Assembly: GCF_017744695.1 (NCBI RefSeq)
Contig: NZ_JAGIAS010000011.1
Location: forward strand, 124,001-188,000
Length of the DNA stretch: 64,000 bases
Origin: Dyadobacter sp.
GTDB taxonomy: Bacteria; Bacteroidota; Bacteroidia; Cytophagales; Spirosomataceae
Direction: 5' to 3'
Each line of letters opens with the position of its first letter. The stretch's first letter is position 1. Shown piece by piece: positions 1 through 64,000 of this stretch. The notes beneath the pieces are model-generated. The model was not told the DNA's origin and made no database searches. It was given only the letters and a program-made list of their open reading frames with translations. Both the position numbers and the translations under genes were made by a program.

Positions 1-1174
1 TGCCGATCAGCGGTAAAAATGCACAAAGCTGAAACACATATTCGATGCTGGTATGATCGGCCAGGTTGCCCAGCAACGCGGAACCAAGCCCTCCCATACC
101 GAAAGACAATCCAAAGAACAGTCCGCCTATCAGCCCGACTTTCCCTGGCACCAATTCCTGAGCGTAAACAACAATCGCGGAAAAGGCTGAGGAAATGATC
201 AGTCCGATACAAACCGACAGGATGGTCGTCCAAAACAGATTGGCGTAGGGTAACAGCATGGTGAACGGTGCGGCTCCGAGGATCGAAATCCAGATGACAT
301 ATTTGCGCCCGAACCTGTCCCCTATCGGCCCACCGGCGACGGTTCCAATGGCAACGGCCGACGAGAATATAAACAATTGGATTTGAGACTCCTGGATCGT
401 CAGACCAAATTTATTCATGAGAAAAAATGTATAGTAACTGGTCATCCCGGCCAGATATACATACTTGGAAAAGATCAGGATCAGCAGAATCACGAGCGAG
501 AAAACGACTTTGTTTTGACTCAGTGAAGCGTGGACAGCGGATACTTTTTTAGCCGATTTAGGCAAAATACCCCCTCTGTACCATTGCCCTATATAAATGG
601 CAAGTACGCCGCCCAGCAGCGCGGCCACCGAAAACCACATGATGCCGTGCTGGCCAAAAGGTGCGACAATCAATGCGGCTAACAACGGGCCCAGCGCACT
701 GCCGCTGTTACCACCGAGCTGGAAAAAAGACTGGGCGAACCCGCGTTTGCCTCCCGATGCCAAATGCGCAATGCGCGAGGACTCCGGATGAAAGATCGAC
801 GATCCGATACCGATCAGGCTCACCGCGATTAATACGAACCCGAAGGAGTTTGCCCAGGCCAGTGAAAGAACCCCAATCAGGGAGAAGCCCATACCTATTG
901 CAATCGAGAAAGGTTTGGGATTTTTGTCTGTATAAAGGCCTACAAACGGCTGCAATAGCGAAGCGGTGATCTGGTAGCACAGCGTCACCAGGCCGATCTG
1001 CGCGAAACTCAGGTGAAAATCAACTTTGAGCAAGGGGTAAATCGACGCAATGACTGCCTGCATCGTGTCATTCAACAAATGTGCGAAACTGATCGCAAAG
1101 AGAATCGGATAAACCGTTCTCTGAGGTTGCAGAACGGAGGCGGATGGTTCCTGAACGGCTGAACTATTCATCAT
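1..1174 (-). CDS. MFS transporter, fosmidomycin-resistance (Fsr)-like; C-terminus runs off the window start
   Basis: Manual minus-strand translation from ATG at 1174 gives MMNSSAVQEPSASVLQPQRTVYPILFAISFAHLLNDTMQAVIASIYPLLK..., open to base 1. The HLLNDTMQAVIASIYPLLK motif and TM-rich pattern are typical of Fsr-like MFS. Confidence 0.85.
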   Translation of the reverse strand, partial: MMNSSAVQEPSASVLQPQRTVYPILFAISFAHLLNDTMQAVIASIYPLLKVDFHLSFAQIGLVTLCYQITASLLQPFVGLYTDKNPKPFSIAIGMGFSLIGVLSLAWANSFGFVLIAVSLIGIGSSIFHPESSRIAHLASGGKRGFAQSFFQLGGNSGSALGPLLAALIVAPFGQHGIMWFSVAALLGGVLAIYIGQWYRGGILPKSAKKVSAVHASLSQNKVVFSLVILLILIFSKYVYLAGMTSYYTFFLMNKFGLTIQESQIQLFIFSSAVAIGTVAGGPIGDRFGRKYVIWISILGAAPFTMLLPYANLFWTTILSVCIGLIISSAFSAIVVYAQELVPGKVGLIGGLFFGLSFGMGGLGSALLGNLADHTSIEYVFQLCAFLPLIG

Positions 1175-1185
1175 ATCATCTGATG
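1165..1185. promoter_or_regulatory. Candidate GntR operator copy 1 (21-bp repeat tattcatcatatcatctgatg) over the MFS start codon
   Basis: Identical 21-mer at 1853..1873; contains the symmetric core TCATC-T-GATG. Confidence 0.55.
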
Positions 1186-1202
1186 TTTGATGGTAAAAAA
1201 AT

Positions 1203-1877
1203 TTAGTGTTTCAATATTTGCCTGGCGTAACGCAATGCCTGCTCTTCGTTACCATCTCTGATACTTTCGAACAGGGATTTATGCAGGTCGTTGGTTTGGA
1301 TGAACGTAGTGGTGTCGGGGTAAATTTGTAGAAACCAGCTTTTCAACCGGGATGAAAATGCGTGATACATATCGGCCAGGATTTCATTCCCTGAGGCCAT
1401 GGCAATGCTCACGTGAAAATTGATGTCGGCCTGAATGCATTCCTCGATCTTTTCCTGCTGAGAAGCCTGGATCCGCTCGTTCAGAAAACCTTCTATTACA
1501 TCGAGTTGCTGTTGGGTACGATTGAGCGCCGCTTTTTGCGCGATTTTAATTTCCAGAAGCTGCCTTACTTCATCGATATCTTTTGCCGCAGCGCGGTTCA
1601 GGCGCTGGTGTAAAGTTTCATTGTCTTCTACAAACTCATTGATGAACGTCCCCAGCCCCTGCTGCACGCGCAACAAACCGGAGTTCGCCAGCATTCTGAC
1701 CGCCTCCCGAATGGACGAACGCCCTACCCCGTATTGCTTCATCAATTCGGGTTCAGTCGGCAATTGCTGCCCAGCCACGTACCGCCCCGAACGAATATAG
1801 TCTTTGATCTGGCCCGCCACTTCATCCGCCAAAGATCTTTTCTGTATGCGCATATTCATCATATCATCTGATGACAA
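1203..1877 (-). CDS. GntR/FadR-subfamily transcriptional regulator (true start may be the MMNM or MRIQK codon at about 1859-1862)
   Basis: N-terminal wHTH (IKDYIRSGRYVAGQQLPTEPELMKQYGVGRSSIREAVRMLANSGLLRVQQGLGTFI) plus FCD-type helical C-terminus. Confidence 0.9.
   Translation of the reverse strand: MSSDDMMNMRIQKRSLADEVAGQIKDYIRSGRYVAGQQLPTEPELMKQYGVGRSSIREAVRMLANSGLLRVQQGLGTFINEFVEDNETLHQRLNRAAAKDIDEVRQLLEIKIAQKAALNRTQQQLDVIEGFLNERIQASQQEKIEECIQADINFHVSIAMASGNEILADMYHAFSSRLKSWFLQIYPDTTTFIQTNDLHKSLFESIRDGNEEQALRYARQILKH
1853..1873. promoter_or_regulatory. Candidate GntR operator copy 2 (same 21-mer) over the GntR start codon
   Basis: Identical 21-mer at 1165..1185; here extended to the palindrome TCATCTGATGA. 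Confidence 0.55.
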
Positions 1878-2008
1878 AGATATATGGGTTCAGGAGAAAT
1901 CCATACTTCCAAAAGAAAAAACGGACCGAATGTCGCTCCGGTCAACTTATCAGACTAAATTTTATAAAAATTGTAATAGTTTTGTCTCAAAACTATTTTT
2001 CCCTCATC

Positions 2009-2602
2009 ATGGCTACGCACAAATCAGATAACGAGCGCGAGATGCTGCGCGAGCTGGCTGACGGGAGCGAATCTGCTTTTGTGTGGATTTTCGATGCATA
2101 TAGCCCCAGGGTCTACCGGCTTGCCTTGAAATTTCTGAACTCGCCGCACGCCGCGGAGGAAGTTGTGCAGGATGTTTTTATGGATGTGTGGCTGGGACGA
2201 AAAAAAATGGCCGACGTCCTGAATTTTGGAGCGTACCTGCATGGAATGGCTAAAAAGCAGGTCTACGACGCGTATCGCCGCAAATCCAATTTTCTCGAAA
2301 TGGTCCGCGAAATCGGCTACCAGGAACAATCCGACAATGCAACCGAGCGGATGGTCTACGAAGATGAGCGTGAAAGGCTGTTGCAGGACGCAATCCGCAG
2401 CTTGCCCGAACATCAGCGGGAAATCTTCCAGCTAGCCCGGGAAGAAGGGCTGACTCACGAGGCCATCGCCGAACGAATGAACCTTTCGAGATTGGCCGTT
2501 AAAGCGCATATGAAGCGCATACTACGTTTTATCCGCACGCGGCTTGAACCGGTTTTAAAGGCTGAGACCCTGTTCTGGCTGCTAATCTTCACAACAAAAT
2601 AA
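2009..2602 (+). CDS. RNA polymerase sigma-70 factor, ECF (FecI-like)
   Basis: Start at MATHKSDNE; region 2 (AFVWIFDAYSPRVYRLALKFLNSPHAAEEVVQDVFMDVW) and region 4 HTH (HEAIAERMNLSRLAVKAHMKR). Confidence 0.9.
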   Translation: MATHKSDNEREMLRELADGSESAFVWIFDAYSPRVYRLALKFLNSPHAAEEVVQDVFMDVWLGRKKMADVLNFGAYLHGMAKKQVYDAYRRKSNFLEMVREIGYQEQSDNATERMVYEDERERLLQDAIRSLPEHQREIFQLAREEGLTHEAIAERMNLSRLAVKAHMKRILRFIRTRLEPVLKAETLFWLLIFTTK

Positions 2603-2711
2603 TTTTTTTTAGAAAAAATTGCCCCCTTCCCCTTTTTCAGGAGACATGTGAAATAGGGAGTCGTTCGCGGCTCCGATCCATTCACAGGTTACCAGAAAAA
2701 CAGATGGCTTC

Positions 2712-3755
2712 ATGAGCGCCGACAACGATACAAATGCCCCTAACGATTTCAACCAGTCGGGAACAGAACGATTTGATTTTCTCATGGCCAGATATCTGGC
2801 CGGAGATGCCTCCGATCCGGAAAAAGAAGAGCTCCACCAGTTGACTGAAAACGGCTATGCACCGCGTTTCGGGGAGTGGCTCGATGCACATGCCGATACG
2901 GATTCGACCGAAATGGCCCTGCCAGGAAAGGCACGCGACGAGATACTGACCAATATCCTCGGGGCAGCCCGTCCCAAAACCCGGCGGATGCCCGCATGGT
3001 GGAGTTGGGCAGCAGCCATTCTTTTGGCCCTGGGCGGTTTGATGTGGCTAACGTTGAAAAACAACCAGAGCGCTCCAATGAATGTAACCCGGACGGACTC
3101 GCCGCCTCCGAAAGACGACTTACAGGTCGCAAAGGGAAAGCAATTCCTGATACTCCCCGACGGAAGCAGCGTACTGATGAACGAGCGTGCCGAGCTCACC
3201 TATTCGCCTGCCTCTTTTCAAAACGGCTCCCGCGAGGTGACGTTGCAGGGAGAAGCCTATTTTGACATTGCTCATGACCCTTCGAAGCCTTTCCGGGTGA
3301 AGTCAGGAGCAGTGGTGACGCGGGTACTGGGCACCGCATTTAACGTGAATATGCTGGAAAACAAAGTAGTCGTCACGGTTGCGCGGGGGCTGGTGGAAGT
3401 GGGGAGCACGCATCACGTGTATGCGAAGATCAGGCCGGACGAGCAGATTACGGTCGATACCCGGACGCAACAATACAACACGGCCTCGGTGAGCGCGATC
3501 GAAGAAACCGCGTGGAAAGATGCCTACCTGGTATTCGATAACATCGATCTGGAAAAAGCCGGTCAGCTCATCGGAGAACACTATGGTGTGAAACTGGCTT
3601 TCACCCGCGCGGAAATCAAGAAATGCCGGATCACCGCCTCGTTCCTTCATCATGAGAACCTGGATACCGTGTTGACCGTGCTTTCCAAAATGATCGGGGC
3701 TACTTACACCATCGAAAACGGCAACGTGTCGATAGAAGGTGGCTCCTGTGATTAG
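2712..3755 (+). CDS. FecR family anti-sigma factor
   Basis: Single TM (WWSWAAAILLALGGLMWL), FecR core (LPDGSSVLMNERAELTYSPASF...VTLQGEAYFDIAHDPSKPFRVKSGAVVTRVLGTAFNV), C-terminal DUF4974-like region. Confidence 0.93.
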   Translation: MSADNDTNAPNDFNQSGTERFDFLMARYLAGDASDPEKEELHQLTENGYAPRFGEWLDAHADTDSTEMALPGKARDEILTNILGAARPKTRRMPAWWSWAAAILLALGGLMWLTLKNNQSAPMNVTRTDSPPPKDDLQVAKGKQFLILPDGSSVLMNERAELTYSPASFQNGSREVTLQGEAYFDIAHDPSKPFRVKSGAVVTRVLGTAFNVNMLENKVVVTVARGLVEVGSTHHVYAKIRPDEQITVDTRTQQYNTASVSAIEETAWKDAYLVFDNIDLEKAGQLIGEHYGVKLAFTRAEIKKCRITASFLHHENLDTVLTVLSKMIGATYTIENGNVSIEGGSCD

Positions 3756-3888
3756 TGCAAATGCCGGTATCACCCTGATTATCATCACTAAACCCCTATA
3801 ACGATGTCGTACGGAGCAGATCTTGCGATTTTCCCCAGAGCTGGCTGACGCATACCATCCTCCCGGAAAATTCAAACAGCATTCAAGC

Positions 3889-3920
3889 AAAAGCCCTTCG
3901 GCGGGAACCGAAAGGCTTTT
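3889..3920 (+). terminator. Hairpin/terminator-like structure between fecR and susC
   Basis: aaaagcccttcgg cgggaa ccgaaaggctttt, near-perfect stem ending in a T-run. Confidence 0.55.
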
Positions 3921-3990
3921 TACCCGCAAGTTAGGCGTAACGAACGGGTGTCGCTTTTAATAATTGGCTATCACTAAAAACGTCTGGTAA

Positions 3991-6900
3991 ATGTACAAAA
4001 ACTTTATCATCGGGGGAAGGTATGCACTTTCCAACCACCAGCCCGGTCTCCGATTTGTTATGCGCTTAGGTTTATCCTACTTAATCATCGCAGTAAGCTG
4101 TATTCAGCTCATGGCCGCCCGGCCTTCCGAGGCGCAGCCCCTGGCCGAGATGCAGGTTACCATTCAATTGAAAAACGAAGGTGTGCGGGAGCTCTTCCGT
4201 AAAATCGAGAAGCAAACCCCGCTTCGCTTCGCTTTTATCGAGAACCAGGTGGACAACGAAGCGCGCTTTGTGCTTGGGAAAGGGACCTATCGGGTCACCG
4301 AACTGCTCGATAAAATGCTAGGTTCGTTGCACTTAACGTATATGAACACCGGTAGCATGGTGTATATCATCAAAAACCCGCAGAACGGAAAAGAAGCGGG
4401 CGCTCCGGCATCCGCTCCGGCCAAAGAGCTGCCGGAGCCGCATATTGATACGAAAACCCTCCCTGTGAAAGGGAAAGTAACCGACGAGCGGGGGGAGCCG
4501 TTACCGGGTGTCAATGTGATCGTCAAAGGCACACAGCAAGGCACGACTACCGACCGCGAAGGGAATTTCAGTTTGGATATTCCCGATGAAAATGCCGTGC
4601 TGGTGTTTTCGTTTGTGGGCTATGTGAGCAGGGAAGTTCAGGCCGTCGGGAACAAAACACTTATCGAAATTTCCCTGAAAGTCGATGAGAGGAGCCTCGA
4701 CGAGGTGGTGGTCGTGGGATATGGTACTCAGAAAAAAGGGAACGTCATCGGCTCCGTAGCCACCATCAATGCGCAGTCCGTTGAAAACAGGTCTGCTTCA
4801 ACATTATCTTCCTCACTGGCCGGCTTGGCGGCGGGCGTCAATGTGCAGGCTACCACAGGCAAGCCGGGTGCTGACGGGTCCAGCATACGCATACGCGGTA
4901 CGGGCACCTTGAACAGCACTTCTCCGTTGGTCGTGATCGACGGGGTGGTAGGTTCAATGGATGCAGTGAACCCCAATGACGTGGAAAGCATATCCGTGCT
5001 CAAAGACGCGGCTACGGCGGCTATCTACGGCTCACTTGCATCCAATGGTGTTATCCTGATCACGACCAAAAAGGGTACGAAGGGCAAAACTTCCGTGAAT
5101 TATACCGTGATGACCTCCCTGCTCCGGCCCAACAACGTACCCGAGTTCGTAACCGATTATGCCAGGCACATGCGCCTGGTCAATGAGGGTTTCAACAACC
5201 TGGGACAGGCTTCGGTGTATTCCAATCCCACCATCGAAAAATGGGAAGCCGCCAGGGCTAACCCCAACACCCTGACAGCCCAGGGAATTCCCAACAGCGT
5301 GGCTTATCCGAATACCAATTGGGGAAAGGTGTTGTTCGGAGCGCGCAGACTTCTGCAAAACCATAACCTGACCCTCAATGGCGGCTCGGAAAATACGCAA
5401 TATCTGTTTTCGGTCGGCTATCTGAACAACCCGGGTACCATGCCCGAAACCGGGGCCGACAATGTGCGGTTGCGGATTAACCTGCAATCCAAAGTCGCCC
5501 GGTTTCTGACCGTGGGAACACAAACCTTCGGCGACCTCCAGCGTACCAGTGTTGCTGACGTAGCCACTGCCTATTCCTACCTCACCCAAACCGTTCCCGG
5601 TGTTTATCCTGTTTATCAGGGTAAATATGGCTTTCCGGCCGCCGCGGAGGAATCGGCGACAGCCAACAACGCAATCGCCTGGTTGTACAGCCAGGGAGGC
5701 AACAACCGGGTGAGCCGGATCAATACGACCTTGTTTGCGAAGCTGGATCTTTTCAAAGGGTTGGAGTTTGAATCCAAGGTGCATTACAATCAGGGCTACA
5801 CCGAGAATGATACCCACCCGGTTCCCTACGAAAAATGGAACTTCGCTACGAATACATTAAGTACCGCCGCGCAACCCGCCGCCCAAATGACCACCCGTTA
5901 TTCCCTGTACAAGAGTCGCAACATGATCCTGGACAACGTGCTCCGGTATAACAGGGAATTTACCCATCACGAGGTAGGCGCGCTCGTAGGCTACAACCAG
6001 CAATATTTCAACCAATACAACTTTGACGCGTCCAAACAGGGCCTCACGCATCCGGACCTTACCACTTTGAATTCGGGCACGACAATGACCGGCATCAACG
6101 GCGATGAAACCGACTACGGGCTGAAATCGGTTTTCGGGCGGCTCAATTATTCCTTCAAGAAACGGTACCTGGCCGAGGCGGTATTCCGCTACGACGGTTC
6201 GTCGCGCTTTGGGGAGTCGAGCCGCTGGGGCTTTTTCCCGGCCTTCTCGGCAGGCTGGCGCATTTCGGAGGAAGCTTTTATGCAGCCCCTGGCCGATGTA
6301 TTCGATGACATCCGGATCCGGGCTTCATGGGGACGAACCGGAAATAATGCAGCCGGCAACTACGATCATTTGCCCGCGTATGGCACGGTGAACTACTCTT
6401 TCAATAACACGGCAATCAAGGGCCTCGCCCAGACTAAAACGGGAAACCGTAACCTGAGATGGGAAACGACCACGACGACCAACATCGGGCTCAGCGGTTT
6501 TGCGCTCAGACGGCGGTTGAATTTCGATTTGGATGTATATAAAGGTTTTACGGACGGAATCCTTTTTGCTCCCAATGTCCCGCTGATAGTAGGCACCGCC
6601 AGCCCCGCAACGATGAATATCGCCGAAGTCACCAAAAAGGGAATAGAACTCAGCCTCGGATACCAGGACCGGATCAACGATTTTCAGTACTCCATATCGG
6701 CCAACTTTGCCTACAACACCAACCGGGTCGACCGATATAAAGGCAGTTTGCAGGAGGGATATGCGGATGTTTCCGGAAATCGCGTTTATCAGTCCAACAT
6801 CGGTACGGTGTCGACCGGTTCTACCGAGCGGATTCTGGAAGGCCATACCATCAATGAGCTTTATTTATACCCGGTTTATAACGGCTCGGGCAACTACCGG

Positions 6901-7632
6901 CACCAGGATGGTTCCCTGGATGTCAACGGCGGACCGCGGGACGGGATGATCCGGACGGCGGAAGACCTGACCTGGTTGCGTGGGATGGTCGATGCAGGAT
7001 ACCGGTTTCAACCCGCAGACGGCATCGATCCGACGAAAATCTGGTACGGGGATATCATTTACGCGGATACCAACGGCGACGGCATCTACGGTAACGTCTA
7101 CGACCAGCAGTTTACAGGAAAACGGGCCGCGCCTTCCATTAATTACGGGTTGACGCTCAACCTGGCTTACCGTGGTTTCGATCTTTCCATGATCTGGTCG
7201 GGCGCCGCGGGAATGCATTACTACTGGAACACGATTTACCTGAACCAGTCGATTGTTGCGCAAGGCAAATCGATACCGGCGTTGGTGGCCGACAACCACT
7301 ATTATTTCAATGAATCCAACCCCGCCGATCCTGCCAATAACCTTACAGGGCATTACCCGCGGCTCAAAGGGATCACAGACGCGCAGAACGGACGCACCAG
7401 CGATTACTATCTGTACAATGCATCCTTTGCCAAACTCCGCAATCTCCAATTGGGCTACACCGTTCCCGCCCGGCTCACAGGCAAACTGGCTATGAGCAAA
7501 TTGCGGGTATATCTGGCAGGCGAAAACCTGCTGACCCTGACCAGGTTTCCGGGGCTGGATCCCGAAATCGGGCCAAACCCCAATTATCCGACCATGCGCC
7601 AGTTTTCACTGGGGTTGAATGTTTCATTTTAA
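3991..7632 (+). CDS. SusC/RagA-family TonB-linked outer membrane protein (STN + carboxypeptidase-like domain + plug + barrel)
   Basis: GKVTDERGEPLPGVNVIVKGTQQGTTTDREGNFSLDIP, TonB box/plug DEVVVVGYGTQKKGNVIGSV, barrel end with terminal F (LGLNVSF). Confidence 0.97.
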   Translation: MYKNFIIGGRYALSNHQPGLRFVMRLGLSYLIIAVSCIQLMAARPSEAQPLAEMQVTIQLKNEGVRELFRKIEKQTPLRFAFIENQVDNEARFVLGKGTYRVTELLDKMLGSLHLTYMNTGSMVYIIKNPQNGKEAGAPASAPAKELPEPHIDTKTLPVKGKVTDERGEPLPGVNVIVKGTQQGTTTDREGNFSLDIPDENAVLVFSFVGYVSREVQAVGNKTLIEISLKVDERSLDEVVVVGYGTQKKGNVIGSVATINAQSVENRSASTLSSSLAGLAAGVNVQATTGKPGADGSSIRIRGTGTLNSTSPLVVIDGVVGSMDAVNPNDVESISVLKDAATAAIYGSLASNGVILITTKKGTKGKTSVNYTVMTSLLRPNNVPEFVTDYARHMRLVNEGFNNLGQASVYSNPTIEKWEAARANPNTLTAQGIPNSVAYPNTNWGKVLFGARRLLQNHNLTLNGGSENTQYLFSVGYLNNPGTMPETGADNVRLRINLQSKVARFLTVGTQTFGDLQRTSVADVATAYSYLTQTVPGVYPVYQGKYGFPAAAEESATANNAIAWLYSQGGNNRVSRINTTLFAKLDLFKGLEFESKVHYNQGYTENDTHPVPYEKWNFATNTLSTAAQPAAQMTTRYSLYKSRNMILDNVLRYNREFTHHEVGALVGYNQQYFNQYNFDASKQGLTHPDLTTLNSGTTMTGINGDETDYGLKSVFGRLNYSFKKRYLAEAVFRYDGSSRFGESSRWGFFPAFSAGWRISEEAFMQPLADVFDDIRIRASWGRTGNNAAGNYDHLPAYGTVNYSFNNTAIKGLAQTKTGNRNLRWETTTTTNIGLSGFALRRRLNFDLDVYKGFTDGILFAPNVPLIVGTASPATMNIAEVTKKGIELSLGYQDRINDFQYSISANFAYNTNRVDRYKGSLQEGYADVSGNRVYQSNIGTVSTGSTERILEGHTINELYLYPVYNGSGNYRHQDGSLDVNGGPRDGMIRTAEDLTWLRGMVDAGYRFQPADGIDPTKIWYGDIIYADTNGDGIYGNVYDQQFTGKRAAPSINYGLTLNLAYRGFDLSMIWSGAAGMHYYWNTIYLNQSIVAQGKSIPALVADNHYYFNESNPADPANNLTGHYPRLKGITDAQNGRTSDYYLYNASFAKLRNLQLGYTVPARLTGKLAMSKLRVYLAGENLLTLTRFPGLDPEIGPNPNYPTMRQFSLGLNVSF

Positions 7633-7641
7633 AGAAAAAAG

Positions 7642-9402
7642 ATGATGAAGAAATTCTTTGCTATAATCCTTGCACTGGGCCTGGGCGGCTGTCAGGATAA
7701 TTTGTTGGATACAGTCCCCTACTCTTCCGTTTCCAATACAACCATGTGGACGACCGATAACCTGACCGATCTCGGGGTGGCCGGTGTTTACAATACTTTC
7801 AGGCTTGAAATGGGCCATAGCGGGCTCACCACCGTACATGAGCTTTATCAAACGGACCGTTTCGGCTATACCGGCCAGGGACGCTGGGACGAGCCGCTGC
7901 TCAGGGGCACGATCACCGCGGGCGATGCCATGTTCTCAAAAGTATGGCAGCACATGTACGAAGGCATCCAGCGGGCTAACGACGCCCTTTTGAATATTCC
8001 CGCAAAATCCCCTTCCGGCGAGCAAAAGAAAGCCCGATACCTGGCCGAATGCAAGTTTCTTCGGGCCTATTTCTATTTTCGGCTCAATCAGCTGTACAAA
8101 GGCGTCCCGATTTACCTCGAACCCTTTACGCCTACCGAAGCTACCAAACCCAGGGCCACCGAAACGGAGGTCTGGAATCAGGTAATGGCCGATCTCAATG
8201 ATGCCATCAACGAGCCGAACCTGCCCGACCGCTACGCCAGCGGAAATGCCGACTACGGCCACGCCACCAAAGCTGCCGCCTACGCGTTACGCGGGAAAGT
8301 GTACATGTACCTGAAACAATGGGAAAAAGCATCGGCCGATTTCCAGAAGGTGAAAGACGCCGGGCATGCATTGTTCGGCGACTACAAAGCATTGTTTACC
8401 GAGGCCAACGAACAATGCCCTGAAATGATTTTCTCTATCCAGCATCGCGGCGAGCAGGGATATGGAAACAACTTTCAGCTGTTTATCGGCTGGCCCTCGG
8501 CATTTCGCCGCGGCTGGAACTACTACCTGCCATCGCCCAATCTGGTGGATCTTCATGAAAATATCGATGGCACTCCTTTCAAATGGGACGATATTATACC
8601 GGGTTTTAGCGCCTTGACCATGGCAGAGCGTGAAGTATTTTTCCTCAGAAACAACATCACTGCCGAGGAGCGCGCGGCTGCGAGCGCACGCGGGGCCAAA
8701 ATGAGTTTGTACCTGCCGCAGGGCAACGAGGAAAGGATCAAAAAGGCCTATGAAAACAGGGACCCCCGTTTACAGGCCAATGTGGTCACCCCTTATGCCA
8801 CGTTCCGCGGCGCTTTCAATTTTACGGATGTGGAAAGCCTGCAAACGATGCGGTGGCCGTTCCGGGGACAGGCCGCTGCGGGCGGTGATATCCAGAGCGA
8901 CACCCAGATCAACTTTTACTACTTCTATCGCAAGTTTGTGATCGAAGGCGTTACGGGGTTGATAGACCGGAACTACGGCCCTACGGATTTCCCGATCCTG
9001 CGGTACGGCGACGTGCTGCTGATGTGGGCGGAAGCATTGAACGAATCGGGCGCAACGTCCGAGGCGGTGGAAAAGGTAAACGAGGTGCGGAAAAGAGCCG
9101 GGGTCGCATTGCTGAATTCCAATGCGGCTACCGCCGTGAAAGGCCAGGAAGATCTGCGGCAACGAATCCGCAACGAACGGAGGATCGAGTTGCCCGGTGA
9201 AGGGATTAACTATTTCGACGAACTGCGCTGGAAAACGTGGGGCGAAAAGGTATTCTACAACGGAAGCGGCAAGAAGCAGATTTGGGGCGCCAATGTAAGC
9301 GATTATTCCTATAAAGGAGATTTCCTGATGACCTGGCCGATCCCTACCGGCGAGATTCAAATGAACCCGAACCTGGTTCAAAACCCGGGATGGATTGATT
9401 AG
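7642..9402 (+). CDS. RagB/SusD family nutrient uptake outer membrane lipoprotein
   Basis: Lipobox (ALGLGGC), SusD features (YLAECKFLRAYFYFRLNQLYKGVPIYLEP; YFDELRWKTWGEKV), C-terminal WPIPTGEIQMNPNLVQNPGW. Confidence 0.96.
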   Translation: MMKKFFAIILALGLGGCQDNLLDTVPYSSVSNTTMWTTDNLTDLGVAGVYNTFRLEMGHSGLTTVHELYQTDRFGYTGQGRWDEPLLRGTITAGDAMFSKVWQHMYEGIQRANDALLNIPAKSPSGEQKKARYLAECKFLRAYFYFRLNQLYKGVPIYLEPFTPTEATKPRATETEVWNQVMADLNDAINEPNLPDRYASGNADYGHATKAAAYALRGKVYMYLKQWEKASADFQKVKDAGHALFGDYKALFTEANEQCPEMIFSIQHRGEQGYGNNFQLFIGWPSAFRRGWNYYLPSPNLVDLHENIDGTPFKWDDIIPGFSALTMAEREVFFLRNNITAEERAAASARGAKMSLYLPQGNEERIKKAYENRDPRLQANVVTPYATFRGAFNFTDVESLQTMRWPFRGQAAAGGDIQSDTQINFYYFYRKFVIEGVTGLIDRNYGPTDFPILRYGDVLLMWAEALNESGATSEAVEKVNEVRKRAGVALLNSNAATAVKGQEDLRQRIRNERRIELPGEGINYFDELRWKTWGEKVFYNGSGKKQIWGANVSDYSYKGDFLMTWPIPTGEIQMNPNLVQNPGWID

Positions 9403-9430
9403 GCGGGCCCATTGTCCGCCGGCCTGTTAA

Positions 9431-9545
9431 TTCCCGCGCTATTCCAGTTTGGCAAAGAAATCTTCAAACATCAGGTAAGTATCGAGCCGGGTATAGACGC
9501 GGATCAGCCGGCCCTTGTGATTGTACTGATATAAATCCGCGTAAA
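9431..9545 (-). pseudogene. C-terminal remnant of an NTF2/SnoaL-like small protein
   Basis: Manual minus-strand translation between susD and the AraC gene: ISFYADLYQYNHKGRLIRVYTRLDTYLMFEDFFAKLE*, no start codon; the frame begins directly at the AraC stop codon. Confidence 0.5.
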
Positions 9546-9552
9546 AAGATAT

Positions 9553-10437
9553 TCAGAACTTCGTTGCCCTTTTTCGGAACTGCGATGGCGACATGCCGGT
9601 AAACTGTTTGAATTGCCGCGTAAAGTAAGAAGTCGATTGAAAATTAAGCTCGAAAGCGATGCTGGAAATATCCTTGCTGATATCCTGAAGCAGGATCTGG
9701 CTATGCAATATGCTCAACTCGCCGATCCACTGCTTGGGCGGTTTGCCGGTTGTTTCTTTAATGCATTTACAGAGATAATTCTCTGAAATGGAAAGCTTGT
9801 TGGCATAAAACAACACTTTCTTTTCCGTTTGGTGGTACCGTTGAACAAGGTCTTTGAATTGCAATGTGATATAGAATGTCCTTTTAATGGACGCCTCTTC
9901 CAGCGATTGATCGGGCCGCATTTTCATCAATGCGGCCTTCAACAACAACCCACTGATTTCAATATTATCGTTCGAGCTCAGTTCCAGTTCGAGCAGCCGG
10001 AGCAAATGCGACATCCAGTTCTCGGTCGGCTTGGACAGCATCGCATACGGCGAAGTTTTGAAGAAATGGTAATCGGTGCTTTTGTCGAGGGAAATATTTT
10101 CAAGAAGCTCATTTTCAAATACAATAAAGAAGCCTTCCGTATCTTCCGAAATTTCGAGTGTGCGGGTAATGCTGCCCTGCTTGATCAGCAGCACAGAGCC
10201 CGGGCTGATCTCATATTCGGAGATTTCCAGTTGCTGTTTAATCCTCCCGCTGGTCACGAAAATGATGAAGTTGAAAGTGGTCCGGTAGGGAAGGACCGGT
10301 ATCAATATGTTCCGGAGATAGTTTTCTATCCGGTACAATTGCAGTTTTGAATTGTTGAAATAGATCTTTTCCGATAAGCCGGGCAGGAACAAACTTTTGT
10401 ACTCGAAGTTTGACAACATCTTGATCGTATCGCTCAT
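9553..10437 (-). CDS. AraC family transcriptional regulator
   Basis: C-terminal double HTH: ENYLCKCIKETTGKPPKQWIGE...SSIAFELNFQSTSYFTRQFKQFTGMSPSQFRK. Confidence 0.93.
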   Translation of the reverse strand: MSDTIKMLSNFEYKSLFLPGLSEKIYFNNSKLQLYRIENYLRNILIPVLPYRTTFNFIIFVTSGRIKQQLEISEYEISPGSVLLIKQGSITRTLEISEDTEGFFIVFENELLENISLDKSTDYHFFKTSPYAMLSKPTENWMSHLLRLLELELSSNDNIEISGLLLKAALMKMRPDQSLEEASIKRTFYITLQFKDLVQRYHQTEKKVLFYANKLSISENYLCKCIKETTGKPPKQWIGELSILHSQILLQDISKDISSIAFELNFQSTSYFTRQFKQFTGMSPSQFRKRATKF

Positions 10438-10469
10438 AGCATCGCAGATATTGGATCGTTTCTCACTGA

Positions 10470-11373
10470 TTAAAATTTGAATGCAACCCCGGCCTTCAAA
10501 AAGAATGGAGTCCCCGGTGTGAATGTCAGCTGGTCATATCCTCCGGCCGGTTCTCCTTTCAGTCGGGTCGTTGCCGCAAACATCGCCTCGTTCCATTTCG
10601 TATTGAACAGGTTCTGGATCTGGAAGCTCAGTACCATGGCTTTCTTCTGATAACTCATGATCAGGTCATTCACGAAATAGCCATTGGCGATGATGCTTTT
10701 ATCCTGGGTCGCGGGTCTGTCGTGCATGTACCTGTATCTCAAATTGGCCGTGAACCCATTGTTAAACGTAAATGCAATGCCGCCGGTACTGGTCATCGTT
10801 GGCGCCAGGTCGACATAGTCATTTCCCCGCTCTTCGCCCGTTAGCCTCGGTCGGGCCAGATTTACGTCCGAATCCAGGTATAGCCAATGAAATGGCTGGT
10901 ACCGGAATGTCAGGTCAACCCCCACCCTGCGGGTACTTCCGACCGCCGACGTACCGTAGCTGTCGCCATTCCAAATGTATTCATTCTGCAAGAAGCTATA
11001 CCAAAGCGTGGGAATAAATATGAGCCCCGGCGCCGGCGTCCAGATCGTCCCCAGGTCGGCGCCTACCGACCAGGGCAGGATTTCCTTCCCGTTCTGCGCC
11101 ACCACCGCGCGAACATCGTTCGAATGAAAACCCAGCCCCGATTTAACGAAAAGCTGCATGGCCGGATTCACGTTGTAAAAAACGTTCAGCTTCCGGCGAT
11201 TTGGCTGTCACAACTACCGCGGACAGCATCATCGCCATGGAATCGCTCAAATATCCATTTTCATTGGCGGTCACCCGCGTACTATCGGTTTTGATGTCGG
11301 CGCGCACCTTTCCTGCCAGCAAGGAAAGGCTAATCAGCGCGCCCCGCAAAAACTGGCCATTCAAATCATTCAT
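10470..11373 (-). pseudogene. TonB-dependent receptor, internally deleted and frameshifted
   Basis: N-terminal ORF 11143..11373 (TonB-box-like LSAVVVTAKSPEAERF) and C-terminal barrel ORF 10470..11171 (KLNVFYNVNPAMQLFVKSGLGFHSND...FLKAGVAFKF) overlap in different frames; the plug and most of the barrel are missing. Confidence 0.85.
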
Positions 11374-11408
11374 TAAAATAAAAGTTTGTTGATACTTCGG
11401 CCGTGCCC

Positions 11409-12317
11409 CTACTCGTCGCTTTCGTTACTGAACTGGTAAAAAAGCTTCCTGATCGGCAAGGTGAGCCAGGTCCCTAACACGAACGGGAATGTCAATACGC
11501 CCCCTGCTTTGGTCAGGATGTCCCAATCCGCTTTCAGGAGGTAGATATCGATCAGCACCGCCAATGCACAGGCGATAAATGCGAGCAGCCCGTCCTTCCG
11601 CTTCACACCTGCAAACACGATGGAACACAGCACCGCATTGAAGCTGAACAGCCCGATATGCACCTGGGTGATAGGTTCGGCGAAAAGGAGGGCAATCCAG
11701 GCCCCCAGAATAGATCCCGCCAGGCCGTACAATGCCGCCACGGGATTGGAGATAAACACAGCCACCATAAAGATCACCCCGGCCAGAAAACTTCCCTGGA
11801 AAATCACCTCACCGAAACCATTGGTAGAGGTCGTAAAATCATTCACTTCATTGCTGAACATGCTGGTTTCGACCAATGCCACCGGCGCGGGTATGGCCGT
11901 AAAATGGTGCAGGCAAAACACGACCACCCAGGTGACCAGAATAAAAGGCAATGTAAAAACCGGGATTTTCCGCTCGATGAAAAAATGCTGAATCACCGCC
12001 GCTACCGCCGAACCTGCGATAATCATCACCCATACGACCGGCTCCGCACGAAAGTGGAACGTCAGTGCAACGCCCACCAGCGCAGCGCTGAAACCGTACA
12101 ACCCCATGCTGATCTGCGCCGGATCGTACTTCAAAATACGGGCGGTAAGCGTGCCGGTAGCAGCGGCCAGAATCGCGGCGATGCCCATCGTGGCATCATC
12201 GTAGAAGATACCCGCCAGGAACAACAAACCTGTCCAGATATTTTCCTGCAACATGATCTGCCCCACGCCTTTGAGGGTTTCCGAGATAAAGGGGGCTCTT
12301 TTTCCTATTAAATCCAT
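11409..12317 (-). CDS. Urea transporter (UT family)
   Basis: KGVGQIMLQENIWTGLLFLAGIFYDDATMGIAAILAAATGTLTARILKYDPAQISMGLYGFSAALVGVAL; located in a urease cluster. Confidence 0.92.
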   Translation of the reverse strand: MDLIGKRAPFISETLKGVGQIMLQENIWTGLLFLAGIFYDDATMGIAAILAAATGTLTARILKYDPAQISMGLYGFSAALVGVALTFHFRAEPVVWVMIIAGSAVAAVIQHFFIERKIPVFTLPFILVTWVVVFCLHHFTAIPAPVALVETSMFSNEVNDFTTSTNGFGEVIFQGSFLAGVIFMVAVFISNPVAALYGLAGSILGAWIALLFAEPITQVHIGLFSFNAVLCSIVFAGVKRKDGLLAFIACALAVLIDIYLLKADWDILTKAGGVLTFPFVLGTWLTLPIRKLFYQFSNESDE

Positions 12318-12349
12318 TTTGTTGAATATTGTTTGAAAATCCTTTTAAC

Positions 12350-13048
12350 TCACCATCCCAAAAACACCATCCCGGTCGCGCAGAAAGTGATCGCAACGCC
12401 ACTCACGACATGGATGTAGCGTTCGAGCCGCTCGGTCCGGAGAAAACCATAGCCATAGCAGCCCAGCAACACCATAAAGAGCATGGTAAGCACCGTACAA
12501 GCCGTGAAAACGCCGATCAGCACCACTACTTCGACCATGGAGCGATTGGTACCTGAAAAGAACAGCAATGGCACCAGCGGTTCGCTCGGCCCCATGACAA
12601 AGATGACAAACAGCACCAGCGGTGTCACCTTCACCCGGTTACCGGGCATCACCGCCTCCCCATGCCGGTGCTCATACACATACACCTCGTCGCTCATCAC
12701 GTCGAAATGCTTATGCGGGCGGTTGAGGTACGCGTGGCGCAGCCCGAAGAGCAGGTACCCCAGCCCGAACAGCAGCAGCGCCCAGCCCGAAAGGTTTCCG
12801 CGGATATCCTGGAACCAGGAAATCCTGTTCAAATGCCAACCAAGGTATACCCCTACCAAACCCAGGAGTACCGAGCTGAAAATGTGCGCAAAACCGCAAA
12901 CGATCGTGAGCAATATGGTCCTGCCCATGGTCCATTTGCGGGAGCGCGACAGCACGATGAACGGCAGGTAATGGTCCGGCCCCGCCGCCGTGTGGATAAT
13001 GCTGATGGATGCAGCCGTGAGGGCCAGCACAATGAGCGTTGAATTCAT
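12350..13048 (-). CDS. UreH-like nickel transporter/urease accessory membrane protein
   Basis: Multi-TM with IIHTAAGPDHYLPFIVLSRSRKW and HX4DH-like motifs, His-rich loop (YEHRHGEAV); directly downstream of ureD. Confidence 0.8.
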   Translation of the reverse strand: MNSTLIVLALTAASISIIHTAAGPDHYLPFIVLSRSRKWTMGRTILLTIVCGFAHIFSSVLLGLVGVYLGWHLNRISWFQDIRGNLSGWALLLFGLGYLLFGLRHAYLNRPHKHFDVMSDEVYVYEHRHGEAVMPGNRVKVTPLVLFVIFVMGPSEPLVPLLFFSGTNRSMVEVVVLIGVFTACTVLTMLFMVLLGCYGYGFLRTERLERYIHVVSGVAITFCATGMVFLGW

Positions 13049-13842
13049 ACGAGACTAGCTTTACTTTCCTCCCAGATCAGATTTTGAATACTTTGGAAGC
13101 GGTCGTACAACTGCTCGCCCCCGTGCCCCAGGCAGCGCAACACAAACCCGTCGTGCCGGACCTTGGAAATACCAAACTGCATATCCTGCTCGCCCTGCAT
13201 CATTTCATAAATACATTCGATGAGCTCGTCCACGGGCTGATTTTGGGTATTTACATAAATCAAAGTCCCCTGGTGGGTGAACCCTTCAAGCAGGCCGATC
13301 GCCGACAGCGGCATCAGCTCGGGCAGCAATAGCACATTGTCTTTCAGTACCAGCTTCTGGCGGTGCCTTACTTCGATCAGGTTCTGGAAATGGCTGTATT
13401 TAAAAACCTCCCCGTGGTATTTCCGGCCGCAGGTGATGATCTCGCTCATCAGGAACTCGCACCCGTCACCAATCGAAACTTTCGTAACGCTTTTGAATGT
13501 CGAATTTTCATGCGGTACCACCGGATGCGGAACGTAGGAGAACGCCGCCCCATCGGCCAGGTTCACCTGCATCGACTGCGAAGCGCCGCGTTCCATGTTG
13601 AACAGCCGCTGGTAGGATTGCGACTGCAACTGCAAACGCGCATTTTCCTCGACTTCGATATGCAAATCATAATGGTCACCGTCCAGAATACCGGGCGACG
13701 AGCTCATCACCATCAGATAGGCGGCGCCATCCGACTTCGTTTGCCCCACCGGGACCACGCGAAAGGGCGCCGACACGAAAACATCTTTCATGTACGACTT
13801 CTCTCCGCGCGCACCGGCTGTGATGCTCAGTTTACAATCCAC
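13045..13842 (-). CDS. ureD: Urease accessory protein UreD
   Basis: UreD-like sequence (SPGILDGDHYDLHIEVEENARLQLQSQSYQRLFNMERGASQSMQVNLADGAAFSYVPHPVVPHENSTF). Confidence 0.94.
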   Translation of the reverse strand: MDCKLSITAGARGEKSYMKDVFVSAPFRVVPVGQTKSDGAAYLMVMSSSPGILDGDHYDLHIEVEENARLQLQSQSYQRLFNMERGASQSMQVNLADGAAFSYVPHPVVPHENSTFKSVTKVSIGDGCEFLMSEIITCGRKYHGEVFKYSHFQNLIEVRHRQKLVLKDNVLLLPELMPLSAIGLLEGFTHQGTLIYVNTQNQPVDELIECIYEMMQGEQDMQFGISKVRHDGFVLRCLGHGGEQLYDRFQSIQNLIWEESKASLV

Positions 13843-14546
13843 TATCTGACGAGGTTGGGTTCTTCAATTTCTTCCAGCAGGGCATACTTCCTGATCCAGT
13901 CGATAATGCTGTCGACGCCTTCGCCCGAGCGCAGGTTCGAAAAGATGAACGGCTGGCCCTTACGCATGCGGCGCGCGTCGTGCTCCATCACTTCCAGGCT
14001 CGCGCCCACGTACGGGGCCAGGTCTATTTTATTGATCAGCAGCAGGTCCGAGCGGGTAATGCCCGGCCCACCTTTACGCGGTATCTTCTCTCCTTCGGCC
14101 ACGTCGATCACAAAAATGGTAACGTCCGCCAGGTCGGGGCTGAATGTGGCCGAAAGGTTATCGCCGCCGCTTTCAATCAGGATGATTTCAATGTCGGGAA
14201 AGCGGTTGACGAGCTCGTCCACGGCTTCCAGGTTCATGCTCGCGTCCTCGCGGATGGCGGTGTGCGGGCATCCGCCGGTTTCGACGCCGATGATCCGCTC
14301 ACGGGGCAGCAAGCTGTTTTTCGCCATAAATTCGGCATCTTCCTTGGTGTAAATGTCGTTGGTGATCACGGCCAGGTTATAGTCGTTCATCATCCTGCGC
14401 GACAGGCATTCCAACAGCGCGGTTTTGCCGGAACCCACCGGCCCGGCCACGCCTATTTTCACATATTCTCTCTCGTTCTTCATCGTTAATTTTCCTTTGA
14501 ATGTTTTTTCCGCCATTTCCATGATTTTCCCGGCGGCGGGCAGCAT
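13842..14546 (-). CDS. ureG: Urease accessory GTPase UreG
   Basis: [18 protein letters not shown]-loop, [17 protein letters not shown] metal-binding [20 protein letters not shown]. Confidence 0.98.
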
Positions 14547-14564
14547 TTGACTTTTTTTGCTCTT

Positions 14565-15260
14565 TTAAGACATATACAATCTTGAATACAGCCGCTCATG
14601 CTGCATGCACCGGATATCGAAAGCGATGTTGCAAAGGCCTACGAGCTCCCTGTTTACCAGCAGTGTATCTTCCGCCAACTGGTACAAAACCGGTTGCAGG
14701 TCGAGCATCAGGTCCTGCCCGTCGAGCTGCCCGAGCGGAACAAGTTTCACGGCATTGGTAATGAGCCCGGCGGCGGCGTTGTAATAGAATGCCAGCAATG
14801 TGTCGTGCAAAGGAATGCCGAGCTGCCTGGCCAGCAAGCCGAATGCGAGGCAGTAGTGACCTTCTGCATTTTTTTCCTTAATCTGCCGGTCGAATGCATC
14901 AGCGAGCGCCGAGCTTCTTTTCCGCTGAAAAATTTTCAACAGCCGCACGCCCAGTTTCTGGCTCGCCTCGCGGATTTCCCTCGGGCTTTTCAATGCGCTG
15001 CATTCCTGGTCCAGCTCCACCAATGCATCGATATCCGCAACCGCCTCATACGCGAGGCGCACGAAGGAAGCGTCGTTGTACTTTACATTGTACATCAGCA
15101 TGTTCGTCACAAACTCCTTGGCAGTAGCCGTGGAATGCACAATATCCTGCTGCACATAGGTTTCCAGACCATTGGAATGCACATAACCGCCAATCGGCAA
15201 AGTCGGGTCCGACAAATGCAGCAATGCGGCGAGAAATGAATTGGGGCTTTCCTTTTGCAT
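14565..15260 (-). CDS. ureF: Urease accessory protein UreF
   Basis: LLHLSDPTLPIGGYVHSNGLETYVQQDIV; NAVKLVPLGQLDGQDLM. Confidence 0.96.
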   Translation of the reverse strand: MQKESPNSFLAALLHLSDPTLPIGGYVHSNGLETYVQQDIVHSTATAKEFVTNMLMYNVKYNDASFVRLAYEAVADIDALVELDQECSALKSPREIREASQKLGVRLLKIFQRKRSSALADAFDRQIKEKNAEGHYCLAFGLLARQLGIPLHDTLLAFYYNAAAGLITNAVKLVPLGQLDGQDLMLDLQPVLYQLAEDTLLVNRELVGLCNIAFDIRCMQHERLYSRLYMS

Positions 15261-15265
15261 AATCC

Positions 15266-15781
15266 CTATTTTGAAACGGACGAGGCCAGGTTAATAATTT
15301 TTGAGAAAAGCGACTGCTCCGCGCCTCCGTGCCCGTGAGGCTCTACATTGGATTTCAACCAGTTGAGCAACTGGCGCACCTGTTTTTCGGGTTGATAACC
15401 ACTTGCCTGCAACCACCGGAACATCGGCTCCTCGTAAGGCATCAGCACCTGGTCGTCGTCAATGAAAAGCGGCATATGCTTGTTCCCGATCTCATAGCAT
15501 ACCGTACCCATTTCGAGCATCGTCGCAGGCGAGATCACGATCGCCTCGCAGGGCCTGATATGCACGCTCACGATCCGCCCGGCATCGGCATACACAACAT
15601 CGTTCTGCCGCAGGCGCTGGCCCTCGCGCGTAAAGCGGATCGCAATTTCGACGCCGCCGTTCGTAAACCGTCTATGGATCTTCTTGGCACTCTCAAACCA
15701 TTCTATTTCAAGGAGATCAACCGCCTGACCGTTATTCGGCCAGGTCGCCAGGTTCCCCAGAATATCATTGATAATCGTCAT
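15266..15781 (-). CDS. ureE: Urease accessory protein UreE
   Basis: ATMLEMGTVCYEIGNKHMPLFIDDDQVLMPYEEPMFRWLQASGY; His-containing C-terminus. Confidence 0.93.
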   Translation of the reverse strand: MTIINDILGNLATWPNNGQAVDLLEIEWFESAKKIHRRFTNGGVEIAIRFTREGQRLRQNDVVYADAGRIVSVHIRPCEAIVISPATMLEMGTVCYEIGNKHMPLFIDDDQVLMPYEEPMFRWLQASGYQPEKQVRQLLNWLKSNVEPHGHGGAEQSLFSKIINLASSVSK

Positions 15782-16455
15782 GATTTTTTCTTTTGGAAAT
15801 GGAAGTTTTTGGAAATGCCCGTACCGAAAGTGGCGCCACTAAGTCCGGCCGTGAAATTGTTGGTGGAGGCGCCACCCTTCGGCTTCGTCATGAGGTTGGA
15901 AAGCTCCCCGAACTTGAATTTCAATGCCCATCCCTTGCCGAGCAGCACGCCGAGCATCGGGTAAGCCCGCAAACGATAACCATTGAACTTTTCCTGCGTG
16001 CGGATTCCCTGCTCGCCCCATACGTAATGTGCGTCTACTTGCGCGATCAGCAGGAAATGCTCGCCGATCATTATCGAAGGACTGTACCAGATCCCGGCTT
16101 CGCGCTGCTTCATCCGGTAGTCGGTCGCAGATTGCTTTTCACTGGAAAATGCGAAATTGACGCCGATCAGGTCGTTGTTATTGATAAAATACCCGAGCCC
16201 GAGGGGAATGCCCGCACCGGGACTGGTGCTGAATGAGCTGTTGTGGTAGCCCGGACCATTCGTTTTGGAATAATCCAGCGAGCCATACAACATGAACTGG
16301 CCCTTCGGCCCGTTGTCGGTGGCGCTCAACCGTTGCGCCGAGAGGTTTGCCGCCGCCAAATGGCACAGCAAGCCCGTCATCAAAACCGTCAGGTTTTTTA
16401 AGCGGATCATTTGCAGGATTTTTTGAAGGAGATGTATCAAAAGGAGTAAAATCAC
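15778..16455 (-). CDS. Outer-membrane beta-barrel protein embedded in the urease operon (start possibly at the internal MIRLKN codon)
   Basis: Signal peptide (LTVLMTGLLCHLAAANLSAQ) and amphipathic beta-strand pattern; lies between ureC and ureE. Confidence 0.7.
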   Translation of the reverse strand: MILLLLIHLLQKILQMIRLKNLTVLMTGLLCHLAAANLSAQRLSATDNGPKGQFMLYGSLDYSKTNGPGYHNSSFSTSPGAGIPLGLGYFINNNDLIGVNFAFSSEKQSATDYRMKQREAGIWYSPSIMIGEHFLLIAQVDAHYVWGEQGIRTQEKFNGYRLRAYPMLGVLLGKGWALKFKFGELSNLMTKPKGGASTNNFTAGLSGATFGTGISKNFHFQKKKS

Positions 16456-16479
16456 ATTTGATACACCTCTGGGTTGCTA

Positions 16480-18201
16480 CTAAAAAAGGAAGTACAACTG
16501 AGCCAGCGGCAACTTATCGGCGGGCTCGCAAGTCACGTGCACACCGTCCACTGTTACCTTGTAGTTTTCCGGATTCACTTCTATTACCGGCGTTTTGTCG
16601 TTGTGGATCAGGTTCTTTTTGGAAACATTCCGGCAACCGACCACCGGCAGCGATGCTTTGCCCAAACCATACGACTGCACCGTTCCATTATCGAGCGAAA
16701 CCTGGGACACAAAATTCACACAGGTAGCCAGCCGCGCCTTGCCATGCGCCCCGAACATATTGCGGTAAATCACAGGCTGAGGCGTAGGAATGGACGCATT
16801 CGGGTCGCCCATTTTGCTCGCGATCACAAAACCGCCCTTCACGATCATTTCTGGTTTGGCCCCGAACAATGCGGGTTTCCAGATCACCAGATCGGCAATT
16901 TTGCCCGGCTCAATCGACCCGACATATTGCGAGATACCGTGTGCAATGGCGGGGTTGATCGTGTATTTGGCTACGTACCGTTTCACGCGGAAGTTGTCGT
17001 TTTCATGCCCGTTATCCTCTTCCAGCTCACCGCGTTGTTCGCGCATTTTGCTCGCAGTCTGCCAGGTGCGGGTAACCACCTCTCCTACCCGGCCCATGGC
17101 CTGGGAATCGGAGCTCATAATGCTGAACACCCCGATATCGTGCAGAATATCCTCGGCAGCAATGGTCTCCGGACGAATGCGCGAGTCGGCAAAAGCCACG
17201 TCTTCCGGGATATTCTTACTTAAATGATGACACACCATGAGCATATCCAAATGCTCGTCGATGGTATTTTTCGTGTATGGCCGTGTCGGGTTGGTCGAGG
17301 CAGGAAGCACGTTGGGATACATCGCCGCTTTGATAATATCCGGCGCGTGGCCTCCGCCTGCGCCTTCGGTGTGGAAGGTATGGATCACACGGCCGTTGAT
17401 CGCATTCATCGTATCTTCCAGAAAGCCAGCCTCATTAAGGGTATCCGTGTGAATGGCCACCTGTACATCCAGCTTGTCAGCGATCGTCAGCGAGGCGTCG
17501 ATTACGGCGGGCGTCGCTCCCCAGTCTTCGTGGATTTTCAAACCCAATGCCCCCGCTTCGATCTGCTCCTCCAATGCTTCCAGTGACGCCGAATTTCCCT
17601 TTCCGAAAAAACCCAGATTCATCGGGTAGTCGTCTGCCGCTTCGAGCATTTTCTGAATATTCCATTTGCCTGGCGTCACCGTGGTGGCATTGGTACCGTC
17701 ATTCGGGCCGGTCCCGCCGCCGATCATGGTCGTAATGCCATTGTACAATGCCGTCTCGATTTGTTGCGGACTGATGAAGTGGATGTGCGTATCGATCCCG
17801 CCGGCGGTAACGATGTAACCATTGCCACCGTGCACCTCGGTAGAGGCTCCGATGATCAGGTCGGGGTGTACGCCGTCCATAATGTCCGGGTTCCCGGCTT
17901 TGCCGATGCCAACGATCTTGCCATCTTTAATTCCGATATCGGCCTTCACGATCCCCCAGTGGTCGATGATGATCGCGCCGGTAATGCATAGGTCGAGCAC
18001 ACCCTGGCTCCGTAGCGCCGTTGCCGACTGGCCCATGCCGTCGCGGACTGTTTTACCGCCGCCAAACTTCACCTCGTCGCCATATACAGCGTAATCTTTT
18101 TCAATTTCAATGATCAGGTCGGTATCACCCAGGCGAACTTTGTCTCCGGCTGTCGGGCCGAGCAGGTTCGCATATTTTTCTCTGCTTATTTTGAGGCTCA
18201 T
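16480..18201 (-). CDS. ureC: Urease subunit alpha UreC
   Basis: [95 protein letters not shown]. Confidence 0.99.
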
Positions 18202-18202
18202 C

Positions 18203-18577
18203 TTATTGATTTTTGAAGTCTAATAAACCGGCTTTTTGCAATGCGAGCTTTTTGTTAAGCTCCAGTGTGGTATCGCCATTGACCAGATTATTGATGCCGA
18301 TCACCCGGCGGGCACCGCCCAGGGCTACCAGCTCCACCGTTTTTTCTTCTCCCGGTTCAAAGCGCACGGCCGTCCCTGCGGCGATATTCAACCGCATCCC
18401 GAATGCCGCCTCCCGGTTGAAAGCCATTGCTTTGTTGACTTCGAAAAAATGGAAATGCGAACCGATCTGAATGGGGCGATCGCCCGTATTGGTCACTTTC
18501 ACAGTAGTTGTCGGGCGGCCTTCATTGCAGATAATGTCGCCCTTTTTGATAAAAAATTCTCCTGGTATCATGCGCAT
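18203..18577 (-). CDS. ureB: Urease subunit beta UreB
   Basis: [75 protein letters not shown]. Confidence 0.98.
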
Positions 18578-18589
18578 CAGGTTTAAGGG

Positions 18590-18892
18590 TTAACGAATAG
18601 GCTCATGAACGGTCACCAGCTTGGTACCATCCGGAAACGTCGCCTCGATCTGGATATCGTGTATCATCTCGGGCACGCCGGGCATCACATCGTCGCGGGT
18701 GAGCACGGCTGCCCCTGCCTGCATCAGATCGGCCACGGTACGCCCGTCGCGGGCGCCTTCCATGACGAAGCTGCTGATCAGCGCGATCGTTTCGGGGTAG
18801 TTGAGCTTCACGCCCCGCGCTTTACGTTTGAGCGCAACCTCACCTGCCAGGTGCAGCAGCAGCTTCTCTGTTTCTCTTGGTGTTAAATGCAT
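18590..18892 (-). CDS. ureA: Urease subunit gamma UreA
   Basis: [60 protein letters not shown]. Confidence 0.99.
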
Positions 18893-19185
18893 ATGGATAT
18901 TCTATTTTGAATTGATTTTGAAGACAGTGATTGTCTGAAAAACGCCGCTCACGGTAACCTGCAAACACACGCCTTTCCTGTCCCATACAGATTACCTGTG
19001 GGCCAAAAAGCTCCCTGAACCGAAGCCAGGCGGCTGGTTAAAAGGGGAAGAACCGCGAACTTACATGGATATACGAAGGCCGGAACGGGCAGTTCAAAAC
19101 CGGAACGGCACAATACGGCCGCACGCCCGTTCAGAAACAGTACATACACCGGATGCCAAATGCACACGGCAGTGCCGGGAAGCAA

Positions 19186-19560
19186 TCAGAAAGGAATGAT
19201 CAGGGATCGATACAGAATGTACCGGGGAAGAGACCGCACAAGAACAAGCCTTGGAGCGGCAACGGAAACACCCGGGTCGCCATCGGCACGAAAAACAAAG
19301 GACAAGTACCGGCTGAAAAGACCTGTAAGGGTGTTAAAATCCTGGTTGTCCCTTTTTTCTTTGGAGACGGAAGACGTGTTTTCCTGCACTTCGAGCATCG
19401 CCGCCTCCTGATAGTAGTTGTCTTTATCAGGAGATTTTCCGATTGCCTGGCAGCCACTTGAATCCTTCATCGACACGACGGCGGGATGCCCCAAACTCTG
19501 GGTTCCGGTTGTCGTCAGAATGACAAGGAGTATGCCAAAAAGGATTCTAATGCAGCTCAT
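19186..19560 (-). CDS. Small secreted/membrane hypothetical protein (trimmed to MSCIRIL start)
   Basis: N-terminal hydrophobic segment (IRILFGILLVILTTTGTQS); no recognised family. Confidence 0.4.
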   Translation of the reverse strand: MSCIRILFGILLVILTTTGTQSLGHPAVVSMKDSSGCQAIGKSPDKDNYYQEAAMLEVQENTSSVSKEKRDNQDFNTLTGLFSRYLSFVFRADGDPGVSVAAPRLVLVRSLPRYILYRSLIIPF

Positions 19561-19884
19561 TGGATGCCAGCAGAAAATTACATCATCTTTCGGGTGATAA
19601 ATGTAGATATTCCTGCATCCACCGGTTTTCAATAATCTGGACATTTTTTGCACAAATCTGGAAAACTATTTCATTTTGGTTGCCTCATCCAAAGAGCATG
19701 TTTTTGACAAATTGCTCTTCCCAGCTCTTCTGAACCGCCTGTTAATTCCATTGAAATATAGTTTTTCAGCAAAAAATCGGTGGTTTGTTGCATCATCCCT
19801 GCAACGTTTAACCCGAACGGTTATCCTTTACCTAGATGACGTAATGATTTATTCAAATACCAACCCGTTTCGATAACTGCCGAT

Positions 19885-20931
19885 ATGCTTTGTTTTCGCT
19901 GCCGCCTTTTGCTCAATCTTCTCCTTCTTTTGGGTGTAAGCACCTTTTCGAGTGGCCAGGACACCCCGCTTTCGCCCACAGCCCAACAGGAAGATTTTCA
20001 GTTTATCCGCGACCAGATATTTAGCGTGCATGCCAACCCATTTTCCCTGTTGACGAAGGAAAGTTACGGGGCCTACCTTGACTCTTTGGCAGCCGGCTTA
20101 AACGAGCCATTGTCGGCAGCCGGTTTCCAGAGAAAGGCCAGCCTTGCCCTGATCCCGTTGGGCGATGAACATGCGGTTGTGTCCATTCGCAGTGCTCATT
20201 CGGGTAAGAAGGGCCTGGCTGATAGCGTCGCTACCAATATATCGTATCGACGGACAGGTGACGTCGGTTATATTCTCGCCCGTTCCTTTGCCACCAGAGG
20301 AGGCCAGGATTTACCCGTTTATGAGCGTTGTATCGACAGCATCTTTGCGATAATCCGTCGCGACGGCATCAGACGTCTGGCGATTGATGTCAGCAACAAT
20401 GACGGCGGGGCATCCGCAGTTGGGAATATGATCATCAAGCATATCTACCGGAAACCTTACAAAACTTATTCCATGAATTGGAAACGTAGCCAGGCCTACC
20501 TGGCCAAATTGAAGTCGTGGGGACTCAGCGACGAGGCCTATGAAAAAGCAAAGCCCGGAGAAATACTTCACTTCTCTTCAGGGACCGCGATACCCGATAA
20601 GGTTCCCCATGCATTCAAGGGAAAAGTGATCGTTATCGTTGGCCCGAGAACGTTCTCCAGCGCGATAATCTTTGCCACGCTGATTCAAGATAACGGGATC
20701 GCACCGTTAGCCGGAGAAACGCCTGTCAGCGGGCACCCCACTCATTTCGGGGAAATGTATTCGATCACTCTTCCCCACTCCCAACTCGAACTGCGGTTTG
20801 GCGTCAAAGAATGGATACGGCCGGCCGGGCGCGGAAAGGTGAATAAACTCATACCGGATATTCCCTGTAATATTCCGGCCGACGGAGATTTCCCGATGCT
20901 GGTCAAACAACTGAGGTGGCAGGAATTCTGA
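19885..20931 (+). CDS. S41-like (tail-specific) peptidase family protein
   Basis: Signal peptide; S41-like fold elements (GDVGYILARSF; LAIDVSNNDGGASAVGNMIIKHIY; VIVIVGPRTFSSAIIFATLIQDNGIAPLAGETPVSG). Confidence 0.75.
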   Translation: MLCFRCRLLLNLLLLLGVSTFSSGQDTPLSPTAQQEDFQFIRDQIFSVHANPFSLLTKESYGAYLDSLAAGLNEPLSAAGFQRKASLALIPLGDEHAVVSIRSAHSGKKGLADSVATNISYRRTGDVGYILARSFATRGGQDLPVYERCIDSIFAIIRRDGIRRLAIDVSNNDGGASAVGNMIIKHIYRKPYKTYSMNWKRSQAYLAKLKSWGLSDEAYEKAKPGEILHFSSGTAIPDKVPHAFKGKVIVIVGPRTFSSAIIFATLIQDNGIAPLAGETPVSGHPTHFGEMYSITLPHSQLELRFGVKEWIRPAGRGKVNKLIPDIPCNIPADGDFPMLVKQLRWQEF

Positions 20932-20950
20932 CCGGCCCATCCAAAAAATA

Positions 20951-20970
20951 ATCATCGTAATATTGCGATA
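20951..20970. promoter_or_regulatory. Candidate ArsR operator overlapping the arsR promoter (-33 TTG at 20963)
   Basis: ATCGTAATATTGCGAT near-palindrome; ATCGTAATATT repeated at 21352 before the next gene. Confidence 0.6.
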
Positions 20971-20996
20971 TGAATTATTACTGCTATGTTTGCAAC

Positions 20997-21326
20997 ATGG
21001 GAGTTACGAAAACAGAGATATTCACCGAACAGCAAAACCGCGTGGCGGACCTGGCCAAGGCATTTGCGCATCCTGCGAGGGTAGCGATATTACAACTACT
21101 GATTGCGCGCAAGGCGTGCGTATGCGGCGATTTAGTGGACGAACTGGAACTAGCCCAGGCGACAGTATCCCAGCATTTAAAGGAGCTGAAACGAATCGGT
21201 ATTATTCAGGGCGAAATCAACCCGCCCCGCGTTTGCTACTGTATCAATCCCGTGGTTTGGCAGGAAGCGAAATCAGCCTTCGGGGGGATGCTGGATTCTT
21301 TTGCAGATATTTCCTGCTGTAATTGA
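20997..21326 (+). CDS. arsR: ArsR family transcriptional regulator (start trimmed from 20970)
   Basis: wHTH with [56 protein letters not shown] motif in helix. Confidence 0.93.
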
Positions 21327-21350
21327 TACAGCTATTTTTTTGAGTAAATC

Positions 21351-21369
21351 AATCGTAATATTACATTAT
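21351..21369. promoter_or_regulatory. Second candidate ArsR operator upstream of the DUF6428 gene
   Basis: AATCGTAATATTACATTAT with perfect GTAATATTAC palindrome; shares ATCGTAATATT with the first site. Confidence 0.55.
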
Positions 21370-21382
21370 AACAATTAATACA

Positions 21383-21937
21383 ATGAGCCACATATCCAAT
21401 CCCATGAACTGGCTGGCGTTCAGGTCAGCATTGGAACAAAACCCGGATCTGCACCTGCAATTCGAATACGAAGAAGGCAAATTGGTGGACCCGTCCTTTC
21501 ACATCACCGAAATCAAGCAAGCGCCGATCGTATCGGTAGATTGCGGCGGTGTGATGAACCGCTGGACAGAAGTGATTGTACAGCTTTGGGAGCCGCCGGT
21601 TAAGCAGACCGACTGCTCGATGCAGGTCGGTAAGGCATTAAAAATCGTGAGCCTGGTCGAAAAATCCCTGCCGCTGGATCCCAACGCGGTCGTCAAAATC
21701 GAATTCGGTAATTCCAGGTTCGACACCCGCCAGATGTACCCAGGGGATTTCCGGGCCGATGAGGATAACTTTACGGTGGGCCTGGTTCCCGATTTCACGC
21801 AATGCAAAGCACAGACCCGAGACCAGTCCTGCGGAACAGGCACCGGGAGCACGGCATGCTGTGGAAGTGCCCCGCAAGCGCAGGTAGCGGTCGCGGCCGA
21901 AAGCGCCTCGTGTACACCTGGTTCGGGATGTTGCTAA
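21383..21937 (+). CDS. DUF6428-like protein with Cys-rich C-terminal tail, in ars cluster
   Basis: Position after arsR; IVSVDCGGVMNRWTEVIVQLWEP; tail CKAQTRDQSCGTGTGSTACCGSAPQ...SCTPGSGCC. Confidence 0.8.
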   Translation: MSHISNPMNWLAFRSALEQNPDLHLQFEYEEGKLVDPSFHITEIKQAPIVSVDCGGVMNRWTEVIVQLWEPPVKQTDCSMQVGKALKIVSLVEKSLPLDPNAVVKIEFGNSRFDTRQMYPGDFRADEDNFTVGLVPDFTQCKAQTRDQSCGTGTGSTACCGSAPQAQVAVAAESASCTPGSGCC

Positions 21938-21956
21938 TTTTAAACTAAATTCACAT

Positions 21957-22361
21957 ATGAAGAAAATACTCGTGTTATGCACGGGCAATTCAGCCCGCAG
22001 CCAGCTGGCCCAGGCCTATTTGCAGCATTTTGCCGGCCAGGGTGCCGAGGTTTACAGTGCGGGTGTCGACCCAAAAGGTGTCAACCCCGTCGCCATTCAG
22101 GTAATGGCCGAAGATGGCATCGATATCTCGCACCATACCTCCAACCACGTCGATGAGTATACCGGCATGGCATTCGATTACGTCATCACCGTGTGCGACA
22201 AAGCCCGCGAACAATGCCCTTATTTCCCTTCGGGGAAAATGGTCCACCGTAGCTTTTCCGATCCGGGGCACGTACCTGGCGAGGACGTAATCACTACTTT
22301 CAGGAGGATCCGTACCGAGATCAAAGAATTCAGTCGCGAATTTATCAACCAGAACCTGTAA
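21957..22361 (+). CDS. arsC: Arsenate reductase ArsC, low-molecular-weight phosphatase type
   Basis: ILVLCTGNSARSQLAQAYLQHF (CX5R loop), FDYVITVCDKAREQCPYFPSG. Confidence 0.92.
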   Translation: MKKILVLCTGNSARSQLAQAYLQHFAGQGAEVYSAGVDPKGVNPVAIQVMAEDGIDISHHTSNHVDEYTGMAFDYVITVCDKAREQCPYFPSGKMVHRSFSDPGHVPGEDVITTFRRIRTEIKEFSREFINQNL

Positions 22362-22852
22362 TGGCTATCACGCTGCGTCCCCTCATTGTGTCCGACTGGC
22401 CGGCAGTGAGGGAAATTTACCAACTTGGCATTGATACCGGCGATGCGACCTACGAAACGCAGGCACCGGAAATCGACGTGCTGAAAACAAAGTTTTTGGC
22501 TGAGCCGTGCCTGGTCGCCGAAGACGACGGTCACGTCGCCGGCTGGGCCATGCTCTCGGCTGTATCCAGCCGCTGTGTGTACGGCGGCGTGGCGGAAACC
22601 AGCATTTACGTCCACCAGGCACACCACGGCAAAGGCATCGGGTCGGCGCTATTGGCAGAGCTCGTGCGGCTCAGCGAGAAACATGGTTTCTGGACCTTGC
22701 AAGCTCAGATATTTCCGGAGAACCGGGCCAGTATCGCGTTGCATTTACGCCACGGTTTCCGCCAGGTAGGTTACCGCGAGAAACTAGGGAAGCACAACGG
22801 GGTATGGAGGGACGTCCTGTTTTTGGAACGACGTAGCAAGGTAGTAGGTTAA
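22361..22852 (+). CDS. GNAT N-acetyltransferase, ArsN1/phosphinothricin acetyltransferase-like
   Basis: IYQLGIDTGDATYETQAPEI; GGVAETSIYVHQAHHGKGIGSALL; stop/start overlap with arsC. Confidence 0.85.
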   Translation: MAITLRPLIVSDWPAVREIYQLGIDTGDATYETQAPEIDVLKTKFLAEPCLVAEDDGHVAGWAMLSAVSSRCVYGGVAETSIYVHQAHHGKGIGSALLAELVRLSEKHGFWTLQAQIFPENRASIALHLRHGFRQVGYREKLGKHNGVWRDVLFLERRSKVVG

Positions 22853-22878
22853 AAGTGATCACTCCCTGCATCTGCATT

Positions 22879-23919
22879 CTAACGTAGTTCGATTAGTCGC
22901 CCGTCGCCTTGCTCTTTCAAAACACCGAATGAACTAAGCTCGTATCCTTCCTGACGCATCTGACCTTCGAACTCGATGGCGTTGTCCGGGTCAACGGCAA
23001 TGAGCAGTCCACCGCTCGTTTGCGGGTCGGCCAGCACGAAGCGCTGTGTCTCGGTCAATGCGCCGATTTTATGTCCGTAACTCTTCCAATTCCGTTGGGT
23101 ACCTCCCGGGTAACAGCCCTGGTCGAGGTAATGCGGCAGCGAGGCAATGACCGGCACTTTCTCAAAGTCGATTTCCGCAGCCAGGCCGCTTCCCTCGCAC
23201 ATTTCAGCGAGGTGTCCCAGCAGGCCAAAGCCGGTCACGTCGGTAAGCGCTTTCACGTAATGCATTTTACCCAGGAGTTCACCGATCTTATTGAGGGTGG
23301 TCATACTTTGCAATGCCATCAGCGCATCTTCCGGGCGGAGTATGCCGCGTTTCTGAGCGGTGGAAAGTATACCTACGCCCAGTGGCTTGGTTAAGTAAAG
23401 CCGGCAGCCGGGCGTGGCGGTTGAATTTTGTTTGAGTTGTTCCACCGGCACCATGCCATTCACAGAAAGCCCGAATACGGGTTCCGGGCAATCGATGCTA
23501 TGGCCTCCTGCGAGCGTAATACCCGCGTCGGCGCATACCGCACGCGCGCCTTCGAGCACGCGCTGCGCGGTTTCGGCCGGGAGCTTATCCACCGGCCACC
23601 CCAGGATGGCGATCGCCAGCACGGGCTTCCCGCCCATTGCATACACGTCGCTAATGGCGTTGGTAGAGGCGATGCGGCCGAAATCGTAGGCATCGTCCAC
23701 AATAGGCATAAAAAAATCCGTCGTTGAAATAAGCCCCATCCCATTGCCCAGGTCGAGCACGGCGGCATCGTCCCTTTTGTCGTTTCCGACCAGCAAGCGC
23801 GGGTCTATGGCTACGGGCGAATGGCTATGCAGTATGGTATCGAGTATAGCCGGACTGATTTTGCAACCGCATCCGGCGCCATGTGAGTATTGTGTAAGTT
23901 TGATATCCTGAGCGGTCAT
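22879..23919 (-). CDS. selD: Selenide, water dikinase SelD (Cys form)
   Basis: LTQYSHGAGCGCKISPAIL; DDAAVLDLGNGMGLISTTDFFMPIVDDAYDFGRIASTNAISDVYAMGG. Confidence 0.97.
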   Translation of the reverse strand: MTAQDIKLTQYSHGAGCGCKISPAILDTILHSHSPVAIDPRLLVGNDKRDDAAVLDLGNGMGLISTTDFFMPIVDDAYDFGRIASTNAISDVYAMGGKPVLAIAILGWPVDKLPAETAQRVLEGARAVCADAGITLAGGHSIDCPEPVFGLSVNGMVPVEQLKQNSTATPGCRLYLTKPLGVGILSTAQKRGILRPEDALMALQSMTTLNKIGELLGKMHYVKALTDVTGFGLLGHLAEMCEGSGLAAEIDFEKVPVIASLPHYLDQGCYPGGTQRNWKSYGHKIGALTETQRFVLADPQTSGGLLIAVDPDNAIEFEGQMRQEGYELSSFGVLKEQGDGRLIELR

Positions 23920-24971
23920 GAAATAGGTTGCCGCAGCTTTCGGGCTGCTATGGTTTGGTTAAAATCTAATACTAACTGCGCATTGGCTTCATCCGAGCCG
24001 CCATTTAACAGAACGCGGAACAACCTGCCGGCATCCTTGTTTGCCAGGGATTTGCGATAGGCTTTGTCGTAATAAACCAAAACCAGCCGGATGAATTCCT
24101 CCATTTTCCCCTCCCTGATCGCCGCTACGGCCTGTGTCGTTTGCAATGGCCCCAGGCGTTTTCGGATACGCTCGGTGCATTCAACCAGAAAATCCGGGGA
24201 CAGTGAACCGTATTCTTCTACCAACCTGGCAACCCGTTCCCGTAAATCGACCTCGATATCGATCATAGGCGCCACGTTCATTTGCTGCCAGAGCGGACGC
24301 GGAATCGCCACCCTTGCGATGTTCAGGTTTTCGTCCTCTATCCACACGGGTGCGTGCGGGCTAAGATCCTTCATAATCCAGGCAAGGTTATTCTCGAATT
24401 GCTCCTGACTGGGCTGCCGCATGCTGTTCATGCTTCCGTAGCTGGATCCCCGGTGTTGCGCCAGGTCTTCGAGATCGATGATTTGTTCGCCCATGTCCTG
24501 CAACCTGCCTAAAATCATGGTCTTACCCGAGCCGGTCATGCCACCCAATATCCTCAAATCGTACGCCGTTGCAAACTGCCGGTGTGCCCATTGCCGGTAA
24601 CTTTTATATCCGCCCCGGATCAAAAGCACCTCGAAGCCATACAAGTCCAGCGCCCAGGCCATTGCCCCACTGCGCATACCACCGCGCCAGCAATGGACCG
24701 CTATGCGTTTGTCGGGAGCAAACTCCAATGCCGACCGGATAAAACCCGACCATTTATGGCCCGTCAAATCAAAACCGAGCAGTATCGCTTGCTCGCGCCC
24801 GATTTGCCTATAGGTAGTACCAACCTGCACACGCTCCTCATTGCTGAAAAGCGGCAGGTTCACAGCTCCGGGAATATGCCCATGGTCAAATTCCGCCGGC
24901 GTGCGCACATCGGCCAGCACGACCGGGTTTTCCAACGCGAGAAAATCCTCTATTGACAGGTTTCGGATCAT
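23916..24971 (-). CDS. mnmH: tRNA 2-selenouridine synthase SelU/MnmH
   Basis: Rhodanese domain (IAVHCWRGGMRSGAMAWALDLYGF) plus P-loop (ILGGMTGSGKTMILGRLQDMGEQIIDLEDLAQHRGSSYG); overlaps selD. Confidence 0.96.
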   Translation of the reverse strand: MIRNLSIEDFLALENPVVLADVRTPAEFDHGHIPGAVNLPLFSNEERVQVGTTYRQIGREQAILLGFDLTGHKWSGFIRSALEFAPDKRIAVHCWRGGMRSGAMAWALDLYGFEVLLIRGGYKSYRQWAHRQFATAYDLRILGGMTGSGKTMILGRLQDMGEQIIDLEDLAQHRGSSYGSMNSMRQPSQEQFENNLAWIMKDLSPHAPVWIEDENLNIARVAIPRPLWQQMNVAPMIDIEVDLRERVARLVEEYGSLSPDFLVECTERIRKRLGPLQTTQAVAAIREGKMEEFIRLVLVYYDKAYRKSLANKDAGRLFRVLLNGGSDEANAQLVLDFNQTIAARKLRQPIS

Positions 24972-25065
24972 TCAATCATTCACAATTAAGGATTCACCAG
25001 GTATGATGCCGGCAAAGTTAACAGATAATCGAAACGAAGTGCGAGGGTATATCAACCGATCCTGG

Positions 25066-26316
25066 TCAGGAATGTACCATTAGCAAATAGGTACCTTCAT
25101 CACAATTCCCCTGCGAAGCGACGGTCCATTTTTGCTGCAAATAAAACTGGACTGCAGCGTTATTCGCCGCAACGCATTTAAGTTGAGCCGGGCGACCGAT
25201 CCTGTCAAGACATTCGCTCAGCAGCCTGGTCCCGATGCCGCGCCCATGAAATGCCGGATCCACATAAAGGCAATGAACGAAGTTGTCCGGCTCCCACCAG
25301 GAAACAAACCCCACCACAACCTGGTCGTGAAGTGCGACCAGTATCTTCTCCCCTTCTACGGCCAGGTCGAAATCGCCAAGCCCGTAAGAATCTGCCGGCA
25401 TCCACGGAAATGCGTGCCGGCGTCCTTCCAGATAAATCTCACGCAGCGCCTGGGCATGGTCGGGGGTAAATTCCAACAGCTCGGTTCTACCGGGCTTTCT
25501 TTTTTTACGGTATCCGGATGGCGAAACGCCCTTACTTTTTCGAAAAAGCTTGTTGAGATGGCTCGTGTCGGTAAAACCGAATTCAGTGGCGATCTCTCCG
25601 AGGCGCTGATTGGTATACGCCAGGCGCGATTCGATCAGCGCCAGCCGATAGGCATTAACATACTCCTGAAGACTCTCCCCGGTTTCGCGTTTGAAATACT
25701 GGCTGACATACGTGGGTGATATATTGAAATAGGCCGCCAGCTTTTCGACCCTCAGCGCCTGAGGCGTGTAAATATGCTCATGCACATACCCGAGTAAAGA
25801 CAAAGGCTGAGACGACTGGTAGTGATCCGCTTGCTGGAAAAGTGCGATATTTCTGGCGGCGACCGTAATAATGGTATTCAGCAGCTGTTGCATTACCTGC
25901 GATTGATGGGGGCCGCCGGATTGCTGCTCCCTCAACAGCGCCTCGGTCAATATCCTGATCGTCGGCTTGTCGGTAACCGTTTTAAGAATGCAGCCGGGAA
26001 GATGGTCGTGGTTGTGAAAAATGTACTCAAGCTTTTGAAGCCACTCCCTGGGCTGGCTGTTCAGATAGCCCTGGTTGAAACGGATGAATACAAACCGTGT
26101 CGTTTCCTGTATTTCAAAACCATGGCTATCCCTGGGAAATATCAGGAACAACTTGTCGGGCCCATAGGGTAGCTGGTGGTCGTTGATGATTTGCACGCCG
26201 GTCCCTTCCAGAATGAAAACCATTTCAAAAAAAGTATTTACCTGGCTCTTGGCCTTGTACTGATCCGCTTCAAGCAGCTCTATTTCGTAGGGCTTATAGA
26301 GATTTTTTACCCGCAT
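25066..26316 (-). CDS. AraC-type regulator fused to a C-terminal GNAT acetyltransferase domain
   Basis: One 416-codon ORF: cupin-like N-term, HTH (VEKLAAYFNISPTYVSQYFKRETGESLQEYVNAYR...GEIATEFGFTDTSHLNKLFRKSKGVSPSGYRKK), then GNAT (VALHDQVVVGFVSWWEPDNFVHCLYVDPAFHGRGIGTRLLSECLDR). Confidence 0.9.
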   Translation of the reverse strand: MRVKNLYKPYEIELLEADQYKAKSQVNTFFEMVFILEGTGVQIINDHQLPYGPDKLFLIFPRDSHGFEIQETTRFVFIRFNQGYLNSQPREWLQKLEYIFHNHDHLPGCILKTVTDKPTIRILTEALLREQQSGGPHQSQVMQQLLNTIITVAARNIALFQQADHYQSSQPLSLLGYVHEHIYTPQALRVEKLAAYFNISPTYVSQYFKRETGESLQEYVNAYRLALIESRLAYTNQRLGEIATEFGFTDTSHLNKLFRKSKGVSPSGYRKKRKPGRTELLEFTPDHAQALREIYLEGRRHAFPWMPADSYGLGDFDLAVEGEKILVALHDQVVVGFVSWWEPDNFVHCLYVDPAFHGRGIGTRLLSECLDRIGRPAQLKCVAANNAAVQFYLQQKWTVASQGNCDEGTYLLMVHS

Positions 26317-26410
26317 CCTTTCAATTTACCGATTTTTCCAATAAACATACATTTTTCCTCCTGCAAATGTACGGAGTTTTGCAGCATCACTAATTTTTAA
26401 TCCTGTGAAT

Positions 26411-26803
26411 ATGAACACAACTGTTTTTTTATTGCTGCGCCTCGGAATCGGTGTAAGTATGTTCGGGCATGGACTGGTCCGTTTACCTAAAATAAATGCA
26501 TTCAGCGATTGGATGACAGGCAGCTTCGCCAAGTCGATGCTCCCCCTGGCGCTGGTCAGGCCGTTCAGTATGGCTTTGCCTTTCTGCGAATTCATCATCG
26601 GTATTTTGCTGCTGGCAGGTCTTTGGACGGAAGCTGCGCTGCTCGCCACAGCGGCCCTGATGCTGTTGTTGCTTTTCGGCACAGCGATGGTCGAAAACTG
26701 GGAAGCAGTCCCCAGCCAGCTCATTCATTTGCTAATCGTCGCATTGCTGATTCAATTCATTTCCAGCAACACCTGGGCAGTCGACAAGGCTTTTAACAAT
26801 TAA
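26411..26803 (+). CDS. DoxX family membrane protein
   Basis: LLLRLGIGVSMFGHGLVRLPK...FCEFIIGILLLAGLWTEAALLATAALMLLLLFGTAM. Confidence 0.8.
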   Translation: MNTTVFLLLRLGIGVSMFGHGLVRLPKINAFSDWMTGSFAKSMLPLALVRPFSMALPFCEFIIGILLLAGLWTEAALLATAALMLLLLFGTAMVENWEAVPSQLIHLLIVALLIQFISSNTWAVDKAFNN

Positions 26804-26813
26804 CCGTACGACA

Positions 26814-27758
26814 ATGAACAATCGCAGAACATTCCTTCGTCAAACCGGCGTACTAAGCGCATTCAGCCCATTTGCGAGGCAGACAGGTACAACAAACGCC
26901 CTCAAACACCTTCCCGACAATGCCGTTTCAAAATGGCCGGACGGTTCCCGCCTCGTCGTATCGATTTCCATGCAGTTCGAATCCGGCGGGCAACCCGACA
27001 ACGCCGAAAGCCCGTTTCCGCGAAATATGCAACCGGGGTTCCGCGACCTGCCCGCTGTTACCTGGTATGAATATGGCGTAAATGAAGGCATCCCCCGAAT
27101 GCTCGACAATTGGGATGAGCTGGGCATTAAGGTCACTTCGCATATGGTCGGCGCGGCCGTGGCCAAACATCCGGATCTGGCCAAAGAGATCGTCAGGCGT
27201 GGGCACGAGGCGGCAGCACATGGCATGAACTGGCGTTCGCAGTACGACATGTCTTACAATGAGGAAAAGGCCTTCATCGCCGACGGTGCCGAGGCGGTCA
27301 GGAAAGCCACGGGTGTTGACCCGATCGGCTACAATGCCAACTGGCTGCGGCGTGGGGAAAACACCCTAAAAATACTCGGGGAACTGGGTTTTCAATATCA
27401 TATTGATGATTTGAGCCGCGATGAACCCTTTGTGATTGGAGTAGCAGGCCGCGACCTGGCTGTTGTTCCGTACACGATCAGGTGCAACGATATCCTTTTG
27501 ATAGAAGGCAGAAACTTTTCCGTTGACCAGTTTGTCAACCAGGTCAAAGCCGAGTTTGACTTACTATATAAAGAAGGCGCGACCCGCCGGCGGCAAATGT
27601 CCATCAGTTTTCACGACCGGATTGGCGGTACTCCTCAAATGGTACTGGCCACCCATGAACTGGTCAGGTACATGCAGCGGCACCCGGGTGTGAGCTTCAA
27701 GCGCAAGGATGAAATTGCCCGGATCATACTGTCGGACCCTACGGCGATCCGCCGGTAG
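26814..27758 (+). CDS. Polysaccharide deacetylase family protein
   Basis: YGVNEGIPRMLDNWDELGIKVTSHMVGAAVAKHPDLAKEIVRRGHEAAAHGMNW; Tat-like N-terminus (NNRRTFLRQ). Confidence 0.88.
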   Translation: MNNRRTFLRQTGVLSAFSPFARQTGTTNALKHLPDNAVSKWPDGSRLVVSISMQFESGGQPDNAESPFPRNMQPGFRDLPAVTWYEYGVNEGIPRMLDNWDELGIKVTSHMVGAAVAKHPDLAKEIVRRGHEAAAHGMNWRSQYDMSYNEEKAFIADGAEAVRKATGVDPIGYNANWLRRGENTLKILGELGFQYHIDDLSRDEPFVIGVAGRDLAVVPYTIRCNDILLIEGRNFSVDQFVNQVKAEFDLLYKEGATRRRQMSISFHDRIGGTPQMVLATHELVRYMQRHPGVSFKRKDEIARIILSDPTAIRR

Positions 27759-27830
27759 TGCAAGCTTCTGCCCAGCAGGAATGTTGATGCAAAACTTATT
27801 GATGTAATTTTGCAAATATTGAATACGGTT

Positions 27831-28211
27831 ATGATAAAAGAAGAGAGCACTTCATCACGGCACAACAAGCTGATCAGCGCCTATTTCGAGCTGATCGACA
27901 TTCACCTTTCCAGACTGGCCGAAGGGCAGGAAACGGAAATGATGGAGCTTGGCGATATCGCGCGGGAATTGTGTGTATCGCACAAACACCTGATCGCGAT
28001 TGTCAAACAAGCGACGGGGCATCACCCGTGCCACTTTTACATTCAAAAGATCCTGGAAAAGGTGAATACGCTGCTGAATGAAACCGATTACCCGGTTGCC
28101 GAAATTGCGCGCAAGCTGAGCTACGATCCTTCCAATTTCACCAAATTCTACAAGAAATATGCGGGAATGACGCCGGGGCAATACCGGCAAAAGATGTTTA
28201 CCCCAGCCTGA
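27831..28211 (+). CDS. Short AraC-type HTH protein
   Basis: IARELCVSHKHLIAIVKQATGHHPCHFYIQKIL...VAEIARKLSYDPSNFTKFYKKYAGMTPGQYRQ; no N-terminal sensing domain. Confidence 0.85.
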   Translation: MIKEESTSSRHNKLISAYFELIDIHLSRLAEGQETEMMELGDIARELCVSHKHLIAIVKQATGHHPCHFYIQKILEKVNTLLNETDYPVAEIARKLSYDPSNFTKFYKKYAGMTPGQYRQKMFTPA

Positions 28212-28283
28212 AAATTCCGAAAAGTTCACCATACCCGCGCCCGGGCGGTGGTCTACCTTTGACATTATTCAATAAAAATCACG

Positions 28284-29045
28284 ATGATGTCAAGAAACGA
28301 ACTAAAAGGTAAAGTAGTATTGATCGCAGGTGGAGGCAAGAACCTTGGAGGTTTGCTGGCCCGGAACCTTGCCGCGAAAGGCGCAGCCAAGCTGGCCATC
28401 CATTACAATAGTGAAAGCTCCCGGCCAGAGGCGCAGGCAACCCTCGACGCGGTGCAGGCCGCGGGTGCGGACGGGTTCCTCTTCCAGGGCGATTTGACTC
28501 AGATTGATAATATCGCCCGCTTTTTTGATGAAACCATTTCCCGGTTCGGCGGCATAGACATTGCGATCAACACCGTGGGGAAAGTCCTGAAAAAACCATT
28601 TGCCGAAACCACGGAGGCTGAATATGACAGCATGGCAGATATTAATTCCAAAGTTGCGTATTTCTTTATCCAGCAGGCAGGAAGCAAGCTCAATGAAAAC
28701 GGTAAGGTGTGTACGATCGTAACTTCCCTTCTGGCCGCATACACCGGGCTTTACTCTACTTATGCGGGACAAAAAGCGCCCGTTGAGCACTACACCCGCG
28801 CCGCCTCCAAAGAATTTGGCGCCAGGGGCATTTCCGTCACGGCGGTTGCACCCGGTCCGATGGACACGCCGTTCTTCTACGGCCAGGAAACCGCTGACGC
28901 TGTGGCTTATCACAAATCAGCCTCAGCACTCGGAGGGTTAACGGACATCGCCGACATCGCGCCCCTGGTGGAGTTCCTGGTAACCGACGGATGGTGGATT
29001 ACCGGCCAGACCATATTCGCAAACGGCGGGTACACGACCCGATAA
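28284..29045 (+). CDS. SDR family oxidoreductase
   Basis: GKVVLIAGGGKNLGGLLARNLAAKGA; INTVGK; YAGQKAPVEHYTRAASKEFGARGISVTAVAPGPMDTPFF; NGGY. Confidence 0.93.
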   Translation: MMSRNELKGKVVLIAGGGKNLGGLLARNLAAKGAAKLAIHYNSESSRPEAQATLDAVQAAGADGFLFQGDLTQIDNIARFFDETISRFGGIDIAINTVGKVLKKPFAETTEAEYDSMADINSKVAYFFIQQAGSKLNENGKVCTIVTSLLAAYTGLYSTYAGQKAPVEHYTRAASKEFGARGISVTAVAPGPMDTPFFYGQETADAVAYHKSASALGGLTDIADIAPLVEFLVTDGWWITGQTIFANGGYTTR

Positions 29046-29053
29046 TCGTTTCG

Positions 29054-29098
29054 AAAGCAGGCTCCAAACGCTTCAAAAGAAGGCAGGAGCCTGCTTTT
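29054..29098 (+). terminator. Intrinsic terminator hairpin between convergent SDR and cytochrome c genes
   Basis: aaagcaggctcc ... ggagcctgcttt 12-bp perfect stem followed by T's. Confidence 0.75.
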
Positions 29099-29128
29099 CC
29101 AAAACAGCTACACGCATTACTCAAAATC

Positions 29129-29743
29129 TCACTTACCCGGTGGTATGTGCGACGGCACCACGTTAGAGACGGGCTTGATGGATTTCAGGTAGGCGAAAAC
29201 CGCACGCATGTCAGCGTCCGTCATGTTCATATAGTTAGGCCAGGGCATTGGCGGCAGCAGCGCGCGCGTATTTGGCAACCCTTTGAACTTCCCTTTACGC
29301 ATCGCTGTGTTAAACTGATCGAACGTCCAGGTTCCTATTCCTGTCTCGTCAGGTGTCAGATTGGCTGCGAATGAAACACCCCACGGACCGGCAAATGCGG
29401 TGCTTTGCCCGTTAAATACTACCCATTCTCCCGTTTTGATAATACTCTGATCGACCTTCCCCAGCGGCTGGGCGCTGTTGTATCCCGACAGGAAGCGGTC
29501 CATATCCGGTGCGGGCCCCTGCGGGGTCATTTTCTTAGGCGAATGACAATCAGCGCATCCCATAACGGTCACCAGGTATTCGCCCCGCCGGACTGCATCT
29601 TCGCTGGCGACGACGTGCTGTTTATCAGCCGGGACCGCCGTCTCCGACAAGTTTCGGATCAGCTGTTTGTGTGTCTCGGGGGCCTTTGTATAGGCACACA
29701 AGGACCAGATAGCCGCGGAAACGGCCAGGTAAATAAGTTTCAT
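29129..29743 (-). CDS. Cytochrome c family protein (single CXXCH)
   Basis: RRGEYLVTVMGCADCHSPKKMTPQGPAPDMDRFLSGY; C-terminal MPWPNYMNMTDADMRAVFAYLKSIKPV. Confidence 0.92.
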   Translation of the reverse strand: MKLIYLAVSAAIWSLCAYTKAPETHKQLIRNLSETAVPADKQHVVASEDAVRRGEYLVTVMGCADCHSPKKMTPQGPAPDMDRFLSGYNSAQPLGKVDQSIIKTGEWVVFNGQSTAFAGPWGVSFAANLTPDETGIGTWTFDQFNTAMRKGKFKGLPNTRALLPPMPWPNYMNMTDADMRAVFAYLKSIKPVSNVVPSHIPPGK

Positions 29744-29864
29744 AGCAAATAGATATTTAGGTTTAAAACTGGATCATGCCGGTAATTCTCAACCCCTGAT
29801 GATCAATCGACATTGCAAATTTGCTAAACCGGGTTTTTCAAATATTTGGTAAAAACCAACATTT

Positions 29865-30449
29865 TTAAATCCGTACCTTATTCACCAGTTTGCTGAAATT
29901 CGTCGGGTCGATACCCAGGTAGCTGGCCAGGTATTTATGGGGTACCAATTGAAGGATATGCGGACTGCGCTTAAGTAGATTTCTGAATTTGTCTTCGGAA
30001 GAAAACCGTTGTACTTCCACCAGCCGTTCCATAATGCCCGAAAATATCCGAGTGATACAAACATGCATCATCTGCTGGATACGGGGATGCTGTTGGGCCA
30101 ATTCCTTGAATTCACTGTAAGGCACGCGGATGAAGCTCGAAGGCGTGAGCGTTTCATAATAATAACGCGACGGCTCTTCCATAAGCCCGGAATCCATAAT
30201 GCCGCCGAATGCCGACTTATAGGTAAAAACAAGCGTAGCTTCGCGATTCTCGTCGTCCAGATAGTAAATGCGTTGCACGCCTTCGGTCACGAAATAAAGA
30301 TAGCGTTCCGTTTCTCCGGCAAATGTGAGGATTTCCCTCCGATCTGCCGAGAATGGCTTCCACACGCACGACAATGCCGCCCAATCGTCGGCATCGAGCG
30401 GATGAAACTTGCACATGAATGCGTGAAGCGACTTTAACGATTCCTCCAT
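29865..30449 (-). CDS. Crp/Fnr family transcriptional regulator
   Basis: cNMP-fold region and C-term LQLVPHKYLASYLGIDPTNFSKLVNKVRI. Confidence 0.9.
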   Translation of the reverse strand: MEESLKSLHAFMCKFHPLDADDWAALSCVWKPFSADRREILTFAGETERYLYFVTEGVQRIYYLDDENREATLVFTYKSAFGGIMDSGLMEEPSRYYYETLTPSSFIRVPYSEFKELAQQHPRIQQMMHVCITRIFSGIMERLVEVQRFSSEDKFRNLLKRSPHILQLVPHKYLASYLGIDPTNFSKLVNKVRI

Positions 30450-30519
30450 AGATCGCTAAAATACAAAAACGAGGGATTATGCCCTCAAGGAGCACGCTTA
30501 CCCCGCCCCATCGCAAACC

Positions 30520-31347
30520 CTACAATTTGAAAATTACCCCAAGATTGGTGTTACCCTGGAAAAAGAAGAAATGCTGGCTCGCGTGGTCTTGCGGGAAGTT
30601 GGTGGTCAGGATGTCGGGCATATTGATATAACCGCCTTTCATTTCTGCCTGGATAAAGAAATGTTTAAAGAACGTCACGTTCAGCCCGCCGACGAGGTTC
30701 ATCCCGTAACCGGCTACATGCCATTGGTCGTTCTCGTCAAAGTTCAATAGCGTCACGTCTGTTTTAGGATACAAAATACCGATTCCGGCCCCTTCGAAGA
30801 TGTTGAGCTCGATATTCCTGATCCTCAGCTTTCGCTCATCCAGCAAATTGTGCATGCGGCGAAGCTCGATATTCAGGTAGTTCAACCCATTGGTATGCTC
30901 GAATTTCAGGAAATCGCCAGTGAGTTTGATCGGCTCGTTCTCGTAAACCCGGTCGTACTCGGTGCCTGAGCCCGAAATGTGGCCGGTAATGTCGACGGTC
31001 TGATCCTGCTTCATCACATATTTCATGTGGTCGAATCCGAAGGAAAGGCTGAATTCGGGTGTGATGAAGTAACCGATCCGGAAGTTGTACTGCGGTATGG
31101 TCATCTTGGAAGGGTTGAAATACCGCGCGGTGAAGTGCGTCGGCCGGTCTTTCGCCACCACGCTTTTCAGGGTAAAGTCATACTCCTGACCTTTGAAATG
31201 GATGTTGGATTGTGTGTAAGAGGCTCGGTTCCAGCCCCAATAAGCGAAAATCTTGCCCTTTTGATTGTGAGAACTCACAGGAGAGTACTGCGCATATGCG
31301 ATGCTGCTGCATGCAAGCAGTACGCTTGCAATAAAAAATCGGATCAT
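30520..31347 (-). CDS. Outer-membrane beta-barrel hypothetical protein
   Basis: Signal peptide (IRFFIASVLLACSSIAYAQ), alternating aromatic beta-strands, C-terminal NTNLGVIFKL. Confidence 0.75.
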   Translation of the reverse strand: MIRFFIASVLLACSSIAYAQYSPVSSHNQKGKIFAYWGWNRASYTQSNIHFKGQEYDFTLKSVVAKDRPTHFTARYFNPSKMTIPQYNFRIGYFITPEFSLSFGFDHMKYVMKQDQTVDITGHISGSGTEYDRVYENEPIKLTGDFLKFEHTNGLNYLNIELRRMHNLLDERKLRIRNIELNIFEGAGIGILYPKTDVTLLNFDENDQWHVAGYGMNLVGGLNVTFFKHFFIQAEMKGGYINMPDILTTNFPQDHASQHFFFFQGNTNLGVIFKL

Positions 31348-31531
31348 CTGATAAAATCGGGTATTTTAAAAACAGGCGAAGCAACCTGCCGGCTCTTATT
31401 ATAACTATCGGAACTTTGCGTAGAACAAATCCAATAATCAGCAAAAAAGAGCCTTTCCATGCTGCCTGGCACTAAAAAGCCAACTATGTAACCATTCGAA
31501 TAGTTCGCTTAAAAAGCACATTTTTAAAATA

Positions 31532-31723
31532 TCAGATGAGTGGTACCGCTTTTACCCCGTTTTCCAACAGCCAGCTCCTGAACAACGCGGCATCCCCGGG
31601 GCAAAAATGGATCACGCGGCCGTTGCGCAGCATGCATGTGAACAGTTCTTTCGACTGAATAAACCGAACCACCTCGATTGCGCGGTAAGGGAAGTCCGGG
31701 AATAGTTCTTTGTTCACTGGCAT
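31532..31723 (-). CDS. Small hypothetical protein (63 aa)
   Basis: MPVNKELFPDFPYRAIEVVRFIQSKELFTCMLRNGRVIHFCPGDAALFRSWLLENGVKAVPLI; composition looks coding; no family recognised. Confidence 0.45.
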   Translation of the reverse strand: MPVNKELFPDFPYRAIEVVRFIQSKELFTCMLRNGRVIHFCPGDAALFRSWLLENGVKAVPLI

Positions 31724-31751
31724 ACGTACTTTGGGTTACGTCAGGATAAAA

Positions 31752-31788
31752 GAAGAACAGAGCAGAAATTCTCTTCGCTCTGTTCTTC
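31752..31788 (-). terminator. Intrinsic terminator downstream of the metalloprotease gene
   Basis: gaagaacagagc ... gctctgttcttc 12-bp stem; minus strand continues TTCTTTTAT. Confidence 0.7.
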
Positions 31789-31831
31789 GTGAGTGTGCCG
31801 GCCAGACAGGTTATCTGGCTGCTGAATCGGG

Positions 31832-34456
31832 TTATTGTTTTACAAATCGCAGGTTTTCACTGAAATTTATCCCTGTCAGGACGATGCTGTAAATCCCCGA
31901 GGGCAGACGCGATGCGTCCAGTTCATAGCCATTGGTATAGCGGTCGCTGGTTGGGAGTGACACCACGGTCCGGCCGCTCTGATCAACGATTTGTACAGAG
32001 AACGCCTGGCCCTTATGCAGCGACGGATGGATTTTCAGCTTGCCGCTGGTCGGATTAGGATATACCGCCAGTGTCTCTTTGGCACTTTTCAGCTCGATCG
32101 CCCGAATCTGAGAATACTCAAATTTGCCATCATAATCCAGCTGCTTCAAACGGAAATAATATCTTCCGCTTTGCAGGTCCTTCACCGAATACTGGTATTG
32201 CCGGCTTGAATTGGTGGTTCCATTCCCATCTACAAAACCGACCTTGCCGAAGGTTCTCGCGTCGAGGCTCATTTCAATTTCAAAACCAGCATTGTTTCGC
32301 TCCTCAGTAGTTTGCCAGACGAGCGACGCCGAACGCTCCGACGTAGGTTTTACCTCGAATGACACCAGGGTTACTGGCATTGGCGAGCCAATCGTGAAAT
32401 TGACATTCGAGATATCAAAAAACACATTGGGCACGTTGCCCCCTGCTGTGCTGCTGCTCGGCGCTATTTTGATTCTTGCCTTATTCGTATTGACCAGCGG
32501 CAAGACAACCGTGGCAGTTCCCAATGCATTGAGGGCCGTTCCAAGGGTAGTCGGGAATGTCAATCCGCCATCCGTCGACAGGAAAATATCCACCAACGTA
32601 CAATTCACCGGTGCAGCGGCTGTTCCATTGACACTCCAGTTCACCGTGATCAGGCCTGCCAGCGGATAAGAACCGACTGGCCCGAGCAAGCTGCCAGGGG
32701 TATCATTGGTAATCAGGAAGGGGCCGGAGCCGCCGTCCACGTTCACAGTGACCGCGGCTGAGTTAACGCCGCTGTCGTTGTCCCGGACAGTCAGCTTATG
32801 GGTCGTCACCACGCCGATCGAAGGCAATTTATCGCCGATAGCATAGTTTGAACCATCCAGGATTGAGCTTAACCTCGGATAGTAGCGTGTTCCCGGATTC
32901 GCGCTTTCATTGATCGTGACGGGCGCATAGGACCTGAAAAATGGTGGCTTCGAAGCGTCGGAAATCACAGTCGCGGTCAGTGCCGTTTTGTCGGCTTCAT
33001 CGCTGACATTGGTGCCTTCCCATGAATAGCTCAAAACATCGGCCGGATCCGAATCGGTGGCCGACCCGCTGAGCGCGAACGGGGTCGATTTCGGGATTGT
33101 CCAGCTCGATTGCATGGCATTGATCACCGGAATAGCATTGCCGGTAGCTGTCGATGAGTAGCATGATAACGTTTCAATAAATGTATTCGCCTGATCGTAA
33201 TTCACAGTGTGGAAGTTCAGAATAGGCGAGTAACTTCCTTCATAATCATCATTACCGACCAACCCGCTCGACGCTTCGGTATTGTTGCAGGTATAGCCGT
33301 AACTCATAATCGTAGTTCCCGATCCCGGCTCTACCGAGGTGTCGAATGCCCGGGTGGTACATACCGGCACATTGCTATTGTAGCTATGGCTCATATCGAA
33401 CTGGTGGCCGACCTCGTGCTGAATAAGCTGCTGATCGAACACATCCGGATAGGACCCGTCCCCTACTCCTGATACGCCCTGTCCTTTCGAAGCGGGGTCG
33501 CACACCGATCCGCGCGCGGCAATGCCACCGCCCGAACCGCCCGTTGCGCCCAGCACATGCCCGACATCATAACCGCCGGTGATGACATTGTCGAGGTTCG
33601 CCTGGTTTTCGTCCAGCATCGCCGACTGGTCGTCGTTGTTATATGGATCGGTAGCAGCGTCGGTGTAAACGACCGATTCATCACTAACCAGGACAAACGA
33701 CACGCTTAGCTCTTTTCGGTAAACGGCGTTCATGTTGTTGACGTAGTTGGTCAGCGCCGCATAGGCCAAAGTGGCCGTTCCGCCTTTCCGCGCGGTAAAT
33801 TCCCCATTGGCTGCCATGGCCAGGCGGAAGGTTCTCAGCGTAGCTCCGGTAGAGGCGGTGGCGGCACTTCGCTTGTTCCCGGTATTCAGCCGCTTGGCGC
33901 GGCTTTCGCTGTCGAGCGTTCCGCAACGGTTATTGGCGGTTTTCTCCGTGGCTTTTTCAGGACTGATCGCATCCCGGGAGAAATAGCTCCGGTAGGTGCT
34001 GTCGGCCGTGTCCATATTGATTTTTTCAAAATACACCGCATCATTTTCAACACCCAGGATAATTGCATTGAAACCCATGGCAGTGAAGTTGATACGGACC
34101 GAATAATCCTTGCGTGTTACGCCCTTACCCGCGTAAGTCTTGATCTCAGGATGCTTTGCAGCAACCTCCGGGGACAAAATCGGCGATTCGAAAATTTCAA
34201 AAAGCGCTACGTTACCATCAGGCAGCGGGATTTCCAAAACCCGGCCTGCGGCATTCTTCGCGCCAAACTCACGGGGAGCTCCGGCCAGATAGTTCTTCAA
34301 ATTGCTTGTCTGAATACGGAAAACCGAATGCCTCGTCAGATGTGTACTTTCACGGGCTGCGGGGTTATCGCTGGATGTTACCCTGGTAAAAAAGCCCTTT
34401 TGCGCAGCTGCAAATTGAAAGGAGAGCGCAAATAAAACGGTTAGAAGTCTCTTCAT
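31832..34456 (-). CDS. Secreted reprolysin-like zinc metalloprotease with T9SS type A sorting domain
   Basis: HEVGHQFDMSHSYN zinc motif (HEXXHXXXXXH-like); C-term LAVYPNPTSGKLKIHPS...GIYSIVLTGINFSENLRFVKQ. Confidence 0.93.
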   Translation of the reverse strand: MKRLLTVLFALSFQFAAAQKGFFTRVTSSDNPAARESTHLTRHSVFRIQTSNLKNYLAGAPREFGAKNAAGRVLEIPLPDGNVALFEIFESPILSPEVAAKHPEIKTYAGKGVTRKDYSVRINFTAMGFNAIILGVENDAVYFEKINMDTADSTYRSYFSRDAISPEKATEKTANNRCGTLDSESRAKRLNTGNKRSAATASTGATLRTFRLAMAANGEFTARKGGTATLAYAALTNYVNNMNAVYRKELSVSFVLVSDESVVYTDAATDPYNNDDQSAMLDENQANLDNVITGGYDVGHVLGATGGSGGGIAARGSVCDPASKGQGVSGVGDGSYPDVFDQQLIQHEVGHQFDMSHSYNSNVPVCTTRAFDTSVEPGSGTTIMSYGYTCNNTEASSGLVGNDDYEGSYSPILNFHTVNYDQANTFIETLSCYSSTATGNAIPVINAMQSSWTIPKSTPFALSGSATDSDPADVLSYSWEGTNVSDEADKTALTATVISDASKPPFFRSYAPVTINESANPGTRYYPRLSSILDGSNYAIGDKLPSIGVVTTHKLTVRDNDSGVNSAAVTVNVDGGSGPFLITNDTPGSLLGPVGSYPLAGLITVNWSVNGTAAAPVNCTLVDIFLSTDGGLTFPTTLGTALNALGTATVVLPLVNTNKARIKIAPSSSTAGGNVPNVFFDISNVNFTIGSPMPVTLVSFEVKPTSERSASLVWQTTEERNNAGFEIEMSLDARTFGKVGFVDGNGTTNSSRQYQYSVKDLQSGRYYFRLKQLDYDGKFEYSQIRAIELKSAKETLAVYPNPTSGKLKIHPSLHKGQAFSVQIVDQSGRTVVSLPTSDRYTNGYELDASRLPSGIYSIVLTGINFSENLRFVKQ

Positions 34457-34511
34457 AAATGAATAAAATTTAGTTTGATAAACGAACGAATTGATTGATT
34501 ACAAAAACAAA

Positions 34512-34538
34512 GCTTCTCCCGGCATCACCGGGAGAAGC
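34512..34538 (-). terminator. Terminator hairpin downstream of the T9SS gene; core shared with 38093..38115
   Basis: gcttctcccgg catca ccgggagaagc 11-bp stem; minus strand continues TTTGTTTTTG. Confidence 0.75.
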
Positions 34539-34543
34539 GCAGA

Positions 34544-37500
34544 TCAGCGTGCTATCACCTTGACTGTTTCAATAGCCCCATCGTCATACAGGATTTTCAA
34601 TATACTCACTCCCTTACCCAGCGCCGGAAGCTGGACTGTTTCCGATTTCAGGCGGCCTGTGTCGAACACATTCCTGCCATACATATCCACCGCAGTAACA
34701 TTCCTGACACGTTTCCAATCGGTGACCGTCAGCTGTACAGGCCCGTTGGAAGGATTGGGGTACGCGACCGCCAGCTCTTTGCCGTCTATCCGGATGTTCC
34801 TGACGCTGCTGTATGCAAAAGTACCTTCCCGACCGTCCGAGCCATAGTCGATCATTTTCAGACGATAGAAGTTGTTGCCCGGCCTGGCCTGCTGATCCAG
34901 GTATGTATAAGCTCGGTTGGTCACACTTTCACCGCTTGCTTTGACCGATGCCAATGCAGCCCAGGTTTTCCCGTCGCGGCTATGCTGGATTTCAAACCGG
35001 TCGCTATTTGTTTCCGAAGAAGTTTCCCAGTTCAAACGGGCGTGATGCTCTTCCGCTACCAGCGAGAAGGATATCAATGTTACCGGCATCGGATCGTTGG
35101 CGGAAATCACAAAGTTGTTGTCCAGATAGCTAACGTCTGCCGCAATACGTCCTGTTGGGTATTGGATACCAGCGCAGTCGGCCGTGAGGCTCATGGCCCC
35201 GTCCGCGGTGCCATCACCTGGCCCGCTGCCGGAAATAACCGCCCCGCCCTCGCGGATCGCGAAGTATCCCGAAGGCATCTGGCCCGCAGTGGTACCGCCG
35301 GAAGTGGTGCCCAATACCAGCTTATGACTGCCGGCCGGGACGTTGGAGAACAAGAAGGTACCTGAGGCGCTAACCGGTACGACCGCTTGCGAAGGAGCAC
35401 CCGGTCCTGTGGTAATCAGGGTCACGTAAAGGCCCAATGTCGATCCGTTCACCGGCGAGCCGCTCACGCCGTCCTGGATGCCCGTCGGGTCGTCGAACAC
35501 CGTCCCGCCAATGTCCATTAAACAACCGGTAACCGTCAGGGTCGCTTCGCGCTGTTCCAGGATACAGACGTTATCCGGGTGTGTCACTGCTACGCGGTAT
35601 TTCGCACCGTTCTTCACCAGTCCCACGCCGGTTAGCGTAAGTGTCGCGGTCGTTGCCCCGCTGTAAATACCTCCATCGGCGATATTGGCATAGCCCGACC
35701 CGGTATCCTCCTGCCATTGGTATTTGATGGTGCCTGATACATCGGTAGCACCGGGATCACTATAATTAGGGGTCGATGCGATATAAGCAGTAGTAGAAGT
35801 CGCATTGGCAGCCACAGAGAACGAAGCGGTACCGCCGCTTTCAGCCGACTGGTTTCCGGGTGCGGTGTTAACCAGCAGACGTGTCGCCTTCTTGGCATTC
35901 TGGAAGTTGCCCGTGTAACCGCCTTGCCCCGTCACCTTGCCATTGGCATCCACCTGTACCGGCGAAACTCCCAGCACGCCGTCGGCGTCGCCGTCTGTAC
36001 CACCTGCTTCGATCGCATCGTTGCAGCCGTCGTTGTCACTATCCGGGTCCAACTGATCGGGGATTCCGTCTCCGTCCAGATCGCAGACCGAGGGAAGACT
36101 TGCGCCGAAGGCAAAATTAGCCCAGTTCTCAGCTACCGTGTAGTTGAAGCTGATATTGGTAAATACGCCGGTCATTCTCACAATGGCAAAGCCTTCCGTT
36201 CCGGTAATTTGGGTTGGCGTATTCTGGACAACACCTTGCGACCATAATATTTCTACCGGAGCTCCAAAGGTAATCCCAACAGAAATGGAAGCACTTCCAA
36301 TTGAGGAGAACACGAGTACCGGATCGGTCATCGGGCTGTCAAATGTGAGCGTATTGCTGGTAACCTGGGTGTTTCTGATCGTTGGATTGACATTCGGCAC
36401 ACCATACGAGGCAGGAAATAAGCCTATCGCATACATGCTGCTCGTAGCCCCGATGGGTTGTGAAGACTGATAAGTATACCCTATTCCGTTAATCGTGCCT
36501 GTTGCGGTGTTGCCGCTTATTGCAGGCGCGCCGGACCAGAAAAAAGTGTTCGACGAGCATTCATCCGTGTCAAGGATTCCATCATTGTCGTCATCCAGGT
36601 CACAGGCATTCCCGACCCCATCTCCGTCGGTATCCACGAATGCAGGGTTACCGAAATCGCAGGGAGTCGATATTACCGTAAGCGTTGCGTCGCGCTGCTC
36701 TGCGATACAAGCATTATCGGGGTGTGAGATCAGCACACGGTAAACGGCGCCATCTTTAACCGGACTCACGCCGGTGAGCGTAAGCGTCGCAGTGGTAGCG
36801 CCGCTGTAAATGCCTCCATTGGTTATATTGGTAAAACCCGAACCGGTATTCTCCTGCCATTGGTATTTGATCGTGCCCGACACATCAGTGGCACCAGGGT
36901 CGGTGTAGTTCGGCGTTGATCCCGTGTAGGCGGTGGTGGAAGTAGCATTGGCAGCCACGCTGAAAGAAGTGGTACCACCCGTTGCTACCGACTGGTTTTC
37001 GGGTGCTGTGTTAACCAGCAAACGCGTCGCCTTCTTGGCATTCTGGAAGTTGCTCGTATAACCGCCTTGTCCCGTTACCCTTCCGCTAGCATCCACCTGC
37101 ACCGGTGAAATGCCCAGTTTACCATCGCTGTCGCCGTCGGTACCGCCCGCTTCGATGGCATCATTGCAACCGTCATTATCACTGTCAGCATCCAGTTGAT
37201 CTGCAATGCCGTCCCCGTCGAAGTCGCATACCCTGGGAATAGTTGCCCCGAAAACAAAATTCGCGTAAAACTCGGCTACTGTGTAGTTGAAGCTGAGGCT
37301 GCTGAATGATCCCGTCATCCTTACAATCGCATATCCTTCCCTTCCGGTGATCTGGGTGGACGAATTCTGAGTAACACCTTGTGACCACAATATTTCCACC
37401 GGAGCACCGAAAGTGATCCCAACGGAAATGGAAGCGCTTCCAATGGATGCGAATACCAAAACCGGGTCTGTCATCGGACTGTCAAATGTCAACGTATTAC

Positions 37501-37948
37501 TGGTAACCTGGGTATTCTGAATCGTTGGGTTGACACTGGGCACCCCATATGAGGCCGGAAAATTACCTACTCCAAACAGACCTCCCGTGGCTCCTATTGG
37601 TTTTGAAGATTGATAAGTATAACCTATTCCGTTAATTGTACCCGTTGCGGTGTTACCGCTTATAGTTGGCTTACCCGACCAGAAAAAATCAGATGGGGCG
37701 CATTCATTCGTATCCAGTATCCCATCGTTGTCATCATCCAGGTCGCAGTCGTTCCCAACTCCGTCACCGTCTGTATCCACAAATGCGGGATCGCCCGGAT
37801 CACAGGATGTCATGATGGCCACTGCTTTCGCCGTTGCACCGGGTGTGGCTGATACCGGTGTCTTGTGCGCGACCGGAACGGTAAACGAGGACGAGAAGGC
37901 CAGGAGTACCGCCCAGCTCAATGCCGAACAAAGTAAATTTCTGCTCAT
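34544..37948 (-). CDS. Large secreted protein with thrombospondin type 3-like repeats, two tandem duplicated modules and a T9SS type A sorting domain
   Basis: [26 protein letters not shown] Ca-binding-like repeats; modules at about residues 49-429 and 430-810; C-term [37 protein letters not shown]. Confidence 0.92.
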
Positions 37949-38092
37949 AAAAAATGGTTTTAATAACGATAAACTACCGAAGGCATGCCGCAGAGCCAGT
38001 CGACTGCTGTTGCATGTCGAATTACAGTTATGGAGGAGGGCTGTATTTTCAAACTGAACACGTGCTTTGCTGGCAACCCATTCAGAATCATA

Positions 38093-38115
38093 TCTCCCGG
38101 CATCACCGGGAGAAG
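38093..38115. repeat. Second copy of the 23-nt hairpin core tctcccggcatcaccgggagaag
   Basis: Exact match to 34515..34537; the two copies bracket CDS 34544..37948. Confidence 0.6.
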
Positions 38116-38379
38116 ATCATATTACTCAACGTTAGAAAAATCACTCAGCGTAATCCTTTACCATGGTCTGATATGCCCTGACCGGCGTATCAATTGCGGA
38201 TTAGCGACAAGACAAAAGTAGGACGTGTAACCGGGAGCCTCATTGCCGAAAATTTGATCATCAATTAAAAAAAAGCATGAATTATATTTAAAAAATTTAA
38301 CGACGTGTCGAATAACTACTATCATTGATTTTCCCTATAATTGTCACCAGTTTCCGGCGACAGCTATTTCTTTTCACAC

Positions 38380-39012
38380 ATGAGTATTCAGATCATCATC
38401 GCAGAAGATCATCCGCTGATTCTGGCGGGAATTCAATTTCTATTGATGGCACACAAACCCGAGGCGGTAATTACCTGCACCAGCGATTTCAACAAGACCA
38501 TCGCGATGCTCGAAAAGCGAAGATTTGATTTACTGATCATGGATATCAATTTGCCCGGTGGCGATAAGGTTACCATGGTGCATTCCGTCAGGCTCCGGCA
38601 GCCTGATCTCCCGATCCTGGTTTGTTCCAGCTACGATGAGCAGCTTTATGCGGTGCCGTTCTTAAAGGCGGGGGCAAATGGCTACATCTCCAAAACCGCT
38701 ATCAACGACGATTTTACCAAAGCCGTAGACCATGTCCTGAGCGGCCGCACTTACGCAAGCCCGGAGGTAATGCAGCAGGCATTTGCCAAATTGCTGGGCA
38801 CCAAAGAGACACGGGAAAATGTGGCCGAGAAACTGTCGGAGCGGGAACTGGATGTCGCGCAGCTGCTGGTGAAAGGGCAATCCACCAAGAACATCAGTGA
38901 GCAACTGAGCCTTTCATCTTCTTCGATCAGCATTTACAAATCCAAGATTTTTGAAAAGCTCGGCGTAAACAATGTGATCGAGCTGACCAAGTATTTTCAG
39001 GTTAATGAGTAG
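38380..39012 (+). CDS. NarL/LuxR-family response regulator
   Basis: Receiver (IIIAEDHPLILAGIQ..., DLLIMDINLPGGD) and LuxR HTH (LSERELDVAQLLVKGQSTKNISEQLSLSSSSISIYKSKIFEKLGV). Confidence 0.95.
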   Translation: MSIQIIIAEDHPLILAGIQFLLMAHKPEAVITCTSDFNKTIAMLEKRRFDLLIMDINLPGGDKVTMVHSVRLRQPDLPILVCSSYDEQLYAVPFLKAGANGYISKTAINDDFTKAVDHVLSGRTYASPEVMQQAFAKLLGTKETRENVAEKLSERELDVAQLLVKGQSTKNISEQLSLSSSSISIYKSKIFEKLGVNNVIELTKYFQVNE

Positions 39013-42000
39013 AGCGCCATTGAAATGGTCATGTAGTTTTAAAAGTGTACTGGCATTCATATGGTCGGCTCTGTGGCTTTTTGCGCCCGCACGTGCAATT
39101 GCCCAGCAGGCGCCCGAAGGATATTGGTTGCAGCAATTTACCGACGAAAACGGCCTTCCCCAGAACAGCGTCAAAGCAATAGCGCAGGATCGGAATGGCT
39201 TTATCTGGCTCACCACGGAGGCCGGTCTCGTGCGTTTCGACGGGCGCCGCTTTATGGTTTTCGACAAATCCGTGATCCCCATTTCAAACAACCGGTTCCG
39301 GGGGTTTGTCCCTTCTCCGGCGACGGGTGCCGAGCATTGGCCGGAGTTCTACGCATTGTCGGAAAAGAACGAATACGTGGGTATCCTGGCCAACGGGCAG
39401 GTGTCGGTAGACAGCTCTTTTTACAGGCTCTACAAGAAGGCTCACCCGATAGCGCATGACGCGGTCAGGTACAACAGTGTACTCGCGAGCATGCCCGCTC
39501 TGCACGACGTCGACCCGGATTCGGAACCCTACTTCGCAGCCTCCGACCAAGGTATTTCGTACATTTGGCGTAACCCGGCGATCACCCGTTATCGGAACGG
39601 CAAGCCCATTTTAGTATCGACAGGTCCTTTCAGGAACTTCCTGCTCGTCGGCCGGGACCCCTACGCGGTCGATTTGAAAGGGGACCTCCTATCGATCAGC
39701 TCCGCGACCCGCGACGTCGTCATCGATGGTGATATTCTCCGTAACAGCCAGTTTTCCCCCGACAAAAACAACTACCGGCTGTTATGGAATAACATCTCGC
39801 GCCAGGCCTTTCTATACCTGGACAACTCCCTTTACCTCGCCAAGTCATCCGCTCCCGGAAGGCTCACTACGCAATTGATCCTGCGAAATTTTGATCTCGA
39901 TAAATTCAAAATTCACTCGCTATACTTCGACGAAAGCAGTGGCATCGTATTCCTCGGCAGCACAACGAACGGCCTGTTTCAACTCAGAAAGCAGGATTTC
40001 CATCCCAACAAACTCGCTGCCGACAATGCGGATAACGTATACTATGCACAGGTTGCCGGCCCGGGACTATCGGTACTTACCTCCCAGGGGTATTCCTTCA
40101 TTGCTCAACCCGGTACCGTAAAGGCGACAGTCCTGCGGCAGGCCCCTTTCCTGGAAAAAACAGGAAGCAGGTTTTACATGAGTCGCTGCCAGGATGGCTC
40201 TTTCTGGCTTCAATTTGCATTTGATCTATACAAAATGGACCCCAGCGGACAAAAAGTCCTGGCACATGTCAGGCTGCCTGAAAAAGCGAAGTCGCTCAGT
40301 ATGGAGTCGGGCGGAAGGCTGTGGGTGGGCTGTGAAACCAATGCGGTGTTTTCGGTTGAAGAGGTTAACGGGCAATTTATACCAAAGCTCAGGTTCAGGC
40401 TGAGCATGAACGAATACGCGATCATCGGCAGAGAAAGCGATGAATCCATGCTCCTGGCTACCGAAGGCAACACCTATCGGCTGAATACCCGAACAGGTAT
40501 TTTGAAAATCGTCAGAGCGCTGAAAGACATGACTGTACGGAGCTCCTACACCACACAGGAAGGCACCTGGATTATGACTTATGGAAACGGGATGTTGCTT
40601 TTGAATGGTGAAAATGCGGTCAAATTCCCGGTTGACGACGACCGTTTTCTCGCAACGGCACATTGCATCGTCGAGGATAAAAAAGGCTTTTTCTGGATCA
40701 CCACCAACCGGGGGCTTTTCCAGGTTGCCAAAAAACAGCTGGTCGACTACGCCACCCGTAAAAGGAGCCTGGTTTACTACCTGTTCTACGACAAAAGTAA
40801 CGGCTTCGGGAGTAACGAGTTCAATGGGGGCTGCTACCCTTGCGCCGTTACCCTTGCCAATGGGATCGTTTCACTCCCGTCGATCAACGGGCTGGTTTGG
40901 TTTAAACCCGAAACCGTCAAAGCCGCACTACCCGACCGCGGAATTTTCATCAGCTCGGCACTGGAAGATGGCAAAGCAATGCCGGCCGCGGATACACTCG
41001 AAATGTCGCAAGGGTTCGAACAGTTGCGGCTGGAAATTACGACGCCCTATCTGGGTAACCCCAAAAATATCCGAATCTATTACTCCCTCTCGGGCCCGGG
41101 CAGAGCGGACGGCTGGATGCCTGTCAATCCCGACTTTGTCATATCATTACCCGGCCTCGGGTACGGGGATTATGTACTGAGGATCAGGAAAGTTACCGGT
41201 TTCGGGGCATATGATTACACCTACAAGACCGTGCACCTGCGGGTTCCGCGCGCATGGTACGAAACCTGGTGGTTCCGGTTCCTGGCCGGGGTAGCGCTTC
41301 TGGCCCTGTTTATCGTATCGGTCAGGTCCCGGTCGGCATACCATATCAAAAAAGAACGTGAAGCCAACCTGATCCGGCATTACCGGGTGATCAGCCAGAT
41401 TATAGCGGCAGTGAACCATGACATCCAGACGCCGCTGCTTTACATTGGTTTTTCACTCAAACAGTTTAATACGTATTTCCACAGGCAACCCGCTGTCGAT
41501 CCGCTCATGGTCCGGCTCAGCGACGAAACGCTCGATACGTCCCAGCGATTGAATACGCTCACCCGGAGTATCCTGGACTATATCAAACTGCAAAGTAAAT
41601 CGCCCTCGGACCGCTGGGAAATCGCGCCGGTCAATGTAGCCGATCTCGTCGCTGTTACCTCACAGTTATTTGCGGGTATTGCCGCACACCGGGAAGTGGA
41701 AATCAAAACCGTGATCGACCCAAAGCTCACGTTCAATAGCGACCCGAACCTGCTTTCCATCATTATTCATAACCTGATCGACAATGCATTGAAAGTCGCA
41801 CAATCTGCGATCACGATATCAGCCGGCGAAGGCGCGGTAAGGCAAATCACCATTGAGGATGATGGAGGCGGCATGCCGTCGGAGCTGGTCGAATGGCTTA
41901 ACCAAAGATACCCATCCTACGAAGACTGGCTGCGCGCCTCCCAAAACCCCGGCCAAAAAGGGATCGGCCTCGTGATTGTCAAGGACCTTTGCGTGCTGCT

Positions 42001-42082
42001 GGGCATTCAAATCAATGCGCACGTCGTGGATGAAAAGAAGACTTCTATCTCTCTGAATTTCGGGAATGCCGTTCCGGGTTAA
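39005..42082 (+). CDS. Two-component sensor histidine kinase with periplasmic propeller/Y_Y_Y-like sensor
   Basis: LQQFTDENGLPQNSVKAIAQDRNGFIWLTTEAGLVRFDGRRF; TM; H-box NHDIQTPL; HATPase NLIDNALKVA...GGGMP...GIGLVIVKDL; overlaps RR by 8 bp. Confidence 0.93.
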   Translation: MSRAPLKWSCSFKSVLAFIWSALWLFAPARAIAQQAPEGYWLQQFTDENGLPQNSVKAIAQDRNGFIWLTTEAGLVRFDGRRFMVFDKSVIPISNNRFRGFVPSPATGAEHWPEFYALSEKNEYVGILANGQVSVDSSFYRLYKKAHPIAHDAVRYNSVLASMPALHDVDPDSEPYFAASDQGISYIWRNPAITRYRNGKPILVSTGPFRNFLLVGRDPYAVDLKGDLLSISSATRDVVIDGDILRNSQFSPDKNNYRLLWNNISRQAFLYLDNSLYLAKSSAPGRLTTQLILRNFDLDKFKIHSLYFDESSGIVFLGSTTNGLFQLRKQDFHPNKLAADNADNVYYAQVAGPGLSVLTSQGYSFIAQPGTVKATVLRQAPFLEKTGSRFYMSRCQDGSFWLQFAFDLYKMDPSGQKVLAHVRLPEKAKSLSMESGGRLWVGCETNAVFSVEEVNGQFIPKLRFRLSMNEYAIIGRESDESMLLATEGNTYRLNTRTGILKIVRALKDMTVRSSYTTQEGTWIMTYGNGMLLLNGENAVKFPVDDDRFLATAHCIVEDKKGFFWITTNRGLFQVAKKQLVDYATRKRSLVYYLFYDKSNGFGSNEFNGGCYPCAVTLANGIVSLPSINGLVWFKPETVKAALPDRGIFISSALEDGKAMPAADTLEMSQGFEQLRLEITTPYLGNPKNIRIYYSLSGPGRADGWMPVNPDFVISLPGLGYGDYVLRIRKVTGFGAYDYTYKTVHLRVPRAWYETWWFRFLAGVALLALFIVSVRSRSAYHIKKEREANLIRHYRVISQIIAAVNHDIQTPLLYIGFSLKQFNTYFHRQPAVDPLMVRLSDETLDTSQRLNTLTRSILDYIKLQSKSPSDRWEIAPVNVADLVAVTSQLFAGIAAHREVEIKTVIDPKLTFNSDPNLLSIIIHNLIDNALKVAQSAITISAGEGAVRQITIEDDGGGMPSELVEWLNQRYPSYEDWLRASQNPGQKGIGLVIVKDLCVLLGIQINAHVVDEKKTSISLNFGNAVPG

Positions 42083-42101
42083 TCAGCATGGACTAACCCG
42101 G
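42074..42101 (+). terminator. Hairpin at the 3' end of the histidine kinase gene
   Basis: ccgggtta...taacccgg inverted repeat overlapping the stop codon. Confidence 0.45.
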
Positions 42102-42134
42102 AAGTTTTACCCGTGGTATCCGAAAGCTGAACCG

Positions 42135-42911
42135 TCATCCCCTTTCCGGCCGGTGTTTGATATCATAGTACGCAATGCCTACTGACAGCACCAGCGCAGT
42201 AATAGAACTGATCGTAAGCACCACGAGTTGTTGCGGCTCCTTATCGAAATCAATGAAAAACATAAACGCTGAATACACGTAGGGATAGTAGATGATTTTA
42301 TCCCAATCCATTAATACGATGCCGGTGATCCACAGGCCCAGCCCAAGGCCGAGAGGAATCACAAAGTTGCGAAAACGCAGGCTGAGCCAATATTGGATAA
42401 CCGAGACGGCCAGACACCCCAGATAGACCCGGCAAGTTATCAGCAGCAGACTGTCCCAAGCGATGTTTCCGGCTGTTAACCGGTACGCCGGATTAAGGCT
42501 GTGCACCAGCAACCCGGCCAATATGATAAACACGTCAAAACAAAAAATATAGACCGGCACCAACACCTGGATCACCACCAACTTCGAAAAGAAAATGTCG
42601 GTAAACGATCGGGGCGAAGCATACACCTGCTTCCAGGTATTGTTGCGAAACTCGATCTGGACAATGAGGTTTGTGATCAGTATGACATACATCGGCAGGA
42701 TCACCGCGGCCACATTTTTCCAATTGACCCGAAAGAATGTCAGCCAGGGGGTCTGTTCTAATTTGGGAAGCATTATATCGGGCCTTTCCAGCAGTATAAC
42801 CACATGAATAGCCGGTATAAAAAGCGCAGCCAGGATCGTCAGCCACAAGGCAAAACTTCCTTTCGTTTTCATAAATTCTGCTGCCGTGTTGGCAAAAAAT
42901 CTCGTTTTCAT
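42135..42911 (-). CDS. ABC transporter permease (lantibiotic/bacitracin-type export)
   Basis: Multi-TM ORF starting MKTRFFANTAAEFMKTKGSFALWLTILAALFIPAIHVVILLERP; adjacent to the ATPase. Confidence 0.85.
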   Translation of the reverse strand: MKTRFFANTAAEFMKTKGSFALWLTILAALFIPAIHVVILLERPDIMLPKLEQTPWLTFFRVNWKNVAAVILPMYVILITNLIVQIEFRNNTWKQVYASPRSFTDIFFSKLVVIQVLVPVYIFCFDVFIILAGLLVHSLNPAYRLTAGNIAWDSLLLITCRVYLGCLAVSVIQYWLSLRFRNFVIPLGLGLGLWITGIVLMDWDKIIYYPYVYSAFMFFIDFDKEPQQLVVLTISSITALVLSVGIAYYDIKHRPERG

Positions 42912-42914
42912 GGG

Positions 42915-43826
42915 TTATGCTGAAATAATTTGTAAGAAGAGTCCTTCAAGGTCATTGCCCACGGCACACAACCGGCTCACGCGTACGCCCCCGCCTACGA
43001 GCATGTGATTGATCGATGCGGCCTCATCAGGTTCCGCATGTGCGACATGCACGGTAAAGCCGCTTTGGGCAAAAACCGTAAACCGGCCGGAGAGGATTTG
43101 TTCAGCCCTGGCAACGTCGTCCACTTCGATCTCCAGCAACGCGTGCCGGTGCTGCAAACTTTGTAATTCGGCCAAGGTGCCCTGAAAAAGCAATTTCCCC
43201 TGGTGAATAATGCATACATGGGTCGCGAGTTTCTCCACTTCCGCCAGCAAATGGCTCGAAACCAGCACCGTCTTTCCCTGATGCCGGTTCAGATCACGGA
43301 TCAGTTCGCGGATCTCGATGATCCCGTTAGGGTCCAGCCCGTTGGTTGGCTCGTCCATAATCAGCAGTTCCGGATCGTGCAGCAAGGCGATCGCAATCGC
43401 AAGCCGTTGTTTCATGCCCAGTGAGTAAGCTTTTGTCTTTTTGGCAGCCGCATCAGAGAGCCCCGTCACTTGCAATACCTCCCCAACCCTGCTCGCCGGG
43501 CATTCGTAGGCCCGCCTGAACACTTCAAGGTTTTCCCGGCCGGTCAAATGCAGGTAGAGGGACGGTTGCTCGATCAGCGAACCGATGCGCTTTAAAATGT
43601 CGATCCGGCTGCCGGGCATCGGATTGCCAAAAAGCCGGATCCCGGAGTTTTCGCTGCGCAGCAGTCCCAGCAGAAGGCGCAAAGTGGTCGTTTTCCCGGC
43701 ACCATTAGGGCCCAGGAAGCCATATATGCTGCCTTGCGGTACATGCAGGTTAATGTCGTGCAGGATTCGTTCGCCTTTTTGAAAGCCGTAATCCAGATGG
43801 TCGGTTTCGATAACCGCTTGTTTCAT
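42915..43826 (-). CDS. ABC transporter ATP-binding protein, BcrA-like
   Basis: GFLGPNGAGKTTTLRLLLGL; AKKTKAYSLGMKQRLAIAIALLHDPELLIMDEPTNGLDPNGI. Confidence 0.95.
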   Translation of the reverse strand: MKQAVIETDHLDYGFQKGERILHDINLHVPQGSIYGFLGPNGAGKTTTLRLLLGLLRSENSGIRLFGNPMPGSRIDILKRIGSLIEQPSLYLHLTGRENLEVFRRAYECPASRVGEVLQVTGLSDAAAKKTKAYSLGMKQRLAIAIALLHDPELLIMDEPTNGLDPNGIIEIRELIRDLNRHQGKTVLVSSHLLAEVEKLATHVCIIHQGKLLFQGTLAELQSLQHRHALLEIEVDDVARAEQILSGRFTVFAQSGFTVHVAHAEPDEAASINHMLVGGGVRVSRLCAVGNDLEGLFLQIISA

Positions 43827-43956
43827 TTCCGTTGATTCTTTTGGTGGTGTATCAAAGAAATGCGGCTCTTTTCGCAAGCGGAAATAAAATCACCAACAGG
43901 CCTTTTTTGCCTCCGAACGCTTCGAAATAAACGACTAAAAAATGCGGCCTGAAACG

Positions 43957-44634
43957 TCAGCCGATGCGGCGCAACAAATCTTCGCGAAACATTTCCCCGA
44001 CAGGGACTTTCTTTTCACCTATATATATGATGTTTCGCTCGATCGCGTTGATTTTGTTCAGGGCGACGATAAAAGACCTATGCACACGTACAAAATCCTT
44101 TACCGGCAGCTTCTCCTGGAATGCCGTAAGTGTTGTAAGCGTATCGATCACCTGAGCCCGGGTATGCACCGCCACATAGTCCTTTTTGCCTTCGAGCATC
44201 AGGATATCGCCCAGGTCCACGCGGATCATCCGGTGCGACGACCTCACGAAAAGATACTCCGGGCCACTGGCCATTCGCGGCGCAAGCAGGGACTGCGCTT
44301 TTTGTACCGCCTTCAGAAAGCGTTCGAAGGAAAACGGTTTGACCAGGTAATCGACCACCCCGGCCTCGAACCCGGCGAGTGCGAACTGCGGATAGGCCGT
44401 TGTCAGCACGGCCAGCGGCGGATTGGGGATCGCCGACAGAAAATCCATCCCGTTCACCTGAGGCATATTAATATCCAGTAAAAGCAGGTCACATCCCCCC
44501 TGGTTCAGCATAGGCAATGCTTCTAATGGAGATGAAAACGTGGCGACGAGTTCCAGGAAAGGACATTTGGAAACGTAGTTTTCGATAATTTCCAATGCAA
44601 GGAATTCGTCGTCGATGGCAATACACTTAATCAT
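43957..44634 (-). CDS. LytTR family response regulator
   Basis: Receiver (CIAIDDEFLALEIIENYV; DLLLLDINMPQVNG) and LytTR domain (RVHRSFIVALNKINAIERNIIYIGEKKVPVGEMFRE). Confidence 0.95.
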   Translation of the reverse strand: MIKCIAIDDEFLALEIIENYVSKCPFLELVATFSSPLEALPMLNQGGCDLLLLDINMPQVNGMDFLSAIPNPPLAVLTTAYPQFALAGFEAGVVDYLVKPFSFERFLKAVQKAQSLLAPRMASGPEYLFVRSSHRMIRVDLGDILMLEGKKDYVAVHTRAQVIDTLTTLTAFQEKLPVKDFVRVHRSFIVALNKINAIERNIIYIGEKKVPVGEMFREDLLRRIG

Positions 44635-45670
44635 GGCCCTGGCTGTTGAGTTTAATAGTCAGGTCGGCAACGAATGTATCCTGCTCCTGACTGAATGTAA
44701 GTTCGTGTGCATTCCGGTACAGCAATGCGAGCCTTCGCTGCAAATTAGCAATACCAAAGCCACCGCTATCCTCCGGCCCCGCAGCCCGTATTTTGTTTTC
44801 GGTATGAATGCTAAGTACGGGGCCATCCAGCCGAATCGCGATCTTCATCGGCGATGTCCCGTGTTTGAAAACATTCTCTATCAAAGGCAAAAGCAGCAGT
44901 GGCTGGATCATCACGGCTTGGAGGTTCCCGGAAACCTCCAATCTGCTATCCTCGCCGGATTTGCTGCGCAGCTCGTTCATAGCCACATAGGTACGTACCA
45001 TATCGATCTCCTTTTCAAGTGGTACCGACCCGGCATTGGTTTCATACAGGAGATAGCGCATCATTTCCGAAATGCGGAGGATCACAGTGGGGGTCTCCGG
45101 CGCCTGGCGGAGGGAAAGTGCGTAAAGGTTGTTCAGCGAATTAAAGAGAAAATGAGGGTTAATCTGCCCCTTCAATAGTGCAAGCTCGGATTTGAGATGC
45201 TCATTCTCCGCCTCTTTTTCTTTGCGTAGCTTGCCGTACCAGTCTACACTCAGCCTGATAAACAGCCCGAGAACGGCAAAAACGATATAGTTGCTAATTC
45301 TGGTCATCAATGGCAGTAAATCGCCGCCCAGTATTCGCCTTATCATATGGTTTCCGGGCGCCAGCCGGCCTTCCAGCAAGATTACGCAGGACGCCATCAA
45401 CACCGCCGCGAGCAGGTTCGCCGCCAAAAAACGCGCTATACTATACTTGGGCAGGCTGCTAGGTACCAGGTACAGATAGTTGAGATAAAAACTGCCCGCG
45501 TGCATAGCGAAAGCCAGGCCATAATGCAAAAAAAATGACCCGGGGGACATGCGGGCGAAGTTCCCATAAAAAACCAGGGTCGCGTAAATGCCCCATCCCA
45601 GCAAATGCAGCAATACCGGGAGTTTCCGTTCCAATATCGGCTGCCACGCTTCTTTTGTCGGCTCAATCAT
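44627..45670 (-). CDS. Sensor histidine kinase, LytS/YehU (HisKA_7TM-like) family
   Basis: LKSELALLKGQINPHFLFNSLNNLYALSLRQ; PLIENVFKHG; overlaps RR. Confidence 0.95.
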   Translation of the reverse strand: MIEPTKEAWQPILERKLPVLLHLLGWGIYATLVFYGNFARMSPGSFFLHYGLAFAMHAGSFYLNYLYLVPSSLPKYSIARFLAANLLAAVLMASCVILLEGRLAPGNHMIRRILGGDLLPLMTRISNYIVFAVLGLFIRLSVDWYGKLRKEKEAENEHLKSELALLKGQINPHFLFNSLNNLYALSLRQAPETPTVILRISEMMRYLLYETNAGSVPLEKEIDMVRTYVAMNELRSKSGEDSRLEVSGNLQAVMIQPLLLLPLIENVFKHGTSPMKIAIRLDGPVLSIHTENKIRAAGPEDSGGFGIANLQRRLALLYRNAHELTFSQEQDTFVADLTIKLNSQGHD

Positions 45671-45920
45671 ACGCGATAATACCCATTTCCGGATACACTC
45701 GAAAGGAACACCGTCAACGCCGCTATTTTACCGGCCAACGGACGGGTTGAACCGATAGTCTCGCCGAAGCTTACGCGCGCAGTCGACAGACCGTAGGCAG
45801 GCAATACCAGCCAGTATCAGCAATCACACTTTTAAGCATATCTTAAGAGTCGATCGGATGAATATTCCATTGCTTCTTATTTACTTCGTATACCCTGATA
45901 CCCGTATCACGACCCAGAGT

Positions 45921-46589
45921 ATGCGAATCCTGATCATCGAAGACGAACCCGGCATTTTGAACTTCCTCCGGCAGGGGCTTGAAGAAGAATCCTATTCGGT
46001 AGATACGGCCACCAATGGCCTGAACGGGCTCGAAATGGCGCTCGCAGAAGCATACGATGTGGTACTGCTCGATTGGATGCTGCCCGGAAAAAGCGGTGTT
46101 GAAGTCTGCAGGGAAATCAGGAAGGCTGGTATCAAAACGCCTGTTATCTTTCTGACTGCCCGCGATACGGTCCAGGATACCGTATTCGGCTTGCAGGCCG
46201 GCGCCAATGATTACATCAAAAAGCCATTCAGTTTTGAAGAACTTCTGGAACGGATCAAGGTGCAATTGCGGCCGCAATCAGGCGAGCAGCTTGAATTTCG
46301 GTTGGGGCCCATTTTGGTCGATACCCAATCCCACCAGGTTTTCAGGGATTCACAGGAAATCAAGCTGACGCAGAAAGAATTTGGCCTGCTGGAATTTCTG
46401 CTGCGTAATAAAGGAAAGGTTTGCCGACGGACACGCATCATCGAGAGCGTCTGGGACATTCATTTCGAGTACAATACCGGCGTCATTGACGTTTACATCA
46501 ATTCACTGCGCAAAAAGCTGGGGCTCACCAAAGAGGAAGATTACATCCAGACCATCCGGGGCGTGGGTTACATAGCAAAGGAAATATGA
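45921..46589 (+). CDS. OmpR-family response regulator
   Basis: MRILIIEDEPGILNFLRQGLEEESYSVDTA; DVVLLDWMLPGKSG; C-terminal wHTH ending TIRGVGYIAKEI. Confidence 0.96.
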   Translation: MRILIIEDEPGILNFLRQGLEEESYSVDTATNGLNGLEMALAEAYDVVLLDWMLPGKSGVEVCREIRKAGIKTPVIFLTARDTVQDTVFGLQAGANDYIKKPFSFEELLERIKVQLRPQSGEQLEFRLGPILVDTQSHQVFRDSQEIKLTQKEFGLLEFLLRNKGKVCRRTRIIESVWDIHFEYNTGVIDVYINSLRKKLGLTKEEDYIQTIRGVGYIAKEI

Positions 46590-47992
46590 ACAATGCGGGA
46601 ATGACCTCCTCCTATCGAAACCGGATCGCACTAAATTTTACCCTGGGGACGGGGCTATTGGTGGCATTCATTTTTCTGCTGATCTACTACATCGTCAGCG
46701 CGACGGTTTTCAATCGTCTGGAAAAAGACCTCGGCTACGAGTTGGAAAAACATTTCTATGAAGTGGGCGTCCTGCACGGGCAACCCTACTTTGCCGACAA
46801 AGCCGAGTGGCTGGAACGCGAGCACAGCGAACTGGAAATCAATCCGGTATTTGTGGTCCTGACGAGCCTTTCGGGGAATGTCATCGATAAATCACCCAAC
46901 CTTAAAAATGACTCTCTGAAACTCCATTTCTCGACGGTGGATCGCGCCGTTTTCAAAACCACTTTGCAGGGACGGGCGATCGAACAGATACAGGTGACCA
47001 TTAAGGAAAACAACCGGCCGGCAGGCTACATCATTGTCGCAATGCCCATCGACGAATCCGAAAGGGTACTTTTCAATCTTAAGGTCGTGCTTTTGGTCGC
47101 TTTCCCGGCGGCGCTGGCGATCCTGTTCGTTTTTACCAGGTACACAGCCGGCAGAAGCATACAACCCGTGCTGACGGTGATAGAAACGGCCAGCAAGATT
47201 TCCAACGATAACATGACGAGCCGCATTCCAGTGCCGGCTGTTCGGGACGAGCTGCATTTGCTGGTCACCACCCTCAACGAACTGATGACCCGCGTCGAAC
47301 ACGCCATCGAACGTGAAAAACGGTTTACCGCCGACGCCTCGCATGAGCTGCGTACGCCACTGGCTGTGATTAAAGGCACGCTGGAAGTGTTGATACGAAA
47401 ACCGCGGTCGGCGGATGAATACATCAGAAAAATCTCCTTTTGCATCGCGGAAATGGACCGCATCAACCACCTGGTCGATCAACTCCTGCTATTAACCCGG
47501 TTCGAAAGTCAGCAAAAGGCGATGGACATGGGGGCCACAGACCTTTCCGAACTCACCGGTAACATTCTGGTGCGCCACCAGCAGCAAATCGTCGAAAAGA
47601 AACTTTCTGTGGATCTGGAAACCGACGGATCGCATATCGTATATAGTGATCCGTACATGACGGACATCATGCTCGACAATATTATTTCCAATGCTGTGAA
47701 GTATTCATCCGGCCCGGCCGGCCTGATGATCAGGATCGTAACTTCCGGCGAAAAGACGCATTACACGGTAACTGACCAGGGAATAGGCATTGACCCTAAC
47801 GACATCAATCGCATACGCGACGCCTTCTACCGGTCGGCCCCCCTGTCGCACCCCGAGGTGAAGGGTAGCGGGCTGGGCCTGTCCATCGTCAACCGCATGT
47901 GCGAGATGCTTGGGGTAGATTTCAGCATCCATAGCCAGCTCGGCAAAGGCACCGAAGTTACGCTCTCATTTCCAATCTTAAGCCAATCTTAA
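46586..47992 (+). CDS. Sensor histidine kinase (HAMP-HisKA-HATPase)
   Basis: FTADASHELRTPLAVIKGTLEVLI; NIISNAVKYSS; GSGLGLSIVNRMCEMLG. Confidence 0.96.
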   Translation: MNNAGMTSSYRNRIALNFTLGTGLLVAFIFLLIYYIVSATVFNRLEKDLGYELEKHFYEVGVLHGQPYFADKAEWLEREHSELEINPVFVVLTSLSGNVIDKSPNLKNDSLKLHFSTVDRAVFKTTLQGRAIEQIQVTIKENNRPAGYIIVAMPIDESERVLFNLKVVLLVAFPAALAILFVFTRYTAGRSIQPVLTVIETASKISNDNMTSRIPVPAVRDELHLLVTTLNELMTRVEHAIEREKRFTADASHELRTPLAVIKGTLEVLIRKPRSADEYIRKISFCIAEMDRINHLVDQLLLLTRFESQQKAMDMGATDLSELTGNILVRHQQQIVEKKLSVDLETDGSHIVYSDPYMTDIMLDNIISNAVKYSSGPAGLMIRIVTSGEKTHYTVTDQGIGIDPNDINRIRDAFYRSAPLSHPEVKGSGLGLSIVNRMCEMLGVDFSIHSQLGKGTEVTLSFPILSQS

Positions 47993-48076
47993 GAATCCCT
48001 TGAGAATCCTTTAAGAAAGCCGGGAATACCTTTGATTCAAACAGAAAACAATCAGAGTTAATCCCGCTAATCATCT

Positions 48077-48517
48077 ATGAACTCCACCGGACACGCTGAG
48101 AACCTGACCCGCCATGCCTTTCTGCGCAAGCTGGGCTTTGGCGGAGCTGCACTTTCCGCCATCTATTTTGGCAGCCATCTGCAATCCTGTACCAACGACC
48201 GCGTCAATCCCGCGCCCACCAATATGACCCTCGACCTGAACGACCCCGCTTACGCGGCCCTGAAATCCAATGGCGGATATGTCGTGAAGGATGGCGTCGT
48301 CATCGCACGAAGCAACACCGGCGCATACATAGCGGCCACCCGGACGTGCAGCCACGAAGGCCGGAATGAGGTAATTTACCAAACCGACCATTTCTATTGC
48401 ACAGCACACGGGGCCAAATACGACAATACCGGCAAAGGCCTCAACAGTGAAGGCAAGAAAGGGATAGCCGTTTACACAACCTCCCTTACCGACCAGATCC
48501 TTACCATAACTGCCTAA
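48077..48517 (+). CDS. Rieske (2Fe-2S) domain protein, possibly lipid-anchored
   Basis: RTCSHEGRNEVIYQTDHFYCTAHGAKYDNTGKGLNSEGK (CxH...CxxH); N-terminal hydrophobic segment then LQSC. Confidence 0.92.
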   Translation: MNSTGHAENLTRHAFLRKLGFGGAALSAIYFGSHLQSCTNDRVNPAPTNMTLDLNDPAYAALKSNGGYVVKDGVVIARSNTGAYIAATRTCSHEGRNEVIYQTDHFYCTAHGAKYDNTGKGLNSEGKKGIAVYTTSLTDQILTITA

Positions 48518-48520
48518 GCC

Positions 48521-49441
48521 ATGCTCAAAACGACATTCGTTCTATTTTTCAGCCTCATAACTTTCATGGCTGTGGCCCAGACCGATCTGATGAAGGAATT
48601 GGAACAAGCCGATGACTCGACCATACATTATGCGGCGGCGACTTTCAAAGGCACCCGCATTATCAACGGGCATTCCATCGAAACGGTTGGCAAGAATAAC
48701 ATGGACTTCATTATTTCGCACCGTTTCGGGGCGATCAATTCCGGGGCAGGCAACTTTTTCGGGCTGGACGAATCCCAGATCCGCCTCGCGCTGGAATACG
48801 GCCTCACCGACCGGCTGATGGTAGGGCTGGGCCGTAGCAGCTATCAGAAAACGATTGACGTTTTCGTGAAGTACCGCTTGCTTCGCCAGTCGGGCGGCTT
48901 GCGTAACATACCCGTGTCCGTTACACTTTTCGCCAGCGACGCGCACAATGCAAGCACATCTACGCCGGACCTTCCATTTTACACCATTACCCAGCGGCAG
49001 ACCTACACATTCCAGGCGCTGATAGCCCGGAAATTCAATGAAAACCTCTCCTTGCAGCTCACGCCAACCATCATGCATCGCAACCTGGCAGAAAAGCCAT
49101 TGGACGCGAACAATCTGTACGCCCTGGGCGTCGGCGGCCGCTACAAGCTCACCAAACGCACCTCGTTCAATGCCGAATACTGGTACACGCCCAAGCGCAT
49201 CGGCAACACGACACAGCGCGACCCGCAATACACCAATACGCTGTCTCTGGGTTTTGACATCGAGACGGGCGGACACGTGTTCCAGCTGCATTTGACAAAC
49301 TCCCGTGGTATGATCGAGAAACAGTTCCTCGGCCAAACGACCGGCAAATGGAGCAACGGGGATATCTTCTATGGTTTCAACGTCGCCAGGACTTTCAGTT
49401 TTGACAAAAACAAAAAACGCAGCAACGGCAATGGATACTAA
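48521..49441 (+). CDS. DUF5777-like beta-barrel protein
   Basis: ATFKGTRIINGHSIETVGKNNMDFIISHRFGAINSGAGNFFGLDESQIRLALEYGLTDRLMVGLGRSSYQKTIDVFVKYRLLRQ. Confidence 0.85.
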   Translation: MLKTTFVLFFSLITFMAVAQTDLMKELEQADDSTIHYAAATFKGTRIINGHSIETVGKNNMDFIISHRFGAINSGAGNFFGLDESQIRLALEYGLTDRLMVGLGRSSYQKTIDVFVKYRLLRQSGGLRNIPVSVTLFASDAHNASTSTPDLPFYTITQRQTYTFQALIARKFNENLSLQLTPTIMHRNLAEKPLDANNLYALGVGGRYKLTKRTSFNAEYWYTPKRIGNTTQRDPQYTNTLSLGFDIETGGHVFQLHLTNSRGMIEKQFLGQTTGKWSNGDIFYGFNVARTFSFDKNKKRSNGNGY

Positions 49442-49994
49442 GCTTTTCAGATGGGCATTTCTGCTAATGGCCAGCCAGTTCCTGGCAATTTGCGCCAGCG
49501 GGCAGATTTACATGACGAAAACCGGACAAACGAGCTTTTTTTCGGAAACTCCCCTGGAAAATATCTCGGCTGTAAACCAGCAGGTAGCGGTTCTGCTGAA
49601 TAGCACCAACGGGGAAATCGCGGTGCGAATGCAACATCGGGCATTTACTTTTCCCAACAAGCTCATGCAGGAGCATTACAACGAAAACTACATGGAAACG
49701 GAGAAATATCCGGCAGCCAGCTTTACGGGAAAGTTGGCTGAGCATATCGATTACAGCAAGGACGGCACTTACGCCGTGAGCGCGGAAGGTTCCCTGGACA
49801 TCCACGGTGTCAAACAAAAACGGGTGTTGAAAGGTCAGCTGACCATAGACCACGGACAATGCACGCTGAATTGCGAATTCGACGTCAGGCTGGCGGATCA
49901 CAATATCCAGGTCCCTACCCTAGTAATCACCAAAATTGCAGAGTCCATTTCAGTTAAAAACAAGTTCGTTCTCATATTGAAGAAAACCTCGTAG
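49431..49994 (+). CDS. YceI-like family protein
   Basis: YMTKTGQTSFFSETPLENISAVNQQVAVLLNSTNGEIAVRMQHRAFTFPNKLMQEHYNENYMETEKYPAASFTGKL; start ATG 49431 overlaps the previous stop. Confidence 0.85.
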   Translation: MDTKLFRWAFLLMASQFLAICASGQIYMTKTGQTSFFSETPLENISAVNQQVAVLLNSTNGEIAVRMQHRAFTFPNKLMQEHYNENYMETEKYPAASFTGKLAEHIDYSKDGTYAVSAEGSLDIHGVKQKRVLKGQLTIDHGQCTLNCEFDVRLADHNIQVPTLVITKIAESISVKNKFVLILKKTS

Positions 49995-50001
49995 CCATTC
50001 A

Positions 50002-53000
50002 ATGCTGAACAAAATCATCGCCTTTTCGGTCAGCAACAAGCTTATCGTGGGACTGGTCGTCCTTGCGCTGATAGGCTACGGCAGCTACGAGCTTACCCGG
50101 CTGCCGATCGACGCCGTGCCCGACATCACCAACAACCAGGTGCAGGTAATTACCATCGCGCCATCCTTCGGTGCGACCGATATCGAAAGACTCGTCACCT
50201 TTCCCATTGAGCAGGCCAACAATAACATTTCGGGACTGAAAGAAATACGCAGTTTCTCCCGCTTTGGCCTTTCCCTGGTCACGATCGTTTTTGAGGACGA
50301 CGTGGATGTGTACTGGGCACGACAGCAGGTTTCCGAACGCCTTGGCAAAGTACAGGGGCAAATCCCGCAAGGCATTGGTACGCCGGAGCTTGGGCCCATC
50401 AGCACGGGACTTGGCGAGATTTACCAGTATGTGGTCCGCGCCCGGGAGGGTTACCGGCACCGTTACGATGAAACCGAGCTCCGCACGATTCAGGATTGGA
50501 TCGTCAGAAGACAGCTCCTCGGCGTGAAGGGCGTTGCGGAAGTGAGCAGTTTCGGCGGCAAACTCAAACAGTATTCGATCGAAGTGGACCCTGCGAAACT
50601 GCTCTCCATGGGGCTGAATATCAATGATGTATTCACCGCATTACAGGAAAACAATGCCAATACGGGAGGGGCCTACATCGAAAAGGGGCCTTCGGTACTT
50701 TATATCCGCAGCGAGGGGCTTGTGGAAAATCTGGACGACATTGGCGGTATCGCCGTCAAAAACCTGCCCGACGGACAACCGGTTTTCATCCGCGACGTCG
50801 CCGAAGTGAATACAGGCTTCGCAACCCGATACGGCGCCATGTGTTATAACGATCAGGGAGAAGTCTCGGGCGCTGTGGTCATGATGCTCAAAGGAGCCAA
50901 CAGCAGTGAGGTGATCGCCGCTGTGAAGCAACGCGTAGCGCAGATTCAGAAGACGCTTCCCGAAGGTGTGGTGATAGAACCATTCCTGGACCGTACCAAG
51001 ATGGTCAACAACGCCATCGGGACTGTTGAAAAAAACTTGCTGGAAGGCGCATTGATCGTCGTTTTCGTACTCGTGCTCTTTCTGGGGAATCTCAGGGCAG
51101 GTTTATTGGTGGCATCGGTCATTCCGTTGGCTATGCTTTTTGCGGTCATCATGATGAACACGTTCGGCGTCAGCGGCAATCTGATGAGCCTTGGGGCACT
51201 GGATTTTGGCCTGATTGTCGACGGTGCGGTGATCATTGTCGAAGCGGTAATGCATCAGATCGCCCGGAGCACCCAATTTTCCGGCACCGGCCGGCTCACA
51301 CAGAAACAAATGGACGAGCAGGTCAACGAGTCGGCCGACCGCATGATGAACAGCGCTGTATTCGGACAGATGATTATTTTAATCGTATACCTGCCCATAT
51401 TCACCTTACAGGGCATTGAAGGAAAAATGTTCAAGCCTATGGCACAAACTGTGGCATTTGCACTGCTGGGTGCCTTTCTGCTTTCACTCACATACATTCC
51501 TATGATGAGCGCGGTATTTTTGAGCAAAAAAGTGAGCCACGCGCCCAACTGGTCGGACCGCGTCATGAACAAACTTACGGCCGGTTACGTGGTCGCGCTG
51601 GAAAAGCTATTGCATCTGCCCAGGCTCGTCATACTATCCGCATTACTCCTTTTTGCTGCGGCGATATTTACGCTTACCACGCTGGGAGGTGAATTCATAC
51701 CTGCATTGGAAGAAGGGGATTTCGCGGTCGATACGCGCGTGCTCACAGGCAGCAGCCTGACCACCACGATTACCAATACCACCAAGGCGGCGCACATTCT
51801 TAAAAGCCGTTTCCCCGAGGTCGAAAAAGTGGTCACCAAAATCGGTAGCGGCGAAGTGCCTACCGACCCGATGCCTATGGAAGCGAGCGATATGATGGTG
51901 ATCCTGAAAGACAAAAGCGAATGGACTTCGGCCAGGACCTTCCCCGAGCTTTCTGAAAAAATGGGCCGCGCCTTGCAGGAAGTGCCCGGAGTGACAGCCG
52001 GATTTCAGTTTCCGGTGCAAATGCGCTTCAATGAGCTCATGACCGGTGCCAGGCAGGATGTGGTTTGCAAAATATTCGGAGAAAACCTGGATACGTTGGC
52101 ATTATATGCGGCCCGGCTGGGCAAGCTTGTCAATCAAGTCGATGGAGCCCGGAACCTGTACGTCGAAGCTGTATCCGGGCTGCCGCAGGTAGTGATCCGT
52201 TACAACCGGAACACCATTGCGCAATTCGGCCTTACCGTAGGGGCAGTGAACCGCATCATAAACACCGCGCTCGCCGGCCAAAGTACGGGGATGGTGTTTG
52301 AGGGAGAAAAACGCTTTGACCTGGTTGTCCGGCTTAGTCCGGCACAAAAAAGGAATGTAGCGCTCATTCGCGATCTGCTGGTACCCGTTTCCGGCGGGAA
52401 CCAGGTACCGCTTTCGCAACTTGCCGACATCCGCATTGTTTCCGGCCCTAATCAGATTCAGCGGGAGGATGCCAAGCGTCGTATTGTGGTGGGCTTTAAT
52501 GTGGCGGGGCGTGACGTACAGAGCATTGTAAGCGAGCTTCAAACGAAAGTCGGCAAAAGCCTGCGGCTTCCCGCAGGGTATTATGTGACCTATGGCGGGG
52601 CCTTTGAAAACCTGAATGCCGCCAAAGCGCGGTTGATGATCGCCGTTCCCGTATCGCTCGTGCTGATCTTCGTGCTGCTTTATTTTGCTTTCAACTCGGT
52701 GCGCGACGGGCTGCTGATTTACTCGGCGATTCCACTATCGGCTATCGGGGGGATTTTCTTGCTGGCCCTGCGTGGAATGCCGTTCAGTATCAGTGCCGGG
52801 ATCGGCTTTATCGCGCTGTTCGGAGTGGCGGTACTGAACGGGATCGTGCTCGTAGCCGAGTTCAACCGCATTCGAAAGGTGGGTGAAAGCGCTATTCAGA
52901 AGGCCATCCTGGAAGGTGCCAGCCACCGGCTTCGCCCGGTCCTGATGACCGCGTTTGTCGCCTCTCTGGGCTTTTTGCCGATGGCCGTCAGCAATGGTGC

Positions 53001-54345
53001 CGGAGCGGAAGTGCAACGGCCATTGGCCACCGTGGTGATCGGTGGCCTGCTGGTCGCGACGGCGTTGACATTATTCGTTTTACCGGTCCTGTACATGGTA
53101 TTCGAAAGCCGGTTCCATATCAAAGCGGGCGCGGCCGCACTCCTGATCCCTGCATTCCTCTTTGCACCGGGTCAGGCCCGGGCTCAAAAGCAGATCGGGT
53201 TGGAAACAGCCATCAACCTGGCCCTGAAAGACAACAGCCAGTTGAAAAGCGAAAAATTACGGGCGGAATACCGCCGGGCATTGATGAAAACTGCCGTTAC
53301 TCTACCGCAAACCGCTGTGAGTATAGAGGCGGGACAGATCAACAGCGCTTACACTGACACCCGGTTTGCATTATCCCAATCCGTGTTTCTTCCGGTGGTG
53401 TACAGGAGGCAACGTTCGCTTCTGGAACAAGAGTATGAGGCAGGCGCCCTGCAAGCATCTGCCACCGCGCTCGATCTGCGGCGTAATGTCACGCATCAAT
53501 TCTACAGGTTACTTTACCTCCGGCAAAAAGCCCGGCTTCTGGGCTCGCTCGACAGCCTGTTCGGGGCGGTCGCTGCACGCGCAAGCGAGCGCCTGGCGCG
53601 GGGAGAGACCAACGTACTGGAAAAGACTAGTGCCGAAATGCAGCTCGGGCAAATCAGGCAGCAGCGGGGGCAGCTGGATGCCGACCATCGGCTCGCGCTT
53701 ATCACATTCAACCTGCTGCTGAACGGATCAGAATCCTATGAACCGGACGACGGCCCGCTCATTTTTCCGGCGCCCGGGTATGCGGATACGGCCAAACTAT
53801 TATCGCACCCCTATATGCAGCTGGCCAGTCGGCAGCAAACCGTTGCCGGCGCAGCCATTGCTGTCGAAAAGGCCCGCCTTTTGCCGGAGTTGAGCCTTGC
53901 TTATAATAATATGAGCATGCGGGGGACGGGAGCCGACAATAAACTGTACAATGGCTGGCCGCGCTTTCAGGCCACGCAAGTCGGAGTAGGCATTCCCCTT
54001 TTCGCGGGTGCGCAAAAAGCGCGTATTCAGGCAGCCAGGATCGCCGCCGAGGCTGCCCGGGAACAATATCAGAGCGAGCACCGGCAGTTTGCAGCTCGTT
54101 ACAAAGCGGCACTAACAGGTTACCTTCAGTTGCTCGAACGGCTCGGCTACTATCAGAATTCCGCAGTGCCCAATGCCGAGCTGGTTGTTTTGACGGCCAC
54201 CCGTCAACTTCAGGAAGGTAATATCAATTACCTGGAATGGGGCCAGTTGATCGCACAGGCCACCTCGATCAGGAGCGAATACCTGGATACGGTCGCCAAT
54301 CTGAATCAAAATGCCATAGAACTGGACTATTTCCTTAGCCAATAA
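50002..54345 (+). CDS. CusA/CzcA heavy-metal RND transporter fused to a C-terminal TolC/CzcC-like outer membrane factor
   Basis: N-term LNKIIAFSVSNKLIVGLVVLALIGYGSYELTRLPIDAVPDITNNQVQVIT; RND core; after about residue 1060 KQIGLETAINLALKDNSQLKSEKLRAEYRRAL... typical of TolC-type OEP. Confidence 0.95.
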   Translation: MLNKIIAFSVSNKLIVGLVVLALIGYGSYELTRLPIDAVPDITNNQVQVITIAPSFGATDIERLVTFPIEQANNNISGLKEIRSFSRFGLSLVTIVFEDDVDVYWARQQVSERLGKVQGQIPQGIGTPELGPISTGLGEIYQYVVRAREGYRHRYDETELRTIQDWIVRRQLLGVKGVAEVSSFGGKLKQYSIEVDPAKLLSMGLNINDVFTALQENNANTGGAYIEKGPSVLYIRSEGLVENLDDIGGIAVKNLPDGQPVFIRDVAEVNTGFATRYGAMCYNDQGEVSGAVVMMLKGANSSEVIAAVKQRVAQIQKTLPEGVVIEPFLDRTKMVNNAIGTVEKNLLEGALIVVFVLVLFLGNLRAGLLVASVIPLAMLFAVIMMNTFGVSGNLMSLGALDFGLIVDGAVIIVEAVMHQIARSTQFSGTGRLTQKQMDEQVNESADRMMNSAVFGQMIILIVYLPIFTLQGIEGKMFKPMAQTVAFALLGAFLLSLTYIPMMSAVFLSKKVSHAPNWSDRVMNKLTAGYVVALEKLLHLPRLVILSALLLFAAAIFTLTTLGGEFIPALEEGDFAVDTRVLTGSSLTTTITNTTKAAHILKSRFPEVEKVVTKIGSGEVPTDPMPMEASDMMVILKDKSEWTSARTFPELSEKMGRALQEVPGVTAGFQFPVQMRFNELMTGARQDVVCKIFGENLDTLALYAARLGKLVNQVDGARNLYVEAVSGLPQVVIRYNRNTIAQFGLTVGAVNRIINTALAGQSTGMVFEGEKRFDLVVRLSPAQKRNVALIRDLLVPVSGGNQVPLSQLADIRIVSGPNQIQREDAKRRIVVGFNVAGRDVQSIVSELQTKVGKSLRLPAGYYVTYGGAFENLNAAKARLMIAVPVSLVLIFVLLYFAFNSVRDGLLIYSAIPLSAIGGIFLLALRGMPFSISAGIGFIALFGVAVLNGIVLVAEFNRIRKVGESAIQKAILEGASHRLRPVLMTAFVASLGFLPMAVSNGAGAEVQRPLATVVIGGLLVATALTLFVLPVLYMVFESRFHIKAGAAALLIPAFLFAPGQARAQKQIGLETAINLALKDNSQLKSEKLRAEYRRALMKTAVTLPQTAVSIEAGQINSAYTDTRFALSQSVFLPVVYRRQRSLLEQEYEAGALQASATALDLRRNVTHQFYRLLYLRQKARLLGSLDSLFGAVAARASERLARGETNVLEKTSAEMQLGQIRQQRGQLDADHRLALITFNLLLNGSESYEPDDGPLIFPAPGYADTAKLLSHPYMQLASRQQTVAGAAIAVEKARLLPELSLAYNNMSMRGTGADNKLYNGWPRFQATQVGVGIPLFAGAQKARIQAARIAAEAAREQYQSEHRQFAARYKAALTGYLQLLERLGYYQNSAVPNAELVVLTATRQLQEGNINYLEWGQLIAQATSIRSEYLDTVANLNQNAIELDYFLSQ

Positions 54346-54349
54346 GTGA

Positions 54350-55483
54350 ATGATGGATACCAAATTTTTGCTTTACACTGCACTCGGCCTCATACTTGGC
54401 TCCTGCACAGCCAAAACGGCTGATAAGGATTCCGCCGCCGAAGCGCCAACACAAGAGAACGTCGCAAAGCTGACACCCGAACAAATTCGCAATGCGGGGA
54501 TCGTCGCAGAGTTTCCTAAAGTGACGCCGGTTTCGTCCGTACTGCGTCTGAACGGGAAGATCGACGTGCCGCCGCAAAATATGGTGTCGATCAGCGCGCC
54601 GCTGGGCGGTTATCTGAAATCAACCAACCTCCTGCCTGGAATGCAAGTGCAAAAGGGGCAGGTGCTGGCGGTGCTGGAAGACCAGCAGTATATTCAGCTG
54701 CAACAGGACTACCTGGCCGGCAGCGCCCGCATCAGGTACCTTGAGACCGAATACGAGCGGCAAAAAAACCTGAATAGTTCCAAATCGGTGAGCGATAAAA
54801 CCTATCAGCAAGCCGAAGCCGATTTCCGGGCTCAGCAGGTGGCAGTCAGTGCTTTGGCAGAAAAGCTTCGGCTCGCGGGAATCAACCCGAAGCAGATCAG
54901 CGCTGACCGGATCTCACGCAGCATCAACATCCACTCACCGATCTCGGGTTATGTGTCGCGGGTCAATGTGAATATCGGCAAATACCTGGCTCCCACCGAG
55001 GTGCTTTTTGATCTGATCAATCCATCGGATATTCATCTGGCGCTGAAAGTGTTCGAAAAAGACCTTGACAAAATCCGCAAGGGCCAGCAGGTATTAGCCT
55101 TCACCAATTCCACGCCTGAGCGGAAGCTGGCCTGCGAAGTGATACTGGTCAGCAAAGACCTGTCCGCCGAGCGTACGGCCGAAGTCCATTGTCACTTTCA
55201 GAAATACGAGCCCGACCTTCTACCCGGCACATTCATGAACGCGGAGCTTGCATTGGAATCCCGCAACGCGACCGTTCTGCCGGACGATGCCATTGTCAGC
55301 TTTGAGGGAAAAGAATACATCTTCATCCCCGGAAAGGAAGGATTTGCCATGACGGCCGTGCAGACGGGCAACAGTGAAAACGGTGTTACCGAAATCCTGA
55401 GCCCCGAACTGCGTGGGACACGCTGCGTCACCAAAGGCGCCTACTCGCTGCTGATGTTTTTGAAAAACAAATCCGATGAATAA
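54350..55483 (+). CDS. CzcB/CusB-type periplasmic adaptor (HlyD family)
   Basis: Lipobox LGSC; GKIDVPPQNMVSISAPLGGYLKSTNLLPGMQVQKGQVLAVLEDQQYIQLQQDYLAGSARIRYLE. Confidence 0.94.
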   Translation: MMDTKFLLYTALGLILGSCTAKTADKDSAAEAPTQENVAKLTPEQIRNAGIVAEFPKVTPVSSVLRLNGKIDVPPQNMVSISAPLGGYLKSTNLLPGMQVQKGQVLAVLEDQQYIQLQQDYLAGSARIRYLETEYERQKNLNSSKSVSDKTYQQAEADFRAQQVAVSALAEKLRLAGINPKQISADRISRSINIHSPISGYVSRVNVNIGKYLAPTEVLFDLINPSDIHLALKVFEKDLDKIRKGQQVLAFTNSTPERKLACEVILVSKDLSAERTAEVHCHFQKYEPDLLPGTFMNAELALESRNATVLPDDAIVSFEGKEYIFIPGKEGFAMTAVQTGNSENGVTEILSPELRGTRCVTKGAYSLLMFLKNKSDE

Positions 55484-55510
55484 AGGCTCTGTCATGAAGG
55501 AGCCATCGGA

Positions 55511-55889
55511 TTACATATGCGAGCGAAGCCTGGCCTCGTCCAAATCCAGCTCTCGCTCCATCTTTTTGATCGCCGCTTCCGAAAAGGAAGCCTCCCGATG
55601 GAACCGCAGCAGCAAATCCCGCTTGAACTGGGTGACGATGAGCTGGTCTTATTGCCGCCCGGAAAGCCGGCCACGACGTATTCCACCCGGCACGGAAAAG
55701 AAGGGGTGGAAGAAAAAGCAGAAAAACGACCTCCGGGTCGAGCTCAACCAGGGGAAGACCAGGAATGAAGCCGATTACCAATCCTACCAGTACAAGCAGG
55801 ATCGGGTATGGAATGCGCACTTTATCGGATAGAACGGAAACGACAGCCAGCGTCGCGACAATAAAAATAAAGGGTATCAAGTCGATCAT
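55511..55889 (-). pseudogene. Na+/H+ antiporter (CPA1/NhaP-like), internally deleted
   Basis: N-term MIDLIPFIFIVATLAVVSVLSDKVRIPYPILLVLVGLVIGFIPGLPLVELDPEVVFLLFLPPLLFRAGWNTSWPAFRAAIRP joins, in another frame, C-term IVTQFKRDLLLRFHREASFSEAAIKKMERELDLDEARLRSHM*. Confidence 0.85.
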
Positions 55890-56059
55890 AAATGCCTTTC
55901 ACGGTCGGTTTTCCGTGAAAAAAGAAAAATTATTTGCTATCGGCAAGCCCATTTTCGACAATTGTCTTCGCCATCAGCAAATACCGGTCCTCAGCACCGG
56001 AAGCCCGAAGGCGGCGATCCGTGGTAGCGCTTGAATGCTGTCGGTAAACAGCTTCGCGC

Positions 56060-56460
56060 TTACTTAAAGTGAAAAACAACCTGCAAGCCGGGGCTAAGGA
56101 GCGAAAAGGGCGTTTTGACCGAACCGGGGGCGATTCGAACGACCAAATCATCGGAAACATCGAATGTTTGGAGATGAGCAGCTACGTTGGCTTCGATTGT
56201 GCTAAGCAGATAAATAAATCTCCGTTATATCCTTGCCCTAAGCCCGGAACGATCGCCAGAAGCGTAGCTTTGCGGGGACTTCGCTGCTTTGCGTCGCGCA
56301 CCTCCGGTTTGCGTGCGGAATCGCCGGAGGCCGCTGTTTTAGGATAAAAGAGGGGCGCTGATTTCGCGGGGGCATTTGCCAGCGTAAAGCAAAATGCGAC
56401 AATGTAAGAGAACTTCTGAAGGTTAGTCATGGCTTGCTGATATTTGATGATCGCAAACAA
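56060..56460 (-). pseudogene. DUF5683-like protein, internally deleted and frameshifted
   Basis: N-term SPRKATLLAIVPGLGQGYNGD then stop; C-term in another frame IEANVAAHLQTFDVSDDLVVRIAPGSVKTPFSLLSPGLQVVFHFK* (manual translation). Confidence 0.75.
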
Positions 56461-56585
56461 CCACGCTAACGCCGTTTCCGCAACATAAAAAATGTTAATT
56501 GTCCCTCAGGTTCTTCTGGATATTCTTTTCAGCAACATCCTATATTTGCTTGTCAGGATCCTAACCCATTTGAAATGTACTCTTT

Positions 56586-57509
56586 ATGAAATTGAAATGC
56601 TTAATTGTCCTCCTTACCACGATTTCCGGGCTGCTTGCGCATAAGACGTCCGCCCAGAACGATCACGGCGAAATAGCCCGAAAGTTATCAGGGTACACCT
56701 CCGAGAAGCAGTTCGCCCTTGTTGACTCCATCGTTTTACCATTCCAAACCTTTCATACACAAGGTCTCACAAAGGCCGGCGGATACTATTTCCTGACGGC
56801 CGTCGATGTGAAGCGCTGGCCCGAAAAGTATCCCGTTCCGGTGGACGGCATGGACCGCGACACCGGCGAAGGCATAGGCCGCGTTTTTAAATTCGACGAA
56901 AGCGGAAAGCTGGTCGCCCAGGTGACCATCGGCGAAAAGAGCATCTACCACCCCGGCGGCATTGACTTTGACGGGAAGTACATATGGATACCGGTTTGCG
57001 AGTATCGCCCGCACGGCAATTCTATCGTTTACAGAATGGACCCGCAGACCATGGAGGTCGAAAAAATGTGGGATGTCCATGATGCCCTTGGGGCGGTGGT
57101 AAGCGTAGCCAAAGAAGAGATCATCGGCATGAACTGGGACGCCGAGCAATTCTATAAATGGGCGCGCAAAGACGACTCGCACCACGGCTGGGAGCTCGTT
57201 TCGAAACAGTCAAATAACATGTTCACGTTCAAAATCCAGGACGCCAAGTACGTAGGCGCCGGAATGATGCTCTGCTCGGGGCTTAACCGGTGGAAACAAG
57301 GCGAACAGAGCTTTGCACTGGGAACCATCCAGCTCATGAAAACGGACGGATATCAGACCGTTTACCAATTGCCACTCTCCATCAAAACACCGCGAGGCAA
57401 CAGTATCTGCAACAATCCCTTCTTCCCCGAGGTCAAAAACGGCAAGCTTAGGCTCGCCTTCGCGCCGGACGACGACCACACGGTTGTTTACATATACGAA
57501 GGACGCTAA
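56586..57509 (+). CDS. DUF6454-like secreted protein
   Basis: Signal peptide; HTQGLTKAGGYYFLTAVDVKRWPEKYPVPVDGMDRDTGEGIGRVFKFDESGKLVAQVTIGEKSIYHPGGIDFDGKYIWIPVCEYRPHGNSIVY. Confidence 0.75.
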   Translation: MKLKCLIVLLTTISGLLAHKTSAQNDHGEIARKLSGYTSEKQFALVDSIVLPFQTFHTQGLTKAGGYYFLTAVDVKRWPEKYPVPVDGMDRDTGEGIGRVFKFDESGKLVAQVTIGEKSIYHPGGIDFDGKYIWIPVCEYRPHGNSIVYRMDPQTMEVEKMWDVHDALGAVVSVAKEEIIGMNWDAEQFYKWARKDDSHHGWELVSKQSNNMFTFKIQDAKYVGAGMMLCSGLNRWKQGEQSFALGTIQLMKTDGYQTVYQLPLSIKTPRGNSICNNPFFPEVKNGKLRLAFAPDDDHTVVYIYEGR

Positions 57510-57550
57510 GCCGGGCAGGCCGCATTCATCAAAAATTTTTTCTGAATTTA

Positions 57551-57602
57551 TTTGTGAAACCGATTGGTTGCACATATATTTGCAACCAATCGGTTTCACA
57601 AA
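57551..57602 (+). promoter_or_regulatory. 22-bp perfect inverted repeat (8-nt spacer) embedding a Bacteroidota-type promoter (TTTG-N20-TATATTTG)
   Basis: tttgtgaaaccgattggttgca-catatatt-tgcaaccaatcggtttcacaaa; -33 TTTG 57551..57554, -7 TATATTTG 57575..57582; ATG at 57619. Confidence 0.85.
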
Positions 57603-57618
57603 TAAACAATCAACAGCT

Positions 57619-57999
57619 ATGAAACAGAAAATTTTGTCGGTTCTCTCCCTATTGACAGGGCTGATGTTCATCAATGCGGGTCTGGATAAATTCCTGCACT
57701 ACATGCCCGTACCGGCCGATTTGCCGGAAAAAATGGTAAAAACAGGCATGGCGTTTGCGCAGATCGGCTGGCTGATGCCGCTGGTGGGCGCCGTGGAATT
57801 GGCCGGAGGCCTGCTGCTGGCCGTGCCCAGGACCCGCGCACTCGGGGCTATTGTGCTCCTGCCAGTCCTTACGGGTGTTCTGCTCACCAATGCCACCGCC
57901 GCCCCCTCGGGCCTGCCCATCGTTTTTATTTTTATCGCGGTGATCGCCTGGGTGATCGTCGACAACTGGGGAAAGTATTTGCCGATCGTATCCAGGTAA
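57619..57999 (+). CDS. DoxX family protein
   Basis: LSLLTGLMFINAGLDKFLHYMPVPADLPEKMVKTGMAFAQIGWLMPLVGAVELAGGLLLAVPRTRALGAIVLLPV. Confidence 0.88.
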   Translation: MKQKILSVLSLLTGLMFINAGLDKFLHYMPVPADLPEKMVKTGMAFAQIGWLMPLVGAVELAGGLLLAVPRTRALGAIVLLPVLTGVLLTNATAAPSGLPIVFIFIAVIAWVIVDNWGKYLPIVSR

Positions 58000-58047
58000 T
58001 GCAGCCGGGATGAAGTTATCTTGCACGAAATTATCCGAGATAATCCC

Positions 58048-58368
58048 ATGAGAAGAGATATTTTCCAGGCCATCGCCGACCCGACCCGCAGGGCCATTAT
58101 CGTACTGATCGCCGTGCAGGCCATGACACCCAATGCGATCGCGGAGCATTTCGACACGACCCGTCAGGCCGTTTCGAAACATTTGAAAGTCCTGACTGAA
58201 TGCGAACTGGTCCAACCGCAACAGCAGGGTCGGGAAATCTATTACAAACTTCAGATCGATAAAATGAAGGAGATCGATCATTGGCTGGAACAGTTCCGAA
58301 AGATCTGGGAAAGTCGGTTCGATCAACTCGACAACCTTTTAGAAACACTTAAAAAACAACAGCAATGA
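58048..58368 (+). CDS. ArsR/SmtB-family wHTH regulator
   Basis: [68 protein letters not shown]. Confidence 0.93.
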
Positions 58369-58874
58369 AACACAACCTTCAATTCGACTTCGTAGCAGAC
58401 AAAGAAAACAATACATTGACCGTACGCCGCGAATTCCTCGCCGGCCGCCAGCTGGTGTGGGATTGCTATACCAAAAGCGAACTGCTGGACCAATGGTTTG
58501 CCCCCAAGCCGTTGACCACCAAAACCAAGTCTATGGACTTCCGCGAAGGCGGCCACTGGCATTACGCGATGGTAGAACCCAACGGCAACGAATACTGGGG
58601 CTGGACTGACTATATCAAAATTCAGCCGATCGACTTTTACACTTCGACTGATGCTTTTTCAAATGCCGAAGGCGAAATCAACGAGTCGCTGCCGCGTGCC
58701 GAATGGGTAGTTACCTTTACCGACAAAGGCGAAAATGCGGTGGTAGAAACGGTGGTAACCTACAAATCCCTGGAAGATCTGGAAGCGACATTGCAGATGG
58801 GCATGGAACAAGGCATGCTCGCAACACTCGAAAAACTGGACGAATTGCTGGTTAAGTTGACCGGAAGGGCATAG
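58365..58874 (+). CDS. SRPBCC (AHSA1-like) domain protein
   Basis: [63 protein letters not shown]; 4-bp overlap with ArsR gene. Confidence 0.93.
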
Positions 58875-58966
58875 AATGCATATCATGGGCGCTGGGCGGT
58901 GACACTGCCCAGCCAATAGTTTTGTATATTGAAACTCTAATTCAAAACAGACGAAACACGATCAAA

Positions 58967-59533
58967 ATGAGAAAGCTGATCCTATTTGCACACATGTCCC
59001 TTGATGGTTTTGCCGGTGACAAAAACGGCGGCCTTGGCTTTTTGTCCTACAACAGCGAGCTGCAACAGTTCGCGGATGAGCTGGTCAAAACAGTGGGCGC
59101 CCCGGTTTACGGCAAAAACACCTACCATTTAATGGAAGGCTACTGGCCGACGGTATTGAACGACCCGAATGCAAACGGTCACGCACTGGCGCATGCACAA
59201 TGGGTGCAGGAAATTCCCAAGATCGTCTTCTCGACAACCTTAGCCAGTGCCGACTGGAACAATACCACACTGATCAAAGACAACGTCGTGGATGAGGTGA
59301 ACAAATTGAAACAGCAACCAGGCAAAGACCTGGTGATATTCGGCAGCCCTGGTCTGGCTAAAAGTCTGACAAAACTTGGACTGATAGACGAATACAAACT
59401 GACTCTGCATCCGGTGATACTGGGAGAAGGGATCAGCCTGTTCGATAGAGATGCCCCCATGAGCAATCTGGTATTGCAGGAATCGAGAACGCTCGGCTCC
59501 GGTGTCGTTACGTTGCACTACACGAAGCGATAG
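58967..59533 (+). CDS. Dihydrofolate reductase family protein (RibD C-terminal-like)
   Basis: MRKLILFAHMSLDGFAGDKNGGLGFLSYN; KDLVIFGSPGLAKSLTKLGLIDEYKLTLHPVILGEGISLF. Confidence 0.93.
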   Translation: MRKLILFAHMSLDGFAGDKNGGLGFLSYNSELQQFADELVKTVGAPVYGKNTYHLMEGYWPTVLNDPNANGHALAHAQWVQEIPKIVFSTTLASADWNNTTLIKDNVVDEVNKLKQQPGKDLVIFGSPGLAKSLTKLGLIDEYKLTLHPVILGEGISLFDRDAPMSNLVLQESRTLGSGVVTLHYTKR

Positions 59534-59756
59534 AAGATTGTCAGACAGCTTCACCGGAAGCGTTGCAATGAACCCTCTGTTTATAAAATAATTTCAACAG
59601 AATAAAATGTTGAAATTCTACAATTTAGAAATTCCAACACCCATTTTTACCCCAATTTCTTACTTTTAATTCTGCATTTTTGAAAGATCAAGCAATATTA
59701 TGAATGTATTAATACATATATTTGGTTAACAACAACTGGTTTGCTGCTAACCTGCC

Positions 59757-60320
59757 ATGAGAACCCTGCCTTCCTCTTTATCCGACGATCAGCTCGCGGC
59801 GCTGCTAAGAGAGGGCGAGGAACGGGCATTCGATGAAATCTACACGCGGTATTGGGACAAGCTCTACTATACCGCGCACCGGATGGTGAAGTCGGCAGCC
59901 GTGGCGGAAGAGATCACACAGGATACATTCATGCTCCTGTGGATTAAGCGGGAAACGCTCGAAATACAATCGCTGGCGCCTTATCTGGCGGCCATGCTCC
60001 GCTATGAAGTATACCGCTACCTGGCTAAATCCAAACAGGCAGAAGAAATCGAACAGTCGATCCGGCACGAGGCTGCACCCTCGGTATCGATGGAGCAGGA
60101 GATTGAAAACCGCCTGCTGCTCGAAATCATTACCAATCTCACCAATCGCCTGCCCGAAAAATGCAGGCTTGTTTTCCAATACAACAAATTACACGATCGC
60201 TCCCTGCCCGACGTCTGCGAAGAGCTGAACATCTCCCCCAAAACCGCCGAAGCGCACCTGACCAAAGCATTGAAGATCGTCAGGGCCAGCCTGAGTAATG
60301 TAGTGGCGTTGCTGTTGTGA
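59757..60320 (+). CDS. RNA polymerase sigma-70 factor, ECF (FecI-like)
   Basis: FDEIYTRYWDKLYYTAHRMVKSAAVAEEITQDTFMLLW; LPDVCEELNISPKTAEAHLTKALKIVR. Confidence 0.93.
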   Translation: MRTLPSSLSDDQLAALLREGEERAFDEIYTRYWDKLYYTAHRMVKSAAVAEEITQDTFMLLWIKRETLEIQSLAPYLAAMLRYEVYRYLAKSKQAEEIEQSIRHEAAPSVSMEQEIENRLLLEIITNLTNRLPEKCRLVFQYNKLHDRSLPDVCEELNISPKTAEAHLTKALKIVRASLSNVVALLL

Positions 60321-60419
60321 GGGCCGGCCGCCGACCACCCACAAAAAAATCACCGCCCCACTAAGGGGTTTTTCCTCCATCTCCCCTCTATGTGTTGCAA
60401 AGGGTCAATCCGCTTTGCA

Positions 60420-61391
60420 ATGACACAGGAATATATCAGATCGCTTGCCAGGAAATTCTTCGACGGGACCGCTACGGAAGAAGAAAAACAGCTATTGCAC
60501 GAGTGGTACGACCGGCTCGCCGACGACCAAAGCCCGGAGACCATTGTCACACCGGCGGGGGAAAGCGCCGACGAAATCCGTGACCGCATGCACGCGGGCC
60601 TGCAAAACCGGCGCGGGCAATACATGCCCGCGAAACGGTTCGGCTGGATACAGAGGCTCACAGCCTGGTCTTCGGCAGCCGCGGCGATCGTTCTGGTCGG
60701 TTTTTTGCTCTGGACCAACGAACGAAAGCCTGCTGCAAGCGACCTCCGGCTGGTGGCGGCACCGCTCGGCAAGACCATCCGGGTAAACCTGCCCGACGGC
60801 TCGCATATCTGGCTGAATGCAGGCTCGACACTCAGCTATCCCGTAGCATTCAAAGGAAAAACCCGCGAAGTAGTATTGCGCGAGGGACAGGCATTCTTTG
60901 ACATCGCCCACGATAAAACCAAACCATTTATCGTCCATGCCAAGACACTGGACATTACCGTCTTAGGTACTTCATTCGATGTTAAAGCCTACAAAAACGA
61001 CCCGGATATCAAAGTGACGGTCAAGACCGGCAAGGTCGGTGTGCAGGTTCGTGACAAACCGGAACAGCCCGCACTGATGCTGCTGCCCGCCGAGCAGGCC
61101 GTGGTACCGGAAAAAACGCAAAAAATCCATGTGAGTGAAATCAGCAAACCGGCCATTGCCCCCTGGAAGGACAACAGGATGGTGTTCGAGGACGAACTGC
61201 TGGTGGAAGTGCTGCATGCATTGGAAAGAAAGTATAACCAGCATATCCTTATCGAGAAACCAGGCCTTTCCACCGAGAAAATATCGCTGACCCTCGACGA
61301 CCAACCCATGAACGATGTGCTGAAAGTCCTGGGTTTCTCCAAGAATTTCAATTATTCACAACTAAACGACAGTACGATAGTAATCAGATAG
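60420..61391 (+). CDS. FecR family anti-sigma factor
   Basis: VNLPDGSHIWLNAGSTLSYPVAFKGKTREVVLREGQAFFDIAHDKTKPFIVHAKTLDITVLGTSFDVKAY. Confidence 0.95.
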   Translation: MTQEYIRSLARKFFDGTATEEEKQLLHEWYDRLADDQSPETIVTPAGESADEIRDRMHAGLQNRRGQYMPAKRFGWIQRLTAWSSAAAAIVLVGFLLWTNERKPAASDLRLVAAPLGKTIRVNLPDGSHIWLNAGSTLSYPVAFKGKTREVVLREGQAFFDIAHDKTKPFIVHAKTLDITVLGTSFDVKAYKNDPDIKVTVKTGKVGVQVRDKPEQPALMLLPAEQAVVPEKTQKIHVSEISKPAIAPWKDNRMVFEDELLVEVLHALERKYNQHILIEKPGLSTEKISLTLDDQPMNDVLKVLGFSKNFNYSQLNDSTIVIR

Positions 61392-61556
61392 GAAGAACAA
61401 AAAATACGGGCTGGCTTTCCAGGAAGGCTGGTCTGGTGAATACCGGGAACACTGCGAATGTCCCCGGTATCGGTTGTCGCCTGCCAGGCAATGCTTGGAA
61501 CCATGAATGGCGGGTGGACGCGGTTTAACAGCTTAACCATTAAACATCAGACAAAT

Positions 61557-64000
61557 ATGGTGAATTATTACCATAAGGGGCTCCCCTTATTCAAAAAATG
61601 TATGCGCATTTCTACGCTAATACTGGGTATTAATGTCCTGACAACCGCCTTGCTCATGGCCGGGCCTACGGAGGCCCAGCACGTCAGCATGGATATGCGG
61701 CAAACCCGGGTAAAGACAGTCCTGAGGCAGATCGAGCAGCAAACCGGTCTCACTTTTGCTTTCGACGAGAAGCTGGTGCGTAAAGCACCGGAAATTACCA
61801 TTTACGCACTGGGACAGCCCGTTCCGGCGATCCTGAAAATGATCGAAAAGCAAACCAGCCTGGAATTCAGGCAGGTAGGCAACATGATCGGGATTACGGA
61901 AAGGCCAAAGACGGAAATCCTGCGTGAGATCGTGCCGGTAACGCAAACGCTCGCCCGACCCGTGAAGGGAAAGGTAACCGACGAAAAGGGCGAGGCGTTA
62001 CCCTCCGTGGCGATCCGCGTGAAGGGCACCAATGAAGGGACCATGACCGACGTGGAAGGCAACTATACCATCGATATCGCCGGCGATGAATCCATTCTGA
62101 TATTCAGTTTCATTGGTTTTGTGGCGCAGGAAGTGATGGTTGGCGCGCGCACCAGCGTGGACGTGGCCCTGAAACCCGACGTGTCGACATTGACCGAACT
62201 CGTCGTAACCGGCTATGGCGCCCAGCGCAAGAAGGACCTGATCGGTGCGGTGTCGGTCGTGGACGTCGAACAGCTGAAACAAACGCCCGACGGGCAGGTC
62301 GCCAACCAGTTGCAGGGCCGCGCTTCGGGGGTTACCATCCTGAGCTCGGGCCAGCCGGGCGAAACGCCGCAGGTGCGCATCCGCGGTCTGAATACATTTG
62401 GCAACAACTCGCCGCTGTACGTGGTCGACGGTGTTCCTACCACGTCCATTTCCGACCTGAACACCAACGACATCGCCTCCATGCAGGTGCTGAAAGACGC
62501 TGGTTCTGCCTCCATCTACGGATCAAGAGCGGCCAACGGGGTGATTATCATTACGACCAAAAAAGGGAAGGATAAGGTTAAAATCAATTACAGTGCCTGG
62601 TTCGGGATTCAGACACCCCCGGGAGGTAACGTATGGAACACCCTGTCGCCGCAGGAACAGGCGCAACTGAAATTTCAGGTGCAGAAAAACTCCGGGCTGA
62701 CCGTGGGCGACGACCAGTATGGCTATGGCACCTCTCCCGTCCTGCCCGACTACATTCTTCCTGCCGGAGCCTCGGAAGGTGATCCGCGGACTAATCCGAA
62801 CCTGTATTATGTGAACCCGAACTACACTTCGGTCGATGATTTCAATACCTTTAACCAGATTGTAAAGGCCAACAAAACCGGTACCGACTGGTTTCACGAG
62901 ATATTCAAACCCGCACCTTCCACGAGCCATAACATCTCGCTCAGCGGCGGCAGCGACCAGGGCAACTACCTGTTTTCACTCAATTATTTCAACCAGCAGG
63001 GCGCATTGACCAACACCTACCTGAAACGCTACACGCTCCGCTCGAACAGCCAGTACAACATCGGCAAGCACGTGCGCATCGGCGAAAACCTCGCCTATTC
63101 GATTTCCGACAATCCCAAATCCAGCCTCTCCGACGGCGGCTCGGCCATTGCATTCTCTTTCCGTATGCAGCCTATCGTGCCTGTGCACGACATCATGGGT
63201 AACTACGCCGGCAGCCGCGCCTCGGGCATGGGCGACGCATTCAACCCCGTGGCTATGCGCGACCGCACCCGTTACGACAAAGGACTGGACAACCGCCTGT
63301 TCGGTAATGTTTTTGCGGAATTCGACTTTTTCAAATCTTTTACATTCCGTACCAGCCTGGGTGGCGAGAACTACTCCGGCAGATGGAGCTCGTTTTCCTT
63401 CCCTACCTACGAAAACAAGGAAAATAGTAATACCAATACCTACTCGGAAGGCTCCTATTCCGGCTTCAACTGGACATGGACCAATTTGCTGACCTTTCAC
63501 AAAACAATGGGTAAACACGACCTGACCGTCGCGGCGGGTACCGAGGCTTACAGCGGCAAATACTACGAAATCGGCGGCAGCACGCAGGGCTATTTCTCTT
63601 TTGACCCCAACTACATGAACCTGGGCACCGGCTCCGGCACGCGCACCAATTCGAGCAGCCGTTCCGCGGACGCTTTGTACTCACTCATTGGTCGCCTGGA
63701 TTACATTTACAACGACAGATACCTTTTCGGCGCGATTCTCCGTCGGGACGGATCTTCCAAGTTTATCAACGAGCGTTATGGGTTCTTCCCGGCTGTGAGC
63801 GCGGGCTGGCGCATTTCCCGTGAGGATTTCATGCGCAACCTGACATGGATCGACGACCTGAAACTCAGGGCCAACTACGGGATCATGGGTAACCAGATCA
63901 ACGTGACTTCGGGCAATGCATTCACTACTTACAGCTCCAACCGCCGCAGTTCTTACTACGACCTCGGTGGTACCAGCGGATCGGGCGCGCTGGAAGGTTT
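61557..64000 (+). CDS. SusC/RagA-family TonB-linked outer membrane protein, 3' end beyond window
   Basis: Manual translation from ATG 61557: MVNYYHKGLPLFKKCMRISTLILG...; STN region, VKGKVTDEKGEALPSVAIRVKGTNEGTMTDVEGNYTIDIAG, plug TELVVTGYGAQRKKDLIGAVSVV; open to 64000. Confidence 0.95.
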   Translation, partial: MVNYYHKGLPLFKKCMRISTLILGINVLTTALLMAGPTEAQHVSMDMRQTRVKTVLRQIEQQTGLTFAFDEKLVRKAPEITIYALGQPVPAILKMIEKQTSLEFRQVGNMIGITERPKTEILREIVPVTQTLARPVKGKVTDEKGEALPSVAIRVKGTNEGTMTDVEGNYTIDIAGDESILIFSFIGFVAQEVMVGARTSVDVALKPDVSTLTELVVTGYGAQRKKDLIGAVSVVDVEQLKQTPDGQVANQLQGRASGVTILSSGQPGETPQVRIRGLNTFGNNSPLYVVDGVPTTSISDLNTNDIASMQVLKDAGSASIYGSRAANGVIIITTKKGKDKVKINYSAWFGIQTPPGGNVWNTLSPQEQAQLKFQVQKNSGLTVGDDQYGYGTSPVLPDYILPAGASEGDPRTNPNLYYVNPNYTSVDDFNTFNQIVKANKTGTDWFHEIFKPAPSTSHNISLSGGSDQGNYLFSLNYFNQQGALTNTYLKRYTLRSNSQYNIGKHVRIGENLAYSISDNPKSSLSDGGSAIAFSFRMQPIVPVHDIMGNYAGSRASGMGDAFNPVAMRDRTRYDKGLDNRLFGNVFAEFDFFKSFTFRTSLGGENYSGRWSSFSFPTYENKENSNTNTYSEGSYSGFNWTWTNLLTFHKTMGKHDLTVAAGTEAYSGKYYEIGGSTQGYFSFDPNYMNLGTGSGTRTNSSSRSADALYSLIGRLDYIYNDRYLFGAILRRDGSSKFINERYGFFPAVSAGWRISREDFMRNLTWIDDLKLRANYGIMGNQINVTSGNAFTTYSSNRRSSYYDLGGTSGSGALEG

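Follow-up and report, generated by a model that had tools for sequence, protein, structure and literature searches.

The perfect inverted repeat that precedes the doxX-like gene of this Dyadobacter sp. very probably serves as a twin operator: through it, the ArsR-type protein whose gene starts at 58048 would exert negative autoregulation on its operon. A twin site of this kind is linked to arsR and to doxX across genera, and this linkage makes the 58048 protein, and not a TetR, the likely autorepressor. The window referred to below is the whole stretch of DNA that was analysed, 64,000 nucleotides long; its features are collected in Table 1.

The repeat consists of two perfect 26-bp arms separated by an 8-nt loop; an alternative description gives 30-nt arms with a 97% match and a spacer of 0. 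The first-pass annotation had placed the repeat correctly and had recognized its perfection and its 8-nt spacer, but had limited the arms to 22 bp. Such a structure stands alone in the window, where the runner-up perfect inverted repeat is 12 bp long (spacer up to 40), and the longest one found in 20 first-order Markov shuffles is 13 bp. As single-stranded DNA, the repeat folds with -29.4 kcal/mol (z = -12.4). Each arm contains one core, AACCGATTGGTT on the left and AACCAATCGGTT on the right, in keeping with an earlier reading of a near-palindrome within each arm. The exact AACCRATYGGTT palindrome is present at five places in the 7.8-Mb genome: the two arms in the window, two intragenic places (in a clpC-like and an asparaginyl-tRNA-synthetase-like gene, both named by eye) and one place on contig C13.

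Table 1. Features of the inverted repeat and of the genes that follow it (positions in the window)
Feature	Position	Strand	Description
Left perfect arm	57547..57572	+	Inverted-repeat arm, containing most of operator O1
-33 element TTTG	57551..57554	+	Outer edge of O1; TTG part conserved
Candidate operator O1, GTGAAACCGATTGGTTGCAC	57554..57573	+	Core AACCGATTGGTT at 57558-57569
-7 element TATATTTG	57575..57582	+	Between both operator cores
Candidate operator O2, TTGCAACCAATCGGTTTCAC	57580..57599	+	Core AACCAATCGGTT at 57584-57595; transcription start expected beneath
Right perfect arm	57581..57606	+	Inverted-repeat arm, containing most of operator O2
doxX-like gene (MauE/DoxX, 126 aa)	57619..57999	+	HMM; first gene of the operon
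GTTATCTTGCAC stretch and imperfect ATTATCCGAGATAAT	58026..58043	+	In the doxX-arsR gap; conserved in 4 Dyadobacter genomes
ArsR-type winged-helix regulator (106 aa)	58048..58368	+	HMM; proposed autorepressor
AHSA1/SRPBCC-domain protein	58365..58874	+	HMM; start overlaps the end of arsR
RibD_C (DHFR-like) gene	58967..59533	+	HMM; possible last gene of the operon

The repeat is best read as two candidate operators rather than as one long site. O1 is a 20-bp near-palindrome, GTGAAACC-GATT-GGTTGCAC, of the general type GTGAAACC-N4-GGTTGCAC, and O2 is a second one of the same length, TTGCAACC-AATC-GGTTTCAC; their centres are 26 bp apart, with the -7 element TATATTTG in between. A comparison of 99 distinct sites shows variation at the four centre bases and in the outer flanks, and mostly preserved AACC/GGTT quarters. 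In many orthologues of the site the two arms match badly although both AACC-N4-GGTT cores persist, which indicates that the arms need not form a long perfect repeat and that the copy in the window is an unusually symmetrical example of the twin site. The initial proposal of a repressor site is supported by this comparison, except that a single long operator gives way to two. The O1-O2 spacing ranges from 24 to 27 bp among loci, so that a cooperative contact between two dimers is unsupported, and we dropped such a contact as a rigid requirement. One locus (L053) has two twin sites in tandem ahead of a single arsR, one with AACCTTTTGGTT arms and the gene-proximal one with AACCGATCGATT / AATCGATCGGTT arms.

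Judged by comparison, the promoter inside the repeat is real and oriented toward the operon. The primary promoter of Bacteroidota, that of sigma-ABfr, has the consensus TTTG / TAnnTTTG (PMC7366714), and the window has a TTTG at -33 and a matching -7 element, 20 nt apart and both within the repeat, at the coordinates initially assigned to them. These elements are conserved in one direction only. In 99 distinct twin sites that were selected via their arms, conservation of the -7 bases TAtATTTG amounts to 95-99% (77% for the third base), whereas the mirror positions to the left of the dyad are variable. For the -33 element, conservation of TTG reaches 94%, versus 21% at the mirror position, in a set whose search pattern itself partly imposes the -7 element. 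Such one-sided conservation is independent of the symmetry of the repeat, and argues for a promoter facing the operon inside it, as the first-pass annotation had supposed.

As for the genes behind this promoter, the SRPBCC and RibD_C genes are separated by 93 bp, and the latter is a possible last member of the operon. The arsR-SRPBCC pair is also present in Spirosoma and Hymenobacter. Between doxX and arsR, the GTTATCTTGCAC / ATTATCCGAGATAAT stretch is a weak candidate for an internal (second) promoter serving arsR. Elsewhere in the window, a single frame of 1447 aa (50002-54345) resembles, by eye, an RND heavy-metal efflux pump with a fused C-terminal outer-membrane-factor (TolC-like) part, and 59757-61391 holds an ECF sigma factor (HMM) followed by a FecR-like anti-sigma gene (by eye), a pair that is typical of Bacteroidota.

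The 58048 protein is of the ArsR type (HTH_5 / HTH_metalloreg): it scores 79.3 bits against NF033788 (cut-off 55), 35.1 bits against PF01022 (cut-off 22) and 40.3 against PF12840 (cut-off 27). Its match to the SdpR family, NF033789, spans the whole model (E = 9e-22) with 76.8 bits for a cut-off of 100; the protein is related to this family and is not filed as a member. Reading of its sequence revealed no alpha3N metal motif of the ELCVCDL kind, though it may have non-Cys metal sites. The single Cys (LTEC) is located after the recognition helix and is common to most paralogues.

The association between the twin site and arsR extends through the phylum. The site is found upstream of 103 of 117 ArsR homologues, whereas all 117 downstream control stretches of equal length lack it, counts that are inflated by kinship among genomes and that involve orthology judged by similarity. 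Among the 14 homologues without a match, several have visibly degenerate copies, and L102 and L103 are paralogues with other half-sites. The usual distance between operator and arsR start is 8-32 bp; it is about 450 bp in four Dyadobacter genomes, with doxX interposed, and about 580-590 bp in four other genomes, with a DHFR-like gene interposed. Sites found through ArsR depend on ArsR, and the reverse search, conducted with a 29-nt DNA pattern and no ArsR in the query, provides an independent test on a small number of loci. This pattern matched in 28 of 292 genomes drawn from the order and in 15 of 346 drawn from the phylum (the reversed control pattern gave 0 matches), and an ArsR homologue was close by in 28 of the 29 DNA-only loci fetched; in the remaining locus (L215), an SRPBCC gene lies directly 3' of the operator. 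The 58048 protein, already suggested as the nearest candidate regulator, is supported by the way the repeat tracks arsR through the phylum, and a search of relatives for regulator genes that co-occur with the repeat points to ArsR.

doxX is the other recurrent neighbour. Absence of the repeat upstream of orthologous doxX genes had been named beforehand as part of the grounds for abandoning the idea. This genomic part did not refute it: among the 30 closest homologues of doxX, 26 have the twin site just before their start, in Dyadobacter, Chitinophaga, Mucilaginibacter, Pedobacter and others. The order with doxX first is shared by Chitinophaga, Mucilaginibacter, Pedobacter and Sporocytophaga. 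More distant doxX homologues are without a twin site, and any linked arsR there sits upstream of doxX. In one genome (G071), doxX and arsR are unlinked and have one copy of the twin site each. A DHFR-like gene takes the position of doxX behind the operator at four loci (L052, L057, L163 and L185).

Orphan twin operators, with no arsR nearby, were also observed (L077, L087, L215, L252, L257 and L221). Each is followed by a single gene of the DHFR-like, SRPBCC or doxX type, which at L077 and L087 is DHFR-like. Their arrangement suggests regulation in trans, and doxX, SRPBCC and DHFR-like genes would thus be recurrent targets, partly in trans.

The genome encodes eight ArsR proteins of this kind, the 58048 protein and seven paralogues. 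In six of the seven (L101-L106) a -7-like element is likewise flanked by two palindromes, several of these pairs having altered half-sites, and no twin palindrome was seen upstream of L107, the eighth protein. The half-sites of seven proteins, including that of the window, are GMAACC, GCAACC, GTAGYY, GTAAGT, GCAAGT, GAAACC and ACAACC. In these seven, the recognition helix has, directly following AVS/AIS, K in AACC-type proteins versus Q or L in the AAGT-type proteins L103 and L104, a lead, and only that, toward a recognition-helix residue that may track the half-site. With its shared frame and changed half-sites, this paralogue set offers a natural library from which one could learn the bases read by each repressor residue, and the paralogue operators might yield promoters for Bacteroidota that are tightly repressed and insulated from one another.

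From these comparisons we infer binding, the involvement of dimers, repression, the start site and the nature of the inducer, in the following scheme. One dimer of the 58048 protein would occupy each palindrome, with O1 taking up the gap that separates the -33 from the -7 element and O2 covering the stretch just 3' of the -7 element, where transcription is expected to start. With either or both operators occupied, polymerase carrying the main Bacteroidota sigma factor would be excluded from the promoter, and the protein would repress the SRPBCC gene and its own gene along with doxX until released by a signal, probably not a metal. The system would be an ordinary autoregulated operon, with a palindromic operator on its own promoter and linkage to the regulator gene, as judged by comparison. 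Counting against our scheme, the protein stays below the SdpR family cut-off, and the orphan copies (L077, L087, L215, L252 and L257) show that adjacency to arsR is unnecessary, so that another paralogue could bind the site in the window.

The wider form of this objection, that the repeat is bound by a TetR- or MarR-type repressor or by an ArsR paralogue encoded elsewhere, appears improbable to us. The genome does contain 19 TetR_N matches, trans regulation occurs to judge from the orphan operators of relatives, and the twin site of L101, a paralogue on contig C14, is a related one whose half-sites are GCAACC. However, the phylum-wide linkage of the twin site is to ArsR, and most paralogues own an operator each, several with different half-sites. 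Moreover, the TetR_N profile has no match on the contig of the window, where a tetR adjoining or divergent from the operator would lie; this extends to the whole contig the initial remark that no TetR gene is visible, and TetR was dropped as the regulator. That the repeat acts as an RNA or DNA hairpin, either an attenuator, a terminator of the upstream DUF6454 gene or a cruciform, is less credible still, and we hold it to be very unlikely. Its fold is very stable, and arms from the same locus match each other better than arms shuffled among loci. Yet the -7 element is in the loop and conserved in one direction only, so that transcription of the operon would begin within the right arm and leave the left arm out of the RNA; there is no T-run after the repeat on the + strand, the cores are kept in relatives whose arms are mismatched, and the Rfam matches are confined to microRNAs and fall short of the gathering scores, as expected of any hairpin. 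Given the promoter in the loop and the Rfam result, we rejected a hairpin RNA.

Long perfect inverted repeats are typical of the ends of mobile elements. However, the location of the present repeat before doxX or arsR is fixed in relatives across genera, the five exact cores in the genome include its own two arms and no further copy of the repeat exists, and shuffles reach 13 bp at most. A chance palindrome or the remnant of a mobile element (a MITE or a transposon end) is therefore refuted for practical purposes. Somewhat less remote, though still rather unlikely, is a concerted evolution of the arms, in which template switching at the quasi-palindrome would keep them mirror images even at positions that the protein does not need; the operator pair would then be maintained partly by mutation rather than by selection. 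Arms of the same locus are complementary at 255 of 396 centre positions; shuffling of the arms within close clusters gives an expectation of 229. In the strictest test, an exchange of arms between nearest relatives, 14 informative pairs spoke for concerted evolution and 6 against (p = 0.03, borderline), and the test was not significant when limited to close pairs. Slid and direct positions show co-change between sister loci almost as often, and with the weakness of the sister-pair swap this led us to drop template switching as the main reading.

With the twin operator as the preferred reading, the many unnamed arsR-SRPBCC-doxX operons of Bacteroidota gain a concrete candidate regulator and operator, and the twin-site motif can be used for finding the regulon in any genome. 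The operator design is widely conserved; searches of open-licence papers retrieved no description of it, and it is apparently undescribed for Bacteroidota in the papers searched.

Several known systems invite comparison. The promoter of SmtB is likewise accompanied by more than one palindrome, and the 58048 protein shares with the ArsR/SmtB metalloregulators (SmtB, CmtR, ArsR) the winged-helix domain, the NF033788 match above cut-off and Pfam HTH_5. It differs from these metal sensors by the lack of an ELCVCDL-type alpha3N motif, its only Cys being after the recognition helix. SdpR is an autoregulated ArsR-type protein, whose family HMM (NF033789) is matched over its whole length, in contrast with a score that stays below the cut-off; no SdpI-like gene was seen here. 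The promoter resembles that of sigma-ABfr in its TTTG at -33, its TATATTTG at -7 and the 20-nt gap, and differs in that two repressor palindromes alternate with these elements.

Among systems examined by experiment, the closest is that of Rv2034 in M. tuberculosis, an ArsR-type autorepressor of Rv2034-Rv2036 with an SRPBCC-type (polyketide_cyc2) neighbour in the operon, and whose footprint, CCGTAAGT-N4-ACTTACGG, lies at about -30 to +8 of its own promoter (PMC3338718). One palindrome is described there, versus two in the window, where the half-sites are GAAACC/GCAACC; the window also has doxX in the operon and a Bacteroidota promoter, and the two systems are likened by their design. In both systems, however, an ArsR-type protein with an SRPBCC-type gene beside it is accompanied by a palindrome made of two 8-bp halves and a 4-bp centre, and paralogue L103 of the present genome shares the Rv2034 half-site, GTAAGT.
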